Assembly (NCBI RefSeq): GCF_025370875.1
Contig: NZ_JAMXFD010000007.1
Location: forward strand, 1 to 64,000
Direction: 5' to 3'
DNA: 64,000 bases
From: Laspinema palackyanum D2c
GTDB taxonomy: Bacteria; Cyanobacteriota; Cyanobacteriia; Cyanobacteriales; Laspinemataceae
In this document: positions 1 to 64,000 of the stretch, piece after piece
Layout: every line of letters begins with the position of its first letter
How positions within the stretch are numbered: the stretch's first letter is position 1
The notes under the pieces: generated by a model
Told to the model about the DNA's origin: nothing
The model's input: the letters and a program-made list of their open reading frames with translations, nothing else
The model's database searches: none
Position numbers and translations under genes: made by a program

Positions 1-120
1 TCTTTTCAAGCCCCAGGCTAAAAATCCCTGAATGTAAAGCTTTCAGCCCTCATTCTTAACTTTTGTCAGTCAACCAGATATTTTACTCAAGATCGGCTAT
101 GGTATTTCCCGCCTCCAGAA

Positions 121-567
121 ATGATGGCTTGTCTGGTAACTTATGCCAATCAGTATGGTAAACCGACAAACTGGCCCTATTTTTCAATCGATGGAAAGTC
201 GCCGGTTACCGCCGCCCAATGGTCACGAATGCGGGCCAAGTGGAATCATAGTCATGGGGTGACCAATGTTTGGTCAGAACCCGCAGTTCGCGGGGCAGAA
301 CGGCTCAAAAATAAACAAGCTAGGTGCATTCATGCTAATCAAAAGCCACTGCGTTTAATTGAGAGAATTATCTTAGCTTCTAGTGATTCTAATGATGTAG
401 TCTGGGAGCCGTTTGGTGGCTTATGTTCAGCAGCCGTTGCTGCGATGCGGAAAGGGCGTCGCTGTTACAGTGCTGAAATTAATTCCGATTATTATGAACT
501 GGCAAAAAATAGACTAGAACAGGAATATGATATTCGGAGTTCGGCTTTATTTCCTGAGTTGGTTTAA
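121..567 (+). pseudogene. C-terminal fragment of a site-specific DNA methyltransferase
   Basis: The 148-residue frame carries the C-terminal half of a class beta N4-cytosine/N6-adenine DNA methyltransferase: an AdoMet-binding motif I (WEPFGG, about residue 96), preceded by a stretch ending in NQKPLRLIERII and followed by an acidic strand (YSAEIN) and a C-terminal YYELAKNRLEQE helix. In beta-class enzymes the catalytic motif IV ([DNS]PP[YFW]) lies N-terminal to motif I; it is not present here. Reading upstream in frame, methyltransferase-like sequence (LWYFPPPE) continues to about base 100 and the frame closes at a stop at 19-21. I therefore see a gene that has lost its catalytic half, or whose front half lies outside the window in another frame. 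No partner restriction gene is next to it. It is probably not an active enzyme. Confidence 0.6.
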
Positions 568-581
568 GACTGAATCCATTC

Positions 582-600
582 AAAGCTAGATTTTAGCTTT
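582..600. terminator. Hairpin after the methyltransferase remnant
   Basis: Perfect 7-bp arms (aaagcta / tagcttt) around a 5-nt loop lie 15 bp past the methyltransferase stop codon. The right arm ends in TTT but there is no longer T-run, so it is only a weak terminator candidate. A longer inverted repeat follows at 611-676. Confidence 0.35.
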
Positions 601-610
601 AGGAAAGCAG

Positions 611-676
611 GGTTTTGCTGATTTGAACCTTTGTCTTGTTACGATTAAACCCCCGTAAACACAGATCAGCAAAACC
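611..676. repeat. 12-bp inverted repeat between convergent genes
   Basis: ggttttgctgat at 611-622 is repeated in perfect inverse orientation at 665-676, with a 42-nt spacer. It sits in the 130-bp gap between the methyltransferase remnant and the helicase, which point at each other. It could be a bidirectional terminator or the end of a lost mobile element. Confidence 0.5.
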
Positions 677-699
677 GACAATGGCTGCTGCAAGACGCA

Positions 700-3132
700 C
701 TATATATCAGATAACTCCACGACTTCATCGGGGTAAGCTTCCATTAAAGCAGGCAAGACGGGACAGGGTGGGATGTTTTGTAAATTGGCGGGTTTACTCC
801 AGGTAAAGGGGGCTTGTTTGGCTGAAGAAATCCATAACAATCGTTTAGCGCGAGTCATGGCAACATAGAGTAAGCGGTACTCTTCGGCGATTTTTAGGTC
901 TTCGGCTTGTTTCCAGGAATCGGCGATGGAGGGGAACTGGAAGGGTTCGCTGTCCCATTGATTGGGTGCGCTTTGGTGGTGGAGATGGGCGCGAATTTGG
1001 GCGCGGGCGACTTCGGCTAGGGTGTATTCTCCGAGGAATTGGGCGGGTGGGGGAACCCAGAAACTGCCTGGAATCATGTTTTCATGGAGGAAGGGGATGA
1101 AGACATAATCCCAATCGAGTCCTTTGGCTTTGTGCATGGTGACAATGGTGAGTTGTCGCGGGCGAGTATATAGTTTCTCGGCGTTATCTTCTGTATCGAC
1201 GGGTTCAAAGCGTTCTGAGGTGACGATTTCGTTGAGGACGGTGAGAATGCCGCTCATGGAGGGATTTCCGGCGGTTTGTTGGGCCAAGCGATCGCCTAAT
1301 TTATCGGCGGTGGCGAGTTCGGAGGCGTCGTAATGTAAGGCTAAGGCGAGGAAGGAAATCAGTTGATACAAGGGGAGTTCTATGCGGGCGGTGAGCAAGC
1401 TGGCACAGAAGCGTCTGGCTTGCAATACTGCCGGGGGTTGAGGCGGTTCTAATGGACCGGGGTAGAGAAATTGTTCTGGTAAGCTGGTGAGGGCGTTTAA
1501 GTCTTGGGAGGGGATTAAGTTACGATCGACTAAGACGCGCAAAACGGTTTTTAAATAGTCGGGAGAATGGGGGCGATCAAGGAATTGCAGCAATGCCAGC
1601 ATTTCTGCGGGCACTTGAGACCGGCGATCGCTGGCCGATACATCAAATACTTCTATCCCATGTTTGCCTAACTCACATTCAATCCCATACAGTTTGGGAT
1701 TACTCATCACCTCTTGGATAAATCGCCCTTGGCGGTTTTCCCGGACCAAAATCGCTGCCGATCGCTCCTCAGTCGTCTCACTAAATAACTGCACCGCCCT
1801 CCGGGCAATCAGTTCAATCGTGTGATAAATATCCCGAGGTTGATACATCTCCAACCCTCCCCCGGTGTGAGGTGGGTTCGCATCGGGTTGGGGGTCGTCG
1901 CTTTCTACTGTGCGAATATTTTGCAGGCGAAAGGGTAATTTGGCCGAAGGGCGACTGTATTCTACCTCCGGGATGAGTTGATGCTGCTGTGCATAATGAC
2001 GATTCACCCAACTGAGGACAAAGTTGGCCGCATTGATGATAATTCGGGTACTGCGTCCGGCACGATCCATTGTCGCTAGGAGATTCTCGCGATCGCAGGC
2101 TTCACAAAACCGCCGAAAATAAATCGGGTCTGCGGGGGTAAAGGTAGAATTAATCGCTTGATTGGGGTCGCCGACGCGAATTAAATTAGGCGGTGCATCG
2201 GGATTATCGCACTTTCGGGCCAAAATTTCTAACAATTGGGTTTGTAACGGGGACGAATCTTGGGCCTCGTCTTCAAAGACGGCAAAGACTTGTTTTTGCC
2301 AAAGATAACAGGCACTTTGATTTTCCAAAACGCGCAAGGCGGCGAGAATCATGTCATCGTAATCGATAAACAGCCGCGATCGCATCAAAGTCTCGTACTG
2401 TTCATATAATCCAGCGGCGATCGCCAAAATCCCATACGGATCATCGGGAATTTGTCCCTCGGATTCCGCCGAGATTTGCCATAAATCTTGGGGTAATAAT
2501 CCAGAAGATTTGGCTTCGTGAATGGCAGTCTGTGCGAGTTGCGGCAGCACATCGGTTCTTAAGACAGATTGACGGCGCAAGCGTTCCGTTTCCTCTCCAT
2601 CAAATTCAGAACCTTCTATTAAAATTTGATACCGTTTAGGATTTTCTGCAATCCAGCGTTCTACACTTTGGATGATCAGCCGATTACTTTGGTTTGGGGT
2701 GACCAAGGTCATCTGTTCCAGGTCCAAACCCGATAATTCAGGATGGCGGGAAGCGATCGCCAATGCTAATCCATGTAACGTATTGACCGTAAATCCAATT
2801 TGTGGCATCGCCAGTTGTCGCAATGCGCCGCGAATTTTTAATTTCAAATTAGCCGCCGCAGAACGAGTAAACGTAACTACCACCAAATTGTGCTGATAGT
2901 GCAGTTTAAAACGAGCGATCGCTAAGGCGGCAGCATCCGCCATTCCCTTAGATTTTCCGGCACCCGGGACCGCAGAGACTGCCAAAGGACCGCCTCGCCA
3001 ATCCGCCATCTGCTGCTGTCCAGGTCGTAATCCATTGCGAATGCGTTGTTCTGCCTCCTGGCGCTTTTGCGCGAAGGGCGTTAAAGGTTTCGCAACTGCT
3101 ACAGGCAAATTGTGATCGGAATCATTCGACAT
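700..3132 (-). CDS. UvrD/Rep-family (SF1A) DNA helicase
   Basis: Superfamily 1A ATP-dependent 3'-5' DNA helicase of about 810 residues. All core motifs are visible: Walker A (VPGAGKS, about residue 60), motif Ia (TFTRSAA), Walker B/motif II (DEAQD, about 288), motif III (GDPNQAI), motif V (TMHKAKGLDWDYVF, about 670) and motif VI (YRLLYVAMTRAKRLL, about 765). The length is a little greater than typical UvrD/PcrA (~720). I place the start at the ATG at 3132 (MSNDSDHN) rather than at a TTG nine codons upstream; neither has a clear Shine-Dalgarno. It is divergent from the DUF4349 gene. Likely role is repair or replication-fork processing; the exact subfamily (UvrD, PcrA, or a cyanobacterium-specific helicase) cannot be fixed from sequence reading. 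Confidence 0.9.
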   Translation of the reverse strand: MSNDSDHNLPVAVAKPLTPFAQKRQEAEQRIRNGLRPGQQQMADWRGGPLAVSAVPGAGKSKGMADAAALAIARFKLHYQHNLVVVTFTRSAAANLKLKIRGALRQLAMPQIGFTVNTLHGLALAIASRHPELSGLDLEQMTLVTPNQSNRLIIQSVERWIAENPKRYQILIEGSEFDGEETERLRRQSVLRTDVLPQLAQTAIHEAKSSGLLPQDLWQISAESEGQIPDDPYGILAIAAGLYEQYETLMRSRLFIDYDDMILAALRVLENQSACYLWQKQVFAVFEDEAQDSSPLQTQLLEILARKCDNPDAPPNLIRVGDPNQAINSTFTPADPIYFRRFCEACDRENLLATMDRAGRSTRIIINAANFVLSWVNRHYAQQHQLIPEVEYSRPSAKLPFRLQNIRTVESDDPQPDANPPHTGGGLEMYQPRDIYHTIELIARRAVQLFSETTEERSAAILVRENRQGRFIQEVMSNPKLYGIECELGKHGIEVFDVSASDRRSQVPAEMLALLQFLDRPHSPDYLKTVLRVLVDRNLIPSQDLNALTSLPEQFLYPGPLEPPQPPAVLQARRFCASLLTARIELPLYQLISFLALALHYDASELATADKLGDRLAQQTAGNPSMSGILTVLNEIVTSERFEPVDTEDNAEKLYTRPRQLTIVTMHKAKGLDWDYVFIPFLHENMIPGSFWVPPPAQFLGEYTLAEVARAQIRAHLHHQSAPNQWDSEPFQFPSIADSWKQAEDLKIAEEYRLLYVAMTRAKRLLWISSAKQAPFTWSKPANLQNIPPCPVLPALMEAYPDEVVELSDI

Positions 3133-3321
3133 AGTGAGCTTCAACCGGGGACAAGTCAAGAAACGGGGGAGGTCTTTCTGAGTTTATCGTTTTCTGGGAG
3201 CGATCGCCTCCGTTTCAATTTTTGTAGCAGATTCTCCAGTTGCGGAACCGTAAGGTTAGTTTAGGACTAACCCAGTACCAGACCTTGATTTCCCAATTTA
3301 GCTATCCCAGGAGACATTCCG

Positions 3322-4299
3322 ATGAAACTGAACTTGATCTCGTCCCGGACTCATGGCAAACTGGCTCAAACCCCGATTTTGCTGCCGATGTTGATTTTGA
3401 TGGGTGCGATCGCCAGTTGTGGTGCCGTTCCCACTTCAAAAGACATGATGAACGAGTCCCTCGTCGCCCAGCAAGGCATGGTCCCCGCATCGGCACCGAT
3501 GCCGCCATCGGATGCGGTTGCCAATGAAATGGGACGTGCTCAGGGGATGGTGGCGGACGTTGCACAAGGGTCAGGCGAGATTCCCCAAGCGGCACCGCAA
3601 TTGATTAAAACTGCCTCCATGACGATGGAAGTGGAGGCGATCGAGGAGCAAATTGCAGCGGTTAATCAGATTATTAAGCAAAAACAAGGGGATTTGTTAC
3701 AGTTTGAAGACAATAAACCGCGATCGCAAAATACCCGCCATGTGGTTTCGATGCAGTTGCGCGTCCCTCAGCAACAGTTAGAAAATACCATTAATGCGAT
3801 CGCCCAACTCGGCACCGTCATCAATCGTTCCATTACTGCCGAAGATGTTTCCGCCCAACTAATTGATAACGATGCGCGGTTAAAGAATCTCCGCAAACAA
3901 GAAGAAATGGTCTTAAAAATCATGGAACGGTCCGGTTCCGTGGGAGATGTTCTCAATGCCGCCCGAGAACTCGGCACCATTCGTGAACAAATTGAACGGA
4001 TCGATGCAGTCCAGGCCAATTTGCGGACCCAAGTCGCCTATTCCACCCTTTATTTAAACCTAGAGTCCCCAGTTTCAGCCGCAGAACTCCCCCAAAAATC
4101 TGTGGGGAAAGAACTCCAAAAAACCTGGGGGAATGCCACGGAAGCCCTAGGGGATGTCACCGTTGGACTGCTGAAAATTACCCTGTATTTGCTGGCATTT
4201 AGTCCATTTATGCTGTTAGTAGCTGGAGGAGCATTTTTAGGGTATAACAGAATAAAGCCATCTAAACCAGACGAGTCCAGCATTAATCATAATAGCTAG
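3322..4299 (+). CDS. DUF4349 domain lipoprotein
   Basis: A 325-residue envelope protein. Residues 1-35 look like a lipoprotein signal: a basic start, a hydrophobic run (ILLPMLILMGAIA) and a lipobox IASC, so the mature protein would be lipidated at Cys34-35. The middle carries the DUF4349 pattern: SMTMEVEAIEEQIAAVNQII, a beta-strand segment (HVVSMQLRVPQQQLENTINAIAQLG) and a long charged coiled coil (about residues 175-235). A C-terminal membrane segment (about 285-312, ITLYLLAFSPFMLLVAGG) follows, so the protein may be tethered at both ends. AGGAG at 3309-3313 lies 8 nt before the ATG and supports this start. DUF4349 proteins have no established biochemical function; an envelope role is inference. 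Confidence 0.85.
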   Translation: MKLNLISSRTHGKLAQTPILLPMLILMGAIASCGAVPTSKDMMNESLVAQQGMVPASAPMPPSDAVANEMGRAQGMVADVAQGSGEIPQAAPQLIKTASMTMEVEAIEEQIAAVNQIIKQKQGDLLQFEDNKPRSQNTRHVVSMQLRVPQQQLENTINAIAQLGTVINRSITAEDVSAQLIDNDARLKNLRKQEEMVLKIMERSGSVGDVLNAARELGTIREQIERIDAVQANLRTQVAYSTLYLNLESPVSAAELPQKSVGKELQKTWGNATEALGDVTVGLLKITLYLLAFSPFMLLVAGGAFLGYNRIKPSKPDESSINHNS

Positions 4300-4430
4300 A
4301 GGTAGAGAGGCGAAAAGTCGGTGCGATCGCTGCACTGACCGCCTATCTTCCTATCCCAGTCGGGGAGAGGCATAAGCCCGATTTGCTATGGCTTTAAAAC
4401 ACAGCCGATAAGAAAGATAGGCCAAAACTC

Positions 4431-5783
4431 ATGCACCAACCTGGAGATATCATCAAAGACCGCTATCGGATTCTTAACCTTCTAGGAGAAGGAGGAATTG
4501 CCACGACTTATGCTGCCGAGGACTTAACTCTCGCCCAACAAGTCGCGATTAAAGTCTTATCCCTGCGGCAGTTGAAAGATTGGAAAGCCCTAGAACTGTT
4601 TGAACGGGAAGGCAAGGTTTTAGCTCAACTGAACCATCCGGCAATTCCTGACTATTTGGATTATTTTCAATTGGATCAAGAGGCCGATCGCCGCTTTTAC
4701 ATCGTCCAAGAAATTGCCCCGGGTCAATCCTTGCAAGACTGGGTAGCAAGCGGATGGCGTCCCACTGAATTGGAGGTGAGAGAGATAGCCAAACAACTCT
4801 TAGATATTCTGGTGTATTTGCATCAACTGACCCCTCCCGTTGTCCATCGCGATATTAAACCGCAAAATATTATTCGTCAGTCCGATGGCAAGGTATTTTT
4901 AGTGGATTTTGGGGCCGTTCAAGATACCTATCGTCATACCATCACCAGCGGCAGTACCATTGTGGGAACTTATGGCTATATGGCCCCGGAACAGTTTCGC
5001 GGCCAAGCTAAACCGGCGACGGATTTATATGGATTGGGTGCAACCTTGTTGTTTTTATTAACCCATAAAGACCCGGCAGATTTCCCAGAAAAACGGATGA
5101 AAATCAATTTTCGTCCTTATGTCAACCTCACTCCAGAGTTTGCCGATTGGTTGGAAACGATGTTAGAACCTATCATTGAAGATAGATTCAAATCTGCTGC
5201 TGAAGCTTTAGGGGTTTTGGAGGCCAAACGAGAACGAATTGTGCCGCGATCGGCCCGTAATCTTCAACCTATAGGCAGTCGCATTGTTCTGGAAAAAACT
5301 CCCACGCAACTCAAGGTAAAAGTCCCCCCATACCCATTTAACATTAGTAATATATTTATCTTAATATTTACAATGCTTTGGATCAGTGCTTTAATGCCTC
5401 TAACTCTTGGAGCCCTTGCTGGGGGGGTCTGGATTGTCCTCTTTTTTCTTGTACCTTTTTGGGGCGCAGGTATATTATTACTAGGCAGTAGCCTGTGGAG
5501 GATGTTGGGGTCTATCACCCTAACTTTTTATCGACATAAATTTAAAATGTCTTGGTGCTTTTTGGATATCATAAAAACAATTGAGGGAGAAATAAATGAT
5601 ATTTGCCGGGTAGAAGTAAGACCCTCACGTCCCAGTGATAACGAAAGTAAAACTATAATTTGTGCCTTACAAGTGGGGGTAAAGAGTTACTATTTTGGAT
5701 TGGGACTGACCTTGATAGAACAAGAGTGGCTCGTCACAGAAATCGCTGACTTTATCGGAAAACCTAAATTAATCGTCCGCTAA
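4431..5783 (+). CDS. Serine/threonine protein kinase with C-terminal membrane region
   Basis: Hanks-type (PknB-like) kinase of 450 residues. The catalytic domain covers about residues 10-265: glycine loop GEGGIATTY (19-27), ATP-binding Lys41 (VAIK), catalytic loop HRDIKPQN with Asp141, Mg-binding Asp159 in DFGAV, and the activation-loop end TYGYMAPEQ. All key residues are present, so it should be active. After a short linker two hydrophobic segments (about 303-350) form a hairpin in the membrane, and a roughly 80-residue tail (380-450) of beta-rich appearance follows with no recognised domain. This kinase-TM-tail architecture is common in filamentous cyanobacteria. It stands between the DUF4349 and glycosyltransferase genes on the same strand with gaps of about 130 and 50 bp; the substrate is unknown. 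Confidence 0.92.
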   Translation: MHQPGDIIKDRYRILNLLGEGGIATTYAAEDLTLAQQVAIKVLSLRQLKDWKALELFEREGKVLAQLNHPAIPDYLDYFQLDQEADRRFYIVQEIAPGQSLQDWVASGWRPTELEVREIAKQLLDILVYLHQLTPPVVHRDIKPQNIIRQSDGKVFLVDFGAVQDTYRHTITSGSTIVGTYGYMAPEQFRGQAKPATDLYGLGATLLFLLTHKDPADFPEKRMKINFRPYVNLTPEFADWLETMLEPIIEDRFKSAAEALGVLEAKRERIVPRSARNLQPIGSRIVLEKTPTQLKVKVPPYPFNISNIFILIFTMLWISALMPLTLGALAGGVWIVLFFLVPFWGAGILLLGSSLWRMLGSITLTFYRHKFKMSWCFLDIIKTIEGEINDICRVEVRPSRPSDNESKTIICALQVGVKSYYFGLGLTLIEQEWLVTEIADFIGKPKLIVR

Positions 5784-5831
5784 GACTTAAAATAGGTTGC
5801 AGAACTGGATTAATCTAAAACTGGCTTACAA

Positions 5832-7658
5832 ATGTACAGGTATCGCCCTTATTTAAGTTTAGCGGGTATCCTGATTCTGGGTACTGTCCTGCGCTTTGCC
5901 CAATTAGAGGCCAAACCCGTCTGGTTAGATGAAATTCTCACCGGGTTATTTAGTTTGGGGCATAGTTATGAAAATATCCCCTTAGATGCAGTTTTTCCCT
6001 TAGCACAATTTGCCGATATTTTTACCTTAAATTCAACGGCCAGTTGTCAGAAAATTGCCGAAATGGTGGCAACAGAATCCACTCATCCCCCGCTATTTTT
6101 TTGCTTAACCCATGAGTGGTTGAGTACGGTTCAGGGGTCCTGGGTGTGGCAGGCCCGATCGCTCTGTGCCCTGTTTGGCGTGGGTGCGATCGCTGCGATG
6201 TATGGGTTAAATCGCATCGCCTTTTCTCGGCAAGCTGGGGTCATGGGTGCGGCAGTAATGGCAGTCTCTCCCTTTGCCGTTTATCTCTCCCAAGAGGCAC
6301 GCCATTATACCCTGCCGATGCTGTTAGTTATTTTATCCCTGATGGGATTGATTCAAATTCAAAAAGATTTACATCATCGGGGAAAAATTCGCCCTTGGGT
6401 GGGAATCAGTTGGGTAATTTTTAATACATTAGGACTCTATACCCACTATTTTTTCCTGTTAGCTTGGGTCGCCGAATTATTGACGATTTTGGCGTTAAGT
6501 TTGGGGAAATACCTGCATCCTGTAAGCCTGGGACTACAGCAACAAAGCTCCCCTGCACCGGCTAAAGAGATGGTAACTTGGCTGAATTTGGGGGGGTATA
6601 GTTTGCTGCCCTTGTTATTGTATCTCCCTTGGTTACCCACTCTGCACAACCATTTCAGCCGTCCCGAAACCGATTGGTTTAAACCCTTTGAACCGTCATG
6701 GGTGGATAGTATAACGCCGATTTTTCAAACCTTAGCCGGTTGGTTAGTGATGGTTGTGGCATTCCCGGTGGAAAATCAACCCCTTTGGATAGTTATTCCT
6801 TCGGCGATTTTGATGCTGTTATGGTCCGGCTATTTTTTATTATCTATCACTCCTCGAATTAAAGCCCTTTTTACCAGCCCAAATACCCGGTTATCGGGTC
6901 TAACTTTATTATTTTTTACGGGGTTTGTTTTATTAGAATATTTGACAATTGTTTATGGGGTCGGCAAAGATATTACGTCCGCTGTGCGCTACCACTTTAT
7001 CTATTATCCGGGGATTTGTGCATTATTAGGCGCGAGTTTGATGATGAATCCCGTGGGGAGAGAAGAAACCAACCCGTCTGCGCCGGTTCTCTCAAATCCG
7101 CTTGCCAAAAGTCGATTTCCTATCTTAGCTCGCGCAGGCGGGCTAAGTCCGGATAGCCCCACCCTGAAGGATGCGGCTTCGTATTTAATTCCTGGTTTTC
7201 TAATTGTGGGGCTGATCAGTAGTGTTTTTGTGGTGTCAAATTGGGTATTTCAAAAGTCTTATGATCCGGCAGGGGTGGCGCAGCAACTCAATTTAGAACC
7301 GACTGTCCCGTTGGTGGTGGTGGTGGGATATGAGAATATGCAAGAGGTGGCTTTGGGCTTGAGTTTTGCCCTAGAATTGGATAAAATACGGCCCGGGAAT
7401 TTACCCGAGACGGGTTGGGCATTTATGACCCGATCGCCCAGTTATCAGTCCGTCTGGGAAAATCTCGGTTCTGTTTCGGGATTACCGCCTTCTGCTGTTA
7501 ATTTATGGATCGTCGCCCCGGGTTTGCGTCAGCGAGAATATCCGCCTCAATTGGGGTTAGGCGATCGCCTCTGTAATCTCGACCCTAATCACTATTATCG
7601 ATTAGGAATTCCCTATCAACTTTATCGGTGTGCGGGAGCGGAAAATGAGCCCGCGTAG
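5832..7658 (+). CDS. GT39/ArnT-like membrane glycosyltransferase
   Basis: A 608-residue polytopic protein of the GT-C fold (dolichyl-/polyprenyl-phosphate-sugar-dependent glycosyltransferases). The first TM helix is followed by the WLDE acidic motif (about residue 33-36), the first periplasmic loop that carries the catalytic Asp in this fold, and by the THPPLFF motif (about 84-90). Around ten further hydrophobic segments follow, and a soluble C-terminal region from about residue 480. Residues about 432-450 (ARAGGLSPDSPTLKDAAS) are encoded by a copy of a dispersed intergenic repeat that occurs again right at the 3' end of the gene (see the repeat entries), so this loop looks like an in-frame insertion. 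The likely role is transfer of a lipid-linked sugar to an envelope acceptor; the substrate is unknown. Confidence 0.82.
   Translation: MYRYRPYLSLAGILILGTVLRFAQLEAKPVWLDEILTGLFSLGHSYENIPLDAVFPLAQFADIFTLNSTASCQKIAEMVATESTHPPLFFCLTHEWLSTVQGSWVWQARSLCALFGVGAIAAMYGLNRIAFSRQAGVMGAAVMAVSPFAVYLSQEARHYTLPMLLVILSLMGLIQIQKDLHHRGKIRPWVGISWVIFNTLGLYTHYFFLLAWVAELLTILALSLGKYLHPVSLGLQQQSSPAPAKEMVTWLNLGGYSLLPLLLYLPWLPTLHNHFSRPETDWFKPFEPSWVDSITPIFQTLAGWLVMVVAFPVENQPLWIVIPSAILMLLWSGYFLLSITPRIKALFTSPNTRLSGLTLLFFTGFVLLEYLTIVYGVGKDITSAVRYHFIYYPGICALLGASLMMNPVGREETNPSAPVLSNPLAKSRFPILARAGGLSPDSPTLKDAASYLIPGFLIVGLISSVFVVSNWVFQKSYDPAGVAQQLNLEPTVPLVVVVGYENMQEVALGLSFALELDKIRPGNLPETGWAFMTRSPSYQSVWENLGSVSGLPPSAVNLWIVAPGLRQREYPPQLGLGDRLCNLDPNHYYRLGIPYQLYRCAGAENEPA
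7127..7180 (+). repeat. Dispersed repeat copy inside the GT39-like gene
   Basis: This segment shares agc(c/t)cgcg(c/t)aggcgggct at its left end, then atagccccaccct and a g(t/c)gc(a/g)ggctt end with the sequence at 7648-7699. Here it is read in frame and adds roughly 18-19 residues to a loop of the membrane protein. Confidence 0.6.
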
Positions 7659-7670
7659 GCGGGCTTTGTT
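7648..7670 (+). terminator. Terminator straddling the GT39-like stop codon
   Basis: Arms agcccgc (7648-7654) and gcgggct (7659-7665) enclose a 4-nt loop that holds the TAG stop codon (7656-7658); TTGTT follows. It is the left part of a dispersed repeat (7648-7699) whose other copy lies inside the gene. The opposite-strand raf1 ends at 7702, so it may work in both directions. Confidence 0.6.
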
Positions 7671-7701
7671 GCTATAGCCCCACCCTTTAGAGTGCAGGCT
7701 T

Positions 7702-8796
7702 TTACTCATCCATTTGCCACATTTCCTTGGTGAAATCTTCATCAAAAAATTTCTTAGGACGTAGCACTAACAAGACTTGTCCGAGAATTTTAATCTCTGG
7801 TTCTTGTTCAAACCACTGCATTTTTAGTTTCCCATTTTCTTCCCATAAAAAATACCCATTCGGGTCCCATTGGCGGGCAGCGCGATCGACTAAGACGAGG
7901 ACTTCTTCCGCTTTTCCGGGTAGGCTAATCGGTAAATCGTCGCTATGCCAGAGAATCGTCACCGGGTCTTCAGCGCGTAAGAGAACTTGCCAACTGGGGA
8001 CGGGAACCCAGGCGGCATTTCCCGAGGATTTGACGATGCCAAAAGGTTCTTCGGGCTCAATTAGGGGAACTGCTTGTAAATCTTCCACGGTGAGGGGCAT
8101 TCTGCCCACAACAGGGAGGATTTTAGGGAGTTCTTCAGCGGATTCTAAACGGTAAACTGATAAGGTGGGCGCAGATCGAGTCGAGGTAACGGTAAAATCT
8201 GTCAGCAGTTGTTCAACTTGTTTCCGGGCGCTAACTGTATGGGCGAAGGATAATCCTCGGGCAATTAAGCGCGATCGCTCTTGTAAATCGGATTTTTGAC
8301 GGGCAAGTTTCCAACATTGATAGGCGACGGCATCCCCGGGATGGGTGGAAAAAGCTTCCGGTATTTTGGCGAGTCGGGATAAATCTTTCATCGCTTTGAC
8401 AAGTTCATGAGTCTCGTCCACATCCAAGTTTTTACTGACAATGAAGTCAGCCGCTTTAGCCCGTTCTTCTTGACTGAGGATGCGGAGTTCATACAGAATA
8501 TCACTCCCTTTGCGGTTAAAATGCGCCTGGGTATCTTCGGAGACTCCAACAGCGATGATGGAATTATAAACTTGATAACCGACCACAATTTGATTCTGTT
8601 GAATCTGCTCAAAGCCGGTCTCTTCAAAAATTTGCTGAGTATTATAACCCGCTTTTTGCAAGCGTTGGCAGGCCGTTCCCCAGCCGACCCAGTTTCCTTC
8701 TTTGCGACGCAGTAATCGGATTAAATCTTCGGATTCTTGGGGGGATAAAGCCGGTTCGGCATTGGGCTTGGACATTTCAGGCGAGCTATCTGTCAT
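7702..8796 (-). CDS. raf1: RuBisCO accumulation factor 1
   Basis: A 364-residue assembly chaperone that binds RbcL dimers after chaperonin folding and holds the RbcL octamer core until RbcS displaces it. The family hallmarks are visible: an N-terminal helical domain (LLRRKEGNWVGWGTACQRLQKAGYNTQQIFEETGF, residues about 25-65), continuing helices (VAYQCWKLARQKSDLQERSRLIARGL), a flexible linker, and a C-terminal beta-rich dimerisation domain starting near YRLESAEELPKILPVVGRMP (about residue 215). The length matches cyanobacterial and plant Raf1 (~360). It converges on the glycosyltransferase gene and lies 70 bp downstream of murQ on the same strand. No rubisco genes are in the window, which is usual for raf1. 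Confidence 0.95.
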   Translation of the reverse strand: MTDSSPEMSKPNAEPALSPQESEDLIRLLRRKEGNWVGWGTACQRLQKAGYNTQQIFEETGFEQIQQNQIVVGYQVYNSIIAVGVSEDTQAHFNRKGSDILYELRILSQEERAKAADFIVSKNLDVDETHELVKAMKDLSRLAKIPEAFSTHPGDAVAYQCWKLARQKSDLQERSRLIARGLSFAHTVSARKQVEQLLTDFTVTSTRSAPTLSVYRLESAEELPKILPVVGRMPLTVEDLQAVPLIEPEEPFGIVKSSGNAAWVPVPSWQVLLRAEDPVTILWHSDDLPISLPGKAEEVLVLVDRAARQWDPNGYFLWEENGKLKMQWFEQEPEIKILGQVLLVLRPKKFFDEDFTKEMWQMDE

Positions 8797-8868
8797 GAGT
8801 TCTCAATTAATAATTCAGATTCAAGGTGAGCAGTTTTGAGGAGCGTGAGGGTTAAAGATTGGAGGGGA

Positions 8869-9792
8869 TTAGGGGGCTGAATTGTTCAGACTCTCTACCG
8901 CCAGTCGCAGTTGTCCGTTATGAGTTTCTAGCAACTGTTGAGCCTCCTCTTTGTTGAGATGAGTCCAATGCATGATTAAGGCCAGTTTGACTGATCGCCC
9001 GCTTTTTTCTAACAGAAACCCGGCCTCTTGGCGACTTAACCCGGTCAAATCTTCCAGAATTCTCAAGGCGCGGTCTTGGAGCTTTTTATTGGTGACCGAA
9101 ACATCTACCATCCGGTTGCCATAGACTTTTCCCAGCTTGACCATCACTCCGGTTGAGAGGATATTTAAGGCCATTTTGGTCACTGTTCCCGCTTTTAACC
9201 GGGTAGAACCGGCTAAAATTTCCGGCCCCACGAGCAGGCGAATATCAATATCCACCGGCACTTCCACCTGTTCTGCTGGAACACAGGCGATAAAAACCGT
9301 GCTCGCCCCCCGACGACGGGCCGCTTGTAAGGCCCCTTGGACAAAGGGAGTGGTCCCGCCTGCGGTAATGCCGACGAGCACATCTAAGTCCGTGAGGTGA
9401 CGTCGGACCACGGCATCTTCCCCATCTTCGGCGCGGTCCTCCAGGTCCTCAGAACTGCGGATTAAAGCCCCGGCACCCCCGGCAATGATCCCCTGAACCA
9501 TTTCCGGGGGAGTACAGAAGGTGGGGGGACATTCGGCAGCATCCAGGACTCCGAGACGGCCACTGGTCCCGGCCCCAATATAAAAGAGGCGTCCCCCTTG
9601 CCGGAGTTTGTCTGCGGCGAGGTCGATCGCTTGGGCGAGTGGAGTCCGGGCACTGGCGATCGCCGCTAAGGTTTTGGCATCCTCCTGATTGAATAGATCC
9701 ACCAATTCCAGGGAACTGAGTCGGTCGAGATTTGCGCTACTGGGGTTCACCTGCTCTGTGAGTAGATGTCCCCGTTCCTCCAAGTTTGTCAT
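8869..9792 (-). CDS. murQ: N-acetylmuramic acid 6-phosphate etherase
   Basis: MurQ cleaves the lactyl ether of N-acetylmuramate 6-phosphate to give GlcNAc-6-P and D-lactate, in peptidoglycan recycling in the cytosol. The 307-residue protein has the family start TEQVNPSSANLDRLSSLELV, a SIS sugar-phosphate-binding core with the GRLFYIGAGTSGRLGVLDAAECPPTF signature (about residues 67-92), the IIAGG segment and the C-terminal UBA-like helices (LTGLSRQEAGFLLEKSGRSVKLALIMH). The length is normal. No murP, anmK or nagA is adjacent, so the route by which MurNAc-6-P arises is not shown here. The start ATG at 9792 has no clear Shine-Dalgarno. Confidence 0.96.
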   Translation of the reverse strand: MTNLEERGHLLTEQVNPSSANLDRLSSLELVDLFNQEDAKTLAAIASARTPLAQAIDLAADKLRQGGRLFYIGAGTSGRLGVLDAAECPPTFCTPPEMVQGIIAGGAGALIRSSEDLEDRAEDGEDAVVRRHLTDLDVLVGITAGGTTPFVQGALQAARRRGASTVFIACVPAEQVEVPVDIDIRLLVGPEILAGSTRLKAGTVTKMALNILSTGVMVKLGKVYGNRMVDVSVTNKKLQDRALRILEDLTGLSRQEAGFLLEKSGRSVKLALIMHWTHLNKEEAQQLLETHNGQLRLAVESLNNSAP

Positions 9793-9973
9793 GATTGAGG
9801 GATGAATGAATAATTATGAATTTTTGATGAGCAATTCTGGCTTTGCTCAGGGGTTCCAGGGTACTGGTTAGTGGGTCGAGGGAACCTCAACGAAACCCTC
9901 CCCTCCGGTCCCCTCCCCTGTGACTTGGGGAGGGAACGGCTTAAGGTTTAACCTGAATGAGAAAAGTACCGAT

Positions 9974-10342
9974 TTAGAGCAATCCTTCTAACTGCCGACG
10001 AATGCGATCGAGTTCTGATTGGGCCAAATTATCATCCTCCGGTTCTGGGGCCTCCGGTTGCCACTCCAGTTCTTCCAGATTCGTTTCTGGGGGAATGGCT
10101 AACTCTCCTTCATGAATCAGTTTGGAGTCATACCCTGCATCCCGGCAAAATTCCTCAATCTCTTCTAAATCCAGGGCTTCAGGAGTGGGACTCGCAAAAT
10201 CCTGGGCCTCCAATAACAGGGCATAACGGGTGGCGTCATCTTCCGACTCAAACATCAGGATCGTGTTGCGATCGCCAATCCGTAGGGTGTGGATCCCTTC
10301 ATTCTCCGTGCGGGGATTAAAGAGTAACACGAATACTCGCAT
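9974..10342 (-). CDS. DUF3110 domain protein
   Basis: A 122-residue soluble acidic protein. The start (MRVFVLLFNPRTENEGIHTL) and the following FESEDDATRYALLLEAQDF and EEIEEFCRDAGYD segments match the cyanobacterial/plastid DUF3110 family, a small family of unknown function. The C-terminal third is very acidic (EWQPEAPEPEDDN) and ends in a short helix. It is upstream of murQ on the same strand with about 180 bp between. No catalytic residues can be proposed. Confidence 0.8.
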   Translation of the reverse strand: MRVFVLLFNPRTENEGIHTLRIGDRNTILMFESEDDATRYALLLEAQDFASPTPEALDLEEIEEFCRDAGYDSKLIHEGELAIPPETNLEELEWQPEAPEPEDDNLAQSELDRIRRQLEGLL

Positions 10343-10687
10343 AAGCTCAATCGATATTTCTAAACTTTAAGTAGTTTATCTTTAGCAGGGGGCAACCGCG
10401 ATCGGCCTAGGGACTATCCCCTAGGTAGACGCCAGACGAAACCCGCTGGATTAAAGTAAAACACTGACCCTCCCACTCTTGGCCTGAATCAAACTGAGTC
10501 TTTACCCAGTCTAAAGCTACATCACATCAGTCTCAAGTCTCCTGGGTCTGACTCCTCTGAATAGAAATCACCATTTTCTACTAAAGTCTTCCGTTAAAAT
10601 TGGGGGATTTGGATTTTACGCAGTTCATTCCGGCGAAACCATCAAGTCTCGCAGTGTATGTAGATTAACCGCTGTTGATATCACCAG
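10343..10687. other. Divergent intergenic region before tamB
   Basis: This 345-bp spacer separates the DUF3110 gene (minus) from the TamB-like gene (plus), so it should hold both promoters. I see one hairpin at 10406-10425 (cctaggg / ccctagg) and no convincing -35/-10 pair or coding frame. Confidence 0.4.
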
Positions 10688-13600
10688 ATGACCCACTCCC
10701 CCAACTCTCCCCAACCTAAACCGGATCCTCAGACTCACTCCCGTCCCTGGGGGCCTTTGCTCAAAAAGGCCAGCCTAACTGTCGGTGCTCTCGTCCTCCT
10801 TGGGGGGGCCGCAGGTGCGGCCTATGGGTGGTATTTCCTGATGAATGAACTCTCCCCCTTGGTGAGTGAAGAACTCACGAAGCTAATCAAGCGTCCGGTT
10901 GCGGTGGGGCCAGTCAATGGGTTCAACCTCTCCAGCATTACCCTGGGGGAATCCAGTGTTCCCCCGACTACCACGGATCCCGATCGCGCCACGATTGAAC
11001 GGGTGGAAGTGTCTTTTAATCTCTGGAAGTTCTTACAAAGTCGCACTCTGGCCTTAGATATTACCCTGGTTGCACCGGATATTTATCTCGAACAAACCCG
11101 GGAAGGTGTGTGGTTAGAAACCACCCTTCATCCCAGTGATGAGGAACCAGGTCCGATCAAGATTGAGGTACAGGCGATTCGCTTCGAGTCGGGATTTCTG
11201 GTGTTGGTGCCTTCTCCGCAACTGCGGGCAGAAATTGAAAATTTGGAAGTGGTTCCTCCACCTCGTCCCCTGGCGATCGAAAATGTCGAGGGTGATGCGA
11301 CCTTTTTGGATGACCAAACTCGGGTATCGTATCAAGTTCGGGCCAATCCTCGGGTAGAAGAGATTCAAGGGGAACGGGGTCTTGATCCTACTTTGGTGGT
11401 GAGTGGAGAAACCTTACTAGAAAGCACCGAAACCCGGTTGCGAATTCAGGGAAATAATCTGAATGCCCCAGATGTTATTCCGTTAATTCCTAATTTACCC
11501 CTGGCTGCCTATCAAGGCAGACTCAATGCTAATTTGACGATTCATCTGAGTAATGAGGAACTGTTTGGATGGCAAGGGGTGGCCAGTTTTTGGGATATTA
11601 ATGCCCAGTTAATTGGGTTACCCCAAAACATTACTCAAGGGCGGGGTTTATTGCGCTTTTCTGAGTTAAAGGTTGGCTTTGAAAATGCCAGTGCTTTTTA
11701 TGGAAGCATTCCCGCTACGGCCCAAGGAGTCATCGATACCGCAGGAGAAGGAGAATACAATTTAGGAGTTCAAATTTTGCCCGTGAGTACGGAGGATTTT
11801 ATTAAGTCCTTGGAACTGGATGTTCCCCTAGATATTGTGGGGGAATTGGCAGGGGAAATCCAACTCACGGGACGGTTGGAAGCGCCGATTGTGAATGCGG
11901 CGATCGCTAATACTCAACCGATCGCCGTGGACCAAGTTTTATTTGGGTTGCTGCAAGCGAATGTGACCATCGCCGTAGAACAAAGTACCCTCACGGTTAA
12001 CCAATTTTTGGCCCAACCTGTAGCGGGAGGCCAAATTACCGGGAAGGGTATTGTCCCCCTAGAACCGATGCAGGCCCTCGCTTTGGAAATTGAAGCGCGG
12101 AATATCCCCGCCGATGCGATCGCCCAACCCTACCTAGACTCCCCCCTCCCCATTGTCCTCGGTTCGGCCAATGCCACGGCTAAAATTACTGGGTCTCCAG
12201 AAAGTCCCACCACGTTGATTCAGTGGGAACTCCCTCAAGCGACATATCCAGGTCAAGGGGAAATCATTGTCCTCTCCGATACCGTTGTCGTTCCCAATGC
12301 CCGCTTTCAAGTTGCCGGAGGCACTGTAACCGCCAATGGTAGTTTAACCGATGACCGATGGCGCGCTTTTGTCAACGCCCAAGGATTGGATCTCACTCAA
12401 CTCGGGACACCGGGACCGACTGCCACCCCAGCAATCCCGGCGATTTTAACCGCCCGAATTCAAGCGTCCGGCAACCTCGACCTAGATGCCAATGAATTGG
12501 CAGTGATCGCCCGGTCCTCGGTGGAGACTCCTGGGGTGGAAACTCTCACGGCGGATGCCACGGTGAATGACGGCCAATGGCAGGCGAATGTCAACGCTTC
12601 CCAGGTGAATTTAGGAACATTTATCCCTAATTTGGCAGTTCCGACAACCCTACCTACGGCTAATCTCACCCTGGGTGGCACTTTGGCCGGAACTTTGGAC
12701 CCGAACAATCTCCAGGCAACCGCCAATGCTGAGTTAGAGACTCCGGGAGGGACTCTAAATGCGGATGCGGGATTAAATAATGGGGAGTTTCAGGTGATTG
12801 CCACGACTGCGGGATTGTCGGTGGATTCCCTGGTCCCGGAACTTCTGCCGGTCCCGGTGGCGATCGCCCAAGGACGGGTGAATCTGTCCGGGAATTTGGA
12901 GAATGTGGCATTGAGTGCGATCGCTGCCACCAGTCAAGTGCAACTCACGGTTGCGGGAAATCCTCTCACTGCCAACAGTCAACTCCGCAATGGTCAACTC
13001 ATCGCCACCCTCAATGCCTCGGAAATCCCCTTAGGGCCTTTCCTTCCCCAACCAGAAACCCTGCCGGTGGTTCTCACAACGGGACGGGTCAACCTGTCTG
13101 CCGACTTATCAGGAGTCGAACCTAGCTTAAATCCCGAGGATATTTTAGCCACAACGCAAATCCAGCTACGGGTTGGAAATGCGCCGGTTACCGTGGATGG
13201 GCGATTGGTGAATGGGGCATTTGATGCCACCTTTAATGCCTCCAATGTTCCCTTAGAACCCTTCCTCGGTCCCAACTTACCCGGTCCTGTCAATGTTGCC
13301 AATGGTCAAGGGACAGTGACGGGAACTTTGGATGCTTTGGAACTCAACGGCGTGAATGGGACAGGTCAATTCAACCTAAATATTGCCGGTGCTCCTATTA
13401 ATGCCAATGCCACCGTCCGCAGAGGGAATCTCCAAGGCATTCTCACGGCCGATAACCTCCAACTCGATCGCCTCTTCCCCGATGTATTACCGCTTCCGGT
13501 CCAACTCGCCCAAGGTCGAGTTAATATTGCCGGAAATTTAGCAACCCTCACTCCCGCTACCCTCAACGCCACCACAGAACTCCGATTGAATGTAGCTAAT

Positions 13601-16600
13601 GGCACTGCCGTGGCCGATGCTAGACTGCAAAACGGCAATTTCCGAGGGTCGGTGGTGACCAGTCCGTTATCTTTTGTTCAGGGTCCGGGGGCGACGGATG
13701 CCGGAGTTCCGATTACGCTGGGACGCGGAAGAATAACCGCTACGGGACGGTTTGGGAGTTTTGCCCCAGAAGATATCAATGCCAACTTGCAAGGTGAGGT
13801 CCAACTGTTGGGGGGGACAGTGACTGCCCGTTCTACGGTGACTCGCGGCCAATTTGAGGGGATGGTGAATGGGGCAGGATTAGCCTTAGCACAACTCGAC
13901 CCCAACCTTGAGGGAATAGAACTCCAGCGAGGTCAAGTGATGGCACAAGGAAATTTAGCCAATGTTGGCCCCGAAACCGTGAATGCTACGGCCCAAGTGA
14001 GATTAGCAACCCCGGGGGGCAGTCTGCAAGGGGAGGGACGTTTAAATCAAGGACTGTTTCAGGGAAATGTCACAGGCGATCGCATTGCCATTAATCCCTT
14101 TGTCGAGTTGCCCGTCCCCGTTGTCGTCAATCAAGGCAATTTGGCCGTTTCCGGGAATCTTGCCACCTTAGACCCCCGGGCCTTAAATCTCACTCTGAAT
14201 GCCAATCTGGATGTGGCCGATGCCCAAGGCGTGGCCACTGCTACGGTCCGCAATGGACAGTTTGATGCTTTAGTGACCACAAGCAACATTCAGGGCAGTC
14301 AATTGGCCCAAAATTTACCCCAAACCTTACAGATTGGCGACGGTCGATTGGCGGCATCGGGCCAGATTAATGCTTTTGAACTCCCGGGAATTGACGCCCA
14401 GGCGGAATTACAACTCGCCGTTGCCAATGGGAATCTCACGGGAACGGGTACCGTCCGCCAGGGTCAACTCACAACAGTGATTAATGCCACCGGCATCGAT
14501 GGGAATCAGTTTGCGCCAGAGTTGGAGATTCCCGTGGCGATCGCCTCTGCCGAAACCACCATCCGCGCCAACCTCACCGACTTCAACCCCCTCAACCTAG
14601 ACGCCACCACCCAATTCCAGTTACTCGTCTCCAATGCCGCAGTCACCGGAGAAGGATTCCTGCGAAATGGCCAATTCCAAGCGACCCTCCTCGCCGATGA
14701 CTTCGGATTAAATCAATTCGCCCCCAATCTCAACCCCAACCTCCAAATCTCCGATAGTCGGGTCGGATTAGCGGGAAGTCTCACCTCCTTCACCCCTGCC
14801 GGAATCAACGCCACTGCCGAAGCACAACTCGCCCTTGCCAACGGTCGAATTCAGGCAGACGCCACCCTCACAAACGGCAATGTGAGCGCATTCGTCAACT
14901 CCACCGGCATACAAGTCAACCAACTCGCCCCAGACTTACCCGTTGGGGTCGAACTCGCCAATGCCGATGTCCGCATCGATGGCAATATCGCCCAATTACA
15001 ACCCCAAAATCTGGACATCGCCGGAGATGCCCGATTACGGGTCGCTGGGGGAACCGTTACCAGTACCTTCGGATTGGATGGCGGAACCTGGAACGCCGTC
15101 TTACAGGCATCGGAACTGCCTCTGAATGCCTTTGCCCCGGACTTGCAAGAACCCTTAGCCCTCTCCACCGGAAATATCAGCCTCTCGGGAACCGCTGATT
15201 CCTTTGAATTGGCCGATATTCGCGCCACAGGACAGGCGGAACTCGTCTTAGACTCCGGGGCCCCGAACTCACCCTTATCCCCCTTTGCCGCCAGCATTTC
15301 CCCCCTAACCAGCGCCTTCCAATGGACGGGACAAAGTTTAGAAGTCTCCCAACTCTCGGCCCCGGGATTAACCGCCCAGGGAAGCGTATTCGTGGATGTC
15401 GCTGGCATCGAAGCGCCCCAAGTTACCGGATTTGACTTTAACCTGAATGTCACTGACTTTAATTTAGCGGGATTACCCCTACCCGTTGCCAATCTCCCCA
15501 CAGAAACCGCTACCGGGGAACCTCTGCCACCCTTCATTGCCGGAACTGTGAATTTTGCCGGACAAATTACCGGGACGGTCCCGCAATCCCCTCAACCGTT
15601 GCCCTTTGATCTCAATGTTATGGGGGATGTGCGACTAGACCAATTTGCGATCGCCACCTTAGACTTTGAACCCGTCTTAACCGGACCGATTCGCGTCAAT
15701 TCTGATGGGGTACAAATCGCGATTGAGGGAACTCAGGATGCCATTTCTGTTGCCCTGGATGAAAACTTTTTCCCCGAATCCTTTTTAGTGAGAGCAGGAG
15801 AAGCCGTAGCTGAAGGCACTATTGATAATGGCAATCTCCTCAATTTTGAAATCTCACAATTTCCCCTGGCTATTCTCAATGCCGTTGTTCCCCCGGAACA
15901 AGGACCCGTGGGCGGGTTACTCTTCACCGAGGGTCAATTTAATTTAGACACCCAGGCAGCGGTTGCACAAGTGGAAATCCGCCAACCCAGCATTGGACTC
16001 ATTCAGCTGAACGAAATCGTCGGTGAGATTTCCTTTGCCGATGGAGTAGGGGTCTTAAATGCTGGGGCGTTACGGTTTGGACAAAGTGAGTATTTAATTC
16101 AAGCGAGGGCTGTCTTAGATGATGACCCCAATTTTGAAGGGCGAATCGAAGTTGCCCGGGGTCAAGTCGAGGATATCCTGCAAACCCTGCAAATCTTTAC
16201 CGTCGCAGACTTACAACGGGGATTAGAACCACCCGACTATGCCACTCCTGAAACCGTAAACCCCGTAGATGTCGGACTCCCTGACAGTTCTTTGATTGCC
16301 CAACTGCGGCGGTTTTCTGAGATTAGTCAGTTAGTCCAACTCAACGCCCGCGCACAACAAGCCCCGGGCATCCCGGAACAGTTGGATATCCGAGGCACTC
16401 TCGGGGGTGAGATTACGTTTGCCGGTTCCGTCGAGACAGGAGTAAAGGGCGGTTTTGATATACAAGGAGAAAATTTAACCTGGTTTACCCAAACGCCCTA
16501 TCCGGCAATCCTGGGGGGAGAAGTGGTGCGTTTAGAGGGTCGCACCCTGGATATTAATCGAGTCAGAATCCGGGGAAATGTTGCCGAAGGTGCGGTGACT

Positions 16601-18367
16601 TTCCTGCCCTTGCGAATCGAAGCCGAAGGTAGCACGATCGCCTTTACAGGTACTCTCGGAGGAGAAACCCAGTCAGGACAGTTGCGGGTTGAACAGTTAC
16701 CCGCCTATCTAATCCAGGATTTTGTAGAACTTCCTCCTAACTTTGATATTGATGGATTAATTAGTGTCCGGGCAAACCTAGCCGGAACGGTCGAAAATCC
16801 CCAGGCGATCGGAGAAGTTTCCTTAATCGATGGTACAATTAATGGGGAAGATATTCCCTCAGTCCGGGGTGGGTTTAGCTTTAGTAATTCCCGGCTCAAT
16901 TTCAGCAGCATCGCCCCGGAAACCTTCCAACTCAACGCCAGTGTCCCCATCCCCCCTGGGCCAGGAAATAACGAAATTAGTCTCGATGTGGATATCCAGA
17001 ATGAAGGCTTAACCCTGGTGAATATTCTGTCCGAACAACAGGTAGAATGGGTAGATGGAATAGGCCGAGTCACCTTTGAAGCCCTCGGAAGTCTTAACGT
17101 AGAAACGGGTGAAATAGAAGATTTGGTTGCCCAGGGTGCAGCCATCCTTGAAAATGCCACTATTAACTCCGAAGCCTTGCCCGAACCCATTACCAATGTT
17201 ACCGGAACCGCCCGATTTGAAACCGATCGCATCCTAGTCGAAGGCATTCAAGGCTTCTTCAGCAACGGCACCATCATCGCCGCTGGAATCCTGCCTATAT
17301 CCGTTCCTCTGAGTGCCATTGATACCGAAGTGGCCAACAATCCCCTCACCGTTTCTCTGAATGAATTAGCTGTCAATTTCAAAGGATTATATGAAGGGGG
17401 AGTTCAGGGTCAAGTTCTGATTACAGGGACCGCCTTAGAACCCCAAATTGGCGGCGAAATTGTCCTCTCTAATGGACAAGTTCTACTGCCTAGCGAATCC
17501 GATGCAACCGCCACAAAAGCGACAACTACAACGGAAACCGAGGTAGAAGCCGGAGTGGAATTTAATAATTTGCAAGTTATCCTCGGGAATAATCTGCAAG
17601 TCGAAAGTCCACCTTTGTTGAGCTTTTCTGTCGCCGGGTATTTAACGGTAAATGGCTTTTTAGAAGACTTGCGCCCTCGGGGAAGGATTACCCTAGAACG
17701 GGGACAAATTAACTTATTTACCACCCAATTTAGGTTAATGCGGGGGTATAATAATGTCGCCATTTTTAACGGGACATTAGATCCGTATATTGATGTTCGA
17801 CTAATGGCAACTGTCCCAGAAGTCCGGGGAAATTTAGTCAGCGTCGCCACATCCTCCGAAGTCAACGAGGCGATCGATACCAACGTGGGTAGAGTCAGAA
17901 GTGTGCGAGTTTTAGCCCGCGTTGATGGGTTAGCCTCGCAGTTAAACGACAACTTAGAACTCACCAGCGAACCGGCAAGAACCGAACAAGAAATTGTGGG
18001 ATTAATCGGCGGTGGATTTATCAATACCTTTGGCCAAGGAAATACCACCTTAGCCCTCGCCAATATTGCTGGAACTACCCTCTTGGGGGACTTTCAAGAT
18101 GCGATCGGCGACGCATTAGGACTCAGTGAATTCCGCGTCGGACCCGCCCTCGTCGATGAACGCGGTGGCGATCGCTTCGCCTTAGAAGTAGAAGCTGGAG
18201 TGGATATCACCCGCAGCTTATCCGCTTCCATCGAACGCATCTTAATCGATGACAGTCCCACCCAATTCAGCATTCGCTATCGCATCAACGACCAAATCAT
18301 ATTACGCGGTTCCACAGATTTTGACAACAACAACCGCGCCCTATTTGAGTTTGAAGGCCGCTTTTAA
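10688..18367 (+). CDS. tamB: TamB/Tic236-like translocation and assembly protein, expanded
   Basis: A 2559-residue envelope protein of the TamB (DUF490)/AsmA-like group; the plant homologue is Tic236. Residues about 25-52 form a single N-terminal membrane anchor; the rest is predicted beta-rich and periplasmic, ending in the conserved TamB domain (about 2100-2559: GRITLERGQINLFTTQFRLMRGY region, EQEIVGLIGGG, then FALEVEAGVDITRSLSASIER) and a terminal Phe. In TamB proteins the beta sheet forms a long hydrophobic groove between inner and outer membrane, used for outer-membrane protein assembly or lipid transport. Unusually, residues about 490-1530 are built of about 14 tandem repeats of about 70 residues (pattern GxVxLSGNL..L....LNATAQLxLxxG..TAxAxLRNGQFxAxVxASxLxLxxFAPxL). 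No Omp85 gene is adjacent. The start ATG has no visible Shine-Dalgarno. Confidence 0.9.
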   Translation: MTHSPNSPQPKPDPQTHSRPWGPLLKKASLTVGALVLLGGAAGAAYGWYFLMNELSPLVSEELTKLIKRPVAVGPVNGFNLSSITLGESSVPPTTTDPDRATIERVEVSFNLWKFLQSRTLALDITLVAPDIYLEQTREGVWLETTLHPSDEEPGPIKIEVQAIRFESGFLVLVPSPQLRAEIENLEVVPPPRPLAIENVEGDATFLDDQTRVSYQVRANPRVEEIQGERGLDPTLVVSGETLLESTETRLRIQGNNLNAPDVIPLIPNLPLAAYQGRLNANLTIHLSNEELFGWQGVASFWDINAQLIGLPQNITQGRGLLRFSELKVGFENASAFYGSIPATAQGVIDTAGEGEYNLGVQILPVSTEDFIKSLELDVPLDIVGELAGEIQLTGRLEAPIVNAAIANTQPIAVDQVLFGLLQANVTIAVEQSTLTVNQFLAQPVAGGQITGKGIVPLEPMQALALEIEARNIPADAIAQPYLDSPLPIVLGSANATAKITGSPESPTTLIQWELPQATYPGQGEIIVLSDTVVVPNARFQVAGGTVTANGSLTDDRWRAFVNAQGLDLTQLGTPGPTATPAIPAILTARIQASGNLDLDANELAVIARSSVETPGVETLTADATVNDGQWQANVNASQVNLGTFIPNLAVPTTLPTANLTLGGTLAGTLDPNNLQATANAELETPGGTLNADAGLNNGEFQVIATTAGLSVDSLVPELLPVPVAIAQGRVNLSGNLENVALSAIAATSQVQLTVAGNPLTANSQLRNGQLIATLNASEIPLGPFLPQPETLPVVLTTGRVNLSADLSGVEPSLNPEDILATTQIQLRVGNAPVTVDGRLVNGAFDATFNASNVPLEPFLGPNLPGPVNVANGQGTVTGTLDALELNGVNGTGQFNLNIAGAPINANATVRRGNLQGILTADNLQLDRLFPDVLPLPVQLAQGRVNIAGNLATLTPATLNATTELRLNVANGTAVADARLQNGNFRGSVVTSPLSFVQGPGATDAGVPITLGRGRITATGRFGSFAPEDINANLQGEVQLLGGTVTARSTVTRGQFEGMVNGAGLALAQLDPNLEGIELQRGQVMAQGNLANVGPETVNATAQVRLATPGGSLQGEGRLNQGLFQGNVTGDRIAINPFVELPVPVVVNQGNLAVSGNLATLDPRALNLTLNANLDVADAQGVATATVRNGQFDALVTTSNIQGSQLAQNLPQTLQIGDGRLAASGQINAFELPGIDAQAELQLAVANGNLTGTGTVRQGQLTTVINATGIDGNQFAPELEIPVAIASAETTIRANLTDFNPLNLDATTQFQLLVSNAAVTGEGFLRNGQFQATLLADDFGLNQFAPNLNPNLQISDSRVGLAGSLTSFTPAGINATAEAQLALANGRIQADATLTNGNVSAFVNSTGIQVNQLAPDLPVGVELANADVRIDGNIAQLQPQNLDIAGDARLRVAGGTVTSTFGLDGGTWNAVLQASELPLNAFAPDLQEPLALSTGNISLSGTADSFELADIRATGQAELVLDSGAPNSPLSPFAASISPLTSAFQWTGQSLEVSQLSAPGLTAQGSVFVDVAGIEAPQVTGFDFNLNVTDFNLAGLPLPVANLPTETATGEPLPPFIAGTVNFAGQITGTVPQSPQPLPFDLNVMGDVRLDQFAIATLDFEPVLTGPIRVNSDGVQIAIEGTQDAISVALDENFFPESFLVRAGEAVAEGTIDNGNLLNFEISQFPLAILNAVVPPEQGPVGGLLFTEGQFNLDTQAAVAQVEIRQPSIGLIQLNEIVGEISFADGVGVLNAGALRFGQSEYLIQARAVLDDDPNFEGRIEVARGQVEDILQTLQIFTVADLQRGLEPPDYATPETVNPVDVGLPDSSLIAQLRRFSEISQLVQLNARAQQAPGIPEQLDIRGTLGGEITFAGSVETGVKGGFDIQGENLTWFTQTPYPAILGGEVVRLEGRTLDINRVRIRGNVAEGAVTFLPLRIEAEGSTIAFTGTLGGETQSGQLRVEQLPAYLIQDFVELPPNFDIDGLISVRANLAGTVENPQAIGEVSLIDGTINGEDIPSVRGGFSFSNSRLNFSSIAPETFQLNASVPIPPGPGNNEISLDVDIQNEGLTLVNILSEQQVEWVDGIGRVTFEALGSLNVETGEIEDLVAQGAAILENATINSEALPEPITNVTGTARFETDRILVEGIQGFFSNGTIIAAGILPISVPLSAIDTEVANNPLTVSLNELAVNFKGLYEGGVQGQVLITGTALEPQIGGEIVLSNGQVLLPSESDATATKATTTTETEVEAGVEFNNLQVILGNNLQVESPPLLSFSVAGYLTVNGFLEDLRPRGRITLERGQINLFTTQFRLMRGYNNVAIFNGTLDPYIDVRLMATVPEVRGNLVSVATSSEVNEAIDTNVGRVRSVRVLARVDGLASQLNDNLELTSEPARTEQEIVGLIGGGFINTFGQGNTTLALANIAGTTLLGDFQDAIGDALGLSEFRVGPALVDERGGDRFALEVEAGVDITRSLSASIERILIDDSPTQFSIRYRINDQIILRGSTDFDNNNRALFEFEGRF
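12150..15280 (+). repeat. Tandem ~70-residue coding repeats in tamB
   Basis: The recurring element is a (R/N/Q)NGxF-x-A-x-V-N-A-S-x-L block followed by a FxPxL step and an NLSGxLxxLxPxxLNATAxL strand set. I count about 14 such NGQF-type blocks between residues ~555 (DDRWRAFVNAQGLDL) and ~1465 (DGGTWNAVLQASELPL). The unit is about 210 bp. The copies are diverged at DNA level, so they are old rather than recent duplications. Confidence 0.7.
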
Positions 18368-18420
18368 ACGACTTGCTGTCGTTATCTTATCTTATGTTCA
18401 ACGTCACGACTTGCTGTCGT
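18367..18420. repeat. Two copies of the aacgac-n5-gtcgtt hairpin repeat
   Basis: Hairpins at 18367-18383 (aacgac ttgct gtcgtt) and 18406-18420 share the same loop. The first begins on the last base of the tamB stop codon, so it may act as a terminator or mRNA end. Relatives with loop ttca/tgaa occur at 26169-26184, 59368-59381 and 59402-59415. Confidence 0.6.
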
Positions 18421-18440
18421 TTCCGGATCTAAGTAAAAGT

Positions 18441-18536
18441 AGTTAAAAGTAGGCACTGCCCACCTTTCTGTGCAGGTGGGCAATGCCCACCCTACTCGTT
18501 TTTAAAGACCTATCACAACCGAATTTCGTATAAGCA
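18441..18536 (+). repeat. Dispersed repeat, copy 1 (partner at 60139-60290)
   Basis: Starts agttaaaagtaggc and ends with a block (18479-18536) from ggcaatgcccaccctactcg to gcaatcc. The last part is nearly identical to the reverse complement of 60139-60191. The middle (tgcccacc ... ggtgggca) is itself an inverted repeat. No protein is encoded. Confidence 0.7.
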
Positions 18537-19502
18537 ATCCTACAAAATAAAAGACACATCCTGATTCGCCCCAAACCCCTAACGAGAGCATCACCAGGGT
18601 GGCAATTATTTTTAGCCCCAGGGGCGATGTACCAACAGCCTACACCAGAAGCAGAGTGAGACTACAGGAACAAAACCCGCCACCCAGTCTGAAAAAAAGA
18701 CAGGTCTTTGACAACCGAATCGGGTAGCAGTCATTTCCGAACTCAACCTCCCGGTCTTAGTTATTCTTCCGGTTCTTAGTATATCCGGATGTTTGTAGAA
18801 ACGAGAACAGTCCTTTCCAAAATGCAATATCCCCAGGCGATCGCTACCCCCCAGAATCGAGATAGAGTATGATTCCGAACGCTCCTTAAGTAGCAACTCT
18901 CCATTTCCCCCCTCCACCCCATTTCCCGAATCTCCCCCATTCCCCTATCCGCGATTACACTGAGGTCACTTTAAACCCAAAAAGGTTAATCCTTCTTTAC
19001 AAAACCTTTACAGGGTTAGACTTGACATCAACCTGTCGGACAAGATAGGATAAATCTATCTCGGGGTAGAGGACAAAAAAATATTTTCTCTGTAAAAACC
19101 CGGACAAAAGTGAAAAATTGGGAAAAGAGGTTTGGGTGCTCTATAGAGATAGCCTCTGACCCACTGCGATCGCAGAATCTTCAGGTGCTTCTCCAATCCG
19201 GTGTTCATATTCTACCGCTGAAAAATTTGTGAGAAGAGGAGCATTGCCAACTCTTGGCCCAGGTATCCAGCTCACTGATATATCCTAACGCAAAAACTAG
19301 ATTTCTGAAGAGAAATCTCCGTCCCGGACCTAATAATTTTCTCAAAAATCCGGGTTTTTAGCGAAAATCCTGCTTTATATCTCCAAAGTTCCTGAATTTG
19401 AGCAATGCTTTACTCCTTCCCGACGACGACTCCCATCGCCATTACGGACGGTTGTGCATCAACGACTAAAACCACCACAAGCAAACGTACCCAATTTAAA
19501 CC
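18537..19502. other. Gene-free region upstream of the sigma factor
   Basis: About 970 bp with no believable coding frame on either strand: the open frames here are short, have no family resemblance and no ribosome-binding site. A promoter-like pair lies at 19022-19051. If that is the sigma factor promoter, the mRNA has an unusually long leader of about 440 nt. Confidence 0.5.
19022..19051 (+). promoter_or_regulatory. Sigma-70-type promoter candidate
   Basis: TTGACA at 19022-19027 matches the consensus -35 exactly; TAGGAT at 19046-19051 is a fair -10 after an 18-bp spacer. Transcription would start near 19058, about 445 nt before the sigma factor ATG. Confidence 0.5.
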
Positions 19503-20615
19503 ATGAACTCAAACATTCCACAAGCGACTGTGTTTGGCGAGGAAAATAGTCCCGAACAAGTCAGTTCAGCATTTTGGCAACTCTGGTTGCAGTATCGAGA
19601 CGAGCTTTATCGTTACTGCGTTAAATGGATGGGCAACCCCACACAAGCAGAAGATGCCCTTTCGCAAGCCATGCTTAAAGCGTGGCAGAAGGTCCAAACT
19701 GGGGCCGATGACATCCAGGACTTCAAAGCGTGGATTAAGCAACTCACAAAAAACCTCTGCATGGATCTCCATCGTCAGCGCCTGAAACGAGAGGTCAAAA
19801 TTCTAGAAATCGAGGCGATCGCCTCAGAAGACGACTGGACCGATGAGGACCAAAACCCATTGCAGGCGGTTACCGAGAATGAACTGAACCAGTTTTTTGC
19901 CGATGCCATTAATCAGTTGCCCCCAAAACTGCGGGAGGCATTTATTTTATACGTCGAGCAAAAACAATCCTATCAGGCGATCGCCGAACAGCTTGATATT
20001 TCTTATGCCAATGCCCGCAAACGCATTTCCGATGCCCGGAAAATATTGCGTCAGCAGTGGCAACAGTATCAAGGAGAAGAAGCAACCCCACCCCCTTCCT
20101 CATCCAAACCGGGAAAAACCAAGCCTGAAACCTCCCCAACCCCCGTTGAACCGGAGACTCCCCAACCCACAGGTGAGAGTGACCTCCCCCCACCCCCCCC
20201 AGAATCCTTTGAGCAACATCAGCCTAATTTAGAAGAAGAGACTCTCCAGGAGGAGGACACAACTGCCAATCCACCCTCAATCACCACCGAGAACCCCCTA
20301 AACCCCGAGAGTTCTGCAAATTCCCTAGACTCAGCGAACACCGAACCCGCAATTTTCCCGGGAGAATTCATCAGTTCCAGTGACTCTAGCCTTGCAGAGA
20401 AATGGGTTATCCCCAAAATCTTCCCCATTTCCCCAGGGTTTGTGATGCTGGGCAAATGGGTTATCCCCAAAATCTCCCCCCTTCTGAACCCGGGATTTAT
20501 CAAATTCCAGCACTTAATCAACAAGTTCCTGCAAACTATCCCACAACGGGTTGGACCATCCTGGCCAGTTTACATAGATAGTGGGGGCAGTAGGAGCCTT
20601 TCTCTGAAAAAATAG
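19503..20615 (+). CDS. ECF-like sigma-70 family factor with long C-terminal extension
   Basis: A 370-residue protein. Residues about 25-105 form sigma region 2 (LYRYCVKWMGNPTQAEDALSQ, then FKAWIKQLTKNLCMDLHR) and residues about 138-190 region 4 with a helix-turn-helix (LPPKLREAFILYVEQKQSYQAIAEQLDISYANARKRISDAR). Regions 1 and 3 are absent, as in ECF factors. After residue ~195 comes a Pro/Glu/Ser-rich linker of about 100 residues, then two copies of a KWVIPKI-x-P-x-PGF motif (about residues 300-330) that are near identical in DNA. Such a tail is not part of ECF factors as usually described; it might anchor or regulate the factor. No anti-sigma gene is next to it. The next genes, a secreted protein and a large surface-type protein, are candidate targets by position only. 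Confidence 0.82.
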   Translation: MNSNIPQATVFGEENSPEQVSSAFWQLWLQYRDELYRYCVKWMGNPTQAEDALSQAMLKAWQKVQTGADDIQDFKAWIKQLTKNLCMDLHRQRLKREVKILEIEAIASEDDWTDEDQNPLQAVTENELNQFFADAINQLPPKLREAFILYVEQKQSYQAIAEQLDISYANARKRISDARKILRQQWQQYQGEEATPPPSSSKPGKTKPETSPTPVEPETPQPTGESDLPPPPPESFEQHQPNLEEETLQEEDTTANPPSITTENPLNPESSANSLDSANTEPAIFPGEFISSSDSSLAEKWVIPKIFPISPGFVMLGKWVIPKISPLLNPGFIKFQHLINKFLQTIPQRVGPSWPVYIDSGGSRSLSLKK

Positions 20616-21076
20616 GAGATTAGACCGACAAAAACGCCCTAACATCTGCACCCAGAGCGAGAGTACATCGCATCAGGTTGAGAGCATGAGCTTGATGCCG
20701 ATGCTTTGTACCCCACTGGATCGGGTGTAGCTACAGTGTGCGTAAGCAGTATTCCACTGTAGCAGTGGGTAGTTTTCTCCTGGAACAAATTTTTATCCGT
20801 GACGAGGGCCAGCATTTTGGTTGAATGTGCGAATCCCTCTAGGAGACGCTTGGCGCAACGTTGTGCTAAGTGGAATTTATGCTGCAAAAATTCCGTCCCT
20901 ATTGTTTCATCCCCCTAGATTTTAGGCAAGAGATGGACTGGGGAGTGCGAATAGACTCTCACCCCCTATTGAACCCGGTCATCCCCCTGGAGTTAGAGAG
21001 TGAGTCTATACAGAAAATAAAATTTCACAAACCCCCTTCGAGAAACGTCTACTTAATAGAAGAGAAAAACCGACAG

Positions 21077-21268
21077 AGGAGGTGAAAGTGAAAAAACATG
21101 AATCGTCATCTTGCTTTAGTTAGGAGCGAGTTAAAGGACAAAAGGTGTGTGAATCTGCTGCATCCTGGTCCGTGGGGATTTCAACCCGAGGCGATCGAAC
21201 CCATCGCTTTTCCGACAACTAACCGGAGGCCAGGACCCGATGGAACATTGCTCACCCATTACCCTTGA
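21077..21268 (+). other. Possible small ORF(s) behind a perfect Shine-Dalgarno
   Basis: AGGAGGTGA at 21077-21085 is fully complementary to the 16S rRNA 3' end. Five bases after AGGAGG is GTG (21088), which opens an 11-codon frame ending in TAG at 21121-21123. An ATG at 21098 (15-nt spacer) opens a 56-codon frame to TGA at 21266-21268 that begins MNRHLALVRSELKDK. Neither product is recognised. The 11-codon frame could be a leader peptide; the 56-residue one a small protein. The evidence is the ribosome site alone. Confidence 0.25.
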
Positions 21269-21400
21269 AGAATCTCAACCTCTCCCTCTCTAAAGCCGCT
21301 TTTACCCCTTCCTAGCCAATCCGGAAATAACAGATGAGTGACGGTGTAGCTCTCTTAGAACTCTCCTCCCCCCATCTGAATCCCGTGGCGATAACGGTTA

Positions 21401-21422
21401 TCTAATCTAATCTAATCTAATC
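21401..21422 (+). repeat. (TCTAA)4 simple tandem repeat in a 5' region
   Basis: Four perfect TCTAA units plus TC lie 12 bp before the ATG of the secreted protein, where the ribosome site should be. Copy-number change would alter the spacing of upstream signals. Confidence 0.8.
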
Positions 21423-21433
21423 ACTGAACAATC

Positions 21434-21892
21434 ATGAACAAACTAATTCTTTCTAGTATCGCTCTCCTCGGTCTCTCTGTTGCCTTTGTGGCTCCTGCTC
21501 AAGCTGAAGACAATGTTAACCCTCGTGTTCTAGTCAATAGTACCAGCCCCGGCGCAAGTATCACTGGCGCAGCAGCAGTTAGCAATATTATGAACGGAAT
21601 AACTTCTACTGTGGCAGTTCAAGTTACTTATCCTAATGGTGTCTACGCAACAAGGGCTATAGCCACCCCTGTATATAATCCAGCCGCGGGTACGACTATA
21701 ACGAAAGACAGTATTGTAGTCCTGGCCTCGGTATCGGTGAGCCCAGTTGACATGGCTAATGATCTGAAGATTGACGCCCCACATGGAGCCTCTGTTGAAG
21801 GATCTGTGGCAAAATTAATCACAGGTGGTGACGGTACGACTCTAGGCGATCGCGTAAGCTATATCCGGGCATGGCGTAGTGGTTTAAATTAG
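21434..21892 (+). CDS. Small secreted protein of unknown function
   Basis: A 152-residue protein with a clear Sec signal peptide: MNK, a hydrophobic core (LILSSIALLGLSVAFVAP) and an AQA-E cleavage site near residue 24. The mature part of about 128 residues is rich in Val, Thr, Ser and Ala with alternating hydrophobic residues (STVAVQVTYPNGVYATRAIATPVY), which suggests a small beta-sandwich; it has no cysteines. I do not recognise the family. It is monocistronic: a good terminator follows 55 bp later. The ATG lacks a GGAG-type site and is preceded by the (TCTAA)4 run. It could be an extracellular or periplasmic matrix component; that is inference. Confidence 0.7.
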   Translation: MNKLILSSIALLGLSVAFVAPAQAEDNVNPRVLVNSTSPGASITGAAAVSNIMNGITSTVAVQVTYPNGVYATRAIATPVYNPAAGTTITKDSIVVLASVSVSPVDMANDLKIDAPHGASVEGSVAKLITGGDGTTLGDRVSYIRAWRSGLN

Positions 21893-21946
21893 GTTGACCT
21901 AGCTTGCTTGGTATGGACCTGAATTTTAAATAGTTGAGGGTCAAGG

Positions 21947-21997
21947 CAGTGCTAGTCTCTCGTTGGAACCAGCGATTGTCTAGCACTGTTTTCTTTT
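21947..21997 (+). terminator. Intrinsic terminator of the secreted-protein gene
   Basis: Nine-bp arms cagtgctag (21947-21955) and ctagcactg (21980-21988), with a smaller inner stem (tcgttgg/ccagcga, one wobble), are followed by TTTTCTTTT. Confidence 0.8.
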
Positions 21998-22311
21998 GAT
22001 GATTAAAGACTGCTTTAATCCGTGCCCAAACCAATATACCCATCCTTGCAGCAATTGTCACCAAAACAGCGCACCTGGATGTAGGTGTAGCACGCACCGT
22101 CCGATGCTGTAAGATTTCGCCATGCCACATTGACCGACTACAAAATTTTCAACTGTGGAGCTATTGTCTAATCTATTTAGGACTGCGATGGACTCCCAAC
22201 TTGAGAACTTAGAGATTCCTCCCAGCCCCAAGTGGATAGGGTCAGTCTAAATGAGTTAAACCCTTAGAACAATAGAGCGGGAGAGGAAAAGGCTTTCTAC
22301 AGGCTGTTTAA

Positions 22312-22347
22312 TAATTGTAGGGTGGGCTGTTTACCCACCTACAATTA
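22312..22347. repeat. Hairpin gtaggtgggt-type element
   Basis: Arms of 9 + 5 bp with one bulged G enclose the loop ctgttta. It resembles the gtgggca/tgcccac core of the 18.4-kb dispersed repeat and could block or end transcription in either direction. Confidence 0.6.
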
Positions 22348-22356
22348 CGACAATTG

Positions 22357-22396
22357 CTCCAAAAAATGTACCTCCTAACGGTGGTAACTACTATAT
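22357..22396 (+). repeat. Dispersed repeat ctccaaaaa-tgtacctc, copy 1
   Basis: Shares ctccaaaaa(a)tgtacctc, then taac-gtgg-aa and ctatat with 26079-26117. The two copies flank the large surface-protein gene. Confidence 0.6.
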
Positions 22397-22655
22397 GCAA
22401 CGGAAAGATTTTTTACCTGTTAGTTTTAATATTGCTTAACAAATATTTTTTATCTAAATTATTATTCTTTGGTTTGAAATCTGGTTTATCTAGGCTGGCG
22501 AGAACAATATTTAATGGCTATTTTTTAAACTTGATTCCCCTTAAAATACTTGCGAAAGTTTGGCAATTTATCCTGAAGCCCAAGTTTATATCTGGAACAA
22601 TTACTAAGCAACCACTTTGTATAAATAGTGGAATTAGCCAACCTCTAAAGTATAG

Positions 22656-25600
22656 GTGAGTACCCACTTTCCAATGTTTAACTCTAATATAGACTTACCC
22701 CCAGTTGCCACTACAGAGATATTTTTCTGCCAAGCTCACCAAGCGAGTGAAGTTCGGTTAGAACCCAAAAAACCAACGGATATTTTTACTTATCTAGGCC
22801 AAAACATCGAGGGTGACTCTTTCAACTCCGTAGAAGATCTGTCTGAGCAGTCTTTGGGGGATGACACTGCCACCCCTGCGACAGTTTCTAAGTTGGATCC
22901 TTTAACCTCAAAAGAGAATTGCTTAGATTTTTCTAGGGGTTTTCCAATCAATATCCAGAGCCGTTTAGAAGAAGTCAATGGAAATTTATTGGATAGAGAG
23001 CAATTAGACTTAACTGTAACAGACCCTCCAGCATCGCTAATCGTAGAGGAGGAAACTTCTATCCATTTAGGGAACGGGGTAGAACTGGATAGAGTTGAAA
23101 TTTTAAGCGGCTCAGATTCAAATTTAACGGGGTCAGAAAATTTCGCCATTGCCACAGAAACTGAGTCAACGGTTCCCGAGTCCCTTACCCAAACCCAGGA
23201 ATTTGAAGAGATTATCTCCCCAGTTTCTCCGCTTCGGGTGGATTTTGTGCTTCCCGAGTCGGTGGAGGAGATAGAGTCTCAACCCACTCCCCTGCCGGAA
23301 CCCCTTCCAGAAACCGACTTACCCACTCCCCTACCGGAACCCATTCCAGAAATAGACTTACCCACTCCCGTGCCGGAACCCCTTCCAGAAATAGACTTAC
23401 CCACTCCCCTGCCGGAACCCCTTCCAGAAACAGACTTACCCACTCCCCTGCCGGAACCCCTTCCAGAAACAGATTTACCTACTCCCCTGCCGGAACCTTT
23501 TCCCGAAATGAATTGGCGGGAGAATAGCCTAGAATCTCTTGATTCTACGGCTCAAAGGTATCCATTTATTGTAAATCCCACCGATAGATTAACCTTTGAC
23601 CTTCAGAGTTTTCGGCCCTTTAGGGATGAAAACTATTCCACCCTTGATCTGAGGTTTGCAGAAAATAACCCACTTTTCAATAAAGTGACTTTTGCCAATT
23701 TTCCCAAAGAGGATCAGCTTTATTGGGTATTAGAGGGTAATCGGGTGGTGCTTGAAACCCGAGGACTACAAGGGGGTGCAGTCTATCAAGGGCGGGAAAC
23801 CATGACAGAACTCACCCAAAGCATATTACTCCAACAACAGTTTTGGGGCCTACAAGCGGTTTGGTCTCTCCCTCACGTTCTAGAAGATGTGATAGGAGCA
23901 GGGGAAAACAACAATGAATTTGCAGTTCTTGCTGTAGCTGCACAGTTGACTACTCCCCCAGGAATACCTGCCGGAGAAGTAATGATTAACAGCGGCCTGA
24001 ATCGGGACAATAATACCACTACCCCATTAGTGCCTAATTTAGGAATTGCTTCTACCCATCACCCCGATGGGGGTGGAGCGCTCTTTGAAAATCTCGATCC
24101 AGCCGTTGCTCCTAGATTTCTTCAAGCTTTTCCCACAACCAATCTAAAACCCTTATTAAATAATGGGGTGTCTTTACGAGACGGTGCAATTATCCCGGCA
24201 GAAAATTTAGCAGAAGCCGGGATTGGCTTTATGAATTTAGACACCGGAGAAGGATTTGACTTTAGTGCGCCCTTCACCTCAGATCCCGGTCTTAAAATTG
24301 GACAGCCCGGAGGAGGAATGAATTTAGATTTATTGAATGTCATCGTCAATCCTGTTATGACCCCCAGAGAAAGAGAGGTCCGGTATCTCAATTCTTTAGC
24401 CTGGTTCTCCCTGGGCCAAACTATGGTGGGGGATAGTACAGAAATTGATAGTCAAGAAAGTAGCGATTGGTATCGTTTTTACTTTTCTGCTCCGCACAAG
24501 AGAACTTCAATAGAATATGATGCTCAAGAAATTCAGGCGACCTATCGCAGTATTTTTAGCAATCCTGGCGTATCCTTTAGCGTCTCTTTTGGAGCTGATG
24601 ATAAGATAGATGAAATTCAATTTACTCATGCCACTCTCGGTTTAGGTCTGGGTTTTATTTTTGCAGGACTGGAAAACTCGCATATCGATGAATCCCTCAA
24701 TGAAGCCCATATTGCCTTAGAAAATGGAGAAGGTTTTGCGGATTTAAACACCGTCGCTACCCCAGAACAAAGGAGGCAAATCAATCAACGACTTAACCAG
24801 AATCTCTTAAATACCGAGCGAGCAACCAAGCTAGACCAACTCTCAGGCAACTATACATTTCCTAGCACGATTACCCCAAGCACCTCGAATCTGGTCCAGG
24901 TGAGAACAGGACTATATAAGCGACGGGTTGATTTTTTATCGCAAGAAATCAGCCCCTTTCGAGAGGTTTCTAACTTTTTCTTGGATCTAGAACTCTCTAA
25001 CCAAGATTTTGGAACCCTGGGCTTTATTGGAGTTTTAAACCCAACCGAGCAACCCAGAAACACCCCTATTAATCAATCTTCAGCCGTAGAAGTGACTTTA
25101 ATTAACCCCGATGGTCAGCAGTTTGTTCAGCAGTTTAGTTCCCTTCAAAATTCTGTCGTTCCTCTCATGGCAGGAAAAGCGTTTGATGTTGCTTTTGACT
25201 GGCTTCGGATTGGACAATTAGTGGAACGGGATATAGAACAACAAGCCTTTGTGGGCGAACTCTATTTACCCAGCATCGAAGTCGTGACATCGGGAACCAA
25301 TGGTAATTTGAATTATGGCGCAAGTTTGGGGACTTGGCTAAATTTAACCCCTGATTCTGCCGGTTCTGTCCAGAATGAGCTCGGACCGAAAGAACCCGGT
25401 TTAGGTGTTTATTTTAACGGCATGACGAATTGGACTTCTCAAGAGATTAAATTCGATGAAACTAATCAACCCACTGCGATTGAAACCCAGGGTCCATTTT
25501 TTAATCTGGATTGGAATAGCGCCACCAATCGTCTGAATGCGTTTCAAGTCAGTGCGGGTTATTTATTTTCTCATCAAGGTCTAAGTTCGGGTTATTCGGG

Positions 25601-25982
25601 GGTGGCGGCTTTGGCTTATATTCCCTATGCTATTAATGGGATAAATCCCCAAAATAATAACGGAGAAGTGTTGGGAATCATTAATTCGCAATTAGCCACC
25701 GGAGAGGGATTAACGGTGAATACTAATTTTGAAATTGGAGAAGACTTCTTTTTCGACCTCAAACTGACCCAGAAAGTTATTGATACTCTTTCCCTAGGGA
25801 TTTATTATCAAAATTTTAATACGATTAATCTCGGTTTAGAGAGTCGAACCAATAATTCTTATTATGGTTTCCTCTTGAGATATTTAACGACCGATGAAAG
25901 GGTCATGTTTGATGCTCAATTGGGTCACTCCGCCAATGGGTTTGATGCTCGAATCAACTCCAACTTACGATTTAATTTTTAA
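22656..25982 (+). CDS. Large putative outer-membrane beta-barrel protein, unknown function
   Basis: 1108 residues. Residues about 1-205 are acidic and low in order; about 208-288 are six tandem 13-residue Pro-Glu-rich units ([13 protein letters not shown] type). From about 300 the protein is beta-rich, and the last ~200 residues alternate amphipathic strands ([55 protein letters not shown]-type) and end in Phe ([10 protein letters not shown]), the outer-membrane barrel signature. I see no signal peptide: the GTG at 22656 directly follows a stop, and the ATG at 22674 gives [10 protein letters not shown]. Either export uses another route or the true 5' end is damaged. I do not recognise a named family. 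Lower GC than its neighbours and flanking repeats fit an accessory origin. Confidence 0.7.
23283..23516 (+). repeat. Six 39-bp tandem repeats coding a PEP-rich stalk
   Basis: The 39-bp unit (cccactcccctgccggaacc and on) is repeated six times with few changes and encodes [13 protein letters not shown]-like segments. Near-identity of neighbouring units suggests recent expansion. Such Pro-Glu runs are typically extended spacers. Confidence 0.85.
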
Positions 25983-26078
25983 CCCAAATTCAGCACTTCA
26001 GGGTGTATTCTATTATGCTATACCAGGAACACAAGCTACGCCGCACAGACAGCGGAGGACAAGTGCAGGCTTTACGCA

Positions 26079-26117
26079 CTCCAAAAATGTACCTCATAAC
26101 TGTGGGAAACGCTATAT
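26079..26117 (+). repeat. Dispersed repeat ctccaaaaa-tgtacctc, copy 2
   Basis: Second copy of the element at 22357-22396. It is followed at 26169-26184 by an aacgac-tgaa-gtcgtt palindrome and actacgaac, another dispersed motif. No gene lies between 25983 and 26199. Confidence 0.6.
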
Positions 26118-26199
26118 CCATGAGGATGTGATGGCAGTGATTGCTGTTTTACCCCCCAGGGTTGGGATAACGACTGAAGTCGTTACTACGAACGGGGAT

Positions 26200-27111
26200 T
26201 TAGTCCAGATTTCTATTTTGATTGGGGACGATGAAGCGTAAAATAGAGAGGATAAAGATAATTAAAAATAGGACTAGGCCAATGCTACAGGCATAGCCAA
26301 TTTCTAATTCTGCAAATGCTTTTTCATATAAATAATAGACGATAGTTTTAGAACTATTTCTCGGTCCGCCTTGGGTCATGATGAAGACTTCTTCAAAGAC
26401 TTTGGTGGCGGAAATGGAGGAAATGACGGCGACTAAGAGGAGATAAGGAGTCATTAAAGGGACGGTGATATCCCAGTGTTTTTTGACTCCATCGGACCCG
26501 TCTAAGGCGGCGGCTTCATATAATTCTGGGGAGATAGATTGTAGTCCGGCTAGGTAAATCATCATGTAATATCCCAATCCTTTCCAGATGGTAACTGCCA
26601 TGACACTGAAGAGGGCAAGTTCGGGACTGGTGAGCCAGGGAATGCCGGAACCGCGTTGGACTAATCCTAGGGTTTGGAGGATTTGATTCAATAATCCGTT
26701 GTCTGCATACAGCCATTTCCAGGCGATTCCGGCGACGACGATGGAAATAACCACGGGGGTATAATAGGCGGTTCTAAACCAGTTCATTCCGGGGAGTTTT
26801 CCATTGACTAAAATGGCTATTCCTAGGGGTGCAATGACGAGGATGGGAACGACGCAAGCGAGGTAAAGTAGGGTGTTGCGGAGGGTTTGCCAAAAAATGG
26901 GGTCGGTCCAGAGGCGTTGCAGGTTGGCAAGTCCGACCCAGGTGGGGGCTTGGGTTATATCATATCCATAGCGGGTGAAGCTGAGATAAAAGGCTTGCAA
27001 GGCGGGCCAAAATACGGTTAATCCTAGGATAAAAAGGGCGGGAAACAGAAAGAAATAAGGAGTAAAAGAAAAGTTTGGTTTTAGGATTTGAGAGAGGGAA
27101 TTTTTCAGCAT
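26200..27111 (-). CDS. Sugar-type ABC transporter permease (MalF/UgpA class), orphan
   Basis: A 303-residue inner-membrane permease of carbohydrate uptake ABC systems (binding-protein-dependent permease family). Six TM segments can be traced, starting with FFLFPALFILGLTVFWP. The EAA loop that docks on the ATPase is intact: ELYEAAALDGSDGVKKHWDITVPLMTP (about residues 193-219). This is the first of the usual permease pair; the second permease, the binding protein and the ATPase are not in this window, neither upstream nor downstream, so it must work with subunits encoded elsewhere. Its 3' end overlaps a spacer full of dispersed repeats, which may mark a rearrangement that split an operon. The substrate cannot be inferred. 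Confidence 0.88.
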   Translation of the reverse strand: MLKNSLSQILKPNFSFTPYFFLFPALFILGLTVFWPALQAFYLSFTRYGYDITQAPTWVGLANLQRLWTDPIFWQTLRNTLLYLACVVPILVIAPLGIAILVNGKLPGMNWFRTAYYTPVVISIVVAGIAWKWLYADNGLLNQILQTLGLVQRGSGIPWLTSPELALFSVMAVTIWKGLGYYMMIYLAGLQSISPELYEAAALDGSDGVKKHWDITVPLMTPYLLLVAVISSISATKVFEEVFIMTQGGPRNSSKTIVYYLYEKAFAELEIGYACSIGLVLFLIIFILSILRFIVPNQNRNLD

Positions 27112-27242
27112 TTAAGGGGAAATGAGATGAAAGGTTTGAGGGAGATAGTTTGTTTCGGCCAAGGAGGTAGAGCCTAGTTTTGGGAAATCTTGAGTTGGAT
27201 ATTATTAATTATTAAGTCTGCACCTTATAACAGTGTTAACCG

Positions 27243-28856
27243 CTATATTTCAGCTAACATCACATCGTAGGATGGGGTTTGGAGGGGAATTTTGACGATA
27301 AAGGTGCTGCCTCTGTCGATTTCACTTTCTATTTCGATATGACCTCCATGTAGTTCTACACATTTTTTGACGATCGCTAATCCTAATCCGGTCCCTCTAA
27401 TTGTACCCACATTGGTAGCTCTTTGAAAGGACTCAAAAAGTTGTTGTAAGTCTTGTTGGGGAATGCCAATTCCTGGGTCTTTAATCCGAAAAACTACGAG
27501 GCTTTCGGGTTGCTGTAAATTGGGGGTGATGGGTCTGGATTCGGTGCTGAGTTCTAGGGTAATTTCGCCGCCTTGGGGGGAGTATTTGATGGCATTGGAG
27601 AATAAATTGTTGAGGATTTGGCGCAGAAGTTGGGAATCCATCAAGGCGGAAATTTTCTCGGTGTGGGCGATTAACCGAATGTGATGCCGATCGCCCGTCG
27701 TCACGTTCATCTGTTCCACGGACCTTGTGCAAAAATCCACTAACTCCATCGGATGCGGTTGAAACTCCAAATGTCCGCTTTCAGCTTGCCCCACTAAAGT
27801 AACATCTTCTATCATGCCGGTCATATATTCAATCGCCGTTTTAATTCGCTGATAATGTGTTTCTTTCCGGTCTTCCGGCCAGGTATCACTATAAACTTGC
27901 AGCAATTCAGCGGAGGATAAAATAACACTCATGGGCGTCCTAAACTCATGAGAAATTGTAGTAATTAATCGACTTTTAAACTCACTTAATTCTGTTTCTA
28001 TTTCTAATAATCGCCTAATTTCTGCTTCGGCTAAGGCCCGTTCTTTAACTTCGGTTTCTAAACGAATTCTCTCTTTTTGTAAAACTTCCGTTGCTTTTTT
28101 AGAAGTAATATCTCTAAACACATAAACCGCCCCAATGATTTTATCATTTTCTCCGCCAATGGGGGCAACGGTATCATCAATGGGAATTTTGCTGCCATTC
28201 TTAGCAATTAAAACTCGTTCATTGGGAGTTTCCCCCAAGTTTTCTGTGGGTATTTCCGCAGTTCCCAACCGTTGGGCGATCGCCGCTGACATTTCATTAG
28301 TAATCCGAAACACTTGGCCAATTTCCTTCCCCAAAGCTTCCGCTTGTTTCCACCCCGTTAACGTTTCAGCCACGGGATTAATAAACCGAATCCGTCCCAT
28401 CTCATCCGTAGCAATCACCGCATCCCCAATCGAGCGCAAAGTGGTGGCAAACCACTCCTTACTTTGTTTAAGTTCCTGTTCGATTTGATGACGGTAAATC
28501 GCCATATCAATCGTAGACTTTAAACTCCGGGCTTCCAGGGGCTTAATTAAATACCCAAAAGGAGTAGTGAGCTTGGCCCGTTGGAGAGTATCTTCATCAC
28601 TATAAGCCGTCAGATAGACGACCGGAATATTAAAGCGATCGCGGATTTGTTCAGCAGCCGTCACCCCATCAATGCTGCCCTCCAAATGAATATCCATCAA
28701 CACCAAATCCGGCTGTATTTCAGCCGCTGCGTCAATCGCCTCCTCACCGGAAGCAACCGCCACAGGAACCTGATAACCTAAATCTTCTAAAATCGTTTGG
28801 ATATCTAAGGCAACAATCCCTTCATCTTCTACCACCAAAATTGTCTCGTTACTCAT
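27243..28856 (-). CDS. REC-PAS histidine kinase
   Basis: A 537-residue cytosolic kinase with an N-terminal receiver (phospho-acceptor Asp in [10 protein letters not shown], about residue 56), a PAS domain (about 130-255, [25 protein letters not shown]), a coiled coil, a HisKA dimerisation helix with the phospho-His in [12 protein letters not shown] (about 305), and a HATPase with N-box LFSNAIKYS and G-boxes DPGIGI and GTGLGLAI. All catalytic residues are present. I choose the ATG at 28856 ([13 protein letters not shown]): it has GGGAGGAG upstream and overlaps the stop of the preceding gene as ATGAGTAA, a coupling arrangement; the longer TTG/other start would extend deep into that gene. It probably receives phosphate from, or works with, the multi-sensor kinase just upstream. 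Confidence 0.93.
28849..28856 (-). promoter_or_regulatory. ATGAGTAA stop-start overlap
   Basis: The TAA of the multi-sensor kinase (28849-28851) lies inside the first codons of the REC-PAS kinase (ATG at 28856). A strong GGAGGAG ribosome site precedes it within the upstream gene. This implies translational coupling and roughly fixed stoichiometry. Confidence 0.85.
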
Positions 28857-31800
28857 GTCTCTCCTCTCCCAACTGATGATGTTTGGCCGAAAAGACAATC
28901 TGAAAGGCAGTCCCGCTACTCCTGTCCAACTCAATCGTGCCTTTGAGTTGTTTGACTAAAGTATTAATCAACTGCATCCCCAAAGAGCGGGTTTTCCGAA
29001 AGTCTACCTCACTGGGAAAGCCAACCCCATTATCCCGAACCCTCATCATAAACTCTTGTTTGCTGTCATCACCCTGCTCTTGGAAAGTGCGATGGAGGGT
29101 AATCTCGATCGCCCCAGTCCCATTCGGGGGAAACCCATGTTTGAGAGTATTACACACCAGTTCATTCACAATCAACCCACAAGGAATCGCCGTATCTACA
29201 CTCAGAAAGATATCATCAATTTGAAGATTCAGGCTAATCCGCTGGGGACTCGCACCATAAGACCGAAACAAATGGATGCATAAGGTTTGAATATATTGAG
29301 AAAAATCCACCTGAGCCAGATCCCGAGACTGATACAGTTTTTCATGGATGAAAGCGATGGATTGAATGCGGTTTTGGCTATCTTGAAATAAGGTCCGGGT
29401 TTCTCCATCCTGAATGCTTCGAGATTGCAGGTTAAGCAGACTCGAAATGACTTGCAAGTTATTTTTCACCCGATGGTGAATTTCCTTGAGGAGGACCTCT
29501 TTCTCTCGCAAAGACGCTTTAAGTTGTCCTAGGGCTTTTTTCTGCTCGGTAATATCATACATCGAACCGACAATCTCTAAAGGATTGCCCTCGGCATCGC
29601 AAACCAGACGCCGTTCATCCCGCACCCAACGGTAAGTGGAGTTTTGGTGTCTGACGCGATATTCATAAATCTCTTGAGTGCGTTCTTGCAGACGAAAGAT
29701 GTGGGCAAAAAGCCGTTCAGCGTCGTCAGGATGGATACACTCAAACCACAAATTAGGATTATTTAATAATTGCTGCGCCTCATAACCGAACTGGCGTAGG
29801 ATATTTTGACTGATGAAGGTCAAGGCATAGTCTCCGGTGGGCTTACAACTATAGATAATCGTAGGATTCGTACATAGCAAATATTCTAGCCGTTCTTGAA
29901 TCTGGCGCAGAGCTTGTTCTGCTTGTTTGCGTTGGGTGATATCGAGGACAATAAACCCCACCCCTCGTGCCTGACCCTTGTTCAGGGGAACGGGAAAGTA
30001 GCAAGTTAGCCAATGATGGAGAACTCCCGGTTGACAGGGCTTTTCACTGGAGAGTTCCAAGTTAAGAATCGGGGTCCCGGACCGCAATAGTTCATCCACT
30101 AAAGATTGAACTTGGTGGGTGACATCGGGCATAATTTCATTCACGGTTTTCCCAATATGTTCCTGGGGGGATAAACCATGAATTTCAGCCAGGGCTTCGT
30201 TGACTTGGATAAACTGCATTTGATCATTGACAATTCCCAATCCGAGAGAAACACTAGAACTGGCTTTAAAAAATGAATTCAGCAGTTGTTCGCGCTCAAA
30301 AATTTCCGTTTCTAAGCGCTTGCGATCGCTAATGTCCCGACCCTCAGCAATTAACTGAATCACCCGATCGCTATCATCTCGCACCGGCTTAATCGAGACA
30401 TCAATGGTCACCCGTTGGTTCTGGGGCCCAAAAATTTCCACCTCATCGCGCCATAACTCTCCCGCCGCTGCCTGGGCGATCGCCCCACGAAAACGATTGG
30501 CCCCTGGAATCAAACAGAACTGGCGTTCACCTTGAGACTCGGCGAGACTCTCTCCCAGTTCATCGGGCTCCGTAGGTTGCCAACAGGGACAGTCCCAAAA
30601 TTCTCGCCCGATGGGATCCGTCCCCGCCAATCCCCAGACTTCCAATGCCCTCTGGTTGATCTCCAGAATCACCCCCTGGGGACTCAACAAGGCCATAAAT
30701 TGGAACGTTTGGTTAAAAATCGCCTGAAAGCGTCTTTCCGAGAGAGCGATCGCCTCTTGTGCTTGCTTGCGTTCCGTAATATCCCGGGCCACTCCATCCA
30801 TGCGGAACCCTTGGCGAGTGGCATCATAAAGTAAATGAGCGCGGTCCTCCAACCACCGGACCTCCCCATCGGGTCTGATAATCCGATACTCTAGATCCTG
30901 TGACCCATGCACCAGTAACGCCTCGGAAAACTGCCGAACGCGATCGCTATCCTCCGGATGGACCACCCCCCGCCACAACGCTGGATGTTCAAAAAACTCC
31001 TGGCGAGACCGTCCATAAATTCTCTCAAAAGCCGGATTCAAATACAACAATTCCCCACTCTGCGCTGAAGCGGACCAAACCACATCATTCAGAGACCCCA
31101 AAATACTCTCCAAACGCTCCTCACTCTGTCTGAGGGCCGACTCGACCTCCTGACGACGGGCAATCTCCCCTTGCAATTGTCCAATTAACTCGCGCAGTTC
31201 AGCAGTTTGCACTTGCACCCGCTGTTCCAACTCTTGATTAATCTGCTGTAGCGCCGCTTCCGCTTCCTTTCGCCCCGTGATATCCCGATCAATTCCCCGA
31301 TACCCCACTAATTTCCCCATCTCATCAAAAATTGGTATCCCACTGCTTTCCAACACCACCACTGAGCCCTGTTTGTGCAAATTCACCCGTTCCTTGCAGC
31401 TAAACGGTGCCGGTTGAGTCGCCAGTTGCTCAACCCAGCGCCGTTCTTCCTGGGCCCATTCCGGCAGAATCCAGGCATCCAGCCGTTTCCCGATCGCCTC
31501 AGCCGGTTCATACCCTAAAATCTCTGCAATTCTAGGACTGCTATAGGTGTATCTCCCCGCTGCATCTATCTCCCACACCCAATCCGTCGTGGTTTCCACC
31601 AACTGCCGATACCGATCTTCACTCTCCCGTCTTGCCGCTTCTGCCGCTTTGTGACGGGTAATATCGGTGGTAATCCCGGCAATCCGGTACAGATCTCCGT
31701 GATCGTTATAAACTGGAAACCCTCGCGAATGCACCCAACGCAGAGTGCCATCGGGCTGCACAATCCGATTTTCCAGTTCCCCAGAAGCCAGCACCTGCTG

Positions 31801-33102
31801 GGGCCAATTCTCCCAAATCGGTTGCCCTTCTTCCCAATAAAAACTCTCTTGCAAGATCCTCAGATAATTCCCCGATTCCCCGGCTTCCTTGCTCTCTAAT
31901 TGCTCTCGGGAAATCCCCCATACCGTCTCAAAGGCCGGACTCATATAAATCAACTGTTTCAAGTCACTGGAAACCAGCCAAAAGACTTGCTCAATGGTTT
32001 CTGCAATCTGACGGAATCGTTCCTCACTAAATTGCAGTAATTTTTGGGCCAGTTGCCGATGGAAAATTTCTGCTTGCTGCTGTGCCAATGCTTTTCGTAA
32101 GGCTACGCTAGAAAAGGCGATCGCCTCTTGAAATGCCGCTTTCTGTCGCTGTTGCTCCGGGCTTCTCCCCCGTTGGCTAATTTCTAGTCCAGAATTGAAC
32201 GGGGGTACTCTCTCGGGCCCTAGCACCACCGGATTGGCATCAGTCTCAAAACCCCCACTCCACCCTTGGAGAATCTCAGTGGGAGTTACAATCCCAACCC
32301 ATTCCCCGGTTGCGGCAACAATCACCCAATGTCTGACCCACGCCTCCTGCATTTGATCATGAATCTGTTGGAGGGAGTCCTTGGGCTGTCCAAATAACAA
32401 GGGTTGACTCATCACCTGGGATGCCGGAGTATTTGCCAAGTCTAATCCCAAGGCCAGGTATTGGACAATATCTCGCGGGGTAATAATGCCAATAGGAAAT
32501 AAGGGATTTAATCGGTTCTCTGGGGTCAATTCCGGGCTGGATCTTTCTTCCCCACTTTGACAAATCACCACAGAACTACTGCGATGAGTTGCCATCTGTT
32601 CAATCACCTCTAAAATCGAGGCTGTGGGGGAGACCGTGGCGATCGCCGGACTCATTCCTTCCTCTGCCCGTCGGTCTTCCCTCCACTCCCTCGCGGGTAA
32701 CCCTCGGTGCAGACTCTCATGGGTGACAACGCCGAGGAGTTTTCCTTGACTATCCTGGATGGGCAAATACCGAATTTGATGCGCTTCCATATAGGAAAAG
32801 AGCGAAAACGGATCGACCCAATCAGTCACTTTGAGCGGGATGATAGATTGGGTCAACACCTCGGAAATGGGCCGGGAGTCTTCCCAGAGTCCAGCCGCTG
32901 CCAAGGTGACTAAATCCTCCTCCGTAAAGAGACCATAGCCTATTTGCGGCTGATGGGCCAGGGAAGGGTCTAGGACTAAAACATAGCTCGATCGCGCTCG
33001 GTTCATCAGAGCGATCGCCCTTTTTAAGGAGAGATTGGGTGCAACTTTCAACGGGTGGCATTCAATCCCTTGATTCAATCGGAAGTTTTGGCGATCGCTC
33101 AT
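28849..33102 (-). CDS. CBS-PAS multi-sensor histidine kinase (HisKA_2 type)
   Basis: A 1417-residue soluble sensor kinase. Residues about 1-290 hold four CBS motifs in two pairs (for example [42 protein letters not shown]), which usually bind adenine nucleotides. Six PAS domains follow (starts near [84 protein letters not shown]), linked by PAC and short coiled coils. The kinase core is HisKA_2/HWE-like: [22 protein letters not shown] near residue 1205, then a HATPase with [13 protein letters not shown] and DNGVGFP. No TM segment is present, so it senses internal signals. I take the ATG at 33102 (MSDRQNF) over a TTG six codons earlier. Confidence 0.93.
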
Positions 33103-33496
33103 CTTCAGGAAATTTTGCAAACAGGTTTGTTCTAGCGCACCAACGGTTTTTCAAGTCTTCTGATTCAGGACAGGTTGCCTCGGGCATTGGTCCCTTATTA
33201 AATCAGGCGGACGGTAACCCAGTTTTTTGCCCAGACCTTGGTGCTAAATAGCAGAAATTTTCTCAACAAACCGGGTAACAGTCTGGGGGATCTAAAACTG
33301 TACCTGCATCCTAAAGACAAAAGGGAGCAAGACGCTTCCTTGCTGTCCGAGGGAGCATCTCTTGCTCCTACTTTGTTGAGAAATTGGCCCAGGCATTTAG
33401 AGGCGCTATAGAGGGGAGATAAATCCGATCTGTACAGGAGGCAGTTCGTAAACTGCCTGTTCTACCGATCGAGTAGTGTAGATTCAGAAGTCTTGC
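33103..33496. other. Spacer with two hairpins inside the kinase block
   Basis: About 390 bp. A hairpin at 33324-33368 (ggagcaaga / tcttgctcc) belongs to a gggagcaaga-type dispersed motif that recurs at 59311-59333; a perfect 8-bp hairpin (aggcagtt cgta aactgcct) lies at 33439-33458. Neither has a T-run on the minus strand, so they are not clear terminators. No coding frame is believable. Confidence 0.45.
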
Positions 33497-34615
33497 TCAT
33501 TCTTCTTCACTAGAGAAACTCAGGTCAATCGGCAGAACCACATAAACCGTCGTTTCTTGATTAGGGATGCTCTCAATGGTTAATTTTCCCCCATATAATT
33601 CGGCGAGTCGTTTGGCGATCGCAATTCCCAAACCCGATCCTTGTTGTTCATAAAGTTTGCGATCGAACTGAATATAGGCACCGTGATTGGCAATTTGCTC
33701 CCGAGTCATGCCTCGACCTCGGTCGGTTACTGATAGGGTATAGGATGCAGTCCCACTCACCTCTCCCTTAACGGAGATCGGCGTCCCCGGTTCAGAATAC
33801 TTGCAAGCATTATCCACCAGTTCTTCAACAATTTTATAAAGGTGAGTTTCGGAAATTTTGACGAAGGCGTTTTCGATATCAATCTGAATATCAGCTTCTC
33901 GACCGGTCTGTTTGGCTTTTTCTCCAACACTCTTGGAAATAATACTGAGGGTCCCACTGATCGCCTGGTCGCGGAGATAGTCCAGGCGCTGAGGTTGGTG
34001 AATGGCAATTTCTAGTTCAGCATAGAGTAAATAATTTTGAACCAGCCGATACAATCGCTTGGCGGAAATTCGGATTCCTTCTAACATTTCCTGGATCTCG
34101 GCTTTATCGTAGCTATCTATATCCTGCAATAACAGTTCTGAATAGCCGAGAATGCCATTCATGGGCGTCCGCAATTCGTGAGGGAGGGCCTGGGCAATAC
34201 TGTTGGTTAATGCTTGTAGTTTTTGTTCGGTGTTTTTTTGACTGATGTTCTGTTTTTCCAGACGGGTGGAAATGGCGCAGAGAATTTCCTGTCGGTTGAA
34301 GGGTTTGGTTAAATAATCATCGGCACCGAGTTCCATGCCTTTTCGGGTATCCCCTTTTGCCGCTTTGGCGGTGAGGAAGATAAAGGGAATCATGGCGGTT
34401 GCTGGGTCCTGACGCAATTCGGTGAGGACGCCGTATCCATCGATCTCAGGCATCATGACATCGCATAAAATCAAATCAGGCAATTTTTCTTTGGCTAATT
34501 CAATTCCTTGGCGACCATTTTCAGCGGCGATCGCCTCAAAATCTTCCGCGTCCAATAAATCCATGAGATTTTCGCGAACCCCGGTTTCATCTTCAATCAC
34601 TAAAATTTTTGTCAT
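33497..34615 (-). CDS. REC-histidine kinase
   Basis: A 372-residue protein: receiver domain at 1-120 (Asp in LILCDVMMPEIDG, Lys in DDYLTKPF), short coiled coil, HisKA with the phospho-His in ALPHELRTPMNGILGY (about residue 148), and HATPase with VDNACKYSEPG, DRGRGM and GSGLGIAIAKRL. It looks catalytically competent. The ATG at 34615 (MTKILVIEDE) is chosen over a TTG four codons upstream, because all paralogues in this block begin M-K/T-K-I-L-V-I-E-D-E. The receiver is closely similar to those of the three genes upstream, pointing to tandem duplication. Confidence 0.92.
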   Translation of the reverse strand: MTKILVIEDETGVRENLMDLLDAEDFEAIAAENGRQGIELAKEKLPDLILCDVMMPEIDGYGVLTELRQDPATAMIPFIFLTAKAAKGDTRKGMELGADDYLTKPFNRQEILCAISTRLEKQNISQKNTEQKLQALTNSIAQALPHELRTPMNGILGYSELLLQDIDSYDKAEIQEMLEGIRISAKRLYRLVQNYLLYAELEIAIHQPQRLDYLRDQAISGTLSIISKSVGEKAKQTGREADIQIDIENAFVKISETHLYKIVEELVDNACKYSEPGTPISVKGEVSGTASYTLSVTDRGRGMTREQIANHGAYIQFDRKLYEQQGSGLGIAIAKRLAELYGGKLTIESIPNQETTVYVVLPIDLSFSSEEE

Positions 34616-34668
34616 GGGCTTTACCAAAAGTTAGGTTAATGGCATCTTCAGTCAGCAGACTTGACAAC

Positions 34669-34783
34669 GGGAGCATCTAAATTTGAACAGTTGGCCCTCA
34701 TCCCCCGGTGTCCCTTCTCCGAAAAAGGGGAGAAGGGGATGGGGGATGAGGGGGTGAGGGCGACCTGGTTAGGAGATGCTCCC
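34669..34783. repeat. gggagcatct inverted-repeat element
   Basis: gggagcatct (34669-34678) and agatgctccc (34774-34783) are perfect inverse arms around a GC-rich centre that also folds (cttctcc / ggagaag). It lies between the REC-EAL and REC-kinase genes and resembles a small non-coding insertion element of about 115 bp. Confidence 0.6.
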
Positions 34784-34832
34784 GGGGAAATCGTCCCGAA
34801 GGTTGGGCGATCGCCCGCTCAATCTTGCCTGT

Positions 34833-36665
34833 TTACTCCGTGAGATGGGGTAGACTTTGAGGTTGCCCCTCCAATCGCTTGCCTTCTTTGAGCATTCGTT
34901 TAAATTCCTCCGCCTTCACCGGGCGACTAAATAAATAACCCTGAATGTTATCGCATTTATTTTCATACAAAACCGCCAATTCTTCAGGGGTTTCCACCCC
35001 TTCGGCAATAACTTTTAAATTTAAAGAGTGAGCCATTTGAATAATTGCATTAGTTAGGGCCGCGTTAGTGGAGTTCGTATTGATATCCTGAACAAAACAT
35101 CGGTCTATTTTCAATAAATCAAACGGAAATTGTTGTAAATAACTTAAAGAAGAATAGCCCGTTCCAAAGTCATCTAAAGAAATTTGAACCCCCATGGATT
35201 TTAATTCCTTCAATTTAGCAATAGTCAGTTCAACATTTTGGACTAAGATACTTTCCGTAAGTTCTAATTCTAAATAACTAGGGTCAAGTCCACTTTGATC
35301 TAAGATCCGAACTAACCGTTCGCTCAGATCGACTTGATTAAACTGCCGAAAGGAGAGGTTGACCGCCACTCGTACCGGGGGCAATCCCTCAGATTGCCAG
35401 GATTTAGTTTGATTGCAAGCGGTTTGGAGGACCCATTCCCCGATGGGAGCAATTAAGCCCGTTTGCTCTGCCAAGGGGATAAATTTCACCGGAGAAATCA
35501 TTCCTTGTTGAGGATGGTGCCATCGGACTAAGGCTTCCGCTCCCACGATTCGCCCATTTTGCAGCCCAACAATGGGCTGATAATACAGTTGCAATTCTTG
35601 TCTTTCTACGGCATAGCGCAGGCTGGTTTCCAGGGTGAGGTCATCTAGGGATTCGCCTTGCAAGGTGGGGGTATAAGATTGAGATTGATTCCCGCCCAAT
35701 TGTTTGGCATAAGACATCGCCACCCCGGCATTTTTCATCAATTGGTCCAAGTCTTCCCCATCCTGAGGGTAAATACTCATGCCAATGCTGGCGGTGATAA
35801 AGATTTCGCGGTTCTCTAAGCAGAAGGGTTGGGTCAGTCGGTCCAGGAGGGGTGGGGCGATCGCCTCCGGTATCGGGTTAGAGGTAGAAAGGGAGGAAGA
35901 GTCCCGAGGGTCTGAGAGAGTGCGGCGATCGCCTTTGTCCGAACCCCATGCCAGAACGATCGCAAATTGGTCCGTATGCAGTCGCGCTAGAATATCCCCC
36001 GGGCGGACCGATTGGCTCAATCGCTGGGCGACTTCCTTCAGGAGGCGATCGCCAAAGTCATGACCCAGGGTCTGATTGATCCGCTTAAATCGGTCTAACC
36101 CAATGCATAAAATCAAAATACAGCGGCCTTCTTGAGCGGTGCGATCTCGCAAGGATTCAAACTGCTCTCGGACTAACAGTTGATTCGGCAAATTCGTCAG
36201 GTTGTCATAATAGATAGAATCCGAGCGCTCAGGCTGCACCGTCGGCACTGGAGCGACTGCGCGGCTCTGTTCCCGAGCGTAACCCTGATATAAGGCATCA
36301 TGTTTGATCAACCTCGCCTCGATCGCCCCTAACAACTCTTTGCGTCGAAACGGTTTCGTCAAATAGTCGTCCGCCCCCAAATTCATCCCTTGGCGGATCT
36401 CCGTTTTATCCCCTTTTGCCGTTAAAAAAATAAACGGAATCGTCGCCGTCACCGGATTGTTCCGCAGGGCCGCAAGGACCCCATAGCCATCCAGTTCCGG
36501 CATCATCACATCGCATAAAATCAGGTCGGGCAGGTGTTCCTCTGCCAATTGGACGCCGATGCCCCCATTGCACGCTCCAATCACCCTGAAATCCACCGTA
36601 TCCAGAATTTCGAGAATGTTGTTACGGACTAACTCTTCGTCCTCAATCACTAAAATTTTTTTCAT
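34833..36665 (-). CDS. REC-GGDEF-EAL protein with degenerate GGDEF
   Basis: 610 residues: receiver 1-120 (Asp52, Lys104), GGDEF-fold domain about 150-335, EAL domain about 345-595. In the GGDEF domain the active-site motif reads HTDQF at residues 230-234, so diguanylate cyclase activity is not expected, although the fold (DRFKRINQTLGHDFGDRLL; SIGMSIYPQDGED) is kept. The EAL domain retains EAL (377-379, AEALVRWHHP), TES, DDFGTGYSSL and AEGVETPEE, consistent with c-di-GMP phosphodiesterase activity. The protein would couple phosphorylation of the receiver to c-di-GMP breakdown, with the dead GGDEF possibly binding GTP as a regulator, as known for several such enzymes. The gene is a paralogue of the one at 37660. 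Confidence 0.93.
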   Translation of the reverse strand: MKKILVIEDEELVRNNILEILDTVDFRVIGACNGGIGVQLAEEHLPDLILCDVMMPELDGYGVLAALRNNPVTATIPFIFLTAKGDKTEIRQGMNLGADDYLTKPFRRKELLGAIEARLIKHDALYQGYAREQSRAVAPVPTVQPERSDSIYYDNLTNLPNQLLVREQFESLRDRTAQEGRCILILCIGLDRFKRINQTLGHDFGDRLLKEVAQRLSQSVRPGDILARLHTDQFAIVLAWGSDKGDRRTLSDPRDSSSLSTSNPIPEAIAPPLLDRLTQPFCLENREIFITASIGMSIYPQDGEDLDQLMKNAGVAMSYAKQLGGNQSQSYTPTLQGESLDDLTLETSLRYAVERQELQLYYQPIVGLQNGRIVGAEALVRWHHPQQGMISPVKFIPLAEQTGLIAPIGEWVLQTACNQTKSWQSEGLPPVRVAVNLSFRQFNQVDLSERLVRILDQSGLDPSYLELELTESILVQNVELTIAKLKELKSMGVQISLDDFGTGYSSLSYLQQFPFDLLKIDRCFVQDINTNSTNAALTNAIIQMAHSLNLKVIAEGVETPEELAVLYENKCDNIQGYLFSRPVKAEEFKRMLKEGKRLEGQPQSLPHLTE

Positions 36666-36837
36666 AACCCGTTCAGTAGAGCTTTCACATCCTGTATTTT
36701 GGGAGAGTCTTGGTTTGCTATCCGGTGGTTAGAGTTGAGACAATACCGATCATTCTGGTGATTAGATTTTCCCAGATTTTGGCGCTTCATTCTCCCTTTG
36801 GGATAATTTAGTCCTGATGGCTCCCTCTGCATCGAAG

Positions 36838-37563
36838 TTAGTAGCGTTTATTCGGTGGGTTTTCCAAATTGCCTCCCAATAGGTTAAACTTCCGTAACAA
36901 GGTAAAATTATCTGCCGTCAACAAATCTTGCAACTCCGAGACTTGATTGATCAAGTGAATTTCTCGCTCGAATTCTTCTTGTAAAATCTCCAGATACCGT
37001 TCTGTAGAGGTCCCCGGGGGTGTATTCTTGAGCATATGAATCGCCAAATTAATCTTGGAAAGCGGATTTCGTAAATCTTCGACTAATTTCTTCAACAGGC
37101 CATCTTTGGTCTGACTGAGTTCTTCTAGCTCATACATTTTAGCCTGCAATCCTTCCGCTCGCTGACGCTCTGTTGCGTACTGCTGCATCACCGCCGCTTG
37201 TTTATTTAGCCTGGTATTAATCGCTTCTAACAAATCTTTCCGGCGGAACGGTTTAGTGATATAATCATCGGCTCCTAAATTCATGCCTTGGCGCAAATCT
37301 GCATGATCGGCTTTGGCAGTCAGAAAAATAAACGGAATCGTTGCCGTCACAGGAGACTCTCTCAATTGACTTAACACCCCATGTCCATCCAGTCCAGGCA
37401 TCATCACATCGCACAGGATCAAGTCGGGGAGATATTTCTGAGCTTGGGCGATACCTGCGAGTCCATTTTCAGCACCAATAACTTTAAAGCCCCCTCCTTC
37501 AAGGATTTCCAAGATATTCGTCAAGACGGCTTGTTCATCTTCAATCACCAAAATTGTTTTCAT
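36838..37563 (-). CDS. REC protein with degenerate, truncated kinase module
   Basis: 241 residues: an intact receiver at 1-120 (Asp52 in CDVMMPGLDG, Lys104), a coiled coil (about 120-155) and a HisKA-like helical hairpin (156-215). The H-box reads VEDLRNPLSK, so the phospho-His position is Glu162, and there is no ATPase domain: the frame ends 25 residues after the hairpin. The related gene at 33497 has both intact. This looks like a decayed kinase retained as a receiver with a dimerisation stalk; it could act as a phosphate sink or a dominant partner for its paralogues. The start ATG at 37563 matches the paralogues. Confidence 0.88.
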   Translation of the reverse strand: MKTILVIEDEQAVLTNILEILEGGGFKVIGAENGLAGIAQAQKYLPDLILCDVMMPGLDGHGVLSQLRESPVTATIPFIFLTAKADHADLRQGMNLGADDYITKPFRRKDLLEAINTRLNKQAAVMQQYATERQRAEGLQAKMYELEELSQTKDGLLKKLVEDLRNPLSKINLAIHMLKNTPPGTSTERYLEILQEEFEREIHLINQVSELQDLLTADNFTLLRKFNLLGGNLENPPNKRY

Positions 37564-37659
37564 CGGTTATGCTCCAGTTGCTTATCTGGCTTTAAATATA
37601 ATTTAACTCGGTCGGTTTTATCCCTTAAAGTCAACTTAATAGTTTCTTTATTTATGGAA

Positions 37660-39399
37660 TCACCCCGGGATTGGCAATTGCTTTTTGCCAACAAGTAACT
37701 GTTGAAAGTCATCAGGTTTTAAGGGCTTACTGAAAAAATAACCTTGCATTGCATGACAGTTAGATTGACACAAAAATGTCAATTCAGCACGAGTTTCCAC
37801 CCCTTCAGCCACGGTCTTGAGCTTGAGAGAATCGGCCATTTGAATGATAGCCTGAGTCAGGGCCGCATTTTTAGGATTTTGGTCAATCCCATCAATGAAG
37901 CATCGGTCAATTTTTAACGTATCCAAGGGGAGTTTGTTCAAATAGCCCAAGGAAGAATATCCCGTGCCAAAATCATCAATAGAAATTTGAATCCCTAAGG
38001 ATCTAATCTCCTGTAAGCGCCGGATCGTCTCTTCAACATTGTGGACTACCATGCTTTCGGTTAATTCTAATTCTAACCATTGTGGATCCAGTTCGGTTTG
38101 GTGGAGAATAGCCACTAAGCGCTCCATCAGGTCAATTTGATTCAATTGCCGAATGGAGAGGTTGACCCCCATTTTGAGCAAGGGGAATCCTAAATTAGCC
38201 CAGGCTTTTGCCTGTCGGCAAGCGGTAAGGAGGACCCATTCCCCTAAAGGGATGATCCCGCCGGTTTCTTCGGCTAAGGGAATAAAATCAGCGGGAGATA
38301 CTAAACCCCATTCCGGATGTTGCCAGCGGACTAGGGCCTCAGCCCCGATAATCTGACCGCTGATTAGGTCCACCTGGGGTTGATAGTACACCTGGAATTC
38401 TGATCGTTCTAGGGCATAATACAGGCTGGTTTCGAGGTCTAAACGTCGGTGATCGGCCACCACGGGTTCAGGGCGATAGAATTGATATTGATTTCCCCCG
38501 TTGCGTTTGGCGTGCTCCTTGGCGGTTTTGGCGTTTTCGATGAGCGCATCAGAATCGGCACCATCTTTGGGATAAAAACAGATCCCGATGCTGGTGGCGA
38601 TCGCAATTTCTTGACCCTCCACCACAAAGGGCCGAGATAACCCATCGCGCAACGTTTGAGTTTTCACCACCACGCTTTCCACGCTCTCGAGACCCCTAGG
38701 AATCAGGACAAAGGTATTCTTAGTAATATGTGCGAGTAAATCCCTGGGTTCGCTAGATTCCCTCAAGCGTTGTCCGATCGCCTTGAGCAACTGCTGGACT
38801 TTAAGGGATCCTAAATTTTGTTCAATCCGTTTCCATCGGTCTATTTCTATACTCACCACAACCACCAGTTCACTGGTTTCCATCTGGGGAGGATGATTGC
38901 TGATCAGTTGATGCAGGTGCGATCGCAATTGCCGCAGGTTCGGCAACCCGGTGGTTTCATCAAAGTTCAGCAAGCGATCGCACTGCTGTTGTAAAATCTC
39001 TAGTTCTTTCCCATACCGCTGTTGGATGGTTCTCGATTTTTTCAGCCTCGTGGCGATCGCTACCAGCAACTCTTCCCGAGTAAACGGCTTGATTAAATAA
39101 TCATCCGCCCCTAACTCCATCCCCTGTCGCCAATCCTGACGGCTGGATTTCGCCGTTAGAAAAATAAACGGAATTGTCCCGGTACTTAGGTCTTCCCTTA
39201 ACTCAGCCAGAACCGCATATCCATCCAATTGTGGCATCATTACGTCACATAAAATGAGGTCTGGAACCTCATTTTTTGCCCGGATCACCCCCACTTCGCC
39301 ATTTTCTGCGGCGATCACGTCAAAATCTTCCTCTTCTAGTAGTTCAATAATATTGCAGCGAACTGATTCCTCATCTTCAATCACTAGAATTTTCGTCAT
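37660..39399 (-). CDS. REC-GGDEF-EAL protein with degenerate GGDEF
   Basis: 579 residues with receiver (1-120, Asp52), coiled coil, GGDEF-fold region (about 145-310) and EAL domain (about 320-575). The GGDEF motif is lost more completely than in the 34833 paralogue: the matching position reads TKNTF (226-230). EAL (354-356), the TES segment, DDFGTGYSSL and AEGVETRAEL are intact, so it is predicted to hydrolyse or bind c-di-GMP only. It is the first gene of the minus-strand signalling block; its promoter should lie in the 240 bp before the gamma-glutamyltransferase gene. A spacer of about 95 bp separates it from the REC/kinase stub. Confidence 0.93.
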   Translation of the reverse strand: MTKILVIEDEESVRCNIIELLEEEDFDVIAAENGEVGVIRAKNEVPDLILCDVMMPQLDGYAVLAELREDLSTGTIPFIFLTAKSSRQDWRQGMELGADDYLIKPFTREELLVAIATRLKKSRTIQQRYGKELEILQQQCDRLLNFDETTGLPNLRQLRSHLHQLISNHPPQMETSELVVVVSIEIDRWKRIEQNLGSLKVQQLLKAIGQRLRESSEPRDLLAHITKNTFVLIPRGLESVESVVVKTQTLRDGLSRPFVVEGQEIAIATSIGICFYPKDGADSDALIENAKTAKEHAKRNGGNQYQFYRPEPVVADHRRLDLETSLYYALERSEFQVYYQPQVDLISGQIIGAEALVRWQHPEWGLVSPADFIPLAEETGGIIPLGEWVLLTACRQAKAWANLGFPLLKMGVNLSIRQLNQIDLMERLVAILHQTELDPQWLELELTESMVVHNVEETIRRLQEIRSLGIQISIDDFGTGYSSLGYLNKLPLDTLKIDRCFIDGIDQNPKNAALTQAIIQMADSLKLKTVAEGVETRAELTFLCQSNCHAMQGYFFSKPLKPDDFQQLLVGKKQLPIPG

Positions 39400-39637
39400 A
39401 GTTATGGTGTAACGACCTCCAAGCGGTATCGATAGCGGTTACCTCCCCATTTTTACTGTTTTAAGAATGAATAACCTTAAGCATTGCCCCGTTTGTACTC
39501 CCTCTCCCCTTCTGTTTGAAATAATGCCCCAGAATCCTCTTCTCATCCGACTCAATCAAGACGACAATTTCTGTGCCCACCTTGAAGTTTAGTAGTGGTG
39601 GTCCAAAACTCTAGGCATTGGTCCGTCGTCAGTCCCC

Positions 39638-41206
39638 TCACCGTTCACCCTGGGCGATCGCCCCATTTCTCCGGGGGTCACCGGCGGCCTCTATCTCCCC
39701 ATCTGCTCTCATTCTAACCCCATTCACCCCGCCAAAAAACATATTTTTTTCCGCCCATTTTATGACCTCTTGGGTCTGCTGCGGCATCAGATTCGATAAA
39801 GATTCCAGTTCCTCTCTCTCCATTCCCGGTTCCAGATGAAACACCCCATTTTCCCAATGAACCCGAGGAGATGCGATCGCCTCGGCCAAATCCATCTTAA
39901 AATCAATCACATTACAAATCACTTGTAAAATCGCCGTCCTAATCCGATTAGACCCCCCGGAACCCAACACAATTTCAGGGCGATTCTCTTTCAAAACCAT
40001 CGTCGGGGCCATCATCGAAGAAAGCCGTCTATTTTCCGGCCATTGATGAAATCCATTCGGGTTTAAATCCGCTTCTCCCAGCATATTATTCACCATAATT
40101 CCCGTTCCGGGAATCATGTAGCCAGACCCTTCTCCATTGGAAGTTGTCACACTGGCCGCATTTCCTTCGCCATCCATAATACTAATATGAGTCGTACTCC
40201 CCAATCGATTACAATCCGACTGAAAAATGCTCAAATATTCATCGCAATGTTCCCCGGATAAAAACTCCTGGGCAAAATCAGGAATATAGAGATTTTCATC
40301 ATAGCCATTGCTGCGCGCTAAATTGGTTAAGCGCATGACATCGGCTAAGTGCTGTAGATGGCGACAACTCCCAAAACGCAACTCTTGGAAATCCACTGAT
40401 TCTAATAACTTTAAAGCAAAGGCAATCAGCACCCCTCCCGAACTCGGGGGAGGATTGGTCAGAAAGGTTTCATCGCGATATTGAGTGACTAACGGTTCTC
40501 GTTCGATGACCTGATACGCGCTTAAATCTTCCCGAGTTAAGTAACCGCCATTCCCTTGAGAATCTTTAACGAGTTGTTCAGCGATCGCCCCGTGATAAAA
40601 CTCTTCAATTCCCGCTTCCGCTAAATACCCTAAAGTCGCCCCTAAATCTTTCAAATAAATTTTATCCCCCGCTTCCAAGGCAGTTCCCTGGGGAGCATAA
40701 ATCTGTTTTCCTGCCGGGGATGCGGTTAAAATTGGATTAAGAATTTTTAATAAATAGGCTTGAAAAGAATTGAGAACCACCCCCTCGGTGGCATAATGAA
40801 TAGCGGGTTCAACCACAACCTTAAAGGGTAACCTGCCTAACTTTTGATGAACCGCTAAGACCCCGGCGAGGTTGCCGGGTACTCCCATCGAAGCCAAGCC
40901 AATATGGAACTCCTGCACCGCACCGCCAAAATCAACGGGAACGGGATAGAAATCTAATTCCTGAGCATTGCGTTTAGAACGAGGAGTTTGGACAAAAAAA
41001 TCAAACAGGAGATTGCGATCGCCCGTATGGGCCAGAAGAAACCCCCCACCGGCTGCCGAAGTCAAGCCCGGTTCAGCCACGAAAGATGCTAACATAGCGG
41101 CAACCGCGCCATCAAAAGCGTTGCCACCCAATCGCAACATTTCAATTCCGGCTTCGGCGGTACAGGGGTGGCCAGCAGCAATCATTCCTGGGGTAAATTG
41201 GCTCAT
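39638..41206 (-). CDS. ggt: Gamma-glutamyltransferase
   Basis: 522-residue N-terminal-nucleophile hydrolase that transfers or hydrolyses the gamma-glutamyl group of glutathione and related peptides. The precursor has the typical large-subunit start (AAGHPCTAEAGIEMLRLGGNAFDGAVAA) and AAGGGFLL segment. Autocleavage should occur before Thr338 in STTHISIMDGEGNAAS, the new N-terminal nucleophile of the small subunit. GSGGSNRI-type oxyanion residues (LGSGGSNRIRTAILQ) are present. There is no signal peptide, unlike E. coli GGT, so a cytosolic location is likely, as in other cyanobacterial enzymes. It is divergent from the membrane-protein gene at 41339. Confidence 0.93.
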   Translation of the reverse strand: MSQFTPGMIAAGHPCTAEAGIEMLRLGGNAFDGAVAAMLASFVAEPGLTSAAGGGFLLAHTGDRNLLFDFFVQTPRSKRNAQELDFYPVPVDFGGAVQEFHIGLASMGVPGNLAGVLAVHQKLGRLPFKVVVEPAIHYATEGVVLNSFQAYLLKILNPILTASPAGKQIYAPQGTALEAGDKIYLKDLGATLGYLAEAGIEEFYHGAIAEQLVKDSQGNGGYLTREDLSAYQVIEREPLVTQYRDETFLTNPPPSSGGVLIAFALKLLESVDFQELRFGSCRHLQHLADVMRLTNLARSNGYDENLYIPDFAQEFLSGEHCDEYLSIFQSDCNRLGSTTHISIMDGEGNAASVTTSNGEGSGYMIPGTGIMVNNMLGEADLNPNGFHQWPENRRLSSMMAPTMVLKENRPEIVLGSGGSNRIRTAILQVICNVIDFKMDLAEAIASPRVHWENGVFHLEPGMEREELESLSNLMPQQTQEVIKWAEKNMFFGGVNGVRMRADGEIEAAGDPRRNGAIAQGER

Positions 41207-41338
41207 TAAAATGGTTAAATTGCGATCGCAATGATGAGAGGTTAGACCCTAGCAATCATAGCAAAAATATTGATAAACTCAGGAAGTTAGTCAGATGATC
41301 TTCAACTCAACTCGGACTCGGCTGGAAACCCTAAAAAG

Positions 41339-41677
41339 ATGCTAATCGCCGTCATCATCATTAACGTAATCTTATCTCTAGTTTTCTTCTTCGTGGCCTG
41401 GAGACTGTGGAAACTCAAACAGACGATGAACCAGGTTACCAAATCGATCTTGAATGCCGATCGCGTCACCTACGATGTCCTCCATGCCACCCCTGCGGCA
41501 TTAGCCAAAGGAGAACTCGGGACTCGCAACTTACGAACCCAATATCAGCAAGTCGAGTTACAACTGTTGCGCTTGCGACAGATCGTGCAACTGCTGAGTT
41601 TGGGACAAACCGCCTGGGTGCGTCGGTCCATCCTCAATCGGCGACCCCGAAAGCAAAAGCTATCCAGGACCTTATAA
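41339..41677 (+). CDS. Small single-pass membrane protein
   Basis: 112 residues. An N-terminal TM helix (residues 2-24, LIAVIIINVILSLVFFFVAW) is followed by a basic amphipathic region with a long predicted helix (about 65-95) and a very basic end (RRSILNRRPRKQKLSR). It has the look of a conserved cyanobacterial hypothetical. It opens a run of three small co-oriented genes (with 41789 and 42199), all with an N-terminal hydrophobic segment and a helical tail, which suggests a shared role at the inner membrane. The function is unknown. The 130-bp gap to the gamma-glutamyltransferase start must hold both promoters. Confidence 0.75.
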   Translation: MLIAVIIINVILSLVFFFVAWRLWKLKQTMNQVTKSILNADRVTYDVLHATPAALAKGELGTRNLRTQYQQVELQLLRLRQIVQLLSLGQTAWVRRSILNRRPRKQKLSRTL

Positions 41678-41788
41678 ACATACCTCAAAAGATAGAAATA
41701 ATAGTAAACAGACCCGCAAGTTAAGACAAGGGCTGACTATTGCTGCAAAAGCCACCTAGAATGTCAATAAGGTTAGAAACTAACTAAA

Positions 41789-42130
41789 ATGGGCAAGAAT
41801 CGTTCGGTAATTTTTATGGGCGGAATGCTCCTCGGAGCCGCGATCGGGACCCTCAGCGGTTTGCTGGTGGCCCCCCAAACATCCCGCCAGACTAGGCGCA
41901 TCTTGAAAAAATCGGCCCAAGCGCTGCCAGAAATTGCAGAAGATGTTTCCAGCAGTGTGCAGATTCAAGCCGATCGCCTTTCAGCATCTGCCTTGAAAAA
42001 TTGGGATGAAACCCTCGATCGCCTCCGAGATGCGATCGCCGCAGGGATTGAAGCCACCCAACAAGAGCGGGAAATCCTGACTAAACCGGAAGTCGAGGTA
42101 TCCTCCGAGGCGGGCGATCGTCAGCCGTAA
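41789..42130 (+). CDS. YtxH-domain protein
   Basis: 113 residues. The start (FMGGMLLGAAIGTLSGLLVAPQTSRQTRRILKK) is the YtxH pattern: a glycine-rich hydrophobic hairpin followed by APxSG/TSRxxRR and then a long helix. YtxH proteins are small membrane-associated proteins linked to stress responses in Bacillus; their activity is not known. It is about 110 bp after the 41339 gene and about 70 bp before the DUF948-like gene, so an operon of three is plausible. Confidence 0.8.
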   Translation: MGKNRSVIFMGGMLLGAAIGTLSGLLVAPQTSRQTRRILKKSAQALPEIAEDVSSSVQIQADRLSASALKNWDETLDRLRDAIAAGIEATQQEREILTKPEVEVSSEAGDRQP

Positions 42131-42198
42131 TGTTGGCCCAAATAAGCCCCATTCCCGATTCTAGCCACCCCTGAATCCTTCCTCCTAGAACCCGACTT

Positions 42199-42711
42199 GT
42201 GACAGACCCTTTGTTTTGGCTTGGACTTTCGTTTTTACTCGTTGCTGTCAGCCTGATCCTCGTGCTACTGGCGGCACTTCCGGCATTGCAGGCGATCGCC
42301 CGCGCCGCGCGCAGCGTCGAAAAATTAGCCGATACCCTCTCGCGGGAATTTCCCCCCACCCTCGAAGCGATTCGCCTCACCGGGATGGAAATTAGTGACC
42401 TCACCGATGATGTCACCGAAGGCGTTCAAAGTGCCAGCAACATGGTTAAAGAAGTTGATCGCAGTCTTGGCAGTGCCAAACAGCAAGCCAAAAAAGTCCA
42501 AATTACCACCCGCAGCGTGTTTACCGGCATGAAAACCGCCTGGAAAACCTTTACCCGGACCCCCGAACGACCCAGCAGTTCCCATCGCCGTTCCGTCGAT
42601 CGCTTACCCCCCGGACAACGCAAACCCTTAGAATTTAACGAGCGCGCAACCCCCCAACCCTATTCTCTTTCTGAAGATCGAGAAGACTCCAACGAAGACT
42701 ACTCAGATTAG
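42199..42711 (+). CDS. DUF948-like membrane protein
   Basis: 170 residues starting at a GTG. One TM helix (about 6-30, WLGLSFLLVAVSLILVLLAALPAL) is followed by a helical region with the DUF948/methyl-accepting-like pattern (VEKLADTLSREFPPTLEAIRLTGMEISDLTDDVTEG, then a second helix to about 120). The tail from about 120 is basic and then acidic and disordered (SEDREDSNEDYSD). Co-occurrence with a YtxH gene is common for DUF948 genes. No enzyme activity can be proposed. A strong terminator follows at 42745. Confidence 0.8.
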   Translation: MTDPLFWLGLSFLLVAVSLILVLLAALPALQAIARAARSVEKLADTLSREFPPTLEAIRLTGMEISDLTDDVTEGVQSASNMVKEVDRSLGSAKQQAKKVQITTRSVFTGMKTAWKTFTRTPERPSSSHRRSVDRLPPGQRKPLEFNERATPQPYSLSEDREDSNEDYSD

Positions 42712-42744
42712 AAATTAACAATCAAAAATTATTAAAAAACCTAC

Positions 42745-42780
42745 AACCGGCGAGGGTTTCTCACCCCTGCCGGTTTCTTT
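42745..42780 (+). terminator. Intrinsic terminator of the YtxH/DUF948 cluster
   Basis: Outer arms aaccggc (42745-42751) and gccggtt (42769-42775) with an inner aggg/ccct stem are followed by TTTCTTT. The rest of the 324-bp gap to 43035 shows no gene or clear promoter. Confidence 0.8.
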
Positions 42781-43035
42781 CTCATTAAGTTTTTTACCCT
42801 TAACTGCCTCTTGTCCCCTCCCCTGTGTCTTGGTCCGGGTTAGGGTGGGGTCCTCCTGACCTGGCGATCGCCCCAACCCTCTCCCCCCAGTGGTCCTTGC
42901 CAGAACTCGCAAACTTCAGTTACCCTATTCCTGCATAAGGATAAAGTTTTAACCCCCCTGCCAAAATTTTGGCGGCTTTAAAACCGACTTCAAAAATTAT
43001 TTCAAACCCACTCCATCCCCCCGGAAATTGCAATT

Positions 43036-44925
43036 ATGCCCTCCAAAAAACGTAATCGTGAAAACCTCCCCCCTTGGCTGAGTTTATTAGAGAAATTAAT
43101 CGCCATTATTGCCTTAGTTAACTTAGCCCTCGTCCTCTTTGACCTCAGCTACGTTCCAGGGCGAGACTTCTACCTCCGGGGGGATTTATTTTTAGAAAGA
43201 TTTAGAACCACCAAACGGGAAAAATATTTAACCAAAGTCGATCGCCTGCAAGTCCTCTTACAGCAAAATGGATTAGACGACCCCCAGGTGGAACCCTTAC
43301 TCGCCGAATTAAGGGAACAGAGTATTCAACTCGTCGATGAAGAACGATTTCGAGTCACGGGCAGTTATGGAGCCTTAGAAGAAATCAAAACTCGCATGGA
43401 AACCGCAATGGGGGCAGAAAATGCCACCCAAGCCTTCCTAGCCTTTTGGAATCGTGAATACTTAAATGCCGTCGGATGGCGGCAAGCGATGGATTTTTTT
43501 AATCGGGATATCCGATTTTTAATGACCTTTTATGAACCCCAACTGTTTTATGATGCCGTTAAAGGAATTGAACCTTATCGGGACACCCAAAACTATCTCC
43601 TCCTCGTTGATAGTCTGACCGTTGAGTTACAGCGGGATGGGTTGCAGTCGGACCGAGTAGAACCTTTACTGGGGCAATTGCGAGACCTCAGTACAGCGAT
43701 GATTAACCAAAATTTCTTTGAGCGGGCTCATAAAAATGGCACCTTAGAAGAGATTAAAAATAATATGCGCCGACATATTTATTCCCGCACCGAAGCGCGT
43801 CCCCAAGGTCCGCGATTGATTCTGGATGTCATCGAACTGTTAGCACCGGAAGTCCTCTGGGCAGACAAATCTTCTAGCAATGCTTTCCGAACGTTCTGGA
43901 GTCAGGAAAACTTCCAGGCCAACGGATGGGAAAATGAATTAGTCTTTTTTAATGAAGAGATTCGCTTTTCCATGCAATCGAATTATTTTAGGCATTATGG
44001 GATTGCCAATGAATATATTGATCGGTTTTGGCTGATTGATATCTTTTTTATGGCTATCTTCTTTGTGGACTTGTTATTTAGAAGCTGGTTAATTGTGCGC
44101 CGCCATCCCAATATGACGTTAGAAGGGGCGATTTTATGGCGATGGTATGATTTGATTTTGCTGATCCCCTTTTGGCGATGGTTGCGGGTGATTCCCGTGG
44201 TGATTCGACTCAATGAAGCCAATATCCTGAACATCGAGTGGGTGCAGAAACAAGCCCGCTTGGGGTTTGTGGCTAACTTTGCCAAAGAACTGACGGAAGT
44301 GGTGGTGGTTCAAACCATTAATCAAATGAAAGGGAGTGTTGAAAGTGGACAACTAACTCGGAGTTTATTAGAACCAGCGGAGAAAGAGTATATCGATATT
44401 AATGATATTAATGAAGTGCAAGCGATTTCTAGTCGATTGTTAGAGATTACCGTTTGTCGAGTTTTGCCGGAAGTGCAGCCGGATTTACAGGCGCTGCTGT
44501 CTCATCAGATGGAAAATACCATGAAATCCTCGGAGTTATATCGGAGGATTCAGCAGTTACCGGGGTTTGGGGATTTATCTCATCAAATGGCGGAACAGTT
44601 AGTCAAACGGGTATCCAGGCTGGTGACTGAGGGGCCAGAAAATGCTTATGAGGCGATCGTTCATGCACCCCCGGATCCAGTGGGGGAAAAATTAACTCAG
44701 CAACTGGTGGAACATTTCGGTAGTGCGTTGCGAAAAGAATTGCGAAGAGAAGATACCATCGGGGAATTTGAGTATTTGATTTCGTCCTTACTGGAAGAAA
44801 TTAAGGTTAACTACGTTCAACAAATGGAAGAATCAGACCCCGAGGACCTGTTTGACGAAACGGAAGCCATTCGCAAACGAGCGAGTAGCAATATCAAGCT
44901 ACCTGGAAAGAAAAAGAGGGGGTAG
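43036..44925 (+). CDS. Membrane protein with duplicated domain and voltage-sensor-like helices
   Basis: 629 residues, a cyanobacterial-looking conserved hypothetical. TM1 is at 20-38. Two copies of a soluble domain follow: copy A (about 63-165) and copy B (about 187-316), matching at VDxLxVxLQxxGLxxxxVEPLL, GxLEEIKxxM, FWxxExxxxxGW and FFNxxIRF. Then come TM2 (332-351, IDIFFMAIFFVDLLFRSWLIV) and TM3 (370-391, WYDLILLIPFWRWLRVIPVVIRL). TM2-TM3 with D-R and the R-x2-R-x6-R spacing recall the S3-S4 part of voltage-sensor ion channels, but no pore helix or selectivity filter is visible. A 230-residue C-terminal helical region (EKEYIDINDINEVQAIS on) ends in a basic GKKKRG. Function unknown. Confidence 0.8.
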   Translation: MPSKKRNRENLPPWLSLLEKLIAIIALVNLALVLFDLSYVPGRDFYLRGDLFLERFRTTKREKYLTKVDRLQVLLQQNGLDDPQVEPLLAELREQSIQLVDEERFRVTGSYGALEEIKTRMETAMGAENATQAFLAFWNREYLNAVGWRQAMDFFNRDIRFLMTFYEPQLFYDAVKGIEPYRDTQNYLLLVDSLTVELQRDGLQSDRVEPLLGQLRDLSTAMINQNFFERAHKNGTLEEIKNNMRRHIYSRTEARPQGPRLILDVIELLAPEVLWADKSSSNAFRTFWSQENFQANGWENELVFFNEEIRFSMQSNYFRHYGIANEYIDRFWLIDIFFMAIFFVDLLFRSWLIVRRHPNMTLEGAILWRWYDLILLIPFWRWLRVIPVVIRLNEANILNIEWVQKQARLGFVANFAKELTEVVVVQTINQMKGSVESGQLTRSLLEPAEKEYIDINDINEVQAISSRLLEITVCRVLPEVQPDLQALLSHQMENTMKSSELYRRIQQLPGFGDLSHQMAEQLVKRVSRLVTEGPENAYEAIVHAPPDPVGEKLTQQLVEHFGSALRKELRREDTIGEFEYLISSLLEEIKVNYVQQMEESDPEDLFDETEAIRKRASSNIKLPGKKKRG

Positions 44926-45265
44926 AGGAGTGAATTTTGTCGGTTGTCATTTGTCAAGAGACTAACAACCCATGACCAATGACCAACCACCCATGACCAG
45001 TTGAGACGAGATTCGGTCAATCCCTGGGGAGATCGTGTAAAATGGAACAAGAAAGGTATTCAACCACTAGATAGTTGAGAATAGGGGGCCGAACGGCCTG
45101 ACTATCGGAAAGCGTCTACTTCCTCCAGAGTGCGTTCAGTGCAGTTCTGAGAGGGGGGATGGCGATCGCCCCTGTCTAACCGGAAAATTCGCTCCTAAAA
45201 GACTGGCAGCTCCCAAACCGTAAGGATTTAATCCTATATTTCCCAGGCATCTGCGGATAATCGGA

Positions 45266-45271
45266 TATAAT
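45266..45271 (+). promoter_or_regulatory. TATAAT -10 candidate for the rimP operon
   Basis: A perfect TATAAT, but no good -35 lies 16-18 bp upstream. Transcription would start near 45278. Confidence 0.35.
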
Positions 45272-45470
45272 ATTCGACAAGAGTTGAAAATGGAGCAGCC
45301 ACTCGCGCCCGAGCTATGATTTTTCCGCCCTACCTTTGAGACTTCCGCTTTTGGTTGCCGAGGTGACGTGGATTCTTGAGTCTAAGAGGGTCCGAGTCTA
45401 ATCATCCTCATCGACCTTAAACCATCAACCGCTTTTGGAATCTGTCTAAAAGCTTTGCGGGATACCGCCT

Positions 45471-45492
45471 CTATCACCTTTGACGGTGATAG
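45471..45492 (+). promoter_or_regulatory. Leader hairpin
   Basis: Perfect 8-bp arms ctatcacc / ggtgatag with loop tttgac, about 70 bp before the leader terminator. It has no T-run and may be part of a regulatory RNA structure. Confidence 0.55.
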
Positions 45493-45560
45493 TGCTATCG
45501 TCACATTGTCCGGCGATTTCCGGACAAATGTCGCGTAAATGTATCAGTTATTTCGCTTTG

Positions 45561-45585
45561 AAGTGGGTCAACCCCCACTTTTTTT
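45561..45585 (+). terminator. Terminator/attenuator just before rimP
   Basis: Perfect 7-bp arms aagtggg (45561-45567) and cccactt (45574-45580), loop tcaacc, then an unbroken T-run to 45585. It ends 15 bp before the rimP ATG, with no gene close upstream. In that position it would stop transcripts entering rimP-nusA-infB, so attenuation is likely. Confidence 0.7.
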
Positions 45586-45600
45586 GTTCAAATCTGTCTC

Positions 45601-46065
45601 ATGACTCATCCCCTGATCCCTGAAATTATCGAAATCGCTACCCCCATCGCCGAGTCTCTCGGATTAGAAGTGGTGGCAGCGGTCTTTCATACCAACCTGA
45701 ATCCGCCCGTACTGCGAGTGGACATCCGCAACTACAGCACAGACACCAGTTTGGATGACTGCGAACGCATGAGCAAGGCGTTGGAAAGCAGCTTAGACGA
45801 AGGGGAGTTAATCCCGGACACCTACGTTTTAGAAATTTCCAGTCCTGGAATCTCGCGCCAGCTTACCACCGACCGAGAATTTATCTCATTCAAAGGGTTT
45901 CCCGCAGTCGTGGAAACCCTGGAACCCTATCAGGGGCATACAGAGTGGAAAGGTAGACTCGTGAAGCGGGACGAAACTGCTGTTTATCTCAACCGTAAAG
46001 GTCGAGTCACAGCAATTCCGCGACCCCTCATCAATAAAGTACAACTCGTAGATCGAGAAGAATAA
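45601..46065 (+). CDS. rimP: Ribosome maturation factor RimP
   Basis: 154 residues, needed for late 30S subunit maturation. The two-domain family pattern is clear: N-terminal alpha/beta domain ([28 protein letters not shown], then [36 protein letters not shown]) and a C-terminal SH3-like barrel ([20 protein letters not shown]). [15 protein letters not shown] is the family signature. It heads the conserved rimP-nusA-ylxR-infB order. The ATG at 45601 lies directly behind a terminator structure and has no good Shine-Dalgarno. Confidence 0.96.
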
Positions 46066-46182
46066 CCAAGGACGGATTCGCATCAGCAAAGGCAGGCAAG
46101 ATCCCTAGGGGGTTGGTCCAGAAGCGGGAAGACAACCGGATTTCTTGACCTCATCTCTACTCATTAGCAACAAATGAGGGGC

Positions 46183-46198
46183 AGAAACCTGGTTTCTT
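46183..46198. repeat. agaaacc-ggtttctt palindrome
   Basis: A 16-bp palindromic motif in the rimP-nusA gap, also found twice at 58252-58267 and 58305-58320 with small changes. Confidence 0.55.
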
Positions 46199-46305
46199 GT
46201 CTGATGGGTCTAATACCCGATGCTCTAGGAGATTCTGAACAAAGCGCGTTTGGAATCCTCGTCCTGTTATCTCTAACTCTAAATAGAACAACGGAGGCAA
46301 GTATT

Positions 46306-47568
46306 ATGGCAATGGTCAGCCTCCCCGGACTCCGGGAGATGATTGACAGTATCTCTCAAGAGCGAAACTTACCGAAGCAAGCCGTGCAAGCGGCACTGAG
46401 GGAAGCGCTTTTGAAAGGATACGAGCGCTACAGGCGCACGATTAGTATGGAAAAGATCCATTTCGATGAACACTTCTTCGATAATTTTGAAATCGAACTG
46501 GATATTGCAGAAGAAGGCTTTCGGGTCCTCTCTACAAAGACCATTGTGGAATTGGTCAGTAGTGGGGACCATGAGATTTCTTTAAAAGAGGTTCAGGAAG
46601 TCGCCGACGAAGCTCAACTGGGGGATACGGTGGTTTTGGATGTGACCCCAGACCAACGAGAATTTGGTCGAATGGCTGCGATTCAGACCAAGCAGGTGCT
46701 CCAGCAAAAGCTGCGGGATCAACAGCGCAAGATTGTGCAGGAAGAGTTTGAGGACTTAGAAAGCACGGTGTTGCAAGGGCGAGTCCTGCGATTCGATCGC
46801 CAGTCGGTGATTCTGGCCGTGAATAGTGGGTTTGGGCAACCGGAAGTGGAGGCGGAACTGCCAAAACGGGAACAGTTGCCGAACGATAATTATCGCGCGA
46901 ACACGACTATCAAGGTGTACTTGAAGAAAGTGCGGGAAGGCCCCAGCCGAGGCCCTCAGTTGTTGGTGTCTCGGGCGGATGCTGGGTTGGTGGTTTATCT
47001 GTTTGCCAACGAAGTGCCGGAAATTGAGGATGAGGTCGTGAGGATTGTCGCCGTAGCGCGGGAAGCCAATCCTCCCTCCCGTCATGTGGGACCCCGGACG
47101 AAAATAGCCGTGGATACCCTAGAGCGGGATGTAGACCCGGTGGGAGCCTGTATTGGAGCGCGGGGATCGCGGATCCAAGTCGTGGTCAACGAATTACGGG
47201 GAGAAAAAATCGACGTGATTCGGTGGTCACCGGATCCAGCGACTTATATTGCGAATGCGCTGAGTCCGGCTAAAGTGGATGAAGTCCGATTGGTGAATCC
47301 CGAAGCGAGACAGGCTCATGTTTTGGTTCCCGAGGATCAGTTGAGTTTGGCGATCGGGAAAGAAGGCCAGAATGTCCGTTTGGCAGCACGGTTAACTGGA
47401 TGGAAAATTGACATCAAGGATAGTGCGAAGTACGACTACGATTCTTCTTATGAGTCCTCTAGGGTTCAATCTTCCTACGAGGAAGAAGAGGACCTGGAGG
47501 AGGAAGTAGAGGAGTTAGATGAGCTAGAGGAAACTTCGACCGCCAGTTCAGTGCAAAGAACGGCTTGA
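46306..47568 (+). CDS. nusA: Transcription termination/antitermination factor NusA
   Basis: 420 residues. The N-terminal RNA polymerase-binding domain (1-125) begins MAMVSLPGLREMIDSISQERNLPKQAVQAALREALLKGYERYRR; an S1 domain follows (about 130-200, VLQGRVLRFDRQSVILAV) and two KH domains (about 225-365, VGACIGARGSRIQVVVNELRGEKIDVI; LAIGKEGQNVRLAARLTGWKIDI). The acidic tail (about 380-410, EEEEDLEEEVEELDELEE) stands in place of the C-terminal AR repeats of proteobacterial NusA, as in other cyanobacteria. I choose the ATG at 46306: GGAGG at 46293-46297 lies 8 nt upstream, while the frame open further upstream has no ribosome site and includes a dispersed palindrome. Confidence 0.95.
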   Translation: MAMVSLPGLREMIDSISQERNLPKQAVQAALREALLKGYERYRRTISMEKIHFDEHFFDNFEIELDIAEEGFRVLSTKTIVELVSSGDHEISLKEVQEVADEAQLGDTVVLDVTPDQREFGRMAAIQTKQVLQQKLRDQQRKIVQEEFEDLESTVLQGRVLRFDRQSVILAVNSGFGQPEVEAELPKREQLPNDNYRANTTIKVYLKKVREGPSRGPQLLVSRADAGLVVYLFANEVPEIEDEVVRIVAVAREANPPSRHVGPRTKIAVDTLERDVDPVGACIGARGSRIQVVVNELRGEKIDVIRWSPDPATYIANALSPAKVDEVRLVNPEARQAHVLVPEDQLSLAIGKEGQNVRLAARLTGWKIDIKDSAKYDYDSSYESSRVQSSYEEEEDLEEEVEELDELEETSTASSVQRTA

Positions 47569-47782
47569 GGTTGAGGGGAAATCGCCCACTGCGCTTTCAG
47601 TCTGAGGGAAGCCTTCGGGATAACTAGAAGGCATCCAGGGGAACTATGGGAGGGAGAACTCCCCAGGGAGCTTGGAGTAAAGCATTGGGGAAAGACGCTC
47701 ATAGGGGGACTTGACCCGAAGAAGCGTCTCTTGCAAATCCGATTCAATTCGTCGGAAGGACAAACCGAAGCGCCGTCATCTC

Positions 47783-48070
47783 ATGAAACCAAACTACCGA
47801 CGTTGTATTAGTTGCCGTAAAGTTGCACCGAAAGAAGCCTTCTGGCGTATCGTCAAACTCTACCCATCGGATCAGGTACAATTAGATACAGGTATGGGGC
47901 GTTCGGCCTATCTTTGTCCAGAAGCCTCTTGCCTGAAAACGGCTCAAAAGAAAAATAGACTGGGGCGATCGCTTAAAGCAGCGGTTCCCCCGGAACTGTA
48001 TTCCAACCTATGGCAACGGTTACCCCTGAGCGCTCAATCCGAGCACCGGGGAGCAACCCCAACCCAATAA
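47783..48070 (+). CDS. ylxR: YlxR family RNA-binding protein
   Basis: About 95 residues. The DUF448/YlxR core is MKPNYRRCISCRKVAPKEAFWRIVKL with the two-Cys CxxC element and the basic face, then GRSAYLCPEASCLKTAQKKNRLGRSL with the GRSAYLC signature. YlxR (RnpM) lies between nusA and infB in most bacteria; in some Firmicutes it binds RNase P RNA and modulates it. I start at the ATG at 47783, which gives the usual family N-terminus; a TTG 24 codons earlier keeps the frame open but adds residues unlike the family. No strong Shine-Dalgarno is visible for either. Confidence 0.88.
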   Translation: MKPNYRRCISCRKVAPKEAFWRIVKLYPSDQVQLDTGMGRSAYLCPEASCLKTAQKKNRLGRSLKAAVPPELYSNLWQRLPLSAQSEHRGATPTQ

Positions 48071-48476
48071 CAACCCCAACTCAATTAGACCTCCCGGAGT
48101 TATCCCCCTCCTTTGAACCCCAAAAAACAACCCCACCCTATAGACCCTAACATCCCCAGTTCTATAGAAATTCGTGCAAGACTAGAACAGAAGACGCGGT
48201 TTCGCCTGAACCGGCGAAGCACCGTGGCTGATGTGGGAGACGAGCGTGCGGCTCTCTCGATATGCGGTTGTCCGTTGGTATCCCAGCCGGTCAACAATAA
48301 CGCCCAAAAAGCCGATGCCATTAACGGGTTCTGTCGGTCTCCCGGCGGCGATCGCACTAAAAGACCGGCTCGACCCTCTTCGATTCAAACATTAAGCTTG
48401 GGAAAAACCTGAAAACTCAGCGTTAAAAATCCCAAGATCCACAATCGAAGGGCGGGATCCGCCGTTCGGAGGTTTT
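48071..48476. other. ylxR-infB spacer
   Basis: 406 bp. Frames on both strands (48113-48412 plus, 48100-48357 minus) are open but have no recognisable product, no ribosome site and biased composition. A CGGAGG at 48467-48472 serves infB. I see no terminator, so infB may be read through from nusA or have its own promoter here. Confidence 0.4.
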
Positions 48477-51400
48477 ATGAACAACGGAAAAGTGAGAATA
48501 TACGAGTTATCACGGGAATTGAATTTGGAAAACAGAGACATTTTGGCAGTTTGCGAACAACTGAACATTCCAGTTAAAAGCCACAGTAGTACCATCTCAG
48601 AAGATGAGGCCCAGCGCATCGAAAAATTCGTCATGAATCATCCAGAAAAAGCGAATGGAGCCGCCAAAACCAAAGAAAAACAAGCGGCCTCAGAACTGGG
48701 AAACCCCTCAAACGCTAAGAAAAAACAGGAAATTTTGGAAATCCGAAAACAACCTTACCGCAATAATAACAATCAAGTTGGGGGACAAACCCTATTAGAA
48801 GACAGTGGCTTCCCCAATGCCCACAGCTCATCCGATGCCAATCAAAATAAGCAGATGATGTTGAATCGACCTGTGCGTAGTAACGACAGCGATCCCAGTC
48901 TACCGGACTCCCAAAACCTAGAAGAGGAATTCTCCGCTCAGGACGAGGCCAATACTCCGGCCCTCGCCCCAGAGCGCAACCCAGAGCGGGTCTCGGAACC
49001 CCAAGGGGATCACAGGGACGGCAATAATCCGATCTCTGAGGAAGAATTGCAAGAACTGCAAGCTCCCCCCGTCCGCCCCGTCCGTTCCTCTGAACGGAAA
49101 ATTGACTCCGGTAAATTGGACCGACCTGTACTCAAACCCCCGTCCAAGAAAGACGACAGTCCCTCCCCAGCAGCGGCGAAAACTCCTAGCCCCAGTAGCC
49201 CAGGAGCGCCTCGCGCAGCCAAGCCCGGAGCGCCCACTCGCCCAGCGCCCTCTGCGCCCTCTGCGCCCTCTGCGCCGACCCCATCCGTCAGTAAGGAAGG
49301 GGATTCCCGTCGAGAAAGTCCCCAGGCTGGGATTGCACCTAAGCCGAAACCCGTGACGGAACTCGTGCGCCCCCGTCGCTCCGGGCCAGGGGATACTGTC
49401 ATTGCCAAAGGCAAGGATTTACGCGATCGCGCCTCGTCGGATGAAGACGTCTCTAACACTGAGCCGGAATCCTTCTCTGAGGACGATAACGAAACTCCAC
49501 GTCCTCAACTGAAAGCTCCCCCTCGTCCTCCCAAGCGTTTGAAAAAACGCAAGGAAGAAGAAGACGAAATGCAAGACTTAGATGAAAAAGCCGGTAAGGG
49601 CGTGGCCAAATCTAAGCGGCGACTCAAGCCTCTGGCTGATGAGGATGATGATGACTATGAAAGCGATTTAGATACGGATGAATCCTCAGATACCGCTCTG
49701 AGCCTGTCGATCGCCCGTCCGCCTAAACCCAAAACGGCCCCGGCTCCCCGGACTGGTGCCATCATTACCGCCCGTCAAACCAAAAAACCCAATACCAATC
49801 GCGACTCTTCCGGCAGTAGTAAATCTCGGGGCCGTCGTCAAGAAAAAACTGAGAAAAAAGAACGTCCAGACCATATTGTCATCACTCAAGCGATGACTGT
49901 CCGAGAACTGGCTAATGCCTTGGCTGTTCCTGAAACCGATATCGTCAAAACCCTCTTCTTCAAAGGGATTGCCGTTAACATCACTCAAACCCTGGATATT
50001 CCCTCGGCCAAAATGGTCGCCGAAGAACTAGAGGTCACCGTCGAGATCGCCGTCGCTGAATCCGAAGCGAAAAAGGTCAGCGAGATGATCGATATCAGCG
50101 ACCTGGAAAGCCTCCAGATTCGTCCGCCTGTAGTGACGATTATGGGCCACGTGGACCACGGAAAAACGACCCTCCTCGACTCCATTCGGAAAACGAAGGT
50201 GGCTCAAGGAGAAGCCGGTGGGATTACCCAACATATCGGGGCCTATCATGTCGATGTGGAACATAAAGGCAATATGCATCAAGTCGTCTTCCTGGATACT
50301 CCGGGTCACGAAGCCTTTACGGCAATGCGTGCTCGCGGAACCCGGGTGACGGATATTGCGGTTCTTGTTGTAGCTGCGGATGATGGGGTCCAACCTCAAA
50401 CGATTGAGGCGATTAGCCATGCCAAAGCGGCTAAAGTGCCGATTGTAGTTGCCATCAACAAAATCGATAAGCCGGATTCTGATTTAAACCGTGTTAAGCA
50501 GGAACTGATGAATTACGGTCTGGTCCCCGAAGAATTCGGCGGAGACACGATTATGGTTCCGGTGAGTGCGATTCAAGGGCAGAACTTGGATACCCTGCTA
50601 GAGATGATTATCTTGGTGGCAGAAATCGAAGAAATCTCGGCTAACCCCAATCGCGCCGCGAAAGGGACCGTGATTGAGGCCCATTTGGATAAAGCTCGCG
50701 GTCCGGTGGCTACCCTGCTGGTGCAAAATGGCACCCTGCATATTGGGGATATTTTGGTCGCAGGCTCCACAATGGGTAAAGTCCGGGCAATGGTGGGCGA
50801 TCGCGGCGATCGCGTCGAAGTCGCTACCCCGTCCTTTGCTGTCGAAGTCTTGGGCTTAAACGAGGTCCCCTCTGCCGGGGATGAGTTCGATGTCTTCCCG
50901 AATGAAAAAGATGCTCGGGCCGTTGCTGACGATCGCGCCGATGTCAATCGCGAAACTCGTCTCAATCAAGCCCTCAACTCTCGTCGGGTCACCCTCAACA
51001 GCCTCAGCGCTCGCGCTCAAGAAGGTCAGCTCAAAGAACTCAACCTGATTCTGAAAGCCGACGTTCAAGGCTCCATCGAAGCCATCATTGGCTCCTTAAA
51101 ACAACTCCCCCAAAATGAAGTCCAAGTCCGCGTCCTCTTGGCCGCGCCTGGAGAAGTCTCCGAAACAGACGTTGACCTCGCTGCCGCTTCTGATGCAGTG
51201 ATTGTTGGGTTTAACACCACCTTCGCCAGCGGTGCACGTCAGGCTGCTGACCGCGCTGGGGTTGATGTTCGCGAATACAACATCATCTATAACCTCCTGG
51301 ATGATATCCAAGGGGCAATGGAAGGTCTCCTGGATCCTGAATTGATTGAGGAACCCCTCGGTCAGGCCGAAGTCCGGGTGGTCTTCCAAATCGGTCGCGG

Positions 51401-51650
51401 TGCTGTCGCAGGCTGTTATGTGCTCTCCGGTAAAATGATCCGTAACTGTAAGGTGCGGGTTCATCGCAAGGGAGAGGTCATCTATGAAGGTGTTCTCGAC
51501 TCTCTCAAACGGGTTAAGGATGATGCCAAGGAAGTCAATAGTGGCTTTGAATGCGGTATCGGTATTGATAAGTTCAGTACCTGGCTCGAAGGAGATACCA
51601 TCGAAGCCTATCGGATGGTCACCAAGCGCCGCACTCTTTCCCCCGCTTAA
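48477..51650 (+). CDS. infB: Translation initiation factor IF-2
   Basis: 1057 residues; GTPase that places fMet-tRNA on the 30S subunit and drives subunit joining. Order: IF2_N-type domain at 1-60 ([36 protein letters not shown]), a very long charged/Pro-Ala low-complexity region (about 60-465, including [10 protein letters not shown]), a second IF2_N domain (about 475-525, [25 protein letters not shown]), then the GTPase domain with GHVDHGKT (557-564), DTPGH (607-611) and NKID (661-664), and domains II-IV ending in [10 protein letters not shown] and a domain IV barrel. CGGAGG at 48467-48472 lies 4 nt before the ATG. Long N-terminal extensions are usual in cyanobacterial IF-2. Confidence 0.98.
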
Positions 51651-51702
51651 CGGTGGGCAGAAAGTGTCCCAACTTAAGGGTGAAGGGTAAAGGAGATTGC
51701 AA

Positions 51703-51740
51703 CCGTCATTTGTCATTTGTCGGTTGTCATTTGTCGGTTG
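51703..51740 (+). repeat. gtcatttgtcggtt short tandem repeat
   Basis: Imperfect tandem units of gtcatttgtc and ggttgtcatttgtc follow infB. The same string occurs at 44938-44958, so it is a dispersed short tandem repeat family. Confidence 0.7.
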
Positions 51741-51743
51741 TTA

Positions 51744-51792
51744 TCCTTCATCCTTCATCCTTCATCCTTCATCCTTCATCCTTCATCCTTCA
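51744..51792 (+). repeat. Seven perfect tccttca heptamers
   Basis: 49 bp of exact heptanucleotide tandem repeat (a cyanobacterial STRR) ending 21 bp before the ATG at 51814. It occupies the 5' region of the membrane-protein gene. Confidence 0.92.
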
Positions 51793-51813
51793 TCCCTAAT
51801 TCTTGATCGTTTC

Positions 51814-52494
51814 ATGGTTTCTTTTCGTTCTGATCCCTATTTTTGGATTCATCTAGCCGGTGCGGCGGCGGTTCCCCTGTTTCTGGAACTGACTTGGGTC
51901 GGTTTGTCCGTGGGTGACCCTCTGTTCTCCGGTGGTTTGGAATTGCTGTTGGTTGCGGCAGTCGGCCTGTTGCCCCTGTTATGGATGCAATGGACGCGCC
52001 CGTTCTATATTTTTAGTTTGCTGTTCGTGGCGATCGCGCCCCAATATTTAACAGAAGAACAACGACGGATCCTCAGCTTATTTTTAAGAGCGCGGAATCG
52101 TTGGTTGGCCCTATTGGTTCCGGTGGGATTAGTTGCTATTCTCTGGAATCTTTATCTGTGGTCCCCCGTCGCTGCGGGGATTGCTGCTTATTTACCCCAA
52201 TCGCATCTTTTCGGACTGGCGATCGCCTCCCTTGGCTTTTTCGGCGCGAATCTCTTTCTACAGGTCCCCGTGAGCGTCCTCGCCGTCTTGCTCACCCCAG
52301 AACCTACCTTTGCCGCCACATCCCCGGTTCCGGTGGACCAACTTCCCCGAGTTTTTACCATCCCCGGTTGGAAAGTCCAGAAAATTTTACCCCTACCCCC
52401 CCTTGAGGTCGAATTGGCTTCTCCTCAACCCATTTCTGACCCCATTCCACCCCCGGTGGACCCTCCGGTTCCCCCTGAAAACTCGGAAGCCTAA
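51814..52494 (+). CDS. Low-complexity-tail membrane protein
   Basis: About 226 residues. Four to five hydrophobic segments (for example AGAAAVPLFLELTWVGL, LELLLVAAVGLLPLLWM, FYIFSLLFVAIAP, WLALLVPVGLVAILWNLYLW, LFGLAIASLGFFGANLFLQVP) are followed by a Pro-rich disordered tail (about 190-226, PPPVDPPVPPE). Cyanobacteria often have such a protein right after infB, annotated as low-complexity tail membrane protein; the function is unknown. I choose the ATG at 51814 (MVSFRSDPYFWIH). The frame stays open for 39 codons upstream, but that part is the heptamer repeat, which would encode PSSFILH units and is unlikely to be protein. Confidence 0.82.
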   Translation: MVSFRSDPYFWIHLAGAAAVPLFLELTWVGLSVGDPLFSGGLELLLVAAVGLLPLLWMQWTRPFYIFSLLFVAIAPQYLTEEQRRILSLFLRARNRWLALLVPVGLVAILWNLYLWSPVAAGIAAYLPQSHLFGLAIASLGFFGANLFLQVPVSVLAVLLTPEPTFAATSPVPVDQLPRVFTIPGWKVQKILPLPPLEVELASPQPISDPIPPPVDPPVPPENSEA

Positions 52495-52535
52495 CCCCAC
52501 AGGGCACTCACTCCTTCATCCTTCCCAATGATTTA

Positions 52536-52656
52536 GGCCACTCCAAAAAATAAAATACCCAAAACGTTCGTAGTGACTCCTTAGATTGAGTCAAAAAAAT
52601 GCAACCCCTGAAGGGGGGACGTTGAACGGTTGGATGATTTATTTTTTGCAATCCCC
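52536..52656. mobile_element. MITE-like element, family A copy 1
   Basis: About 120 bp with imperfect terminal inverted repeats: ggccactccaaaaaataaa at the left and, read inversely from the right, ggggattgcaaaaaataaa. Inside is cgttcgtagtgactcctt. TA-like bases flank both ends. The 55412-55533 element has the same ends and core. It encodes nothing. Confidence 0.65.
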
Positions 52657-52684
52657 TTATGCAACTCTATAAATACCCCGGAAT

Positions 52685-52718
52685 AAAAAAGTAGAGACGC
52701 GAAATTTCGCGTCTCTAC
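52685..52718 (-). terminator. 28-bp perfect palindrome plus T-run (minus strand)
   Basis: 52691-52718 is a perfect palindrome with gtagagacgcgaaa as its left half; on the minus strand it is followed by TTTTTT (52690-52685). It lies 65 bp past the DUF1400 stop and should terminate that gene. Palindromes of this gtagagacgcgaaa type are widely iterated in cyanobacteria. Confidence 0.8.
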
Positions 52719-52783
52719 CAACTTTTAAAATATTGAAATGAGAGTCAGGTTTCTTCAAACCTAATCAATTTTATTACTCCCCT

Positions 52784-53338
52784 TTAAAACGGTAACTTTT
52801 CCAGAAAACTTAGCTTGTTATAAACTCGAATTAAACTCTGCACATCTACTTCTACCGTTTGTGCAGGGTAATTTTCAATCAATTCCACCACACTAATCTG
52901 CCCATCTTCCGCTGCTGAGAGAACCAAAGAAGCCCGCAGAGCCTGACCGCTCAACTGACCCGAAGGAGTCTGAATCATGTCCCCCATTTCATCTAACACA
53001 CGCTTACCCAGACGATTATTCAGTGCTCGGTCTAAAAATCGCGGACTCAGGGAAATTGAGCGGTTTAAATGATTCCGAACCTCATCAGGATTTTGACTCG
53101 ATAAGCGCATATACGATCGCAACGAGAAAGACAAATCTCCCGTCTCAGCAAACCTAGATAAGTCAGCCACGGACACAGGCGCTCGCATCGGTCCATATTT
53201 GAGAATAATTTCTTCAGCCGCATTAGCGCTGCTTGGGGAAAGCATTCCTTCTCCCACTCCCAACAGAGCAATCCCCAGAGTTCCAACCTGAATAATCCGA
53301 CGCAAAACAGACAACATGGATAGGCGCATTTTTACCAT
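52784..53338 (-). CDS. DUF1400-domain secreted protein
   Basis: 184 residues. A signal peptide (residues 1-40: MVKMRLSMLSVLRRIIQVGTL, cleavage near ANA-AEE) is followed by a DUF1400 domain (IILKYGPMRAPVSVADLSRFAETGDLSFSLRSYMRL, then the helical VRNHLNRSISLSPRFLDRALNNRLGKRVLDEMGDMI). In cyanobacteria DUF1400 often precedes an alpha/beta hydrolase domain on the same chain; here it stands alone, with no Ser hydrolase motif (GxSxG). It could be a cut-down version or an independent small family member. It is divergent from the SLH-protein gene. Confidence 0.82.
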   Translation of the reverse strand: MVKMRLSMLSVLRRIIQVGTLGIALLGVGEGMLSPSSANAAEEIILKYGPMRAPVSVADLSRFAETGDLSFSLRSYMRLSSQNPDEVRNHLNRSISLSPRFLDRALNNRLGKRVLDEMGDMIQTPSGQLSGQALRASLVLSAAEDGQISVVELIENYPAQTVEVDVQSLIRVYNKLSFLEKLPF

Positions 53339-53722
53339 TTTAATCAGTGAGTTTATAGGCTAAAGACGAAGAATTTACAGAAGAGGTTTCTGCCTTGGTA
53401 AAGCAGATTGACCTAGAGTTTTCATCCCCTAAACCGCTGGTCGAATTTCTACAAAACCCCCAGTAAAATTTCCCGGAAAACAAGAGGAATCAACGAGTTG
53501 ATTGGATCATAATTAAGTCTCTTGCAGAACATTTGGACAGGAGGGGACAACCCGGAGAAAAAAGCGGGTTTTTGGCCCTTTCTTCGTGGCCCAGCCAGCC
53601 TGAATCTTGTCAAAAAACTGGCTTGGTCTGCCCTCTACTGGACCGACCTCCTAGGGATTTAATTTCATCCCAACTGCGTTAATGTAAGCGCCTGTGGGGT
53701 TAACCTAAGTCTAACAACTTTC
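53339..53722. other. Divergent promoter region, DUF1400/SLH genes
   Basis: 384 bp between divergent genes. Both promoters must lie here. I see no consensus -35/-10 pair that I would defend, and no coding frame. Confidence 0.35.
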
Positions 53723-55411
53723 ATGTTTTACCAGAATAGGACCCATCAGCAGATGAGCAAGCAACTTTCTTTTTTGAGGTTACAACCGGCGAGTTTGGGT
53801 CAGGGTCCCGTGACCCTGAGATTTAGCCTGACCCTGGTAACCGCCCTGGTTTTAGGAGTAGGAGTAGTGACGGTTCCCGAATCCGGGGCCAACTCCGTCC
53901 CCCGGATGGCACAGTCCTCGGGAGTGCAGAGGGCCCAAATTCCGGCGAATGCTAGAGTCGTCTATGTTAATCCGGTTTTAGGAAGCGATCGCCCCGATGC
54001 AGGCAGCAGTGAAGGGTCCGCCTATCAGAGTATTACTTATGCCCTCTCCCAAGCCACCTCTGGCACTGTGATTCAGTTGGCCCCTGGGAGTTACACCAAG
54101 GATACCGAAACTTTTCCTCTGACCCTGCGCCCGGGGGTTATGCTGCGCGGGGATGAAGATAAGAAAGGGCAGAACGTGCGGATTATTGGGGGTGGTAGCT
54201 TTAGCAGTCCCACCTTTGCGGTTCAAAATGTGGCCATTGTCACGGCTACCGATAGCACGATCTCCGGGGTCGCGGTCACCAACCCCAACACCCGGGGAAC
54301 GGGCATCTGGATCGAATCGGGAGCAGCAACGGTTCGTAATAGTACCTTTACCAATAATTTGCGCGAGGGTATTTTCGTCACCGGGACTTCCACGCCCCTG
54401 ATTGAAAATAGCGTGTTTACGGAAAACGATGGAAATGGGATTTCTATTGCGCGATCGGCAAAAGGGGAAGTTCGGGGAAATGTTTTTCAGGACACGGGTT
54501 TTGGCTTGGCGATCGGGGATTCATCCGCCCCGATGATTGTGGATAACCGGATCCTGCAAAATATTGATGGGGTGGTGGTGTCGAATTCGGCGAAACCGAT
54601 CTTTCGCAATAACGTGATTGAGAATAATGAACGGGATGGGATTGTGGTGATCGGGGATGCCTTGCCGGATTTAGGGACTGCCGAATCTGAGGGCAAAAAT
54701 TACATCCGAAGTAACACCCGCTATGACCTTTATAATGCCACCCGCAACAATACGATTCTGGCGGTGGGGAATGATATTGATGGGAGTCGGATCTCCGGGG
54801 CGGTGGAGTTTGTAGCAGCAACGATCGCCGCAGGATTTCGGGATATTGGGGGTCACTGGGCACAACCTTATATCGAAGCGTTGGCAACTAAAGGGGTGAT
54901 TGCGGGATTTAATGATGGGACATTTCGTCCGAATGAGCGGGTGACCCGTGCTCAGTTTGCGGCGATCGTCAATAAAGCGTTTACTGCCCGGTCAAATCAG
55001 GCTTGTTCAGCGTTTGCCGATGTTCGGAGTAATTTCTGGGGCTTTGAGGCGATTCAAACCGCTTGTCGGGGTGGGTTTTTAACGGGATATCCGGGAAATC
55101 AGTTCCGTCCGGAACAGCAGATTCCTCGGGTTCAGGTGCTGGTGGCCCTAGCCAGTGGGTTGGGATTGCGTTCTGAGAATACAGAGGTGTTATCGGTGTT
55201 TTCGGATATGAGTGGGATTCCCGACTGGGCGCAGACAGCGATCGCCGGGGCGACGGAACAGGGGTTGGTGGTGAATTATCCAATTCGCGATCGCCTCAAT
55301 CCCAGCCAAGAGGCAACCCGCGCTGAGGTGGCGGCTTTTGTGTACCAGGCCCTCGTGAATGCGGGTCAAGCCGAAGCGATCGCCTCTCCTTATCTGGTGA
55401 TGGCTCCTTAA
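53723..55411 (+). CDS. DUF1565 beta-helix protein with SLH domains
   Basis: 562 residues, exported and probably cell-surface attached. A signal/anchor segment lies at about 33-52 (FSLTLVTALVLGVGVVTVP). Residues about 77-330 form a right-handed parallel beta-helix of the DUF1565 type (VVYVNPVLGSDRPDAGSSEGSAYQSITYALSQA, then repeated NxI/FxxNxxxGI turns). Three S-layer-homology motifs follow (about 372-545): FRDIGGHWAQPYIEALATKGVIAGFNDGTFRPNERVTRAQFA, a second with Cys pair, and a third (FSDMSGIPDWAQTAIAGATEQGLV). SLH domains bind cell-wall polysaccharide, and in cyanobacterial porins the peptidoglycan. The beta-helix may bind or modify polysaccharide; no catalytic residues are identified. Confidence 0.9.
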   Translation: MFYQNRTHQQMSKQLSFLRLQPASLGQGPVTLRFSLTLVTALVLGVGVVTVPESGANSVPRMAQSSGVQRAQIPANARVVYVNPVLGSDRPDAGSSEGSAYQSITYALSQATSGTVIQLAPGSYTKDTETFPLTLRPGVMLRGDEDKKGQNVRIIGGGSFSSPTFAVQNVAIVTATDSTISGVAVTNPNTRGTGIWIESGAATVRNSTFTNNLREGIFVTGTSTPLIENSVFTENDGNGISIARSAKGEVRGNVFQDTGFGLAIGDSSAPMIVDNRILQNIDGVVVSNSAKPIFRNNVIENNERDGIVVIGDALPDLGTAESEGKNYIRSNTRYDLYNATRNNTILAVGNDIDGSRISGAVEFVAATIAAGFRDIGGHWAQPYIEALATKGVIAGFNDGTFRPNERVTRAQFAAIVNKAFTARSNQACSAFADVRSNFWGFEAIQTACRGGFLTGYPGNQFRPEQQIPRVQVLVALASGLGLRSENTEVLSVFSDMSGIPDWAQTAIAGATEQGLVVNYPIRDRLNPSQEATRAEVAAFVYQALVNAGQAEAIASPYLVMAP

Positions 55412-55533
55412 GGGAACTCCAAAAAATAAAACCCGCAAAAAGTTCGTAGTAACCCCTTGACGGGGTTTCTTTAAAGATGACTCCATCAAGGAGTCACTAC
55501 GAACGTTTATATGATTTATTTGTTGGAAATCCC
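55412..55533. mobile_element. MITE-like element, family A copy 2
   Basis: 122 bp beginning on the base after the SLH-protein stop codon. Ends: gggaactccaaaaaataaa and, inversely, gggatttccaacaaataaa; TAA lies at both borders. Inside, gttcgtagt and actacgaac form a longer inverted repeat. It is the partner of 52536-52656. Confidence 0.7.
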
Positions 55534-55556
55534 TAATAGGGTCAGTAGGCTCAAAG

Positions 55557-55606
55557 GGAAAGCGCCGGTTTCTGCGATCGCAGCAACCGGCGCTTTCCTT
55601 ATCTTT
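55557..55606 (+). terminator. Strong intrinsic terminator after the SLH gene
   Basis: Fourteen-bp perfect arms ggaaagcgccggtt (55557-55570) and aaccggcgctttcc (55585-55598) enclose a loop with the HIP1 octamer; TTATCTTT follows. The MITE-like element sits between it and the gene. Confidence 0.8.
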
Positions 55607-56003
55607 AAGGTTTTATGTTTAGGGTCTTTATATTGGCTGACCCCATTTGAACTTTATTGATTTTGATTATGACCGGAATTTTTGCAAACCTGGAATTTCG
55701 TAATCTTTTCTTTAGATTTATACTCATGGGGCCAATTTGTATTTTTAAAAAACTTTTAATTATAAGCTCCATTGCCCTTAAGGGATAGTCCTGTGGAGAT
55801 TGTTTTACCTCACCGGCCACTCCTGGACAAATTAGATATTCTTATCAGGGGATCAGAAATATTGGAGGGAAACCCCCCGGGGGAGCATTAAGAGCGATAA
55901 GCCAGAAAAAGACTTGAGCCGCACAAATGGTCCCCAGCCCGGTAAATGAAAAGGGCGATCGTCCTCCCGACAGGAGCCGAACAATCGAGCGTTCTCGGTG
56001 GCT
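55607..56003. other. Intergenic region after the SLH gene
   Basis: About 400 bp to the PAM68-like gene. A 71-codon minus-strand frame (55605-55820) has no ribosome site or recognisable product. I see nothing else in it. Confidence 0.35.
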
Positions 56004-56333
56004 TCAGTCGGACTTTTCTAACCGAAAAAGCCACACCATTAGGGCTACAACCCCAAGTTGCAGAGCAAAATTAGGCAGTGCCGCACCCACTTCACGACCG
56101 GCTAATAGTTGCGCCAAAAACACAAAAGCACCAATGCCACCGGAAGCCCCACAGACTACATAAACAAATTTACGCAGTCCCTTATAGGGCGCAGCCGCCT
56201 CAGCCCTTAACCGCGCATATTTTTCCGGGGGGAGGGATTGTTTCCCCCGGGGTTTAGAGTTGCCAGAACGAGGACGGGTGGCATCAGCACTGCGGGAGGA
56301 CCCAGTAGGGGAATCGGGAGTTTGATCGGCCAT
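56004..56333 (-). CDS. PAM68-like (DUF3464) membrane protein
   Basis: 109 residues. A disordered basic N-terminus (to about 35) leads into LPPEKYARLRAEAAAPYKGLRKFVYVVCGASGGIGAFVFLAQLLAG and a second hydrophobic helix (ALPNFALQLGVVALMVWLFRLE): two TM segments, as in PAM68, the plastid/cyanobacterial factor for photosystem II assembly. The ATG at 56333 (MADQTPDSP) is preferred over a GTG three codons earlier. That GTG shares bases with the TGA of a possible 41-codon ORF upstream (56339-56464), which suggests coupling. Confidence 0.85.
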   Translation of the reverse strand: MADQTPDSPTGSSRSADATRPRSGNSKPRGKQSLPPEKYARLRAEAAAPYKGLRKFVYVVCGASGGIGAFVFLAQLLAGREVGAALPNFALQLGVVALMVWLFRLEKSD

Positions 56334-56338
56334 AAGAC

Positions 56339-56464
56339 TCACAAAAACAGAGGGTTGAGGTTCGCCTTTCCATTATCCGAAACAATGGGGATCTCGGCAC
56401 CCCAGGAGGCAAGAGTGGGTTTTTTAGGCTCCACCTTGAGGGCATCGGCATCTTTGTCAAACAT
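56339..56464 (-). CDS. Possible 41-residue small protein upstream of the PAM68-like gene
   Basis: The frame runs from ATG at 56464 (MFDKDADALKVEPKKPTLAS) to the TGA at 56339-56341, five bases before the PAM68-like ATG. AGGGGA lies 8 nt upstream of its ATG. The product is hydrophilic with a C-terminal NPLFL. I do not recognise it. The frame stays open upstream to 56629, but that part overlaps the divergent gene's 5' region and reads poorly. The arrangement (ribosome site, tight overlap) is the only support. Confidence 0.4.
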   Translation of the reverse strand: MFDKDADALKVEPKKPTLASWGAEIPIVSDNGKANLNPLFL

Positions 56465-56674
56465 TGGCTGATCCCCTAAAACTCCTTTCCTGGGAGAATT
56501 TGTGATTGAGGTTATCGGGGAGGGTAGATGACTCGGTAAGATGGAATCGATCCCCCGGCGTTTTTCACAGCGTACCTCTGCGACAAATAGCGGGTTCAAC
56601 CGCCTGATTTGTCGGAGTGGGATGATCATGAGCGATCGCCCGGGCGGTGTCTGACCAGCATTTATATTGAGGAC

Positions 56675-58183
56675 ATGGATATCGCAACAGAGAATGCTGC
56701 AACAATTGCTATCGTGTTTGTCGCCCTAGGAATCTTGGGGTGGGGATATTATCGCGCTAGGGATTTCGGAAAACTCGGCATCTTAGCCTGGTTACAGTCT
56801 GCGGTACTGATGTTCCCTTGGCTGTTGTTCTTTGGTTTATTCTCCGCAGGAATCTACTTGAACTTAGTGGGGATTCTGCTGCTAGTTCTCGCCTCTGCGG
56901 GGTTGTACATCTATCTTGGCAAACAACTACGGGCGGCGGGTCAGGATGAGGTCTTGCGAGAACGGGCCGCCAAACGCTTGCAGTCCGATCAGACTTCGGT
57001 GGGGGCCAACTCAGAGAACCCGACGATTCCGGGTGTTGAAGACCAACTTAAGACGATCGCCCCGGAGTTTGTCAGAATTCCCGAAGAGGACCTCAAAAAG
57101 ATCCAGGGGATTTTTGGCATCGATACCTTCTTTGCCACAGAAACCATTTCCTATCAAGAAGGGGCAATTTTTAAAGGGAATCTGCGCGGGGATCCAGAAG
57201 AGGCTTACGATCGCCTCGCCCAGACCCTCCAAGAACGCATGGGCGATCGCTATCGGCTATTTTTAGTCCCCAATCCTGACGAAAAACCCGTGGCGATCGT
57301 CTTACCCAGTACCTCGGACCCCAAACCCACCACCCGAGGACAAAAAATCCTAGCGGTGGTCTTATTGGTTGCTACGATTATCACCAGTTTAGAAACCGCT
57401 GGATTATTCCTCGGATTCGACTTCTTTACCAATCCCCAACGCCTTGGGGAAGTGCTCCCCCTCACCTTGGGAATCTGGGCCGTCTTGCTTTCTCATGAAA
57501 TCGCCCACCGGATTATTGCCCAGAAAAATAACGTCCGCTTAAGCTGGCCCTTTTTTATTCCCACTTGGCAAATTGGGTCATTTGGGGCAATTAATCGCTT
57601 TGAAACCCTCTTGCCAAACCGAACGGTATTGTTTGATGTGGCCTTTGCGGGACCGGCTGCCGGTGGATTAGTCTCTCTGGCGATGTTAATTGTGGGTTTA
57701 TTGCTGTCCCATGAAGGCAGCTTGTTCCAAATTCCCGCAGAGTTTTTCCAAGGGTCTGTGTTAGTGGGTACTTTAGCAAAAGTTGTCCTGGGTTCGGCAT
57801 TGAATCAACCCTTGGTTCCCGTCCATCCGATGATGGTGATTGGTTGGCTGGGATTAGTGATTACCGCCATTAACCTCCTGCCTGCGGGTCAACTGGATGG
57901 GGGCCGGATTGTTCAGTCAGTCTATGGACGGACCATTGCCGGACGGGCGACAGTCGCCACCGCAATTGTCCTGGCGATCGCCGCCTTCTTCAATCCCTTG
58001 GCCTTATATTGGGCGATCGTGATTCTCTTCCTACAGCGGGGTTTAGAACGCCCCAGTTTGAACGAAATTAAAGAACCCGATGATGCCCGGGCAGCCTTGG
58101 CTTTGTTAGCCTTATTTTTGACGATCGCCACCTTACTCCCTCTGAGTACCTCCTTGGCCGGTCGTTTAGGAATTGGCGGATAA
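56675..58183 (+). CDS. EGY-type site-2 metalloprotease (M50)
   Basis: 502-residue intramembrane zinc protease. An N-terminal pair of TM helices (about 8-75) precedes a soluble region with the EGY-family GNLR motif (AIFKGNLRGDPEEAYDRLAQTLQ, about 168-190). The catalytic HEIAH lies at 274-278, and N400-x-x-P with LDGG (Asp408) supplies the third zinc ligand, so the active site is complete. About eight TM segments in all. Plant homologues (EGY1/2) act in chloroplast development; cyanobacterial members take part in regulated proteolysis. I choose the ATG at 56675 (MDIATENAA, ATTGAGG before it) over the frame start 22 codons earlier. Divergent from the PAM68-like gene; a photosynthesis-membrane setting is plausible. 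Confidence 0.93.
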   Translation: MDIATENAATIAIVFVALGILGWGYYRARDFGKLGILAWLQSAVLMFPWLLFFGLFSAGIYLNLVGILLLVLASAGLYIYLGKQLRAAGQDEVLRERAAKRLQSDQTSVGANSENPTIPGVEDQLKTIAPEFVRIPEEDLKKIQGIFGIDTFFATETISYQEGAIFKGNLRGDPEEAYDRLAQTLQERMGDRYRLFLVPNPDEKPVAIVLPSTSDPKPTTRGQKILAVVLLVATIITSLETAGLFLGFDFFTNPQRLGEVLPLTLGIWAVLLSHEIAHRIIAQKNNVRLSWPFFIPTWQIGSFGAINRFETLLPNRTVLFDVAFAGPAAGGLVSLAMLIVGLLLSHEGSLFQIPAEFFQGSVLVGTLAKVVLGSALNQPLVPVHPMMVIGWLGLVITAINLLPAGQLDGGRIVQSVYGRTIAGRATVATAIVLAIAAFFNPLALYWAIVILFLQRGLERPSLNEIKEPDDARAALALLALFLTIATLLPLSTSLAGRLGIGG

Positions 58184-58251
58184 TAATAGAAAGAGAAAGC
58201 CAGGGCACAGGACCGAAGAACAATACTGAGGTCCTCGATACAGCAGAAGTT

Positions 58252-58320
58252 AGAAACCGGGTTTCTTCAAAAAATCTTTACTTCATGAGCAAAAAGTTTG
58301 GGCGAGAAACCCGGTTTCTT
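58252..58320. repeat. Paired agaaacc(c)ggtttctt palindromes
   Basis: Two 16-bp palindromic copies at 58252-58267 and 58305-58320 lie in the gap after the protease gene; together they can also fold on each other. The second is followed by GTTCTCTTTATT. They may act as terminator; a third copy is at 46183-46198. Confidence 0.6.
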
Positions 58321-58394
58321 GTTCTCTTTATTCAAAAAACCCGACCGCATCGCCTTCGCGCTTTCCTTTTCCTTTTTTACCCCCCTTTAACATC

Positions 58395-59282
58395 ATGAGT
58401 GTTCGACCCCAGATATTACTTGTTTTTGATACAACTTCTCTGCTAGCCGGTGATACCAAGGTTTGGAAAGATTACAAACGGGTGGGGAGTTGTTTTCTCC
58501 CCAAGGTTGTCCTTGACGCCATGCAGAATTTCGCCGATCGCGCTGCCGAACCGGGACAGGAGAAGGCAGCAAAAGAGTTTATGAGATTTTGGCCCAAAAG
58601 TGGTTGGCAGCAAACCACCGCCACCGCTACCCATCGCAAGTTAACACCCCCTGAAGGGGCCTCCCTGAGTTTCAGTGCCAGGTTAAGTTTAGAAATGGCC
58701 CAAGCTGCTTATGGTGTGGCCCTAGAACGGGAAGATGCGCTCGTTGTCTTTGTTTGCAATGGACAACCCCTGCTCAAACGGATCAACGCCTTACGCCAAC
58801 ATAATCTCTGTGGAATTACCTCCGCCATGTTGCTACAGTGGTCTCGGGCGAATAAGGAACCGGAGGTGGTGACTCAGCAGATGGAGAGATGGGAACAAAG
58901 CGATGACTCCTCGGGAATGAGCACCGCCTCCAAAGCGCGATCGCCCTCCAAAGGCAACAAACAAGCCCCAGTCTCCCGCAAACCTGCTGCCAAGCGTCCC
59001 GCAGCAGCCAAGCGAGTCCAACCGATCCCCATCCAGGAAGAAATCATCGATGATTCGGCTTATGCACTCCAAAATCGCCGACGCGGATTTTACGTCAAAC
59101 CCAAGAAAACGAATATTTTCGCTCAGTTAACTACCGCACTTGTTGCCCTAGTCATGGCAGTATTCATGATCACAGTCCTGGGCGTGACGTGGAAAATGGT
59201 CTTCCCCGAAACCTTTAACCCCTTGTGGCAGAAGCACATCCAGCCACAGTTAAAAAAATTACCCCCCATCCCAGGAATATAG
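58395..59282 (+). CDS. PIN-like domain protein with C-terminal membrane anchor
   Basis: 295 residues. The N-terminal 165 residues begin ILLVFDTTSLLAGDTKVWKDYKRVGSCFLPKVVLDAM, with the early Asp and the FLPxVVLDAM helix of PIN-like nuclease folds, and an EREDALVVFVCNGQPLLKRINALRQHNL segment that would supply later acidic positions and the typical strand. The linker (about 170-225) is Lys/Ala/Pro-rich. A TM helix lies at about 248-270 (LTTALVALVMAVFMITVLGV), followed by a short C-terminal tail. A membrane-tethered PIN fold would suggest RNA cleavage at the membrane, but not all acidic residues can be assigned, so it may be inactive. No antitoxin gene is adjacent, arguing against a toxin-antitoxin pair. 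Confidence 0.65.
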   Translation: MSVRPQILLVFDTTSLLAGDTKVWKDYKRVGSCFLPKVVLDAMQNFADRAAEPGQEKAAKEFMRFWPKSGWQQTTATATHRKLTPPEGASLSFSARLSLEMAQAAYGVALEREDALVVFVCNGQPLLKRINALRQHNLCGITSAMLLQWSRANKEPEVVTQQMERWEQSDDSSGMSTASKARSPSKGNKQAPVSRKPAAKRPAAAKRVQPIPIQEEIIDDSAYALQNRRRGFYVKPKKTNIFAQLTTALVALVMAVFMITVLGVTWKMVFPETFNPLWQKHIQPQLKKLPPIPGI

Positions 59283-59310
59283 CGAGTCTAAATCAGTTTC
59301 TACAAAAATA

Positions 59311-59415
59311 GGGAGCAAGATGCTCGCACTCCAAGGTGTTCGGAAAATTTCTCAAAGTTCAACGTCCCGACTTCAGTCGTTCTTATCCCTGTTCAGAGTA
59401 ACAACTTCAGTCGTT
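59311..59415. repeat. Cluster of dispersed motifs after the PIN-like gene
   Basis: Holds gggagcaagatgctcgcact (59311 on; related to 33323) and two gacttcagtcgtt copies (59368-59381, 59402-59415) of the family at 18367 and 26169. They lie between convergent genes. Confidence 0.6.
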
Positions 59416-59420
59416 CTCCC

Positions 59421-60035
59421 CTATCCTTTTACTGCAACCCCTTTGTACAAATACCCGACCGTCTTAGGAATCTTAGGCGCATAAAAGCGATCGAGTTGCA
59501 GAATCTGAAACTGATTTTCTACTAAACTTTGAATTGGACGATTCAGATGGCATCCATCCCCCACAATTTTTTGCAGAGGAGTGAGGAAATTTTGCCAACC
59601 TTGAATCTTTGGTTCCTCACTCAATCCATGCTCCAAAAAAAAGAATTTTCCGGTAGATTTGAGAACCCGGTGAATTTCTGCTAAAGCCCGTTCCACTTGG
59701 GCGATACTGCACAAGGTCCAAGTGCTAACCACACTATCAAAACTCTCATCGGGAAAGGGTAAATTCTCGCCACTAATGACCCGAACTTCTACATCGATAT
59801 TCGAGGACTCAATCCGGTTTTGAGCCAACTTATTCATGCCCGGATTCGGGTCTGCGGTAGTTATTTTTTGGACTGTTTCTGGATAATGAGGCAAATTTAA
59901 CCCAGTCCCAAATCCAATTTCTAAAACATTGCCAGAAACCTCAGATAAAACCTCTTCTCTATACTGAGAAATACGCGAATCGGACATGGTAATATCCAGC
60001 AGTTTGGGGAGAATAATTTGCGAATAAAATTTCAT
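59421..60035 (-). CDS. Class I SAM-dependent methyltransferase
   Basis: 204 residues with the Methyltransf_11 layout. Motif I is VLEIGFGTGLNLPHY (about residues 36-50), the acidic ribose-binding position TADPNPGM follows, motif II region FPDESFDSVVSTWTLCSI (about 94-111) and motif III LKSTGKFFFLEHGLSEEP. It resembles small-molecule/lipid methyltransferases of the UbiE-related group; the acceptor is unknown. The N-terminus (MKFYSQIILPKLLDITMSD) is typical for the group and supports the start at 60035. It has no partner gene next to it. Confidence 0.88.
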   Translation of the reverse strand: MKFYSQIILPKLLDITMSDSRISQYREEVLSEVSGNVLEIGFGTGLNLPHYPETVQKITTADPNPGMNKLAQNRIESSNIDVEVRVISGENLPFPDESFDSVVSTWTLCSIAQVERALAEIHRVLKSTGKFFFLEHGLSEEPKIQGWQNFLTPLQKIVGDGCHLNRPIQSLVENQFQILQLDRFYAPKIPKTVGYLYKGVAVKG

Positions 60036-60480
60036 AAGGAATCTGAAAAAATTGCAGAGTCTTATTTCATTATAACAGAAAAAACCTGACCATAAAGCTC
60101 AGGAGTGATAGCATCTTGTTCCCTACATCTTATAGATAATACGGAATTCGGCTGTGATAGGTCTTTAAAAACGAGTAGGGTGGGCATTGCCTCCTGAGCT
60201 CTGAGCGCTGAGTTTGTCGAAGCCTGTCCTGAGCTTGTCGAAGGGCGTCGAAGAGTCGAAGGGCCTACTTTTAACTGATATAGCAATCCTAAATGATTTG
60301 TAACATTTCTTGCTCCCCTCTCCCCCTGAGCTAAGTCGAAGGGCTGGGCCGCCAACGGTTGGGGGCCGCCATCGTCTTCCACAACTGAGATAGGACTGCT
60401 ATAGATAGCAAGATGCTTCCCCTCCTGATTTTTTCCACAAGTCTAATCATCAGTCCAGGTTCAGCCAAAAGGGAGAGTAG
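60036..60480. other. Mosaic of nested dispersed repeats
   Basis: 445 bp with no gene. It holds the family-B element (60139-60290), several cctgagcttgtcgaagg-type units inside and beside it (60190-60260 and near 60330), and a ccacaactgagataggact motif near 60380. A 106-codon minus frame (60062-60382) is translated repeat. Confidence 0.6.
60139..60290 (-). repeat. Dispersed repeat, family B copy 2
   Basis: Reverse complement matches 18441-18536 at both ends (agttaaaagtaggc and ggcaatgcccaccctactcg through gcaatcc-type ends). The middle is replaced by cttcgacaagctcag-type units, as if one repeat had inserted into another. The ends resemble terminal inverted repeats (ggattgctatat / ggattgctta). 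Confidence 0.65.
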
Positions 60481-63400
60481 TTACTCCCCTTTGACTAAAG
60501 ATAATGCTTTGATTAACTCTTCGAGACGAATCGGTTTAGTGATGTAATCGTCCATTCCAGCGGCGAGACAAATTTCCCGATCGCCTTGCATGGCATTGGC
60601 AGTCATCGCAATAATTCTCGGTCTATTTAAGTGTAAACGTTCTGCATATTTTTTACAAATTAGACGAGTTGCTTCTAACCCATCCATCTCGGGCATTTGC
60701 ACATCCATGAGGATGACATCGTAGGATAGCCGATGCAAGGCTTGTAAAACTTCGAGTCCATTGGTGGCGAGATCCGCACGATATCCCATGCGGTCCAAGA
60801 TCCGGAGGGCAACTTTCTGGTTGACGATATTATCCTCGGCTAATAAAATTCTTAAGGGCAGCCGGTTAGCCATGTCCGCATCAATCAGCGACTTCTGGGG
60901 ACGGGGGATAGACTCATATTTTACAGGACTGGTGGAGGGGTTTTCATCAAAAACTTGAATTAAGGTATTATAGAGTTGAGATTGTTTAATGGGTTTATTA
61001 ATAAACGCTGCAAATTTAACGGTAATTCCATCCACTTCTAGGGATTCGGGTTTACCCATTGAGGTGAACATGACCAAGGGGAGGGATTGCCATTGAGGTT
61101 GGCTTTGAATCCGTGCTGCGAGGGTTAGTCCATCCATTTCAGGCATTTGCATATCCAAAATGGCCAGGTCAAAAGGGTTGCTGACTTCTAAAAGGGCTAA
61201 GGCTTCGGAACCAGATGCAGCATGGTGGGGAAACATTCCCCAATTTTGAGTTTGTTTGAGCAAAATTTGTCGATTTGTGGCGTTATCATCGACGATTAGA
61301 ACTTTTTTACCTTGGAGGAGAGGCCCATCAATATGCGGATATTCAGGGGAATCGATCGCCCTGGGGTTGGAGTGAGCAATTAAGGTAAAGTAAAAAGTAG
61401 AACCCACCCCTTCCTCACTTTCAATCCACATTCGACCCCCCATTAATTCGCTTAAGCGCTTGCAAATTGCTAGTCCCAGTCCAGTCCCGCCAAATTGACG
61501 AGTGGTAGAGGCATCGACTTGAGAAAAGGGCAGAAAGAGGCGATCGCGACGATGGGAAGGAATCCCAATTCCCGTATCTCGAATGGAAAACTGAAACTCG
61601 TAAGCAACCGGGGTGGACTCATCCAGCGATCGCGGCTGTAAACCCTCGGGAATTTCCCCATGAGCGGTATCTAAAAAGGTGGCAAGTTTGGCTTGAGAAG
61701 TCGGAGAGGTTAACCGGGTGGCACTCACGGATACAACTATTTCGCCGGTTTGGGTAAATTTGACGGAGTTTCCAATTAAATTAACTAAAATTTGCCGTAA
61801 CCGGGTGACATCGGAAATAATTTGTTTGGGGGTGGGGACTTCGATTTGGTATAATAATTCCAGCCCTTTTTCTGCGGCTTTTGGAGCGAACAAATCTAAG
61901 GCTTCTTCGATGCAAGTTTGCAGATTAAAGGGATGATTTTCCAGTTCAAGTTTGCCGGACTCAATTTTAGAAAAGTCCAGGATATCATTAATAATCGTCA
62001 GTAAAGCATCGCCACTGGTGCGAATAGTCTCGATATAATCCCGCTGTTCCTCGGTTAAATTCATATCGAGTAATAACCCCGTCATGCCAATCACGGCATT
62101 CATGGGAGTCCGGATTTCGTGACTCATGGTGGCGAGGAATTCGCTTTTGGCACGGTTGGCGACTTCAGCGGATTCTCGGGCTTGTTTTAAGGCTTCATTT
62201 TGCTCCGCCAGTTGCGATCGCGCTGCTCGTTCCCGAACCAGTAATTCCGATTGAGCTAAGGCAATGCCGAGTTGAACCGCAACCGCTTCGAGGAGTTCAA
62301 TTTCCTGGGGTTCCCAATGGCGGAAGCGATCGCATTGATGAAAGCCAATGGTCCCATTCGGTTCCCCTTGATAGGAGGTGCGAACTGCTAACATCGACTG
62401 GATTTGAGCTTGATGGCACAGGGGGAGTGCCTCCCTCAGTAAGGGGTCGGTATTCACATCATCCGATGCCACGGCGTGATCGCCCGCAAACACCTTTTGA
62501 ATGTAGGGATTCCCTTGCACCGGAATTTGAAAGCCCATCATGGAGGGATACCCAGGCTCTACATATTCTGCCACGGTATCTACTGTACTCGCTTCAGGGC
62601 TATAAGAAAGAATCACACAACGGTTGAGGTGAAAACCGCGCCCCATTAAATCCGTCGCCGTTTGTAAAATTTGTTGAGAATCTAAACTTTGGCGAATTTC
62701 TCGGGTAATTTGCCCCAGTAACAACGTGCGCTGGTATTCAGCCCGGAATGCATTTTCAGCCATATCTCGTTCGATTTCCCCGCCGATCCATTGTGCCATC
62801 AAGGTCACCAGTTGGCGATCGCTGTCTTTAAATGCGGTATCCCGGGGGGTGTGGCTGGCAAAGCTTAGAGTCCCGTACACCTCTGAGGCAACGACGATCG
62901 GCGTGCCAATATAGGCGTGGAGTTTACGGACTTGATAGGCGGGATGGGTTTGCCAAACCTGAGATTGTCCAGCGGATTCGATACAAAGTGTAGCTTGTTC
63001 GGCGAGGGTAGCAGCGTCATAAGTTTGACTTAAATTGAAAGCATCCCCGGGAAAGAGTTTAAACCGACTGGTAGGAGGATAGCAAGTGGCGAGGATCTCC
63101 ATGCGATCGCCCTCCAGCCGACCTAACATCCCAATTTCTAACTTAAATCGCTCCGAACCCATTACTAACATCCGCTCAAGACGCTCTTGCAGGCTTAAAT
63201 CCACCGCTGCTTGCACCTCAATGAGCGATCGCAATGCCATCTCGGTTTCGCTCTGTTGCGCTTCGATCCGCTTGCGATCGCGGATGTCGCTGCCAATCCC
63301 CAAAAATCCGGTAATTTCCCCGGTGCGATCGCGCAGGACCGAGATAGACAACAACACCGGGAACCGACTGCCATCTTTGCGGATATACGACCATTCGTAT

Positions 63401-63993
63401 TCGTCCGGTTTCCCCTCCTGGGCTTTAGCCGTAAACACCTCAAACCCAGGGGCGATCTCCACCCCCAGTTCTTCCGACAGTTCCTCTGCCCTCTGGACCA
63501 CTTCCATCGGGTCATGGAAAATCGCCGGAGTTATTTTCCCGACTATTTCCTCGGCTGTATAACCCAACCAGCGTTCAGCGGTGGCATTAAATGTATAAAT
63601 AATCCCATCCATCCCCGTGGAGATAATCGAGTAGTTGGCACTATCTAAAATCGCCTGTTGCAGGGTGATGGTTGCTTCCCGACTATCCTCACCGGACTGT
63701 TGTGTACCCGGGTCGGGAAAACCCGTTGCCGGAAGATTCACCACCTCGGTGGGATGGGCGGATTGTGGGCGATCGCCGGACGGATCCGGGCAATCATTCT
63801 CCTGAACTAGGGCAATAGTTCTGCCCGTGAGGGGGTCAATAATCTGACGGACGACAACTGCCTGGGGTCCTACCTCGGTTTTCTCCGGTAACGCCTTCCC
63901 CGGCATGAGGGGGTTGACAACCCCTCGGTGACGGAGAATCTCGGGACTCACTCCCTCTACCAACAGGGCCAAACGTCCTTCGTCAATCTCCAT
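60481..63993 (-). CDS. Hybrid histidine kinase (PAS-GAF-GAF-HisKA-HATPase-REC-REC), 5' end at window edge
   Basis: At least 1170 residues; the frame reaches an ATG at 63993 but stays open to the window end, so the N-terminus may be longer. Order: PAS/PAC (about 108-240, [24 protein letters not shown]), GAF (about 255-405), second GAF (about 425-590, with [17 protein letters not shown]), HisKA with [21 protein letters not shown] (about 625), HATPase ([31 protein letters not shown]), receiver 1 ([15 protein letters not shown], Asp in [12 protein letters not shown]) and receiver 2 ([15 protein letters not shown], Asp in [12 protein letters not shown]). All catalytic residues are present. There is no HPt domain, so phosphorelay would need a separate HPt protein. 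No TM segment in the visible part: a cytosolic BarA-type hybrid. Confidence 0.93.
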
Positions 63994-64000
63994 TCCAGAA

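Follow-up and report, generated by a model that had tools for sequence, protein, structure and literature searches.

In the window, by which we mean the entire 64,000-nucleotide stretch of DNA analysed here, an intrinsic terminator hairpin upstream of rimP represents, as judged from its sequence and its relatives, the rimP-leader attenuator in its cyanobacterial form and appears to have been conserved in cyanobacteria since long ago. The explanation of the whole locus which we consider probable is that of a rimP-leader attenuator, most likely tuned by NusA, whose native leader has been exchanged in this strain for an element derived from an IS607/TnpB transposon. The hairpin heads a group of genes essential for protein synthesis which, according to Pfam, are arranged on one strand in the order rimP-nusA-ylxR-infB:

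45560 to 45585, plus strand: rimP-leader terminator/attenuator (5' arm 45560-45567, loop 45568-45573, 3' arm 45574-45581, T-run 45579-45585)
45601 to 46065, plus strand: rimP (Pfam RimP_N, DUF150_C)
46306 to 47568, plus strand: nusA (Pfam NusA_N, KH_5; start 46306 picked by eye, a longer open reading frame running from 46174)
47783 to 48070, plus strand: ylxR (Pfam YlxR; start picked by eye)
48477 to 51650, plus strand: infB, encoding IF-2 (Pfam IF-2, GTP_EFTU, IF2_N)
43036 to 44925, same strand as rimP: upstream gene of 629 amino acids, without Pfam match, with homologues upstream of rimP in relatives

The stem of the hairpin, GAAGTGGG / CCCACTTT, comprises eight pairs including one G-T, its loop reads TCAACC, and seven T occupy positions 45579-45585. 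The inner 7-bp helix AAGTGGG/CCCACTT is perfect, as the preliminary description of this DNA had stated for a stem with T-run (45561-45585) in front of the rimP ATG (45601), from which the T-run is separated by 15 bp. Its further statement that no gene lies upstream on this strand for more than 600 bp holds as well, the nearest one ending at 44925 and thus leaving a gap of 635 bp. Within this gap heptamer-like CAATGACCA/CATGACCA repeats are seen at 44960-45000, of which several congeners possess longer arrays. The calculated folding energy of the hairpin amounts to -10.8 kcal/mol (z -2.6, with 2 of 200 shuffles folding equally well), and a terminator scan of 801 bases yields one terminator compared to a mean of 0.8 in shuffled sequences, which is not above chance. 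By itself the hairpin is hence modest, and we count it as real because it is conserved at the same place in relatives. Termination in vivo would be expected at about position 45585.

Conservation was assessed in a set of 29 genomes consisting of the own genome and 28 relatives, a RimP match being obtained in 28 of them. The exact pattern AGTGGG-N3-8-CCC[AG]C-TTTTTT is present in 27 of the 29 genomes, each of which has one site 5' of rimP and on the same strand. Of the 28 RimP-bearing genomes, 27 thereby keep the hairpin next to this gene, which is the outcome on which the preliminary description had made its reading depend, while the remaining one (G027, locus L056) has GGTGGG in place of AGTGGG. 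G009, a relative from the same family, shows neither a RimP match nor the hairpin pattern. The association is also specific, as 27 of all 31 exact-pattern sites in the 29 genomes are located at rimP (the other four occur in G018, G019, G025 and G026) and the reversed control pattern is found only once across the entire set. Throughout the window's genus the hairpin is identical in 8/8 genomes, and so is the stretch from AGTTATTTCGC through the rimP start, save a single T/A difference in L038. G014 has its hairpin about 1.6 kb 5' of rimP because a gene coding for OrfB/TnpB (L137:972-2057) intervenes.

A phylum-wide search for RimP matched 53 of 59 genomes. Loci were listed for 30 of these matches, seven of them already belonging to the genome set, and the loci examined in addition numbered 14 in the same class and nine in other classes. 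Together with the 28 loci of the genome set the former constitute 42 class-level rimP loci, 38 of which contain a wider pattern, [AG]GTGGG-N3-10-CCC[AG]C[TC], at most 150 nt away from rimP. G014 carries it in the displaced position just described, and three loci (L121, L124 and L125) lack it within the 1500 nt examined. The distance to rimP is not fixed, since the terminator is 100-150 nt off in L119, L123 and some others. Among the nine loci from other classes the motif is present in three (L129, L130 and L133), where the stem is extended as AGAGTGGG..CCC[AG]CTCT, and absent from six. Removal of six near-identical congeners from the 42 loci leaves 36 non-redundant leaders, in all of which the GTGGG/CCC[AG]C core is paired, a result which is partly circular as the selection pattern contains this core. 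At the fourth arm position, which adjoins the core, T-A is observed in 20 and T-G in 16 of these leaders, and at the outer pair 30 leaders have A-T and three have G-C.

A precedent for such a hairpin exists. According to Naville & Gautheret 2010 (PMC2965389), the rimP-leader is the most widespread attenuator, found in Firmicutes, in Gammaproteobacteria and in “the majority of species”, and consists of a terminator whose stem reads GGGc(...)gCCC, with no antiterminator; NusA is proposed there as the best candidate for its regulator, and the string “cyanobact” does not occur in the main text of that article. For E. coli, terminators upstream of rimP and autoregulation of the operon by NusA have been described (PMC6511841). 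With two intrinsic terminators from Synechococcus elongatus, stimulation by NusA was observed in vitro in a study whose relevant part makes no mention of rimP (PMC13289151). The hairpin described here resembles the published rimP-leader (PMC2965389) in being a short terminator 5' of rimP-nusA-infB with a G-rich 5' arm, a C-rich 3' arm and a T-run, in its distance to the gene start (4-130 nt in the published leaders, 15 bp in the window), in the lack of both a larger conserved element and a visible antiterminator, and in the conservation of a rimP-specific GGG(...)CCC core. It differs in that the cyanobacterial core reads AGTGGGT...CCC[AG]CT compared to the published GGGc(...)gCCC. The lower-case c...g is not found, as the window has GGGT...CCCC and most relatives have T after GGG, and the hairpin is therefore filed as a variant; moreover, the window's upstream leader is transposon-derived. 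The Rfam family RF01770 shares name and place with the hairpin, but its 102-position model does not recognise it: in none of the 29 genomes is the gathering cut-off of 47 bits exceeded, and among the matches listed up to E 1 none is located at rimP and none lies in the own genome. Membership in RF01770 is accordingly rejected, and the published precedent taken together with this failure leads us to classify this hairpin as a cyanobacterial variant of the rimP-leader in its general form. Within the literature searched on rimP-leader, IS607/MITE in cyanobacteria, non-autonomous TnpB, cyanobacterial attenuation and mobile elements of Laspinema (articles proper), no published account of a cyanobacterial rimP attenuator or of the element described below was found.

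Upstream of the hairpin the window deviates conspicuously from its congeners:

45036 to 45045, plus strand: candidate native -10 region TGTAAAATGG, kept in 8/8 genomes of the genus, 5' of the replaced segment
45221 to 45547, plus strand: 327-bp miniature (non-autonomous) element from an IS607-type tnpA/tnpB transposon, as judged from own-genome copies and alignment with the insertion sequence
45266 to 45271, plus strand: TATAAT, candidate -10 box in the left end of the element, intact in 18/21 aligned copies, with no good -35
45431 to 45547, plus strand: part derived from the 3' end of tnpB plus right end, presumed reRNA/omega-RNA scaffold, containing a hairpin at 45471-45492
45548 to 45567, plus strand: flank after the right end, would-be reRNA guide by position and by analogy with IS607 TnpB (PMC10711439)

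Searched with 45220-45548 at the DNA level, the own genome revealed three further near-full copies of the element (85-88%) and one part copy, the latter being the 3' end of tnpB behind a MerR/resolvase tnpA, i.e. an IS607 transposon. Positions 45431-45547 are 85.6% identical to the tnpB 3' end of this own-genome IS607 copy (L005/L061). In alignment with L061 the right part (query 216-333) shows the same 85.6% and the left end 71% over query 11-73, which is a weak match (E 6e-4), while an internal tnpB piece (query 103-158) has its counterpart in other full IS607 copies. As left end, short tnpB piece and tnpB 3'/right end all align, the element is a miniature derivative that has undergone internal deletion. 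The TnpA of L061 contains the Pfam domains MerR and Resolvase, its TnpB HTH_OrfB_IS605 and Cas12f1-like_TNB, with OrfB_IS605 remaining below its own cut-off. This TnpB has DPG at RuvC-I (ALDPGVRTF), one of the two pro-Fanzor marks, the other being a shifted glutamate. L061 shares with IS607/TnpB transposons, in particular with the cyanobacterial “pro-Fanzor” TnpBs treated in PMC10711439, the MerR-HTH plus resolvase TnpA, the OrfB/TNB TnpB and the DPG; insertion at a fixed dinucleotide (AG) is a further likeness. Unlike these transposons, the window element lacks tnpA and most of tnpB and has kept just the ends.

Non-autonomous members of the TnpB family and stand-alone guide RNAs are represented by PATEs and trans-encoded omega-RNAs. 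The window element has in common with them the ends and the guide-RNA part without protein genes, and differs in being derived from IS607, in having a TATAAT of its own and in recurring in front of housekeeping genes. A DNA query matched 11 of 59 genomes, with full copies in the window's genus (Laspinema group) alone and matches to the 3' part also in G011, G012, G014 and G038. In a species-level genome collection, outside which the own genome perhaps falls, a 28-letter element-specific pattern found 22 stretches, all of them in records named Laspinema, Oscillatoria (two) or Phormidium pseudopriestleyi. The family comprises the window copy (45221-45547), L002-L004, L007-L031 and L071-L092, and 21 full copies were aligned. 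These are too alike for covariation to serve as proof of an RNA structure, as there are few compensatory changes and several broken pairs. One locus, L064 (G006:C347), has a longer form in which query 8-235 and 219-336 are separated by about 130 bases, and in the shortened forms L066 and L067 query 119-150 and 231-334 alone are recognisable.

The 38 rows of full copies, some of them duplicated records, represent 12 sites if two forms of a phycobilisome site are counted as one. Eleven of these precede a gene on the same strand, L010 being the site without one, and some are common to several species. At nine sites the next same-strand open reading frame starts no more than about 65 nt before or after the right end; the genes are rimP, ahcY, a STAS-domain gene, sepF, infC, fabF, a phycobilisome gene, a PsbZ-like gene before ribH and a coiled-coil gene (the PsbZ and coiled-coil genes were named by eye). 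At two sites the distance is 349 and 404 nt, the genes encoding adenylosuccinate lyase and a response regulator. We do not take this orientation as proof of promoter use: full IS607 copies, inspected by eye at 23 loci, mostly face same-strand open reading frames too (at least four look inserted in one and at least five face one on the opposite strand) and the GAG site may favour purine-rich leaders, so that 11 of 12 is no formal evidence.

Comparison of filled with empty sites demonstrates that insertion takes place after GAG and that, barring point changes, one AG is kept per junction (ahcY, three filled and five empty; infC, three and four; STAS-domain gene, five and three). The right junction at rimP coincides with the native GAG/TTATTT site (AG), the slash denoting the point of insertion. 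At the left junction the window reads CCG (CG) where six of seven congeners have GAG/T and L036 has GAG/A. In the congeners these two sites are 407-409 nt apart. The native leader of about 440 nt to which this segment belongs (L039:1010-1449 and the same place in L034-L040) is retained by all seven congeners with 88-93% identity, and it has no match in the own genome nor in any of the 21 genomes of other genera; the element is present at rimP in the window's genome and absent from rimP in the seven congeners. As the native segment is gone here yet present in 7/7 congeners, the element stands in place of about 408 nt of native leader. The simplest history would be one integration followed by a recombinase-made deletion between two GAG/T sites, the enzyme of this exchange probably being an IS607 serine recombinase. 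The rimP terminator was spared, the right end of the element lying 12 nt 5' of the hairpin. That the terminator was kept while the leader was swapped suggests that the terminator is the part that matters.

Given this arrangement, the hairpin might end an independent small RNA and precede rimP incidentally, the RNA being a stand-alone TnpB guide RNA in the window and the conserved leader RNA of about 440 nt in the congeners. The window element indeed combines a promoter-like box with a reRNA-like 3' part that ends just before the hairpin, region 45440-45600 folds with z -4.6, and the congeners preserve their leader to the extent given above. The hairpin, however, is found class-wide beside rimP while the RNA upstream of it differs between genera, and element and attenuator have separate histories. 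Rfam yields no match in the entire window at gathering scores, just two weak, irrelevant ones in 44900-45700 up to E 5, and for the native leader copy L036 nothing but chance matches to a repeat tract; neither tRNA nor tmRNA is detected in the window or in eight relative loci. We therefore judge an independent small RNA unlikely.

A role of the leader as riboswitch or antiterminator switch, with upstream RNA pairing to the terminator arm, likewise seems improbable to us. In favour of such a switch, the 80 nt 5' of the hairpin on average fold better than shuffled sequences (mean z -1.78; 25 of 36 leaders below -1), and in 13 of the 36 non-redundant leaders a CTTCT box with GAAG-like surroundings, often ACTTCTTGGAAGA, is located 22-27 nt 5' of the hairpin (loci L034-L042, L053, L056, L114-L118, L120, L122 and L137). 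Inspected by eye, many leaders display a TACACT-like box 70-100 nt 5' of the hairpin, followed by a variable hairpin and the terminator. In 34 leaders, however, the 60 nt upstream pair with the 5' arm no more strongly than shuffled sequences do (mean z 0.10; four of 34 below -1). Antiterminator pairing is rejected on these grounds, in agreement with the preliminary description, which had found no obvious partner for this arm. In addition, the window keeps its terminator although the CTTCT box has vanished with the native leader. The hairpin at 45471-45492, considered earlier as a possible part of a switch, is indeed present in the sequence but belongs to the 327-bp element which the seven congeners do not have at rimP, and the strong fold of 45440-45600 is likewise due to the inserted element and not to a rimP switch.

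We consider it very unlikely that the hairpin simply terminates transcription of the upstream gene (43036-44925), or an unlinked transcript from upstream, without any role for rimP. Synteny is common, a homologue of this gene lying on the same strand at 25 of the 38 hairpin-bearing class-level loci, but it is absent from the other 13, at L050, L059 and L114 the nearest large upstream open reading frame is divergent with the hairpin kept, the hairpin is 635 bp away from the upstream gene in the window versus 15 bp from rimP, and its core sequence is conserved far beyond the needs of a plain terminator. As it persists with a different or divergent upstream gene, it serves rimP, and the hairpin-bearing loci without the upstream gene lead us to reject the view that it is just the terminator of the latter. 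The preliminary proposal that an unattached terminator at this place works as a leader attenuator is supported by the conservation with rimP and remains the best reading.

The least probable of the possibilities considered, to which we assign a very slight chance, is that the element family constitutes a mobile promoter-leader of growth genes and that at rimP TnpB on the nascent leader acts as antiterminator of nusA-infB: in IS607 TnpB the guide is placed after the right end (PMC10711439), by analogy with which the guide would occupy the 20 nt following the element (45548-45567); since the 5' arm of the terminator falls entirely within them, a bound chromosomal TnpB would keep the terminator from forming. 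If the idea of a mobile promoter-leader were true, an IS607/TnpB remnant with its own start and guide scaffold would serve rimP, infC, ahcY, fabF and others.

For the attenuator, which we prefer, the following course of events may be envisaged. RNA polymerase starting 5' of rimP would meet the GUGGG...CCC[AG]C hairpin and the U-run before the start codon, where some polymerases would stop while the remainder would go on to transcribe rimP-nusA-ylxR-infB. NusA, a product of this very operon, would most likely aid termination at the hairpin and thus provide negative feedback without any antiterminator RNA; by analogy with the published cases such feedback on the window terminator is plausible. 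In the window strain the leader appears to have been exchanged by recombination at two GAG/T sites about 408 bp apart. The start of transcription may originally have been directed by TGTAAAATGG (45036-45045) as native -10 region, and the TATAAT of the element may now supply rimP transcription as a putative promoter, although the promoter scan found no two-hexamer promoter.

As cyanobacteria do without Rho (PMC13289151), hairpin termination and NusA should weigh more in these organisms, and with an attenuator of class-wide occurrence preceding the nusA operon, NusA feedback could be tested directly in a phylum without Rho. The window strain represents a natural experiment in which the promoter-proximal leader appears to have been swapped for the remnant of an RNA-guided-nuclease transposon while the attenuator was kept. 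Finally, the recurrence of a miniature IS607/TnpB element in front of housekeeping genes renders the idea that transposon guide RNAs may be recruited as leaders a testable one.
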